DNA from: Desulfotignum sp.
GTDB taxonomy: Bacteria > Desulfobacterota > Desulfobacteria > Desulfobacterales > Desulfobacteraceae
Assembly (NCBI GenBank): GCA_011389715.1
Contig: JAABTU010000444.1
Span: forward strand, 1 to 33,520
DNA length: 33,520 nucleotides
Direction of reading: 5' to 3'
The position numbers and the translations under genes were made by a program. The notes beneath the pieces are model-generated. The model made no database searches, was not told the DNA's origin, and saw nothing but the letters and a program-made list of their open reading frames with translations. Shown one piece after another: positions 1 to 33,520 of this stretch. Position 1 is the first letter of the stretch. Each line of letters starts with the position of its first letter.

Positions 1-934
<934 letters not shown>

Positions 935-1015
935 TCAATTAATCAAATAGCCCAATAAAATAATCATAAGAATCTGCTGCCATTTACGGCAGGTCGGTGC
1001 TTTCATCTGCAGTAA

Positions 1016-1273
1016 TCAGCATTTTTCCATATATTCTATATCTGCAATGTTCCCTTCGATGATACGGTTTTCCTGGTTTTCCTCGTCGGAATCAGTGTTG
1101 GTGAGGTCCATTACAAATTTTTCGGGATCATTGGTCGAGGTAACCGGAATCCCGACAAATGCGGACGGGATATCTTTCATTTTTACTGTATAGGTATTTC
1201 CGCTTTGCCGATTCATTGTTATGAGCTCATAAATTTGTTCTCTGGGTTCTGAGGTCATGGCACCATCCTTCAT
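1016..1273 (-). CDS. hypothetical small protein
   Basis: Open 85 aa ORF; internal Met (MTSEPREQ...) may be the true start; no recognised domain. Confidence 0.45.
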   Translation of the reverse strand: MKDGAMTSEPREQIYELITMNRQSGNTYTVKMKDIPSAFVGIPVTSTNDPEKFVMDLTNTDSDEENQENRIIEGNIADIEYMEKC

Positions 1274-1460
1274 GTTTTGTTAGATTGCTATGTTAAGCAA
1301 AAACAATATCGTGTAAACCCATGGGAAACAATACATGAATTCCTGTAATATGGCCCGGTGAAACATGTACACAGCCTGTAATATCACCATGGCAAAGATC
1401 GCACCCCCTACCGGGGTAGTGAAGTCTCTGTCATGTTGTGCCTTCTCCGTCTTGACTTTC

Positions 1461-1478
1461 TGTAACCTATGGGTTACA
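1461..1478. promoter_or_regulatory. Operator-like palindrome TGTAACC-TATG-GGTTACA upstream of toxin-antitoxin locus
   Basis: Perfect 7-bp inverted repeat overlapping the 5' end of the toxin ORF; typical position for TA autoregulation. Confidence 0.6.
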
Positions 1479-1486
1479 TTTTCGCC

Positions 1487-1708
1487 ATGAAAATCAAACA
1501 GACACCCCGGTTCAAAAAGTGGATATCCGCGCTGAAAGACAAGCAAGCAAAAGCGCGGATATTGATCCGGGTCTATTATATTGCGCTTGAAAATGTGATC
1601 ATTGTTCTGCTGTGCGGTGGAGACAAATCGTCTCAGAGAGAGGACATAGAGCGGGCCAAGCAAATGGCCGCCGAAGCAAGGAGGGAAGCATGGAAATACA
1701 AGACTTAG
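1487..1708 (+). pseudogene. RelE/HigB-family addiction-module killer protein with internal deletion
   Basis: MKIKQTPRFKKWISALKDKQAKARILIR joined directly to VYYIALENVIIVLLCGGDKSSQREDIERAKQMAAE; the usual central segment of about 30 residues is missing. Confidence 0.75.
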
Positions 1709-1974
1709 ATATCAGCGAATACCTGGATGATCCAGAAGTCATAGCGGAATACCTCAATGCAGCCATCGAAGAAAACGACCCAGCATTCTTCCTCCGGGCT
1801 GTTGGTGACGTTGCCAAGGCCAGGGGTATGACCAATATATCAAAAGAATCCGGTGTCAAAAGGGAAGCCCTGTACAGGGCACTGTCCGGAAATGTTCAAC
1901 CGAAATTCGACACCATCATGAAGGTGCTTCGGGCCGTCAATTTCAAGCTGAAAGTGGAACAGTCCGGGCCCTGA
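1690..1974 (+). CDS. HigA-like addiction module antidote protein (HTH)
   Basis: MEIQDLDISEYLDDPEVIAEYLNAAIEENDPAFFLRAVGDVAKARGMTNISKESGVKREALYRALSGNVQPKFDTIMKVLRAVNFKLKV; overlaps toxin 3' end. Confidence 0.88.
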   Translation: MEIQDLDISEYLDDPEVIAEYLNAAIEENDPAFFLRAVGDVAKARGMTNISKESGVKREALYRALSGNVQPKFDTIMKVLRAVNFKLKVEQSGP

Positions 1975-1981
1975 TCTAACA

Positions 1982-2731
1982 TCACGATGGCGTGATTGCA
2001 ATTTTCGCGTACAAAGGCAGATGATCCGATACCATCCGGGTTTCATAATCCATGGGTACTTTGACATCCTTCACGGAAAAATGACGGGAAATAAAAATAT
2101 GATCAATCCGCCTGACCGGCAGCCAGGAAGCAAAAGTGGGCCTTGGGTACCGCCTGTTTGTAAATACCTTCTGGATGTCAGAAAGATGCCGGCAAAGGGT
2201 TTTGTACACAAATGATCCCGGGCCCGCATTAAAATCACCACACAGGATCAGGGGCAGCCCGGAACAGAGGTCATTGCAGATCCAGCTGCTGCCGACCAGG
2301 GCCGCGGCCTGCAGCCTGCGGTCTTTGGCCCGCAGGCCCAGGTGGGTATTCAACACCTGTACACCTCCCAGTGGTGTTTCCACCCGGGCCATCATCACCC
2401 CCCGGTTTTCCAACGGTTTTGCTGCAAACGCGGCCGGCAGGCACCCGCAGTTCAGGTCATGAACGGGAAAACGGCTCAGGATGGCCAAACCGTATTTGCC
2501 ACTGGGGCTTTCCTTGAGTGTATAAAATTCAAAAGACATGTCAAGGTGATCAGCAATATAGGCTGCCTGGTTGATATAACCGGACCGCCGGTGACCGACA
2601 TCCACTTCCTGGAGTGCAATAATATCCGCATGGAACCCTGCAATCAGTTTTGCTGTTCTGGCAGGATTGTATCTGCGATCCATGTTCCGACAGGAATGAA
2701 TATTATAACTGAGAATTTTCAGGGTGTTCAT
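1982..2731 (-). CDS. endonuclease/exonuclease/phosphatase (EEP) family protein
   Basis: MNTLKILSYNIHSCRNMD...IIALQEVD...LILCGDFNAGPGS...RRIDHIFIS...VSDHLPLYAKI motifs. Confidence 0.88.
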   Translation of the reverse strand: MNTLKILSYNIHSCRNMDRRYNPARTAKLIAGFHADIIALQEVDVGHRRSGYINQAAYIADHLDMSFEFYTLKESPSGKYGLAILSRFPVHDLNCGCLPAAFAAKPLENRGVMMARVETPLGGVQVLNTHLGLRAKDRRLQAAALVGSSWICNDLCSGLPLILCGDFNAGPGSFVYKTLCRHLSDIQKVFTNRRYPRPTFASWLPVRRIDHIFISRHFSVKDVKVPMDYETRMVSDHLPLYAKIAITPS

Positions 2732-4346
2732 GGGATGTCCATCCATTTCGATAGTCTTGTATCAGGTGTCTGAGATCACTGGGGCGCAGATACTGGGCTT
2801 TTGTACTCAGGTTTCCGGGCAGCAATACGATGCCGCAGGTTTCTTCCCTGCCGGGTCCTCCGTGGGCACCGCCTTCGACATTGAATGACAGCGGTACCTG
2901 ATCAGGATCCCATCCTGAAATCACAATGTCACCGGCATCGGGATGGCGGCAGACGCGTGCCAGATCTTCGGCAGTCTGGGCACCAAATGGATGATCCTTT
3001 CCCAGGACCATAAAAAACTGCTGCTCCAGATCAAAGGTCCCCTGCTGGTTCATGGCAACAATGGAATGGTCGTCCTTGTAGAGCACCAGAGGGATATGAA
3101 CAGATTGAACCAGTTTTTGGGCAAAATCACGGATAAAATCTCTTGCAGGAGTACCTGGCAAATAAACATGACCCAGCGGGCCCATGGTGGTAATCTCTAT
3201 TTTATCCCCGGATACCGGTCCGCTATCCTTTTGCAGGTTTTCAGAAAACGGCCGGTTCATTATTAATGCCCGGGCCTTTTTATAGAGCCCGTCCAGAACA
3301 TTGTCATAAGAACCAGAGTGCACATGCTTTTCATCCGGATTCAGGTCATAGAAAGCGTTTCGTATGGCTTTTTTTACCGGAATCCCATACCGGCTACCGT
3401 ACCAGGTGACCGTTTCCTGCCCGTGATCGGAATAGATGATGGTCTCGTATTTTCGGCAGTTGGATTGATCGGCTGCTTTGCAGATATCCTTGATTGTGTC
3501 ATCAATGCCTTTGAGGCTCCAGTGGGCGAACATGGAACCCGGGTTCCTGCGATGGGCCTGTTCATCATAGCCCAGAAAACTGGCACATACAATGGGAGCC
3601 CCCCTGCCCACAGCTATCTTGGCCCGAAATGATACCAATTCTCTTAGTATGACACAAATTAAAATGCGGGCAGGGATAAATACGAGCTCTTTGATGAACT
3701 TTCTTCCCTGAACAAGACCTCGGAAAAAATCGGTCACCGCCAGAAAAAATTCAATAATGGTCACCACCAGAATACGAACAAACTTTCCCGTATGCAAAAG
3801 CAGCAAAAAAAGAAGTTTTAACGGATTCACGGTACTGGCAATGGATTCCAGTGTCATGGTCTGGGAGCAGTACCGGGCCTGTGCCGCCCCTCCGGTAAAA
3901 ATGGTGGAATAGGTATGCCCCCCGGACAGCAGCGGGGTGCCCGATCGTTTCAGACGGTCTCCGATATGGTTGGCTGTCTGGGGATAAAAACTGACGTGCC
4001 GCTGCTTTTGTTTTCGGTCGATAAACTCAAATGCGGGCACACAGGATTTGACCCCATAAAAAAGTTCTCCCTGGAAAGCCGGGGTGGTGGAAGGCATACC
4101 CGAATACATGGGTTTATACACATGATTGCCTGTGGTTATGAGCTTTCCCAGAAAAGGAAGCCTGCCTGCGTGCAGCGCTTTTTGAAACTGGGTCATGGAA
4201 AGTCCGTCTATCTGAATCAGCACCAAACCAGGCCCATCTTCTGCAGAATCCCAGGGCGGCAGACCCAGCAGCCGTAATGACCATTTGTTCCGGGAAACAT
4301 TTTTGCAAAACCATTTTACCATCTGTTTGATCCGGACAGACACCAT
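2703..4346 (-). CDS. alkaline phosphatase-superfamily / type I phosphodiesterase-nucleotide pyrophosphatase-like protein, membrane-associated
   Basis: GLVLIQIDGLSMTQFQKAL..., YSDHGQETVT, GGAHGGPG; hydrophobic central segments; overlaps EEP gene start (coupled). Confidence 0.75.
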   Translation of the reverse strand: MVSVRIKQMVKWFCKNVSRNKWSLRLLGLPPWDSAEDGPGLVLIQIDGLSMTQFQKALHAGRLPFLGKLITTGNHVYKPMYSGMPSTTPAFQGELFYGVKSCVPAFEFIDRKQKQRHVSFYPQTANHIGDRLKRSGTPLLSGGHTYSTIFTGGAAQARYCSQTMTLESIASTVNPLKLLFLLLLHTGKFVRILVVTIIEFFLAVTDFFRGLVQGRKFIKELVFIPARILICVILRELVSFRAKIAVGRGAPIVCASFLGYDEQAHRRNPGSMFAHWSLKGIDDTIKDICKAADQSNCRKYETIIYSDHGQETVTWYGSRYGIPVKKAIRNAFYDLNPDEKHVHSGSYDNVLDGLYKKARALIMNRPFSENLQKDSGPVSGDKIEITTMGPLGHVYLPGTPARDFIRDFAQKLVQSVHIPLVLYKDDHSIVAMNQQGTFDLEQQFFMVLGKDHPFGAQTAEDLARVCRHPDAGDIVISGWDPDQVPLSFNVEGGAHGGPGREETCGIVLLPGNLSTKAQYLRPSDLRHLIQDYRNGWTSHEHPENSQL

Positions 4347-4461
4347 GATTGTCCTTTAAACCTGTCATTTTTGTTGTCTGTGTTTTTTAATTTTCCATTG
4401 TCTGCACTGATGGCGGTGACATTTGTCCCAAGTCCATTAGTATATGCCTGATATGATGCAT

Positions 4462-4472
4462 TATACCCTGTC
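4462..4472. repeat. Direct repeat TATACCCTGTC copy 1 (copy 2 at 4529..4539)
   Basis: Exact 11-mer twice in the intergenic region upstream of the rhodanese operon. Confidence 0.7.
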
Positions 4473-4486
4473 ATCTTTGATAGAAA

Positions 4487-4504
4487 ATGCATGGTTCCAT
4501 GCAT
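4487..4504. promoter_or_regulatory. Palindrome ATGCATGG-TT-CCATGCAT
   Basis: Perfect 8-bp arms in the upstream region of the rhodanese/YeeE/P-ATPase operon. Confidence 0.6.
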
Positions 4505-4566
4505 ATGGATACAAATCATCATGTATTTTATACCCTGTCTCTGTCTTCCGGCACATACAAAAAAGC

Positions 4567-4585
4567 TGTATCCTGACAGGATACA
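4567..4585. promoter_or_regulatory. Palindrome TGTATCCTG-A-CAGGATACA, candidate operator
   Basis: Perfect 9-bp arms with 1-nt centre about 100 bp upstream of the rhodanese ATG; TGTATC recurs at 4591. Confidence 0.6.
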
Positions 4586-4685
4586 TACACTGTATCTTTT
4601 AAATGGGTAAAACCCCCCATTTACCCAACCGGCCCCTGCAACGTAAAGTAAATATAATAAATACACAATACGGAGGAAATCTTCC

Positions 4686-5780
4686 ATGAAAAAAAACAAC
4701 AGCGTAAGGTATGTCATCCTGGCTCTGGTCCTGTTTCTGGGCCTTTTGTGGTCATTGGGTTCAGCTTCCCAGCAGGAAAACGGCTATCCCAACGCCCGCT
4801 TTGTGGCATATCCCCATTGGCTCAAGGCCCATATAGATGATACAGATCTGGTCATTGCAGATGTAAGAACGGATGATCATTTTGACGGGGCGCTGATCCC
4901 CGGTGCCATGAGACTTCCCTGGTCTGCATTCCAGTTTAACGATATCGGCAATGATGTGGCATCTACTTTCATCGGTATTGCCCGGGCCCAGGATATCCTT
5001 GGCCGTCATGGTATTACCCCGAAAGATACCATCGTTCTTTACGATTCGGTGGAACGGGACGGCGGCGCCACCGCATCCTATGTTTTCTGGGTTCTGGATA
5101 TCCTGGGACATGAAAACAAAAAGATTCTCGTGCGTGGCATTGATGGATGGAAAGATGCCGGCTATGACCTGGTAACCACGCCTGGTGAAACCAAGCCGCT
5201 GCTTTATCAGGCGCCTGCAGAAAAGATACAAAATCACCAGCTGATTACCGGTGATTTTGTTTATAAGCAGCTCGGCGATTTCTGTTACCAGATCATCGAT
5301 GTGCGCTCACAAGAGGAATATATTGGTGAAAAGGGCACCAAAGGCCTTGACGGAACCCCATTGAAACTGGGGCATATCCCGACAGCTGTAAACATCAACT
5401 ATCAGGATGCATGGACAGATATGGACACAAAGGCGGTTAAACCCTATGCACAGCTCCAGACCCTTTATGCAGGCCTGGATGCATCCAAGGCGGTGATTGT
5501 TTACTGCAATTCAGGCAGACGCAGTTCCTTTTCCTACTTTATACTCCGTTTGATGGGATTTGACAGGGTGTACACATATGAACCGTCTTGGAAAGAGTGG
5601 GGGAATCCGGACAAATTTTTTCCGGTGGAAACCAGGGAAAACACATTGACAGGCAGCATGCTGCCCACCCCTTCAACAGCAAACCGGACCGTCTCAAGCC
5701 GGAAATCTGACACAAAAACATCAGAAGACAGATCCGGTTCAGGTAAACCTGCAGGCGGCTATATGTCATGCGGAGGCTGA
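4686..5780 (+). CDS. exported tandem-domain rhodanese (thiosulfate sulfurtransferase-like) with C-terminal CGG tail
   Basis: Hydrophobic N-terminus; two rhodanese repeats; active-site loop VIVYCNSGRRSS in second domain; tail ...SGSGKPAGGYMSCGG; SD GGAGG at 4672. Confidence 0.9.
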   Translation: MKKNNSVRYVILALVLFLGLLWSLGSASQQENGYPNARFVAYPHWLKAHIDDTDLVIADVRTDDHFDGALIPGAMRLPWSAFQFNDIGNDVASTFIGIARAQDILGRHGITPKDTIVLYDSVERDGGATASYVFWVLDILGHENKKILVRGIDGWKDAGYDLVTTPGETKPLLYQAPAEKIQNHQLITGDFVYKQLGDFCYQIIDVRSQEEYIGEKGTKGLDGTPLKLGHIPTAVNINYQDAWTDMDTKAVKPYAQLQTLYAGLDASKAVIVYCNSGRRSSFSYFILRLMGFDRVYTYEPSWKEWGNPDKFFPVETRENTLTGSMLPTPSTANRTVSSRKSDTKTSEDRSGSGKPAGGYMSCGG

Positions 5781-5782
5781 TC

Positions 5783-6310
5783 ATGGATAAAAAAAACATC
5801 TCGCCTCAGTATTGGCCGTGGCTTCCGGCTGCATTTGCTTTGGCAGGTATCATTGTATTTATTTTTGCGACATTCGGGCCGCCGGCCTCTTCCAGCGGTT
5901 TTGTCAGCTTAATAAAAGGGGCTGTCCAGACGGTTGCACCGGATTATGTTGAAAACAACCCCCATTATACCGCAATGCCTGACACAGGGTCCTGGCTCTT
6001 TGCCTTTGTTCTGGGCATGGCCATGGGTGGTTTTGCTGCCGGCCGCTCCGGCAGAATACCGGTAAAAGATATTCCAAAAATATGGGAAAAAAGGTTCGGG
6101 AACAGCCGGATCAAAAGGTTTGCAGCCACCTTTGCCGGTGGGTTCATCATACTTTTTGCCTCCAGACTGGCAGGCGGCTGTACCCTGGGGCTGTTTATTT
6201 CCGGATCAACACAGCTGGCTGTCAGCGGGTTGTATTTCGGGGTGCTTATCTTTGCCGTTGCCATGGTCACGGCCCGTCTCGTCTTTGGCAGCACAGGAAA
6301 GGAGGAATAA
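5783..6310 (+). CDS. YeeE/YedE (DUF395) family membrane protein, first half
   Basis: MDKKNISPQYWPWLPAAFALAGIIVFIFATFG...GGFAAGRSGRIPVKDIPKIWEKRFG...RLAGGCTLGLFISGSTQLAVSG. Confidence 0.88.
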   Translation: MDKKNISPQYWPWLPAAFALAGIIVFIFATFGPPASSSGFVSLIKGAVQTVAPDYVENNPHYTAMPDTGSWLFAFVLGMAMGGFAAGRSGRIPVKDIPKIWEKRFGNSRIKRFAATFAGGFIILFASRLAGGCTLGLFISGSTQLAVSGLYFGVLIFAVAMVTARLVFGSTGKEE

Positions 6311-6861
6311 TGGGTTCAGAAATATGGCTGGGGTTATTCTCCGGCATTGCCTTTGGATTTGTGATCCAGCGCGTCGGCGCAACCAATCCGGATAAAATGG
6401 CCAGGGCACATCTTATGATGGAAGGTGATATCCCGAAATTCATGCTCATGGCGGTTATCCTCTCGGCCATAGGGCTTTTGGGGCTTGAAGCCGCCGGTGC
6501 GGCCAATACCCGGGTGCTGCCCACCAGTCTGGTGGCCACGGGACTGGCAGGTATTTTGTTCGGTATTGGCTGGGGATTTTGCGGATACTGCCCGGGAACC
6601 ACCTGGGCTGCAGCAGGAGAGGGACGGTTGGATGCTGTGTTTGCCCTTATCGGCGGACTTGCCGGTGCAGCGGTTTTTGCCCACCTGCACGAATTTTTCA
6701 TTCCATTGCTGTATGATCCTTCCAATGTGGGCCAGATCACCCTTGCGGACTGGACAGGCAGCCGGCCTGCCGCGGTTGTTCTGCTGGTTTTTATATTCGG
6801 CCTGTGCATAGGCGCCATCAATTTTTTATGGAAGGAAAAAAATGGCAGGCAAACGCCCTAA
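6310..6861 (+). CDS. YeeE/YedE (DUF395) family membrane protein, second half
   Basis: MGSEIWLGLFSGIAFGFVIQRVGATNPDKMARAHLMMEGDIPKFML...GFCGYCPGTTWAAAGEGRLDAVFALIGGLAGA; TAATG overlap with previous gene. Confidence 0.88.
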   Translation: MGSEIWLGLFSGIAFGFVIQRVGATNPDKMARAHLMMEGDIPKFMLMAVILSAIGLLGLEAAGAANTRVLPTSLVATGLAGILFGIGWGFCGYCPGTTWAAAGEGRLDAVFALIGGLAGAAVFAHLHEFFIPLLYDPSNVGQITLADWTGSRPAAVVLLVFIFGLCIGAINFLWKEKNGRQTP

Positions 6862-7489
6862 TATATCTGTTCTTTTTCTGGTATCCCTTGTTTCAATGAC
6901 CGTCATCTGTTCCGGATGTCCCGGACCGCAGAAAGACAAGCAAACAAACCTGACAATTCCCAGAGGATATGTGGCCCGGCTTGACATCCAGCTAAGGGAC
7001 CGGTTGCTGGGATTTGGTCCCTTTGTGGGATATTATTTCAAGCCGGAAAATCCAGAGGATCTGACCCGGCTTTCTTTTGTCTGTTATAATGAAGATTTAT
7101 TTTACACCCGTGACCTGCCGGAGAACACCCTTTTGTTTGAAGGGGATGCGGTGTTGACCCAACTCGTGGACATCGGTTTTCCTCTGCCCGCAGATGACCG
7201 GATCAACCCGGTATTTTTTGGGGATGCACCCCAAAAATGGGTGAATGATCGCCCCCTGCCCCGGGATGAATACCGTCATTTTCATTCCTGTTATGATGGG
7301 TTGGGTCCTGTACTTGCAGGATATTGGATCCGACATGAAGGCAAAGGCTCCTTTACGTATGACATGGGCGGCCGTATTGGTCCGGACAGTCCCCTTTACC
7401 ACGAGGTACACCCCGGTATTGACCAGCAGTTTGCAAAAATTATGGAATTTGATGCAGGCCCGAACCCCGAACCCGGGTCGAAACAGTAA
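6842..7489 (+). CDS. putative exported/lipoprotein-like protein of unknown function
   Basis: N-terminal hydrophobic segment ...LVSMTVICSGCPGPQ (atypical lipobox); overlaps upstream YeeE gene, co-oriented. Confidence 0.65.
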   Translation: MAGKRPNISVLFLVSLVSMTVICSGCPGPQKDKQTNLTIPRGYVARLDIQLRDRLLGFGPFVGYYFKPENPEDLTRLSFVCYNEDLFYTRDLPENTLLFEGDAVLTQLVDIGFPLPADDRINPVFFGDAPQKWVNDRPLPRDEYRHFHSCYDGLGPVLAGYWIRHEGKGSFTYDMGGRIGPDSPLYHEVHPGIDQQFAKIMEFDAGPNPEPGSKQ

Positions 7490-7513
7490 ACGCAACAAGG
7501 ACAGGTTTATACC

Positions 7514-9577
7514 ATGAACAAAAATTCCCATGACAGGAACCATGACAGCAACAACGCGGACCACGAAAACAATCAACGGAACCATGAGAGCAACCACCAG
7601 GACCACGATCATGCTGATCACCATGCACACATGGTAGCTGACTTCAGGCGCAGGTTCTGGATTTCATTGGTCCTTGGAATTCCCATTGTGCTGCTGTCTC
7701 CCATGATCCAGCAATTTATGGGTGTAAGCGGCCAATGGGACTTTACCGGTGATGCCTATATCCAGTTCGGATTTTCAACCATTGTCTTTTTCTATGGCGG
7801 GTGGCCTTTTTTAACGGGTCTTGTTGACGAACTCACCAAAAAGAACCCTGGCATGATGACCCTGATAGGCCTTGCCATTATTGTTGCATATACCTACAGT
7901 TCCGCCGTGGTTTTCGGTCTTGCGGGAAAAGTGTTTTTCTGGGAGCTTGCCACCCTCATCATCATCATGCTTTTGGGACACTGGATGGAAATGCGCTCGG
8001 TAATGGGTGCGTCCGGTGCTTTGGAGGAACTGGTCAAACTGATGCCGTCAACGGCCCTTCGCATCACCAAAGATGGGGAAACCGAAGAAGTCAAGGTATC
8101 ACAGCTTGAAAAAGGAGACAAGGTAGCTGTCAAACCCGGTGAAAAAATACCCACCGACGGCGTCATAGCAGATGGGCGGACCAGCATTGACGAATCCATG
8201 GTTACCGGTGAAAGCAGGCAGGTGGAAAAAACCACAGGGGATGAAGTTATCGGCGGCAGCATCAACGGTGATTCCGCCATTGCGGTGGAAATACAAAAAA
8301 CAGGTGACGACACCTATCTTTCCCAGGTTGTCGACATGGTGAAAAAAGCACAGGAATCCAAATCAAAGGCCCAGAACACGGCTGATCGTGCCGCTTTCTG
8401 GCTGACCATCATTGCGCTTGCAGCCGGGGGGACCACCCTGGGTGCGTGGCTTTTGGCAGGCAGAGAATTTGTTTTTTCCTTAGAACGGATGGTCACGGTA
8501 ATGGTGATTACCTGTCCCCACGCTTTAGGCCTGGCCGTCCCCCTTGTGGTGGCGGTATCAACCGCCATGGCGGCAAAAAAAGGACTGCTCATCAGAGACC
8601 GGACCGCTTTTGAAAAAGCAAAAAACCTTGATGTTGTGGTGTTTGATAAGACCGGCACCCTGACCCAGGGGCAGTTCGGGGTATCTGATATCCTGAATTT
8701 TGGCAGCCTTTCTGAAGAAGAGATTCTAACGCTTGCAGCCGGATTGGAAAGCCGCTCCGAGCATGCCATTGCCAAAGGCATTGTTGCGGCGGCAAAAGAC
8801 CGCAATGTGGATATCCCTGATCCTGAAAATTTTGAAGCCATTCCGGGAAAAGGTGCCAGGGCGGATGTGGCAGGCAAAAAAATCAAAGTGGTCAGCCCGG
8901 GTTTTTTAAAGGAACATGATCTGGCTGTGGAAAAAAGCCACCAGAACAAACTGGATCAGCTGGCACATGAAGGAAAGACCCTGGTTTATCTTCTGGTAGA
9001 TGATCAGATCAAAGCTGCGCTGGCTTTGGAGGATATGATTCGCGAATCGGCAAAAAAAGCCATATCCGGATTACAGGAGATGGGCCTCAAGGTAATGATG
9101 CTTACAGGCGATTCTGCCGCAGTGGCAAAAACCGTTGCAGACCAGCTGAACCTGGATGACTACATGGCGGAAATTCTGCCTGATGAAAAGTCGGACCAGA
9201 TAAAAAAGATCAGGCAGGAAAATAAGCGTGTGGCCATGGTGGGAGACGGGGTAAACGATGCCCCTGCCCTGGCTGAAGCTGATGTGGGCATTGCCATCGG
9301 CGCAGGCACGGATGTGGCCATGGAAGCAGCCGATATCGTGCTGGTGCACTCTGATCCCCGGGATGTCACCGCAGTGATTAAACTGTCTCGCGCAACCTAC
9401 CGGAAAATGGTGCAGAACCTCTGGTGGGCGGCCGGTTACAATGCCATTGCCATTCCCCTGGCAGCAGGGGTTTTATACCCGTTTTATCAGTTTTTGCTGC
9501 CGCCGGCGGCAGGTGCTGTTGTGATGTCCCTTTCCACGGTCATTGTGGCGGTCAATGCCAAGCTGCTATCCACATGA
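7514..9577 (+). CDS. copB: P1B-type heavy-metal ATPase, CPH motif (CopB-like), His-rich N-terminus
   Basis: TCPHALGLAVPL, TGES, DKTGTLTQG, GDGVNDAPAL; N-terminus NSHDRNHDSNNADHENNQRNHESNHQDHDHADHHAH instead of an HMA domain. Confidence 0.93.
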   Translation: MNKNSHDRNHDSNNADHENNQRNHESNHQDHDHADHHAHMVADFRRRFWISLVLGIPIVLLSPMIQQFMGVSGQWDFTGDAYIQFGFSTIVFFYGGWPFLTGLVDELTKKNPGMMTLIGLAIIVAYTYSSAVVFGLAGKVFFWELATLIIIMLLGHWMEMRSVMGASGALEELVKLMPSTALRITKDGETEEVKVSQLEKGDKVAVKPGEKIPTDGVIADGRTSIDESMVTGESRQVEKTTGDEVIGGSINGDSAIAVEIQKTGDDTYLSQVVDMVKKAQESKSKAQNTADRAAFWLTIIALAAGGTTLGAWLLAGREFVFSLERMVTVMVITCPHALGLAVPLVVAVSTAMAAKKGLLIRDRTAFEKAKNLDVVVFDKTGTLTQGQFGVSDILNFGSLSEEEILTLAAGLESRSEHAIAKGIVAAAKDRNVDIPDPENFEAIPGKGARADVAGKKIKVVSPGFLKEHDLAVEKSHQNKLDQLAHEGKTLVYLLVDDQIKAALALEDMIRESAKKAISGLQEMGLKVMMLTGDSAAVAKTVADQLNLDDYMAEILPDEKSDQIKKIRQENKRVAMVGDGVNDAPALAEADVGIAIGAGTDVAMEAADIVLVHSDPRDVTAVIKLSRATYRKMVQNLWWAAGYNAIAIPLAAGVLYPFYQFLLPPAAGAVVMSLSTVIVAVNAKLLST

Positions 9578-9897
9578 TGGAATGAAAACAGAACTTATTC
9601 TTCCGGGTACCAGGGTTTTTTGGGATACAGTTCAACATACGGGCAGAGGTTAAAGCCAGTAATCAAATACCCGGCAACTTTTTTTGCTGCGACCTCTTTG
9701 TGTCATTGATATTGCACCGGGTGACTTGTCCACAACATGTTTCTTGTTAAAAATTTATTTAAATTGTTTAAGCGTTGTATGCGTTCTTTTCCTGAATGGC
9801 TCGGCTGCCGTGTCAAATTACACCTTTTTTCAGCAGAAAATACTGTCTTTTGTGTATGTAAAATTGTGCCGGCTGCTGATATTTAAATTGGAACAGA

Positions 9898-9929
9898 TAA
9901 GACAGAAGGCCCAACGGCCTGTCGTCTTA
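9898..9929 (+). other. RNA hairpin candidate TAAGAC...AGGCC-CAAC-GGCCT...GTCTTA in leader of 9998 gene
   Basis: 6-bp outer stem, symmetric internal loop, 5-bp inner stem; a second hairpin GGTCTTTT-TTTT-AAAAGACC follows at 9948..9967. Confidence 0.5.
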
Positions 9930-9997
9930 TTGCATGATAGATTCACCGGTCTTTTTTTTAAAAGACCTTTTCTCTCAACCCATAAGGAGGTGGCCAA

Positions 9998-10252
9998 ATG
10001 GACAAAAAAGATCTGTGCAGTAAAATCATGGAAATATACCCTGATATTGGGGGGTGCGGCATTGACATGAATGTCCAATACGACGATGTTAACGGCCGAT
10101 GGCAGGTGAATCTGAAAAAGGATGACACTGAGCTGAAAACATTTTTGGAACCCTCTGACGCAGAATTGTGCATGGAAGGCAAACAGTGTGTAAGCCTGGG
10201 TATTGAAATCAATCAGCTGAAAGATACCATTGAGCGGTTTCCAAAGCAGTGA
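9998..10252 (+). CDS. small conserved-looking hypothetical protein upstream of sufCB, four Cys
   Basis: Strong SD AAGGAGGTGG before ATG; MDKKDLCSKIMEIYPDIGGCGIDMNVQYDD... Confidence 0.75.
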   Translation: MDKKDLCSKIMEIYPDIGGCGIDMNVQYDDVNGRWQVNLKKDDTELKTFLEPSDAELCMEGKQCVSLGIEINQLKDTIERFPKQ

Positions 10253-10328
10253 ACAACCTGTCCCGAACCAATCATGCCCCTTGTAAAAAAAGCAACAACA
10301 CATGTAACCCAAAAAAAAGAGAGTATTT

Positions 10329-11093
10329 ATGCTGCAACTACAAAATATTACCTTTACAGTCCCGGCATCGGATTCAGGCACAGAACCGCCGGCCGAGCAG
10401 ACAATTATCAATGATGTGAGTTTTGCGTTTGAACAAGGGGGTTTTTATGCCATCACCGGCCCCAACGGATCGGGCAAGACCACCATTGCCAAATTGATCA
10501 TGGGCATCAATGCACTCACAGAAGGAAAGATTGTTTTCAACGGAAAAGATATCAGTCGTCTTCCCATAAATGAACGGTCCAACGCCGGCATTGTTTATGG
10601 ATTTCAACATCCGGCACGGTTCAAGGGAACCACCTTCCGGGACCTGTTATCCATTTCCCTGGGATCTGATGATGAACAAAAACTGGTGAATATCATTTCC
10701 AGAGTCGGGGTCTGTTCCATGGATTTTTTAGACAAACCTGTGGACAGCAAACTGTCGGGCGGTGAGATCAAAAAAATCGAACTGGCCACCGTGATTGCCA
10801 GAAATCCAAAGGTGGCTATTTATGATGAACCAGACACCGGCATCGATCTTTGGACCATCGGTCCCATGGTGGATCTGCTCAAACGCGAACAAAAAGAAAA
10901 CAACACCACCACCATTGTGGTCAGTCACAATAAAACATTTCTGGAAGCAGCCGATACCCTGCTTTTGATCAAAAAAGGAAAAATCGCCTATACCGGCGAT
11001 CTGGCAGGTGCCATGCCCATGCTGGATGATTTAAGTGTCTGTACGTTTGATGAATTATGCCAAGGAGAAGATGATGCTCAATGCTATCGATAA
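10329..11093 (+). CDS. sufC: SufC-like Fe-S assembly ABC ATPase
   Basis: GPNGSGKTT Walker A, LSGGEIKKIELATVIARNPKVAIYDEPDTGID; next to SufB-like gene. Confidence 0.88.
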   Translation: MLQLQNITFTVPASDSGTEPPAEQTIINDVSFAFEQGGFYAITGPNGSGKTTIAKLIMGINALTEGKIVFNGKDISRLPINERSNAGIVYGFQHPARFKGTTFRDLLSISLGSDDEQKLVNIISRVGVCSMDFLDKPVDSKLSGGEIKKIELATVIARNPKVAIYDEPDTGIDLWTIGPMVDLLKREQKENNTTTIVVSHNKTFLEAADTLLLIKKGKIAYTGDLAGAMPMLDDLSVCTFDELCQGEDDAQCYR

Positions 11094-11994
11094 ACAAGTG
11101 TTAAAAGAAGTCGCTGATCTGGAAGGTATCCCCAAAGGGGCCTACAATATCCGGAAAAACGGAAAACTGGAAGGCCGGGAGGTTTCCGCCAACATCAACA
11201 TCGAAACCAATGAAAAAGGTGACGGCATTGTCATCGATATCAAGCCGGGAACGGTGGATGAATCGGTTCATATCCCGGTAATTCTGTCCCAGGCGGGCCT
11301 GCATGATGTGGTGTATAATACCTTTATTATCGGGGAGGGATCTGATGTCACCATTGTTGCCGGATGTGGTATTCACTGCGGCGGTGATGCATCTGAAGGC
11401 CATTCCGGTATCCATGAATTTCACATCAAGGCCGGCGCAAAGGTCAAATATGTTGAAAAGCATATTGCCATTGGCGAGGGCAGCGGCAAACGCATATTAA
11501 ATCCCACAACAAAGGTGTTTATGGAGGAGAATGCCCAGGCACAGATGGAACTGACCCAGCTGGGGGGTGTGGATGAAGCAAAACGCGTCAATGAAGCAAC
11601 TATCGGTGCCGGCAGTGTGCTGCTGATCACGGAACGGGTGATGACCGAAAAAGAACAGTCTGCAGAATCCAGAAATGAGATCACCCTGGCAGGAACAGAC
11701 AGCAAAACCAATATTGTTTCCCGCTCTGTCATAAAAGGCAGCTCCTCCCAGGATTTTTATGTCAACCTGACGGCAAAAGCCAAATGCTACGGCCATATTG
11801 AATGCGACGCCATAATCATGGACAATGGTATCAACCAGACCATACCGGCTCTGCGGGCCCTGCACCCGGATGCGGAGCTGACCCACGAAGCCTCCATCGG
11901 CAAAATCGCCAATGACCAGTTAATGAAGCTCATGAGTCTCGGCCTCGATTATGACCAGGCTGTCAACCGCATCATACAGGGATTTTTGCGCTGA
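11071..11994 (+). CDS. sufB: SufB/SufD-family Fe-S cluster scaffold protein
   Basis: GCGIHCGGDASEGHSGIHEFHIKAGAKVKYVEKHI...ALHPDAELTHEASIGKIANDQLMKLMSLGLDYDQA; overlaps sufC end. Confidence 0.87.
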   Translation: MMLNAIDKQVLKEVADLEGIPKGAYNIRKNGKLEGREVSANINIETNEKGDGIVIDIKPGTVDESVHIPVILSQAGLHDVVYNTFIIGEGSDVTIVAGCGIHCGGDASEGHSGIHEFHIKAGAKVKYVEKHIAIGEGSGKRILNPTTKVFMEENAQAQMELTQLGGVDEAKRVNEATIGAGSVLLITERVMTEKEQSAESRNEITLAGTDSKTNIVSRSVIKGSSSQDFYVNLTAKAKCYGHIECDAIIMDNGINQTIPALRALHPDAELTHEASIGKIANDQLMKLMSLGLDYDQAVNRIIQGFLR

Positions 11995-12005
11995 GCCGAT
12001 TTTTT

Positions 12006-13637
12006 TTACCCCAGGATCTCCCTGATATCTTCGTCCGGTGTTTTTATGGGCATGATATTAAATTTTTTCACCAGAAGGTTCAGTATGTTGGGTGTGATAA
12101 ACGCCGGAAGGCTTGGGCCCAGGCGGATATCCTGAATCCCCAGATACAAAAGCGCCAGAAGAATACAGACCGCTTTCTGCTCATACCAGGACAAAATCAT
12201 GGACAAGGGTAGGTCATTGACATTGGTATCCAGTGCCCTGGAAAGCGCCAGTGCAATCTGGACAGCGGAATAGGCATCATTACATTGCCCCACATCCAAC
12301 AGACGCGGTATTCCGTCAATATCACCAAGATCCTTGCCAAAGAAACGGTATTTCCCGCAGGCAAGGGTCATAACAATGCAGTCTTTTGGTAATTTGTCCA
12401 CAAACTCGGTATAATAATTACGTCCGGGTTTGGCACCATCACAACCGGCAACCAGGAAAAAATGGCGGATCTTGCCTGCCTTGACAGCCGCATGTATATC
12501 ATCGGTCTTATCGAGAATGGCATTTCTGGCAAACCCTACCATGACTGCGCCCTTTTCGACATCATTTTCAAACCCGGGAAGTGCCAGTGCACGGTCGATC
12601 ACCGGCTGAAAATCGGTGTCAGGAATATGGGGTATCCCCGGCCATCCCACCATACCGGATGTAAACAGGTTGTCCTGGTAGGTTTTCCGGGGCCGCTGGA
12701 GACAATTGGACGTCATCAGGATTGCGCCGGGAAAATCAGGAAATTCTTTGGTCTGATTCTGCCATGCCGTGCCGAAATGTCCGTAAAAATGGTCATATTC
12801 TTTTAGTTTTGGATACCCGTGGAGACTGAGCATCTCACCATGGGTATAGATATCAATTCCCTTTCTCCGGGTCTGTTTGAGCAATTCTTCAAGATCTTTG
12901 AGATCGTGACCGGATACGAGAATGGCCTTGCCTTTTTTATGCCCCAGGGGGACCTTTGTGGGTATCGGATGTCCGTATGTTTCTGTATTGCCTGCATCCA
13001 ATAGTTCCATGGCCCGGTATGCCGCCTTGCCGCAGTCAAGGGTCAGTCTTAACCAGTCGTCCAGATTCAGTTCTGTCTGCTGGATGGCAGCCAGCCCCTT
13101 GAATATAAAATGGTATATACCATCATCTTCATGTCCCAGAATCCGGGCATGGTCTGCATAGGCGGCCACCCCTTTAATGCCGAACAATACTGTATGTTTT
13201 AATGACAGAATATCCGGGCTGTCCGCCGGGTATGAAAACAATCCCACGGAAGCTGCCTGGCCCACCAGTTCATCTAAGGTGACTGCCGGTTCAAATATGG
13301 CAGGTCCTTCGTTGCGCTGCAGATTCTGCTTTCTGATTTTTTTTATTTGTTCCTTGAGTTCCTCGCGCAATGTGACAGCCTGGCGGATGAGATCCTCAAA
13401 CCGCTGGGGATCAAAGCCTACATTGGTCAATGTTGAAAAAACTGCTTTAACAGTGAATACGCCATATTCCCGGCAATCTATGCCTGTCCGCAAGGCTTCC
13501 AGAACCACCTGGGAAAGCCCCATGAGAGTATATAAAAGCAGGTCCTGCAGATCTGCCACTTCCGGTTTTTTGCCGCAGACACCGAGGACATCACACCCTG
13601 TTCCCTTGGCTGTCTGTTCACATTGGTAGCAAAACAT
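12006..13637 (-). CDS. hcp: hybrid cluster protein / hydroxylamine reductase
   Basis: MFCYQCEQTAKGTGCDVLGVCGKKPEVADLQDLL...; YTHGEMLSLHGYP, FFLVAGCDGAKPGRNYYTEF, TLACGKYRF, DVGQCNDAYSA. Confidence 0.95.
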   Translation of the reverse strand: MFCYQCEQTAKGTGCDVLGVCGKKPEVADLQDLLLYTLMGLSQVVLEALRTGIDCREYGVFTVKAVFSTLTNVGFDPQRFEDLIRQAVTLREELKEQIKKIRKQNLQRNEGPAIFEPAVTLDELVGQAASVGLFSYPADSPDILSLKHTVLFGIKGVAAYADHARILGHEDDGIYHFIFKGLAAIQQTELNLDDWLRLTLDCGKAAYRAMELLDAGNTETYGHPIPTKVPLGHKKGKAILVSGHDLKDLEELLKQTRRKGIDIYTHGEMLSLHGYPKLKEYDHFYGHFGTAWQNQTKEFPDFPGAILMTSNCLQRPRKTYQDNLFTSGMVGWPGIPHIPDTDFQPVIDRALALPGFENDVEKGAVMVGFARNAILDKTDDIHAAVKAGKIRHFFLVAGCDGAKPGRNYYTEFVDKLPKDCIVMTLACGKYRFFGKDLGDIDGIPRLLDVGQCNDAYSAVQIALALSRALDTNVNDLPLSMILSWYEQKAVCILLALLYLGIQDIRLGPSLPAFITPNILNLLVKKFNIMPIKTPDEDIREILG

Positions 13638-13653
13638 GTCTTTTCTTTTGCAA

Positions 13654-13687
13654 AAACAGCGGCCGGGTAAGGACCCGTCCGCTGTTT
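13654..13687 (-). terminator. Hairpin with U-rich 3' tail (minus sense) immediately upstream of hcp; terminator or attenuator
   Basis: AAACAGCGG-c-CGGGT-AAGG-ACCCG-t-CCGCTGTTT; 3' side on minus strand ends GCTGTTTTT, 16 nt before hcp ATG. Confidence 0.7.
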
Positions 13688-13729
13688 CCTGCGATGACGT
13701 TATGAACTTTTTCCGCCATCATCTGATTT

Positions 13730-14020
13730 TTACTTATCATAGGTGTGGGCCTCAGAGGTATCTATGGACATTTTATCCATAGTCTCCTGACGTTCTTTTT
13801 TTCTTTCCTCGACAAGATCTTCACCATCTCCTTTTTTGTCTTTGTTTTTATTTTTTTCATCTGTCATGGCATTCACCTCCTTTTTTTTCTGGTTTCGGGT
13901 TCCTGCTCTTCCGTCATCACAGGCATCTGCTGCCGGTTCATTGGGTCTTGCATGCTCGGCAAATTCAGGGGCCTGGGTACAGACATCCAGTTCTGCATCT
14001 TCTTTTTTTTTATCTGTCAT
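13730..14020 (-). CDS. small, highly charged hypothetical protein with in-frame internal start
   Basis: 96 aa Lys/Glu/Asp-rich ORF; internal ATG at 13867 preceded by GGAGGTGAATGCC. Confidence 0.5.
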   Translation of the reverse strand: MTDKKKEDAELDVCTQAPEFAEHARPNEPAADACDDGRAGTRNQKKKEVNAMTDEKNKNKDKKGDGEDLVEERKKERQETMDKMSIDTSEAHTYDK

Positions 14021-14086
14021 AAAACACCCTGGTTTCGCGGCAACAAATTATGCCGCCCTTTTCCATGGAAATGGCCGTTCCGGTGA

Positions 14087-14464
14087 TCATGATTTCCACA
14101 ACCCATGGACATTACAGTATTCGCGTGCTGTAACCTTCTGATTTTTGGTAGCAAAGAAAGTTTCCGGGGCCTGGCCGGGTTTTAGAAAATGGCGGCAGGA
14201 ATCATCACCATCAAGAATTTCAATCCATTCAACGTAATGTTTTTCCTCCATGGGATGAGGATTGCTCCCGACTTTAACGTTTACGCCGCCGTCTGCTGCC
14301 GCGATAACAGGCACATGTTTTTCTTTGCCTTCATCTGCGGCGGCTTTTTCCTCAAAAAGCCCCATTTCCTCCCCACAGCATACCAAATCACCTTCCCCGC
14401 CATGAAGAACTTCAATGATGTTTCCGCATACTTCGCATTTGTAAACCTGTTTTCTTTGTGCCAT
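14087..14464 (-). CDS. dfx: desulfoferrodoxin (superoxide reductase), copy 1
   Basis: [27 protein letters not shown]...KEKHVPVI...[14 protein letters not shown]...[12 protein letters not shown]. Confidence 0.94.
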
Positions 14465-14865
14465 GTGGCTGTCTCCTCATTCTAAAGTTTTTGTAAAATT
14501 TCCCGGGTTCTTTGGTTAGGTTATTTTAAGATTGCATCTCATTTCATCTCATCTCATCAACCGTTTGCCTGTTAATTCTCTTTTATGATTAACCAAAAAA
14601 GGTCTGAAAACAATAGGTAGAAACATGTACTTTACCATGATCTTCCATTTATGTTGCTCTTGGATTTATGTCAGCCCTGTCTTTAAGAGAAGTCGAATCG
14701 CCGCTGGAAATATTGAGAATGCGACGGACAATGGAAAGATGGGCGGAATTTCACCGTCGCAGGATGACAAGTGGGTATTTCATACAACCGATTTACAGGA
14801 AAACCCGTATGGTACTGTTTATTTATCGGGTACAAAGTAAAAGGAACTGGCCTGAATCAAAAACT

Positions 14866-15117
14866 TTATTGCACAACCCAGATGGTGCAGTTTTTTCCCG
14901 AATGAACAATCTTGTTGGACACACTGCCCCCGTAACTTCTCTCCACTTCATCGCGCAAAACCAGATAATGTCCGTCTCCAAGAATAATCACATCTCTACC
15001 GGTAATGCGCATGAAATCAGAGGTATCCGTATAAACTTTGCCCTGTCTGCCCATGTATGCATCTGATTGAAAGCGATTCAGGATCTGCTTGACGCTTTCG
15101 GACATGCAAACCTCCAC
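14866..15117 (-). pseudogene. small ORF; possible chimeric remnant with universal-stress-protein-like C-terminus
   Basis: MSESVKQILNRFQSDAYMGRQGKVYTDTSDFMRITGRDVIILGDGHYLVLRDEVERSYG then GSVSNKIVHSGKNCTIWVVQ; the last part looks like a USP C-terminus. Confidence 0.4.
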
Positions 15118-15120
15118 AGC

Positions 15121-16113
15121 TTATTCAATTTTTTTCCCCGCAGTTTTTTCAATCCGCTCCATTATCCAGCCGGCAAGAAATTTCCGGGCTGCAGTGCCGG
15201 TATCCTTTCGGATCAGGTGAAGGGACAGTTCTGCCCGGGCCATGGTTTTGTGACCGCCGGCGGAACCGTATTTGGAAAATGCTTCTTTTGCGGTATTGCC
15301 GGCCCCTTTGCGCAGGCCGTCATTTCTGAGAATAATAATCAGTTTGCGCGCCATTACCCCGGAAACAATGGACCAGTTGACCCCGGCAATGGACAAAAAA
15401 AAGTCGGCCACCACCACCAGTTCATCCGGCTTTGAAATTGTTCCGGCATGGTAGAAAACCCGGTTGTTCACCTTCTGTCTTTTTTTGATGGCGTTTCCCA
15501 GAAAATCCAGGTCTTCGTCTGTGAAAAACGCCCGCTCCACCTTGGTGACGATATTGTTGTCGGCAAATTTATACAGATACTGAAATGCCCGGATATCCTT
15601 GATGGTAGCCTGGCGGGTGAAATCTGCGGTATCGGTTTTAATGCCCATCATCAGGGCAGCTGCCAGTTTGGGAGATGGCTTGATCTTCCAGGATTTCAAG
15701 TATTCGCAAAGGATGGTGGAACAGGCCCCGTATCCGGGTCTGATATCTGTATAGGCTGCATCAGCAGAGGACACCGGATGGTGATCGATAATGGCGGTAT
15801 AGGTGTTGCCGGAAAATGCCGCATTGTGGTCCGGCTGGGAGTCCACAATGATGAAATTGTCAAACTGGGTCTTGTCCACAGAGGCAAGATCCACCAGTCC
15901 GGATTCTACGAGCTGGATCAATGTCAGGTTGTCCGGTCGGCTGATCCGGTTGAAATGGGCTATGGCCACTTCTGATACCCTGCGCCACAACAGGCGCTTG
16001 ACCGCCATGGCAGAGGCAATGGCATCCGGATCTGCATTGATGATCACCAATACTTTTGCATTGGTTTTGAACTGCTTGAAAAACCGTTTGATATTTTCCC
16101 TGTTGCTGCTCAT
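15121..16113 (-). CDS. DHH-family phosphoesterase (NrnA/RecJ-like)
   Basis: VLVIINADPDAIASAMAVKRLL...FIIVDSQPDHN...AIIDHHPVS...GSAGGHKTMARAEL; start at MSSNREN. Confidence 0.88.
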   Translation of the reverse strand: MSSNRENIKRFFKQFKTNAKVLVIINADPDAIASAMAVKRLLWRRVSEVAIAHFNRISRPDNLTLIQLVESGLVDLASVDKTQFDNFIIVDSQPDHNAAFSGNTYTAIIDHHPVSSADAAYTDIRPGYGACSTILCEYLKSWKIKPSPKLAAALMMGIKTDTADFTRQATIKDIRAFQYLYKFADNNIVTKVERAFFTDEDLDFLGNAIKKRQKVNNRVFYHAGTISKPDELVVVADFFLSIAGVNWSIVSGVMARKLIIILRNDGLRKGAGNTAKEAFSKYGSAGGHKTMARAELSLHLIRKDTGTAARKFLAGWIMERIEKTAGKKIE

Positions 16114-17213
16114 AAAGGCATCTTTTGTGTATGGTTGCTGCTGAAAAACAAAACAAGTGTAATAAAAGCATACCCCATAATGGCCAGAATGGCAAACCAC
16201 CCGTAAAATACCCCCAAAGGTGCCAGGACAATGGCGGTAAGCCAGTGGACGAAAATCACCGTGGGGGAATGCAGATGGATGGGAAAATCCTCAAACCGGC
16301 AGATAACAGCCAGGCCGCAGAGGTTCCAACCGTACAGGGAGGCAAATACATGCAGGTGCAGCAGCCATTTGGTTCTCTGGGGATCGTAACTGTCGGACAT
16401 CTGGAAAAAAATATAGGCGATCCCTGTGATGGCGGTAACGATCAGAAACCCGATGCCCGAGGTCAGAAACAGTTTCTGCTGCATGGATTTGGCAAAGGTG
16501 TAATACAGATAAAACACCACCACCACGGCGGCAAACAGGGCAGATGTCACAAAAATCTGGGGGATGAACCGCTCCATCAGGATAAACACAAAAAAAATGA
16601 TCACCCCCAGGGTGATGGTCCAGAAGCACAGCTCCATGAACACCTTATACCCGGAACCTTCAATATCTTTGAGCATGGAAAATACAAGGGACAAGGTGAC
16701 CAATGACAAGGGAAATGAAAAGCCCAGAAAAAAAGTGTTCAGCACCAGTTTTTCCATATATACCCAGTGAAAATATTCATTGTTCAAGATTACCGCAGAG
16801 GCCATGCCGATGCCGGTGGACAAACACAGCAAAGATGCATGGTGAAATTTTTGCGACACAGGCACCGCTTTTTGGAAAAAATCTTCGGGAAGCCAGGAAA
16901 ATGCATCGACCCGAACCTTTTCCACCAGCAGACACAAAAAAAAGGACACCACAAGGGTCACAGGATACAGTTCCAAAAAAGCCGAAAATGCATAGACCAG
17001 AGAGCCGGCAAAAAACAGCCGTACTGTACCGGACACCTGTTTTTCTCCCTGTGTGTAGTAGAGCAGAATGGACCCGCCCGTGCACAGGTTGAACAAAAAG
17101 ATGTGCAGGCGTTCAAAGCTGAAATGCTGCAAAGGAAAATAGATATGGATAAACCCGAAAATCAGGGCGGTTATCATCAAAAAAGAAAACAATAATTTTA
17201 ACGGTGCTGTCAT
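16110..17213 (-). CDS. polytopic membrane protein of unknown function
   Basis: Multiple TM segments; ATGA overlap with downstream DHH gene. Confidence 0.75.
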   Translation of the reverse strand: MTAPLKLLFSFLMITALIFGFIHIYFPLQHFSFERLHIFLFNLCTGGSILLYYTQGEKQVSGTVRLFFAGSLVYAFSAFLELYPVTLVVSFFLCLLVEKVRVDAFSWLPEDFFQKAVPVSQKFHHASLLCLSTGIGMASAVILNNEYFHWVYMEKLVLNTFFLGFSFPLSLVTLSLVFSMLKDIEGSGYKVFMELCFWTITLGVIIFFVFILMERFIPQIFVTSALFAAVVVVFYLYYTFAKSMQQKLFLTSGIGFLIVTAITGIAYIFFQMSDSYDPQRTKWLLHLHVFASLYGWNLCGLAVICRFEDFPIHLHSPTVIFVHWLTAIVLAPLGVFYGWFAILAIMGYAFITLVLFFSSNHTQKMPL

Positions 17214-17231
17214 GAAAATAATCCGTATTTG

Positions 17232-17261
17232 TCAGGTCATGGGTTATCAGGTCATGGGTTT
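17232..17261. repeat. 15-bp tandem duplication TCAGGTCATGGGTTA/TCAGGTCATGGGTTT
   Basis: Two adjacent copies differing at the last base. Confidence 0.85.
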
Positions 17262-18628
17262 CACCGGCCCAGCAGATGCCTGAGGGCAGGCGCCAGTGTA
17301 TCGTGCTGAAATACAAATCCTGCGTCCAGCAGTTTTTCGGGCTTCACCCTGGCACTGGTCATCAGGGTTTCTTTGCCCATATCTCCCCAGAGCAGGGCTG
17401 CGGCCCAACCGGGAATCACAAAAAATGCCGGCCGGGATACCACCCGGCCCAGGGTCCTTGTAAACTCCCGGTTGGTAACGGCATGGGGTGCTGTCAGGTT
17501 AACCGGGCCTTGTATTGCACTGTTTTCCAGGATGTGCAGAATGCCGCCAAGGGTATCATCCATGCTGATCCAGCTCATGTACTGGTGTCCGGAACCAAGC
17601 CGGGCACCGCACCCGGATATGAATGCGGGCATCATCCGGGCCAGGGCACCACCGGCCGGGGTCAGCACCACGCCGATGCGCAGCTGAACAGTTCGGATAC
17701 CGGCTTCTTCTGCCGGTAAAGAAGCCTGTTCCCACCTGTGGCAGACCCGGGAAATAAAAGAGTCCCCCATGGCAGATCCCTCGGTGAGAACTGCATCCTG
17801 TCCTTCCCCGTAAAATCCGATGGCAGATGATGAAATAAACACAGACGGTCTGCGGTCCATGGCAGCCATTTTTTCCACCAGCAGCATGGTGGGATGAATC
17901 CGGGAGTCAATGATCTTCTGTTTTTGTTTTTGGGTCCATTTTCCCCGGGAAATATCCACGCCGTTGAGGCTGATGACGGCATCCACAGGCCCGGCTGCCG
18001 CCATGTCCAGAATACCCTTGTCAGGATCCCAGAACATTTCATCTGCTGCCAGATCATTGCTGCGGCGCACCAGGCGGATCACCTCATGGCCGCAGGTGCG
18101 CAAAAATGGCACCAGCATGGAGCCGATGGTACCGGATGCCCCTGACACCAGAATCCGCTGGCGCTTGACCTTGTCTGCATAGTGGGTCAGATCATATGCC
18201 AACACCCGGTGCCGGTAGTCAAATATCCGACCCAGCTCTTTGTGCACATGGCCGTAAAAGGGGCGGGCCAAAAACCCCATGGGCAGCTGCCAGGCCACCT
18301 GATCCTCCATGATGGCGCTTTTCCGGCCGTCAGGAGAAAAAAGATGGGTGTGCTCCCATCTGGCAAACGGACCCTTTGTCTGCCGGTCCTTGAACAGTCG
18401 GTTTTCATGAAAATCTATGTGCTCAGCCTCCCAGTCCATGGGAATGCCCAGCACCCGCATGTCAAACCCCACCCGTACCCCTTTGTCGATCCCGCTGCCC
18501 TGGCGCCACTTGAGTCTGAGCGGGGCCCAGGGAGGAGTGAGCCGCATGATGGCGCCGTCTCTGGCATGCCAGGCAAACAATTGCTCCACCGGGGCATCTA
18601 TTCTGGACTGTTTTGTAAATACCTGCAT
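17261..18628 (-). CDS. TIGR01777-family NAD-dependent epimerase with N-terminal SRPBCC-like domain
   Basis: N-term SRPBCC-like (FTKQSRIDAPVEQLFAWHARDGAIMRLTPPW); ILVSGASGTIGSMLVPFL...SSSAIGFYGEG...MSWISMDDTLGGI...NLTAPHAVTNREFTRTLG. Confidence 0.88.
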   Translation of the reverse strand: MQVFTKQSRIDAPVEQLFAWHARDGAIMRLTPPWAPLRLKWRQGSGIDKGVRVGFDMRVLGIPMDWEAEHIDFHENRLFKDRQTKGPFARWEHTHLFSPDGRKSAIMEDQVAWQLPMGFLARPFYGHVHKELGRIFDYRHRVLAYDLTHYADKVKRQRILVSGASGTIGSMLVPFLRTCGHEVIRLVRRSNDLAADEMFWDPDKGILDMAAAGPVDAVISLNGVDISRGKWTQKQKQKIIDSRIHPTMLLVEKMAAMDRRPSVFISSSAIGFYGEGQDAVLTEGSAMGDSFISRVCHRWEQASLPAEEAGIRTVQLRIGVVLTPAGGALARMMPAFISGCGARLGSGHQYMSWISMDDTLGGILHILENSAIQGPVNLTAPHAVTNREFTRTLGRVVSRPAFFVIPGWAAALLWGDMGKETLMTSARVKPEKLLDAGFVFQHDTLAPALRHLLGR

Positions 18629-18730
18629 ATGCTGTATTTTCCCAAATCATCATTGATTTTACCCAGGGTATATTATAATAATAGTCTTAAAAGTGAAAAC
18701 TTTTTTTATCATTTGCCGTGTTCTGTTTTC

Positions 18731-18746
18731 AGGCACACTCTTTGCA
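18731..18746 (+). promoter_or_regulatory. Sigma-54 (-24/-12) promoter candidate: AGGCACACTCTTTGCA
   Basis: GG-N10-GC core with GGCAC and TTGCA boxes, about 97 bp upstream of the rubredoxin ATG. Confidence 0.75.
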
Positions 18747-18842
18747 ATAAAATTTTGATACGTCCATATGGTTTTTGGCAATGGGCCGACAGCCTGGACA
18801 ACAACAGGAAAAAAACAATCGCTAATGAATGGAGGAGTAAAA

Positions 18843-19001
18843 ATGGACAAATGGGAATGCCCGTGCGGATATGTATATGACCCGGAAGAAGGAGATATGG
18901 ACAATGGCATCGAACCGGGCACTGCCTGGGAAGATCTGCCTGAATCCTGGGTCTGCCCCCTTTGCGGTGCGGAACAGGAATATTTTGAAAAAGTGGAATA
19001 A
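18843..19001 (+). CDS. rubredoxin with CXC N-terminal knuckle
   Basis: [52 protein letters not shown]. Confidence 0.93.
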
Positions 19002-19012
19002 CCGGAGGTCCC

Positions 19013-20212
19013 ATGTTTAAACCCGTTACGATTGCAGAAGGGATCTATTCGGTGGGGTGCCGGGACTGGGATATCCGTGATTTTCACGGGTATTCCACCT
19101 ATGAAGGCACCTCATACAATGCCTTTCTGGTGCAGGGGGAAAAAAATATCCTCATTGACACGGTGAAGTCAGGTTTTGGAGAGGAGATGCTGGCCAATAT
19201 CAGCCGCATCATGGATCCGAAAAAAATCGATGCCGTTATCAGTAACCATACGGAAATGGACCATTCAGGAACAATCCCCCTGGTAATGCACAGAATCGGA
19301 GAAGACAAGCCCCTGTATTGTTCCAAAATGGGGGCCAAAAACCTGAAAAGCCATTATAAAAAAGACTACAACTATCAGGTGGTGGGATCAGGAGAAACGC
19401 TCACACTGGGGAACCGGACATTTACCTTTCTGGAGACCCGGATGCTGCACTGGCCGGATTCCATGTTCACCTACATGCCTGATGAGAAAATTTTATTTTC
19501 CAGTGATGCCTTTGGCCAGCACTATGCAGGGGACAAATTCTTTGATGATGAAATCGGAGAGGAGATCATGCCCCATGCCCGCAAGTATTATGCCAATATC
19601 CTGCTGCATTTTTCTCCCCGGGTACAGGCCCTGCTGGCGGATGTGGCCAAAATGAACCTGGATATTGGCATGATATGTCCGGATCACGGCATCATATGGC
19701 GCAAAGACCCCGCAAAAATCATCACCGCCTACGACCAGTGGTCCCGGCAGGAACCCGCAAAAAAGGCATTGGTAATTTTTGATTCCATGTGGGAAAGCAC
19801 CGCCAAAATGGCCCGGGCCATCACCAGCGGCATTGAATCGGAAGAGGTACATGTACGGCTGATGAATACCCGCAAATGGCACAGATCCGACATCATGACC
19901 GAGGTGCTGGATGCCGGCGCACTGGCTGTGGGGTCCCCTACCCTCAACAATGGTATTTTCCCGGTAATTGCAGACGTCATGACCTATATTAAAGGGTTGC
20001 GGCCCCAGAACAAAATTGCTGCCGCTTTTGGTTCCTACGGCTGGAGCGGTGAGGCGGTCAAGATATTGAACAAAGAGTTTGAAGAAATGAAATGGGACAT
20101 GGTCAGTGACGGTGTCAAGGTGCTCTATGTGCCGGATGCTTCTGATCTGGAGCGCTGCTTTGACCTGGGCGTTACTCTGGCGAAAACCCTGAAGGTAAAA
20201 CTGTCGGAATAA
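19013..20212 (+). CDS. roo: FprA-family A-type flavoprotein / rubredoxin:oxygen (NO) oxidoreductase
   Basis: SNHTEMDHSG diiron motif, metallo-beta-lactamase-like N-domain, flavodoxin C-domain (IFDSMWESTAKMA, AAFGSYGWSGEAVK); downstream of rubredoxin. Confidence 0.94.
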   Translation: MFKPVTIAEGIYSVGCRDWDIRDFHGYSTYEGTSYNAFLVQGEKNILIDTVKSGFGEEMLANISRIMDPKKIDAVISNHTEMDHSGTIPLVMHRIGEDKPLYCSKMGAKNLKSHYKKDYNYQVVGSGETLTLGNRTFTFLETRMLHWPDSMFTYMPDEKILFSSDAFGQHYAGDKFFDDEIGEEIMPHARKYYANILLHFSPRVQALLADVAKMNLDIGMICPDHGIIWRKDPAKIITAYDQWSRQEPAKKALVIFDSMWESTAKMARAITSGIESEEVHVRLMNTRKWHRSDIMTEVLDAGALAVGSPTLNNGIFPVIADVMTYIKGLRPQNKIAAAFGSYGWSGEAVKILNKEFEEMKWDMVSDGVKVLYVPDASDLERCFDLGVTLAKTLKVKLSE

Positions 20213-20239
20213 CACCCATGCCCTTACGGGCATAACAAA

Positions 20240-20344
20240 ATATGAAAGCTTTTAGCTGTTAGCCCGTAGAAACCAGCAGGGGAAAATTTGCAATTGGTTA
20301 CTGGAAACTGATAACTGAGTACTGGCGGCTGACGGCTTTCATAT
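20240..20344. repeat. Heptad-repeat palindromic element, copy 1
   Basis: Ends in inverted repeats ATATGAAAGC...GCTTTCATAT; homologous to 20847..20954. Confidence 0.75.
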
Positions 20345-20373
20345 AAAAACTTGCAACAGGGAGGTACGCAGGC

Positions 20374-20847
20374 ATGGACAATGAATTCACGGCTAACGAT
20401 ATTTTTGACATTGCCATTGAAATTGAACAAAATGGCGCCCGGTTCTACAGGAAATCTGCCAATCTGTTGGACCAGGACATTCACAAACAATTTTTAACTT
20501 CCCTGGCAGACATGGAAGATGCCCATGAGAAAACCTTTGCCGCCATGAAGGCGCAGCTGGACGGTTCAGAAGCGGCAGCCACAGTATTTGATCCGGATGA
20601 TGAAAACACCCGGTATCTCAAGGCCCTGGCAGACACACGGGTATTTTTCCAAAAAGACCAGCCAGAACCCAGCATGAAAGGGATTCTGACCGCAGCCATT
20701 GCCGCGGAAAAAGATTCCATTTCCTTTTACCTGGGCATCAAAGAACTGGTGCCGGAAAAACTGGGAAAATCCAGAGTCCAGGATATTATCAAAGAAGAGA
20801 TGCGCCATATCCAGCTGCTGGCGGGAAAACTCACGGAATTTGCCTGA
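20374..20847 (+). CDS. ferritin-like/rubrerythrin-type diiron protein (no rubredoxin domain)
   Basis: DIAIEIEQNGARFYRKSANLL...LADMEDAHEKTFAAM...IAAEKDSISFYLGIKELV...IKEEMRHIQLLAGKL. Confidence 0.85.
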   Translation: MDNEFTANDIFDIAIEIEQNGARFYRKSANLLDQDIHKQFLTSLADMEDAHEKTFAAMKAQLDGSEAAATVFDPDDENTRYLKALADTRVFFQKDQPEPSMKGILTAAIAAEKDSISFYLGIKELVPEKLGKSRVQDIIKEEMRHIQLLAGKLTEFA

Positions 20848-20954
20848 TGAAGCTGTTGGCTGTTAGCTGTTAGCTTTTAGCTGTTAAGGGAAGAATTTGT
20901 AATTGTTTACTGAAAGCTGATTACTGATTACTGACGGCTGTCGGCTTTCATATA
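20847..20954. repeat. Heptad-repeat palindromic element, copy 2
   Basis: GCTGTTAGCTGTTAGCTTTTAGCTGTTA ... GCTGATTACTGATTACTGACGGCTGTCGGCTTTCATATA. Confidence 0.75.
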
Positions 20955-20970
20955 GAAAAAGAACCAGAAC

Positions 20971-21011
20971 AAAAGCCCCGGAAACCTTATTTCGGCCTCC
21001 GGGGCTTTTTT
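20971..21011 (+). terminator. Rho-independent terminator after ferritin-like gene
   Basis: AGCCCCGGA ... TCCGGGGCT followed by T-tract. Confidence 0.85.
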
Positions 21012-21117
21012 ACGCAACGTTAAAACTTCCCACCGTCAAAGCAGGACTTCGGCGCTGTTGAGCGGGGTCAGATTTGTGAAAGCTGCGTTTTCAGTACACG
21101 GGTTTATATGACGGGTA

Positions 21118-21498
21118 TCAGGCTTTCCACAGGCCGTGCAGGTTGCAGTATTCCCTGACCACCACTTTGGCGGCATCGGTTTTAAAAGTGGCCTCTGGTG
21201 CGCTGTCCGGGGTCAGCATCTGCCGCTGGACAAACATATTGTCTTCACTTGTCAGCTCGATCCACTGGATATAATGTTCACTGGTCATGGGATGCGCCAC
21301 ACTGCCGACCTTGACCTTGTAGCCGCCTTCAATTTTTTCCACCACCGGCACATGTTTTTCCACGGCCGCATCCACGGTGTTTTCCACCAGCCGTTCCATG
21401 GGTTTGCCGCAGCAGGTGACCGGGGGCTGCTCTCCATGAAGGACCTGCACAATATTGCCACATTTTTCGCACTTGTAAATACCCATTTTTTCTGCCAT
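21118..21498 (-). CDS. dfx: desulfoferrodoxin (superoxide reductase), copy 2
   Basis: [34 protein letters not shown]...VEKHVPVV...[14 protein letters not shown]...[20 protein letters not shown]. Confidence 0.94.
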
Positions 21499-21591
21499 TT
21501 TCGACTCCTTTGCTATGTTTGGGGTTGGATTATTCATGTTCTCATGGCCCGCACGGGGACAGGGGCCATTCTGCGTAACACTATCTTAATT

Positions 21592-21828
21592 TTATATGCC
21601 ATTTGCAAAAATTTTTCCACTTTTATCTGTATGTTCCGGATGGCTGGCCATTAAAATACGGTGCATCCACGCTTTTGCCAGCCGGGTATCATCCTGACTC
21701 ACCTCTCTGAATACTGAGGCAATCTGGAAATATATTTCATTACTGGATTTTTGTGCCCCGTAAAAGCAGGCTGCATGGTGTTCATGTTTTTTTTTATTCT
21801 GCTGTGGTGTTATCTCTTTTTTTGGCAT
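21592..21828 (-). CDS. hypothetical protein
   Basis: MPKKEITPQQNKKKHEHHAACFYGAQKSSNEIYFQIASVFREVSQDDTRLAKAWMHRILMASHPEHTDKSGKIFANGI; SD-like AAGGAACC. Confidence 0.5.
   Translation of the reverse strand: MPKKEITPQQNKKKHEHHAACFYGAQKSSNEIYFQIASVFREVSQDDTRLAKAWMHRILMASHPEHTDKSGKIFANGI
21604..21619 (-). promoter_or_regulatory. Sigma-54 (-24/-12) promoter candidate (minus): TGGAAAAATTTTTGCA
   Basis: TGG-N10-GC with TTGCA; about 106 bp upstream of dfx copy 2 ATG (21498). Confidence 0.55.
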
Positions 21829-21954
21829 GGTTCCTTGCCTTTCGGAGGGGTTCACGTTTTTGCATTCACGTTCGTGCATTCACAGCAAACATCAAGCAAA
21901 CATCATGCCAAAAAAGCCCACCCGCGCCCCGGACACTTGCTTGCAGCTTACGTA

Positions 21955-22401
21955 TTACAAAATCTGTGCAATGGCTGCTTCCATCTGTTCTTTTGGCAGC
22001 GCCCCCACCAGGGTGTCCTTCACCTTCCCGTTTTTCACCAGCAGCATGGTGGGAACAGAAGAGATGGCGAAACGCGATCCTGTACCGGGATTTTCATCCA
22101 GATTCAGCTTGGCCACCTTTAACCGGCCCTGGTATTTTTGGGCCAAAGCATCCATGATCGGCCCCACAGCACGGCAGGGCCCGCACCAGGGGGCCCAGCA
22201 GTCCACCAGCACCGGCAGTGTCGAAACCATGACCTCCTGGTGAAAGGTGGCATCAGACACAACCACGGGCTTTCCAAGGGTTTCCATGGAAAGAGGACTG
22301 CCGCATCTGCCGCATTTGGGCCTGTCTTTCATACGTGCCACCGGCACCCGGTTCTTTGCTTGGCAACCGGTGCAGGCAACAATAACTGACTGGGTTTTCA
22401 T
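21955..22401 (-). CDS. trxC: thioredoxin with N-terminal zinc-ribbon-like region (TrxC/Trx2-type)
   Basis: CTGCQAKNRVP...PKCGRCGSPL; WAPWCGPCRAVGP; SSVPTMLLVKNGK. Confidence 0.92.
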   Translation of the reverse strand: MKTQSVIVACTGCQAKNRVPVARMKDRPKCGRCGSPLSMETLGKPVVVSDATFHQEVMVSTLPVLVDCWAPWCGPCRAVGPIMDALAQKYQGRLKVAKLNLDENPGTGSRFAISSVPTMLLVKNGKVKDTLVGALPKEQMEAAIAQIL

Positions 22402-22424
22402 GGCCTCTCCTTTTCATGATTTTC

Positions 22425-22859
22425 CTATATCATGGCGGCAACATTTTTCCCGTATTCCTGGGCGGCTTTTATGCCGCCCCCCACCCAGGCTGCCTTGAGC
22501 ATGAGGGGCCCTTCAGATACCATATTCATCTTGAAAATATGGGTCATGGTATCAAAAATCCGGCCGGCTGCCTCGCCGCTCCATCCGTATGAACCGAATG
22601 AACCACCGGGTTTTCCCGAAAGCTCCGCCCGTTCCGCCATAAACAGCAGCTGCTTCATCGAGGTGATCATCTCCCCGTGATAGGTGGGTGAACCGAAAAT
22701 ATAGGCATCATAGCCTTTGAGATCTTCTTCGTTTTTGATTTCGCTGACCCTTTTAAGTTCTGCATTATGTCCGGATATCCGGATACCTTCGCCGATGATG
22801 TCTGCAATAGCTTTGGTCTCTTCAGACCGGGTTGCATAAACAATCAATACCGTTCCCAT
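22425..22859 (-). CDS. flavodoxin-family protein
   Basis: VLIVYATRSEETKAIADIIGEGI...AYIFGSPTYHGEM...GGSFGSYGWSGEAAGRIFD. Confidence 0.88.
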   Translation of the reverse strand: MGTVLIVYATRSEETKAIADIIGEGIRISGHNAELKRVSEIKNEEDLKGYDAYIFGSPTYHGEMITSMKQLLFMAERAELSGKPGGSFGSYGWSGEAAGRIFDTMTHIFKMNMVSEGPLMLKAAWVGGGIKAAQEYGKNVAAMI

Positions 22860-22893
22860 GTGTCCTCCTGAAATATGTGTTGTATGTTTGTGA

Positions 22894-23076
22894 TCAAACT
22901 GTAACGACCGCTACCCTGACCGGCTCAGCCCTGTGGGGATCTTCATCCGAAAATCCGGTTTCTGTGTGTTCATTGCCGTCCACCTGCACCAGGCCGGCGC
23001 CGGTGCAGGGAGCAATCCGGGGAGATATACCGTCTTTTGTAAATCTGTACCGCTGATACGTTTCACCCTGAGACAT
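22894..23076 (-). pseudogene. fragment resembling the alpha subunit of a 2-oxoacid:ferredoxin oxidoreductase
   Basis: YQRYRFTKDGISPRIAPCTGAGLVQVDGNEHTETGFSDEDP resembles the internal KorA/VorA-like motif RY..TEDGISPR..PG......EHDE.G...EDP; only 60 aa. Confidence 0.5.
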
Positions 23077-23409
23077 TTGTGCCTCTTTTGTTACAGGATC
23101 TGTTTGTAAAAACGGTTTGTGTGCATCCCCCAGGTCAAATTTATTAGGTTATATCATTTCCCATGAATGGTTCCTGAATTAAAAATGGTTATATATCTGC
23201 ATTTTGTATCATTGCCTGAAGGGATTTAAAAGCAAAAATCACGCCAGTTCCAAAAAGGCTGCCCAATCAAAATATGAATTGCTCCTTGCCAAACCGGCAC
23301 AAAACATGCAAAATATACAAAGACCAATTAAAAAAGAAACAAGAGCTGGTTTCATCACGGTCAAAAGTCACAACAAAAAAACCATAATCTCACCAAAGGA
23401 GCAGCCAAA

Positions 23410-23667
23410 ATGACCTCGGAAAAACCCATACTATACGCTTTAAGCACTTGCAGCCACTGCAAATCCACCAAAAAATTATTAAATGACTGCAATGTGGAAT
23501 ATAATTACGTGGAAGTGGACGACCTGGAGGGGGAAGAAAGAAAAGCCATTATCGCCGATATCAAGGAGTTGAATCCGAGGTGTTCTTTTCCCACCATCAA
23601 AATCAATGATACAGTCATCGTGGGGTTCAAGGAAAAAGAAATCAAAAATGCACTGGGGATTGAATAA
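23410..23667 (+). CDS. glutaredoxin-family protein
   Basis: ILYALSTCSHCKSTKKLLNDCNVEYNYVEVDD...CSFPTIKINDTVIVGFKEKEI; CSHC redox site. Confidence 0.88.
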   Translation: MTSEKPILYALSTCSHCKSTKKLLNDCNVEYNYVEVDDLEGEERKAIIADIKELNPRCSFPTIKINDTVIVGFKEKEIKNALGIE

Positions 23668-23996
23668 TGAAAGTGGAACAACTTTATCAGGCTTTGAAAA
23701 AATCACAGGAAGCCAAAGGCATCTATTTTAACAAAGACAAAGACCTGGTCTTTGAGCTGCTGGAGTCGCTGCTTTTAAACAAAGACCGGTATGGATACAT
23801 GGCATGTCCCTGCCGCCTGGCCTGTGCAGACAGAGAAAAAGACAAGGACATCATCTGCCCCTGTGTCTACCGGGAACCGGATCTTGAAGAGTTCGGGGCC
23901 TGCTACTGCGGGCTCTATGTTTCCAAAGCAGTACATAACCATGAGGCCCGGGTGGAATATGTCCCGGAAAGAAGACCCCCTGAAAAAATATTCTAA
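23667..23996 (+). CDS. ferredoxin-thioredoxin reductase catalytic-subunit-like protein
   Basis: YMACPCRLACADREKDKDIICPCVYREPDLEEFGACYCGLYVSKAV; TAATG overlap with glutaredoxin gene. Confidence 0.85.
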   Translation: MKVEQLYQALKKSQEAKGIYFNKDKDLVFELLESLLLNKDRYGYMACPCRLACADREKDKDIICPCVYREPDLEEFGACYCGLYVSKAVHNHEARVEYVPERRPPEKIF

Positions 23997-24015
23997 ATTT
24001 TTTACGGAGATTGCC

Positions 24016-25197
24016 ATGAATGACGAATGCACCCCTGTTTTAAACACAGGTCTTCGCGGCATTGATGTCGCAAGTTCAAAAATCTGTGATGTCCGGGGTA
24101 AAGAAGGCAAACTGATTTACCGCGGATATCTCATTGAAGACCTGGCGGAAAATGCCACCTTTGAAGAGGTGTGTTTTCTTCTGCTCTATGAGCGCCTGCC
24201 CAAAAAAGAGGAACTGGCTGATTTTGATGCCAGCCTGAAACAGAAACGCCATGTGCCGGAAAATGTTTTCGCGTTTTTGAAAAGCCTGCCCAAAACCATG
24301 AATCCCATGGATGTGATCCAGATGGCAGCCCCTATGCTGATCCAGACCGATGAGAACGCGGGCTCAGAAACTCTGGAACATACCCTGTACAGTGCGGAGA
24401 ACCTCATAGCAGGGCTTGGCACCATTATTGCGGCCTGGGACAGGATACGCAGCAATAAAACCCCGGTGATGCCGGACAATACCCTGGGCCATGCTGCCAA
24501 CTTTTTGTATATGCTCACCGATGAAACACCCGAAACGGAAGTGGCCGGTTTTTTTGATGCCGGGCTGGTGCTTCATGCAGAGCATTCCTTTAACGCGTCC
24601 ACCTTTACCGCCCGGCAGGTGGCCTCCACCAAAGCCCATATTTATGCAGCAATATCCGCAGCCATCGGCAGCCTTTCCGGGCCGCTGCACGGCGGTGCCA
24701 ATGTCCGGGTCATGAAAATGCTCATGGAAATCAATTCTGAAAAAAATATCGCACCCTATATCAACAAAACTCTGGATTCCGGCGGCCTGATAATGGGCCT
24801 GGGCCATGCGGTATACCAGACAGACGACCCCCGGGCCCTTATTCTGGCCCCCATGTGCCGGCGCATGGGAGAAATCGCCGGAGATACCCACTGGTATGAG
24901 CTGTCAAAAGCCCTGGAAAAAAAGGCCAAACAGGCATTTAAAAAACACAAAAACAAAGATATCTTCTGCAATGTGGATTTTTATTCCGCATCCCTGTTTT
25001 ATGCCATGGGCATTGCAATGGACCTGTTTTCTCCCATATTTGCCCTGTCACGGGTCAGCGGCTGGTGTGCCCATGTCATGGAAGAACAGTTTGCCATGGC
25101 CGCACCCAAACCCTCTTTATACCGCCCCGGGGCCACATATGTGGGAGAATACTGCGGACCGGATGAGTGCAGGTTCGCCGATATTGAAAAAAGGTGA
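24016..25197 (+). CDS. gltA: citrate synthase
   Basis: NTGLRGIDVASSKICDVRGKEGKLIYRGYLIEDLAENATFEEV...LHAEHSFNASTFTARQ...GPLHGGANVRVMKML...GLGHAVYQTDDPRA. Confidence 0.93.
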   Translation: MNDECTPVLNTGLRGIDVASSKICDVRGKEGKLIYRGYLIEDLAENATFEEVCFLLLYERLPKKEELADFDASLKQKRHVPENVFAFLKSLPKTMNPMDVIQMAAPMLIQTDENAGSETLEHTLYSAENLIAGLGTIIAAWDRIRSNKTPVMPDNTLGHAANFLYMLTDETPETEVAGFFDAGLVLHAEHSFNASTFTARQVASTKAHIYAAISAAIGSLSGPLHGGANVRVMKMLMEINSEKNIAPYINKTLDSGGLIMGLGHAVYQTDDPRALILAPMCRRMGEIAGDTHWYELSKALEKKAKQAFKKHKNKDIFCNVDFYSASLFYAMGIAMDLFSPIFALSRVSGWCAHVMEEQFAMAAPKPSLYRPGATYVGEYCGPDECRFADIEKR

Positions 25198-25304
25198 AAA
25201 CTGCGGCGTACGGTTTGAAATTCGCGGTGTGAGAATCGGTGGATGAATAAGAAGCGAAACCTGCGTAGAAAGTAAGCATTAATTTATGAACAAGGAAAAA
25301 AAAT

Positions 25305-25997
25305 ATGAAAGCCTGGAAATGTACTGTATGCAATTATATTCATAAGGGTGATACCCCGCCGGACAAATGTCCGGTATGCGGGGCCGGCCCGGACAAGTTT
25401 GTAGAAATTGAGATCCCTGATTCACAGGAAAAAACGGATGCTGCGCCTTCCAAAGCATCTGGTGCTGCACCAGATAGATCCTCCCCTGCCCCTGCCCCTT
25501 CGAAAGATGCAGGCGGTATCACCTCGCCTGAAGAGGAAAAAACACCCCCCACCGGCCCACCGACGCTGTACCAGCGGATTACAGAACTGATGATCCGGCA
25601 CCATGCCCACCCGATACTGGTGCATACCCCCAACGGAATTCTGCCGGCAGCAGCTGTTCTGTTCATTCTGGCCTGGCTGTTTGATGCCACACTGCCGGCG
25701 AAAGCCGCTGTCATCAACCTTATCTTTGTAGTTCTGGCCCTGCCCCCGGTATTGTACACCGGTTTTCTGGAGTGGCAGAAAAAATACAACCAGGCCTATA
25801 CCCTTTTGTTTAAACTCAAAATACTGGCTGCTGCCCTGACAAGTGCTGCCTGCGTGATTTCCATGGTCTGGTATCTGGCTGATCCTGCGGTTTTATCAAC
25901 GCCTCTGGCCTGGGTATTTATTTTCATCAATATTGTCATGCTGGCATCCGCCGGTGTGGCCGGCTACATCGGCGGAAAACTGGTATTCAAGGACTGA
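25305..25997 (+). CDS. rubredoxin-like domain fused to a four-TM DUF2231-like membrane domain
   Basis: [39 protein letters not shown], Pro/Ala-rich linker, then [28 protein letters not shown]... with several TM helices. Confidence 0.8.
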
Positions 25998-26039
25998 CGG
26001 CTGTTTTTATCCACCTTCCATTGTAAAGGAACCCGTAAT

Positions 26040-27263
26040 ATGGCTGACTTTATCACGCTGAACCCGGACAATTCTCTGAATGTGCCGGCCCATCCCGTCA
26101 TCGGGTGTATCCCCGGAGATGGCACAGGCCCAGATATCTGGCACGCCACCCGGCCGGTAATGGATACAGCGGTTGCAACAGCTTACGGCGGTAACCGCGC
26201 CATTAATTTTACGGAACTGCCTGCAGGTGAATCCAGTTTTCAGAAAACCGGAGAATGGCTGCCGAAAACCACCCTGGAACAGATTAAAAAATTGCGGGTG
26301 GCCATCAAAGGCCCCATGACCACGCCAGTAGGCAAAGGCATGCGCTCGCTTAACGTGGCCATCCGCCAGGAACTGGATCTGTTCGCCTGCATCCGGCCGG
26401 CCCGGTATATAAAAGGGGTACCTTCTCCGTGCCGCAACCCCGCCGCGATTGACATGGTGATTTTCCGGGAAAACACCGAAGACCTGTACGCGGGCATCGA
26501 GTGGCAGTCCGGTACTGAGGATGCAAAAGAGATCATTGATTTTATCAAAAACAAAACCGGCAAGGCCCTTGCGCAGGACACCACCGGCATCGGCATCAAA
26601 CCCATCAGTGAAGCCAACACCCGGCGCCTGGTGAAACAGGCGATCCAGTATGCCCTGGACAACAACCGCACAAGCGTCACCCTGATGCACAAAGGCAATA
26701 TCATGAAATTCACGGAAGGGGCATTTCTCAACTGGGGCCTGGCAGTGGGAAAAGAGGATTTTGCCGGTACCGTAATCCTGGAAGACCAGCTGTACAAAGA
26801 GTTCAACGGCAAACTCCCCACAGGAAAAATCCTGCTCAAGGACCGGATTGCCGACAGCATGTTTCAACAGGTGCTGCTGCGGCCCGAAGAGTATGATATC
26901 ATTGCCGCCCCCAACCTGAACGGGGACTATATTTCCGATCTTTTGGCCGCCATGGTGGGTGGACTGGGACTGGCACCGGGAGCCAACATCGGAACAGACT
27001 GCGCCGTGTTCGAAGCCACCCACGGCACCGCACCCAAATATGCGGGCAAAGACAAGGTCAACCCGGGATCCCTGATTCTGTCAGGTGCCATGATGCTGGA
27101 TCACATGGGGTGGCATGAGGCCGCAGACCTGATCCATGATGCCCTGCAAAAGGCCATCACTGCCAGAACCGTCACCTATGACCTGGCCCGGCAGATCCCG
27201 GGTGCCACCGAGGTATCCTGTTCTGAGTTCGGCCGGCAGATCTGCAAGCAGATGGAGGGGTGA
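26040..27263 (+). CDS. icd: isocitrate dehydrogenase (NADP-type)
   Basis: [16 protein letters not shown]...[37 protein letters not shown]...[15 protein letters not shown]...[28 protein letters not shown]. Confidence 0.94.
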
Positions 27264-27334
27264 GGGATGAGGAGTGAGGAGCAAGGGAGGTCGTTACTTT
27301 TCCCTCATACCTCACACCTCATACCTCACACCTC
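27255..27334. repeat. Heptad-repeat imperfect palindrome between convergent icd and exoIII genes
   Basis: GGTGAGG-GATGAGG-AGTGAGG... versus CCTCATA-CCTCACA-CCTCATA-CCTCACA-CCTC. Confidence 0.7.
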
Positions 27335-28132
27335 TATTTCAATTCCCACGGGGCAGTGGTCAGACCCGAAAATGTCATTGTATATGAATGCATCTTTGAC
27401 CATGCCGCTGTCCAGCAGGTCCCGGGTGACAAAGAAATAATCAATGCGCCATCCGGCATTTTTTTTTCTGGCGCTGAACCGGTAGGACCACCAGGAATAT
27501 TTCACCATGTCCGGATAAAAATAGCGGAAGGTGTCCACATACCCGTCGGCTGTCATGCGGTCCAGGACATCCCGTTCAATGCGCAGAAATCCTGACCTTT
27601 TTGCATTGGGACCCGGGTTTTTCAGGTCAATCTCATTGTGGGCCGTGTTGAAATCCCCGGTGATGATCAATCCTTTTCCCGCATCCCGCAATAACCGGGC
27701 ATAATCCAGGAACCAGTCATAAAAATCCAGCTTGTACTGCAGGCGCTCATCACTCATCTGCCCGTTGGGAAAATAGATATTGAACAGGGTGAACCGGTCA
27801 TAATCCATCTGAATCACCCGGCCTTCGCCGTCATATTCCGGCCGGTCGAAATCAGTGATCACCTGGTTGGGAACCAGCCGGGAATAGGCAGCCACCCCGC
27901 TGTACCCTTTTTTCACTGTGGCATAGGACCAGAAAGACTGAAACGGGGGAAAATCGATCATTTCCGGGGTGCGCTGGTCCGCCTGAAGTTTGGTTTCCTG
28001 GAGCAGGAGAACGTCCGGGTCCAGCCGGGCCACGGAGGCAAAAAAATCCTTTTTGAGCACGGCCCGAAATCCATTGACATTCCAGGATACCAGCCGCAAT
28101 TTCCGATTTTTGGGATCAGCGTTATTGCTCAT
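27326..28132 (-). CDS. xthA: exodeoxyribonuclease III
   Basis: LRLVSWNVNGFRAVLKKDF...LLLQETKLQ...GYSGVAAYSR...NIYFPNGQ...GDFNTAHNEIDL...WRIDYFFVT...GSDHCPVGIEI. Confidence 0.93.
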   Translation of the reverse strand: MSNNADPKNRKLRLVSWNVNGFRAVLKKDFFASVARLDPDVLLLQETKLQADQRTPEMIDFPPFQSFWSYATVKKGYSGVAAYSRLVPNQVITDFDRPEYDGEGRVIQMDYDRFTLFNIYFPNGQMSDERLQYKLDFYDWFLDYARLLRDAGKGLIITGDFNTAHNEIDLKNPGPNAKRSGFLRIERDVLDRMTADGYVDTFRYFYPDMVKYSWWSYRFSARKKNAGWRIDYFFVTRDLLDSGMVKDAFIYNDIFGSDHCPVGIEIEV

Positions 28133-28236
28133 AACAGCCTTCTTTTGTTTTTCAAGTATGGGTTTGGCGTTTCTGCTGCATGACACAGGTTGCCGGCAGC
28201 TGTTGTTATACTGTACCCTTCCAGTCTTGGTGAAAG

Positions 28237-28307
28237 CCCCCGGGGGGTCCTGCAGCAGGACTGTCAGAGCCCACGGATCTCAGGCCGGCTGCAGGACTCC
28301 CCGGGGG
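28237..28307. repeat. Long GC-rich inverted repeat (20-bp arms)
   Basis: CCCCCGGGGGGTCCTGCAGC ... GCTGCAGGACTCCCCGGGGG; one G:T-type mismatch. Confidence 0.8.
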
Positions 28308-28407
28308 GTGGGCATCGCCAAACCCGACATGACCAGGTCTCATGGAATTTCCCCGTACACCGGATCTTTTTACATATCGGAGATTTTCACCTATTGGACT
28401 TTTCGTC

Positions 28408-29097
28408 TCAACCGGTCCGGGGCAAAAGCATGATGCGGGCATCCGCCACCACACAATGGTCCGGGGTGCAGATCACCGGGTTCAGATCAATGGACTCAAA
28501 ATGGGGCTCCAGATCCATGAGCAGGTGGGAGAAGGTCACCACCATTTGGGTGAGTGCCTCCATATTCACCCCGGGCCGGCCCCGGAAGCCGTAAAAAACC
28601 GGTTTTGCCCCCAAAGAATCCACCATGGAATATACATCTGCGGGTGTCACCGGTGCCAGACGGATGGCGGTGTCATTGTACAGTTCCACCCCGGTGCCGC
28701 CGGGGCCCAGCACCACCACCGGGCCAAACTGGACATCATTTTTGGCCCCCACCAGGATCTCGATGCCGGACACCATCTCCTCCACCAGAACCTGGCTGCA
28801 TCCCTTCAGGGACAAGAGCCGTTCCATGTGTTGTGCAAGGGTGTCAGGATCCTGGATGCCGGTGACAACCGCCTGAAGTTCGGTCTTGTGGACAATGTCG
28901 GCAGACACGGCCTTGATTACCACAGGCCCTTCACCGGCGGCCAGAAATTTTTGTGCGGTGTCAAAAGAATCGGTTACAATTCCTTCAGGGATGCCCAGCC
29001 TGCTGTCTGCCAGCAGCTTTTTGGCCTGGGGTTCCAGTATCCAGCCCATGGGCTGTGCATCTGCAATGATCTTTTGCATCTGTGCGGTCATCACCAT
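28408..29097 (-). CDS. ADP-forming acyl/acetyl-CoA synthetase, beta (ATP-grasp) subunit
   Basis: MVMTAQMQKIIADAQPMGWILEPQAKKLLADSRLGIPEG...VVIKAVSADIVHKTELQAV...LVGAKNDVQFGPVVVLGPGGTGVELYND...IDLNPVIC. Confidence 0.88.
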   Translation of the reverse strand: MVMTAQMQKIIADAQPMGWILEPQAKKLLADSRLGIPEGIVTDSFDTAQKFLAAGEGPVVIKAVSADIVHKTELQAVVTGIQDPDTLAQHMERLLSLKGCSQVLVEEMVSGIEILVGAKNDVQFGPVVVLGPGGTGVELYNDTAIRLAPVTPADVYSMVDSLGAKPVFYGFRGRPGVNMEALTQMVVTFSHLLMDLEPHFESIDLNPVICTPDHCVVADARIMLLPRTG

Positions 29098-30458
29098 GGC
29101 CTGCACCTCTTCAATGCCTTGGCCATGAGCACGGCACCCTCCACAGAAGAGGCCACCGGAATCTTGTTGAGCGCAAACCCTTCGGTAATAATCTTGTACT
29201 TGTCCTCTTTGGGCACATAGGCAATCAGAGGTTTGCCCTCGTTTCTGGCCACCTGGCTCAGTTTGGCCCCGATGTCGGCGGAAATACCCGGAGAATAGGG
29301 CAAAAGCAGGGCCAGGATGCAGTCCAGATTCCGGTCCCGGGAAAGATGGCGCACGGATGTGAGAATGTCGGCATCCACACACGATCCTGTCAAATCCACC
29401 GGATTATCCAAAGCAGCGATCTGCTGGATTGCCGGGGACAGTCTTGCCCGGATGGTATCGGCCGTTGCTGCGGCAATCCCGGGAATATCCAGGCCGTGGT
29501 GGCCGCAGGCATCTGCCGCCACCACCCCGTGTCCGCCGGAAACGGAAACAATGCCCACATTGCCGAAGATTCCCTTTGGATAACAGCTTAAGGCCTCGCA
29601 AAAAGAGGTGAGTTCATATTCCGTATCCGCCTCTGCCACGCAATGCTGCTGCATGATCTGGGAAAACACCCGGTAGTCACCGGCCATGGAAGCGGTATGG
29701 CTGGAGGCGGCGGCAATACCCCTGGCGGTTTTGCCTGCCTTGAGCACCACAATGGGTTTGGAACAGGCCTCGGCCCGTTTGATAAAATCCCTGCCTTCCC
29801 GGCAGTCAAATCCTTCGATATAAAAAGCGATGACCCGGGTGGCAAGATCCTGTTCAAACCAGTCGATCATGTCTGTTTCCCGAAGACAGGCTTTGTTGCC
29901 GATGCTCACTGCAGATGATACCCCGATGCCCTCGCCGGCGAACTTCACCATTTGGTCCACCAGGACCCCGCCGCTCTGGGACACAAACCCGATGTTGCCT
30001 TTTTTGGGATGGATAATGCGCTCACCGGGCAGAAAAAAGGTATCCACGGCATCAGGCGAATAAATGCCCAGGCAGTTGGGGCCCACAAAGGGAAAATCCG
30101 CCCGGGCCGCCATATCCGCCACCTGGTTCTGGAGGTCTTTGTTGCCGGATTCAGAAAACCCGCCGGAAATAATCACCGCCCCTTTTATCCCTTTGTCAAT
30201 ACACTGGGACACAACATCAGGAACAAACCTGGCCCTGACCGCAATTACGGCCAGGTCCACGGGGATTTCAATGTCTGCAACAGACCGGTATAGCGGTTCA
30301 CGGTTGAGACGACCGCCTTTGGGGTTGACGGCAAAGGTCTGCACCGGGTACCGCAGGTGATTCTTGTTGTAAATCACATTGGCCGGATGGCTGTCATGGG
30401 AGGTGGACACCCCGATAACTGCCATGGAAGACGGTCTGAAAAGGCAGCTTACATCCAT
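29091..30458 (-). CDS. ADP-forming acyl/acetyl-CoA synthetase, alpha (CoA-binding) subunit
   Basis: LFRPSSMAVIGVSTSHDSHPANVIYNKN...FVGPNCLGIYSP...GNIGFVSQSGGVLVDQM...SSHTASMAGDYRVF...VSVSGGHGVVAADACGHHGL. Confidence 0.9.
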   Translation of the reverse strand: MDVSCLFRPSSMAVIGVSTSHDSHPANVIYNKNHLRYPVQTFAVNPKGGRLNREPLYRSVADIEIPVDLAVIAVRARFVPDVVSQCIDKGIKGAVIISGGFSESGNKDLQNQVADMAARADFPFVGPNCLGIYSPDAVDTFFLPGERIIHPKKGNIGFVSQSGGVLVDQMVKFAGEGIGVSSAVSIGNKACLRETDMIDWFEQDLATRVIAFYIEGFDCREGRDFIKRAEACSKPIVVLKAGKTARGIAAASSHTASMAGDYRVFSQIMQQHCVAEADTEYELTSFCEALSCYPKGIFGNVGIVSVSGGHGVVAADACGHHGLDIPGIAAATADTIRARLSPAIQQIAALDNPVDLTGSCVDADILTSVRHLSRDRNLDCILALLLPYSPGISADIGAKLSQVARNEGKPLIAYVPKEDKYKIITEGFALNKIPVASSVEGAVLMAKALKRCRPW

Positions 30459-30473
30459 GGCGCCCCGGTGTGC

Positions 30474-30935
30474 CTAATTGTCCTGGTCAGCCAGGTAATC
30501 ATCATACATGGATTCCAGACCCAGCTTGTGTTTGGATTCCTCCTGGACCAGCATCGTGAACACTTTTTTGGCATCTGCATTATCGGTCTGGTCTGCCAGG
30601 GTCTGGTAGAGCTTCACCGCTTTTTCTTCTCTTTTCATGGCTATTTTGAGAATTTCAGGCATGGGCATGCCCTGTTCATACTCTTTTTCCACCATGTAAT
30701 CACTGATTTTCAGATCTGGTATCTTCTTGAACTCATAGGACGTAATTTTTTCCTTGTTTCCGGAAATATCAGACAAAAGTGCTGCGTGTTTTTCTTCTTC
30801 TTTGGCAAAATTTTGAAAAATTCCCTTGAGGGATGCCCTGGTGGCTTCAGCAGCCAGGGTATTGTAAAATTCAACCGCTTCTTTTTCCTTGCCAATGGCA
30901 AAGGTCAATATTTCATCAATGGATCCAAAATGCAT
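30474..30935 (-). CDS. rubrerythrin/ferritin-like diiron protein
   Basis: MHFGSIDEILTFAIGKEKEAVEFYNTLAAEA...FAKEEEKHAALL...IAMKREEKAVKLYQTLADQ...LVQEESKHKLGLESMYDD. Confidence 0.87.
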   Translation of the reverse strand: MHFGSIDEILTFAIGKEKEAVEFYNTLAAEATRASLKGIFQNFAKEEEKHAALLSDISGNKEKITSYEFKKIPDLKISDYMVEKEYEQGMPMPEILKIAMKREEKAVKLYQTLADQTDNADAKKVFTMLVQEESKHKLGLESMYDDYLADQDN

Positions 30936-31029
30936 GGGTGTTTTCCTCCTGATTGGTGTTTTTCGTTTTTCAACCAATAATAATATCACATGACAATTAC
31001 ATATTACAGCTATTAAATAACAGGTTGAC

Positions 31030-31045
31030 AGCAATTTGTATACCA
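31030..31045 (-). promoter_or_regulatory. Sigma-54 (-24/-12) promoter candidate (minus): TGGTATACAAATTGCT
   Basis: Matches the degenerate consensus TGGYRYRNNNNTTGCW at every position; about 95 bp upstream of ferritin-like ATG (30935). Confidence 0.78.
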
Positions 31046-31072
31046 GATTTCAAGGTCATGGCAAGTAATTTT

Positions 31073-31990
31073 TCATTTGTCGGATGGTGTGCCGAAAATG
31101 GCTGCCAAAGCGGCTTCAATCGTTTTATATTCAAAGGAAAATCCCAGTTCTTCCAAGCCTTCGGGATATGCTTTCTGGCTGTTGAGCAGCGAAGCCCCCA
31201 GCTCGCCCATGACCAGTTTCACCATAAATTTGGGGGCAGGCACCACAGCCGGCCGGTGCAGTGCCCGGCCCAGGGCTTTGGCAAAATCGCGCTGCCGGAC
31301 CGGTTCAGGTCCCACCAGGTTAAACGTGGCAGGGGCAGTAGATTTTTTTATCAGAAAGTCCGCAGCCCGGATCAGATCCTGGATATGAATCCAGGGAAAC
31401 CAATGCCGGCCCCCGCCCAGGGGACCTCCGGCAAACCATTTGAATGCCGGGGACATGACCGACAAAGCCCCGCCGTCTCCCAGGACCACGCCAAACCGCA
31501 TGATATGCACCGTTGCCCCGGCGCTTTCTGCCTTGCGGGCCTCCGTTTCCCAGCCGATGCACACCCTGGCCAGAAAGTCGGATCCCGTAGGGGCATCTTC
31601 TGTGAGCAGCTTTTCTTTGGCATCACCATAGATGCCCACCGCCGAGGTGCTCAAAAGAGTAACCGGCTTGTCTTCCGCCATGGCCGCCACCAGGTTACGG
31701 GTGGTATGTATCCGGGAATCATAAATGGCCTGCTTGTATTTGTCTGTCCATCGTTTGAAAATACTCTGCCCGGCCAGATTGACAATGACATCTGCCAGGG
31801 GCACCTGTTCCTGCCAGGCCCCTTGTTTGGTGGTATCGGCGGAAATCCACACAAAATTGTCAAATTCTTCGGTAAACGGATGGGTGCTGGAAGTGCCCAG
31901 CCCGGTCACATGCACGCCTTTTGACAGAAAATACCGGGACAGATGCGTGCCCACAAAACCGGATGCACCGGTGATCAGCAGTCGTTCCAT
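31073..31990 (-). CDS. TIGR01777-family NAD-dependent epimerase
   Basis: LLITGASGFVGTHLSRYFL...LLSTSAVGIYGDAKEKLLTEDAP...WFPWIHIQDLIRAADFL...NLVGPEPVRQRDFAKALG. Confidence 0.9.
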   Translation of the reverse strand: MERLLITGASGFVGTHLSRYFLSKGVHVTGLGTSSTHPFTEEFDNFVWISADTTKQGAWQEQVPLADVIVNLAGQSIFKRWTDKYKQAIYDSRIHTTRNLVAAMAEDKPVTLLSTSAVGIYGDAKEKLLTEDAPTGSDFLARVCIGWETEARKAESAGATVHIMRFGVVLGDGGALSVMSPAFKWFAGGPLGGGRHWFPWIHIQDLIRAADFLIKKSTAPATFNLVGPEPVRQRDFAKALGRALHRPAVVPAPKFMVKLVMGELGASLLNSQKAYPEGLEELGFSFEYKTIEAALAAIFGTPSDK

Positions 31991-32088
31991 GGATTCCCTC
32001 CTGTTGATTTACGTCAATAATTACCACAATAACCATGATTTTGCATTCTACAACCGGCCGGGTGCCACCGGATCTTTTTCTTTTGGAT

Positions 32089-32118
32089 TTGACAACACCG
32101 GCCCACTCAGCCTACAGT
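32089..32118 (+). promoter_or_regulatory. Sigma-70-like promoter candidate TTGACA-N18-TACAGT upstream of mdh
   Basis: -35 exact match, -10 weak, 100 bp upstream of the 32218 ATG. Confidence 0.35.
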
Positions 32119-32217
32119 AAAGGCATCCATTTTGCTTATAACACAACCAGAACATAACCCAGACACTGAACATCTTTTCACAACACGTGATCTGCAATGA
32201 TATGAAAGGAGGTTTCC

Positions 32218-33132
32218 ATGATCGGAATTATCGGCAGCGGCAATGTCGGTGCCAACACGGCTTTTTTTCTGGCGGAAAAAGGGGTGGACCACGTCACCCT
32301 CTGCGACATCCAGGAGGGACTGGCACAGGGCAAGGCACTGGATATGATGGAGGCAGCCCCCATAAGGGGATACCGTACATCTATCCAGGGCACAGATGAT
32401 CCGCATGCGGTTCTTACTGCAGACATCATTATCATCACTGCCGGGGCCGTGCGCAAACCCGGCATGGACAGAGACGCCCTTTTCCAGGAAAACAAAGATA
32501 TCATCAAAACATATGCAGAAAAAATCACCAATCCTGGGACAAAGGTCATTGTGGTTACCGAGCCGGTGGATCTGCTGACCACGGTTTTTGCGCAGCATTC
32601 GCCGCTGCCCCCCCATCAGATCATGGGCCTGGGCGGGATTCTGGATGCCACCCGGCTGCGATTTTTCATTGCAAAAACCCTGGGGGTATCCATGGAAAAC
32701 GTGGCAGCCCAGGTGGTGGGCAGACATGCGGATGATATGATCATCCTGCAGGATTACTGCTGCGTATCCGGAGTGCCCATAGAAACCTTCATGGAAAAAG
32801 ATACCATTGCAGACCTGTTTGACCAGACCCGGCAGGCCGGTGCTTTGATCGTGGATCTGGCAGGCAGATCCAGTGCATACTACGGCCCGTCTGCCGTGGC
32901 CGCTGAACTGGCCGAAGCCATCAGCCGTGACACCGGCCGGGTTTTGTCCGTATCCCGGGTACTCACCGGACAGTTCGGCATCCATGGTGCGGCCCTGTCA
33001 CTGCCTTGTGTAATCAACCGGACCGGTGCGGCAAAAGTAATAGCACCCCGGTTGGACAACGGGCAGATTGAGACATTGAACACAGGTGCACAGATGATAA
33101 AAAAGACTGTCAAGGAGGACACCCATGCCTAA
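32218..33132 (+). CDS. malate/lactate dehydrogenase family protein, divergent first copy
   Basis: MIGIIGSGNVGANTAFFLAEKGVDHVTLCDIQEGLAQGKALDM...AGAVRKPGMDRDAL...VTEPVDLLTTVF...GLGGILDATRLRFFIA...VVGRHADDMIIL. Confidence 0.85.
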   Translation: MIGIIGSGNVGANTAFFLAEKGVDHVTLCDIQEGLAQGKALDMMEAAPIRGYRTSIQGTDDPHAVLTADIIIITAGAVRKPGMDRDALFQENKDIIKTYAEKITNPGTKVIVVTEPVDLLTTVFAQHSPLPPHQIMGLGGILDATRLRFFIAKTLGVSMENVAAQVVGRHADDMIILQDYCCVSGVPIETFMEKDTIADLFDQTRQAGALIVDLAGRSSAYYGPSAVAAELAEAISRDTGRVLSVSRVLTGQFGIHGAALSLPCVINRTGAAKVIAPRLDNGQIETLNTGAQMIKKTVKEDTHA

Positions 33133-33520
33133 AGTATCCATTATCGGCGCAGGAAACGTGGGGGCCACAGCGGTGTATTATATTGCGGAAAAAAACCTGG
33201 CAGACATTGTCATGGTGGATGTGGTGGAAGGCCTTCCCCAGGCAAAGGCCATGGATTACCTGCATGCCGCACCCATGAGAAACTACAATGTGCACATCTC
33301 AGGTAGCAATGAGTACAAAGATATTTCCGGCTCGGATGTGGTGGTCCTCACCGCCGGTATTCCCAGAAAACCGGGGATGGACCGCATGGACCTGATGAAA
33401 ATCAATGTGGACATCGCCAAAAAAGCCTCCTGGGCCATTGCCGAATACGCCCCCAATGCCATTGTGGTGGTGGTGTCCAATCCCCTGGATGTCATCGCCA
33501 TGGCCACCCTCCAGGAAACA
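33125..33520 (+). CDS. mdh: malate dehydrogenase, N-terminal part, runs off right edge
   Basis: MPKVSIIGAGNVGATAVYYIAEKNLADIVMVDVVEGLPQAKAMDYLHAAPMRNYNVHISGSNEYKDISGSDVVVLTAGIPRKPGMDRMDLMKINVDI...VVVVSNPLDVIA. Confidence 0.94.
   Translation, partial: MPKVSIIGAGNVGATAVYYIAEKNLADIVMVDVVEGLPQAKAMDYLHAAPMRNYNVHISGSNEYKDISGSDVVVLTAGIPRKPGMDRMDLMKINVDIAKKASWAIAEYAPNAIVVVVSNPLDVIAMATLQET

Follow-up and report, generated by a model that had tools for sequence, protein, structure and literature searches.

We describe a predicted exported two-domain rhodanese of Desulfotignum sp. that ends in a C-terminal arm with an invariant near-terminal cysteine, and whose gene is strictly linked to the two genes of a split YeeE/YedE-type sulfur transporter. 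This arm is probably a SoxY-like persulfide carrier of independent origin, relaying sulfane sulfur from the catalytic Cys274 of the rhodanese to the cysteines of the YeeE pair for import. The stretch of DNA analysed (hereafter the window) comprises 33,520 nucleotides, and its relevant features are the following:

4686..5780, + strand: putative exported rhodanese of 364 aa with two domains and a cysteine-bearing C-terminal arm (PF00581 twice; N-terminal hydrophobic segment at residues 10-27)
5505..5525, + strand: catalytic loop CNSGRRS with Cys274, second rhodanese domain (Cys274 kept in 29/29 aligned orthologues)
5682..5753, + strand: low-complexity variable linker, residues 333-356, rich in Ala/Ser/Gly/Pro/Lys/Thr (conservation and composition)
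5754..5777, + strand: conserved arm tip GGYMSCGG, with invariant Cys362 at 5769-5771 (TGC)
5772..5776, + strand: GGAGG, likely Shine-Dalgarno sequence of the next gene, within two Gly codons (from the sequence)
5783..6310, + strand: yeeEa, predicted to encode one half of a YeeE/YedE sulfur transporter split over two genes, with invariant Cys133 in AGGCTLG (PF04143 positions 173-308; conservation)
6310..6861, + strand: yeeEb, predicted other half, with invariant Cys94 in GYCPGT (PF04143 positions 23-147; conservation)
6842..7489, + strand: 215-aa putative lipoprotein of no recognised fold, with invariant Cys26 (lipobox position) and Cys81 (cysteine columns)

The rhodanese ORF closes with a stop codon at 5778-5780, its translation ending in SGSGKPAGGYMSCGG. 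In a Pfam scan, the protein matched the Rhodanese family PF00581 in two stretches (110.7 bits, above the curated cut-off); the first domain lacks the catalytic cysteine, and the second carries CNSGRRS. By domain content and catalytic loop it is assigned to the rhodanese/thiosulfate sulfurtransferase family, with a predicted activity, and its signal sequence points to a location outside the cytoplasm. A preliminary description of this DNA had reported a rhodanese with a low-complexity linker and a GGYMSCGG end, and both this architecture and the position of the cysteine codon were correct. Solved rhodanese relatives in the PDB can be aligned to approximately residue 319 at most, and none of them matches the arm. 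AlphaFold2 gave poor models for both the rhodanese and the lipoprotein (mean pLDDT 42.8 and 37.2, respectively), the alignments being too shallow.

Close relatives of the rhodanese occur in Desulfotignum metagenome-assembled genomes and in Desulfatitalea. Across 390 genomes of the class, 39 relatives with at least ~50% identity, the window's own included, were aligned to the last residue, contig-edge fragments being additional to these; nine further relatives from outside the class, found among 395 genomes of the phylum, were aligned through residue 364. The end GY.SCGG is present in 48/48 distinct orthologues whose 3' end is intact, with identities as low as ~49%, a set that spans several families of one phylum, from which all the rhodanese relatives examined come; this count was redone without any filter on CGG ends. 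Residue 360 is the sole variable position within the motif, being V, I, M, T or A. The mean majority identity, calculated on 17 non-redundant orthologues preselected for CGG ends, was 0.73 and 0.79 for domains 1 and 2, respectively, 0.38 over the linker and 0.94 over the final eight residues. Counted from the last conserved EWG, the arm is 50-62 residues long, and the linker ahead of the tip is unalignable among orthologues. Conservation of the tail and of its cysteine had been set in the preliminary description as the test of a functional arm; the tail is present and Cys362 invariant throughout, which indicates that this ending did not arise by chance.

When homology was ignored, the pattern GY(x)SCGG followed by a stop was found in the 390 genomes only at the rhodanese gene, barring CRISPR spacers in one genome, and thus a general C-terminal sorting tag is ruled out. 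In the window's own genome, SCGG followed by a stop has one further occurrence, which does not coincide with the end of any listed ORF. A tail common to other rhodaneses is likewise ruled out, as the next-best relatives (multi-domain, ~25-36% identity) are tailless; matches to plasmid-borne sulfurtransferases end short of the tip. Neither the tailed rhodanese nor its motif was found in the literature searched, which excluded most subscription journals.

The CRISPR copies belong to an array of genome G005, in which a 40-nt spacer appears twice (L081, 6933-6972 and 7522-7561). This spacer is self-matching, being identical to the genome's own rhodanese-yeeE junction (L082, 7135-7174), and it has the orientation of the mRNA provided that transcription of the repeats runs towards GAGAC. 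As a separate observation, four other rhodanese-domain genes of the window's own genome, on contigs C19, C294, C37 and C43 (L001, L003, L010 and L012), contain in-frame TGA codons within the open frame or the matched stretch, possibly encoding selenocysteine.

The Sulf_transp domain and the conserved channel cysteines assign yeeEa and yeeEb as predicted halves of a YeeE/YedE transporter, and Cys94 of YeeEb aligns with the conserved GGC cysteine of the solved YeeE 6leo. The preliminary description had placed the rhodanese beside a YeeE pair; this linkage proved obligatory, with yeeEa directly following the rhodanese in 28/28 loci with flanks, and each half carries one invariant cysteine. In 27 of these 28 loci yeeEb comes next, the remaining locus ending at a contig edge. 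Orthologues of yeeEb (at least 60% identity) are found, among the 390 genomes, in exactly the 40 that also have the rhodanese, contig-edge fragments aside, and a rhodanese accompanies other split YeeE pairs (at most 45% identity) in 0/10 loci examined. Clustering of the loci, in which fused ORFs caused a P-type ATPase to be merged into a YeeE cluster, gave no further family in at least three loci beyond the rhodanese, yeeEa, yeeEb and the lipoprotein.

The 215-aa putative lipoprotein is the fourth member of the conserved module, as a homologue lies just downstream or upstream of rhodanese-yeeE in most of the 28 loci. Profile searches returned no Pfam or NCBIfam match and no PDB relative, and the invariant HFHS, Cys81, FTYDMG and EFD motifs hint at a family not yet characterised, whose members may bind metals or thiols. 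In one Desulfotignum metagenome-assembled genome (L016, 7157-7807), the genes for the lipoprotein and the following P-type ATPase appear frameshifted, perhaps through assembly errors.

The cysteine content of the rhodanese bears directly on the role of the arm: Cys274 and Cys362 are its sole invariant cysteines, and in 36/48 orthologues there are just two cysteines within the last 320 residues. A sulfur relay is supported by this pair, by the strict yeeE linkage and by the single invariant cysteine in each YeeE half; by the retention of the tip in all orthologues while the linker preceding it is not conserved; and by SoxY, whose known sulfur-binding cysteine likewise sits in a C-terminal Gly-rich tip, GGCGG (PMC6067878). 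Counting against a SoxY-like arm, the tip is SCGG rather than GGCGG, and the genome, 79% complete, yielded no TusA as a candidate cytoplasmic acceptor. The swinging-arm sulfur carrier put forward in the preliminary description is partly supported, all of its predictions at the sequence level being borne out.

The following scheme, which covers the chemistry, the direction of transfer, the docking, and where the sulfur comes from and goes to, is our inference. The rhodanese would act as a periplasmic sulfurtransferase carrying its own tethered sulfur carrier, with thiosulfate, polysulfide or a persulfide supplying sulfane sulfur to Cys274 of the second domain. The flexible tail, 50-60 residues long, would swing Cys362, within the G-Y-x-S-C-G-G tip, to the Cys274 active site, where Cys362 would pick up the sulfur in persulfide form; the tip, small and Gly-flanked, would then enter the periplasmic vestibule of YeeEa/YeeEb and hand its sulfur to Cys94 of YeeEb and Cys133 of YeeEa, the channel cysteines, for cytoplasmic delivery. 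SufC-like and SufB-like genes lie at 10329-11994 of the window, after the module and an ATPase, and two ORFs matching them in size (254 and 319 aa) come directly after the module in Desulfatitalea (L020); these genes are possibly a sulfur sink or consumer.

A less likely, though credible, role for the tip is that of a docking or recognition tail that holds the rhodanese at the transporter, with sulfur passing as thiosulfate or polysulfide; the tip could plug the YeeE vestibule, or bind the lipoprotein, e.g., through a disulfide with Cys81. The invariance of the entire tip, including Gly358, Tyr359 and Ser361, goes beyond the needs of a bare carrier thiol and speaks for docking, as does the lipoprotein being a regular neighbour with an invariant Cys81. 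However, a thiol is rarely required for docking alone, and the simpler reading of an invariant cysteine next to Gly-Gly, on a sulfurtransferase adjoining a sulfur channel lined with cysteines, is that of a carrier.

It is improbable that Cys362 is instead the rhodanese's own resolving or acceptor thiol, or a protector of its active site, with no carrier function towards YeeE. By this route, Cys362 would attack the Cys274 persulfide, releasing sulfide and leaving a Cys274-Cys362 disulfide, which would agree with most orthologues having only the two invariant cysteines; yet ordinary rhodaneses manage without such a thiol, and neither the strict coupling to the YeeE pair nor the Gly-Gly end would be accounted for.

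The downstream P-type ATPase raises the further alternative of a metal-handling complex, in which Cys362 together with Cys274 or the lipoprotein would bind Cu(I), sulfur transfer serving copper trafficking with this neighbouring CopB-type pump. A P1B ATPase that carries a CPH motif and a His-rich N-terminus does follow the module in Desulfotignum and at locus L099, and at three other loci (L096, L128 and L129) a P1B ATPase is fused in frame to YeeEb. Nevertheless, within the flanks read the ATPase is absent from most loci outside the genus, yet the tail is universal, and we regard this alternative as very improbable. The fusions themselves, which have no stop between YeeEb and the CopB-type P1B ATPase, lie on the minus strand at 3590-6295 (L096), 2397-4916 (L128) and 2709-5315 (L129), in three genomes of two families, and their ATPases are ~70% identical to that of the window at 7514-9577; as sulfur-transporter/metal-pump fusions, they tie the module to copper handling.

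The overlap of the tip with a ribosome-binding signal was also considered. As had been proposed, a Shine-Dalgarno sequence is embedded in the terminal Gly codons: GGAGG sits just ahead of the start codon (ATG, 5783) of the gene that follows, and the codon of Gly363 is GGA in 45/48 orthologues. That the terminal CGG merely reflects this signal is barely conceivable, and as sole explanation of the tip it is refuted, for although nearly all orthologues have GGAGG inside the Gly codons, a Shine-Dalgarno sequence needs no Gly358, Tyr359, Ser361 or Cys362, residues kept through free exchange of synonymous codons (GGN, TAT/TAC, four TCN codons and TGC/TGT, respectively), and in two lineages, L105 (TGT GGC GGA TAG ggggcgatc ATG) and L107 (TGC GGC GGG TAG ggggaaggccg ATG), Gly363 is encoded by GGC and the Shine-Dalgarno sequence lies past the stop, with SCGG unchanged. 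Synonymous change and the relocated signal in these two lineages indicate selection on the peptide in its own right.

As to its meaning, we give about even weight to the module being an undescribed periplasm-to-cytoplasm sulfur import system, made of an arm-bearing rhodanese, an obligate split YeeE and a dedicated lipoprotein. If so, an arm-cysteine persulfide relay into a YeeE channel, so far proposed only for SoxY/SoxT, would become testable in a four-gene system, and sulfane sulfur from outside would have a defined way into sulfate reducers. Because the genes for donor, arm and channel are adjacent and inherited together, the relay could be tested by one cysteine mutant and a persulfide assay.

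The module shares individual traits with several known sulfur-handling systems. DsrC carries a functional cysteine near its C-terminus on a flexible sulfur-carrying arm, and the tailed rhodanese resembles it in its near-terminal cysteine on a flexible arm; however, DsrC is cytoplasmic, has another fold and two tail cysteines, and bears no sequence relation to the rhodanese, which has one tail cysteine only and gave no DsrC match in the Pfam scan. With the tandem-domain thiosulfate sulfurtransferases (SseA/rhodanese; PDB 8k55, 3p3a and 1uar) it shares two domains, the second catalytic, but differs by its extra arm, the alignment to these structures ending at approximately residue 319. Like YeeE/TsuA (6leo) and SoxT, the predicted transporter is built of PF04143 halves, each of which has a conserved channel cysteine; unlike them, it is encoded in two genes and neighbours a tailed rhodanese, not a TusA-like YeeD or Sox proteins.

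YeeE-TusA-DsrE clusters occur in sulfate reducers (PMC13293266, PMC12998232, PMC13047784). The module was not assigned to these YTD clusters, given that tusA/dsrE-like genes are not among the recurring families of the loci and the window's own genome (79% complete) gave no TusA. Both arrangements tie a YeeE-type importer to sulfur transferases, as in the yeeE-tusA-dsrEFH type II cluster of Desulfobacterota (PMC13293266, PMC13047784); nevertheless, the YTD partners are cytoplasmic TusA and DsrE proteins, whereas here they are a predicted exported rhodanese and a putative lipoprotein.

A parallel to the proposed relay is SoxY, which has been proposed to hand sulfur to the cysteines of SoxT, a YeeE-type channel whose donor has only been conjectured (PMC11582611); the proposed partner of the tailed rhodanese is likewise a YeeE pair. 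A search for SoxY in the window's own genome gave no match, with the control of that search also silent. The SoxY domain PF13501 is absent from the tailed rhodanese, in which the Pfam scan detected Rhodanese only, and since both domain and exact motif differ, the protein is not a member of the SoxY family. As in SoxY, the cysteine sits on a C-terminal Gly-rich flexible tip, and a role in periplasmic sulfur metabolism is predicted here; unlike SoxY, the arm is borne by a rhodanese having its own catalytic cysteine, and its tip is GY.SCGG in every orthologue, similar to GGCGG.
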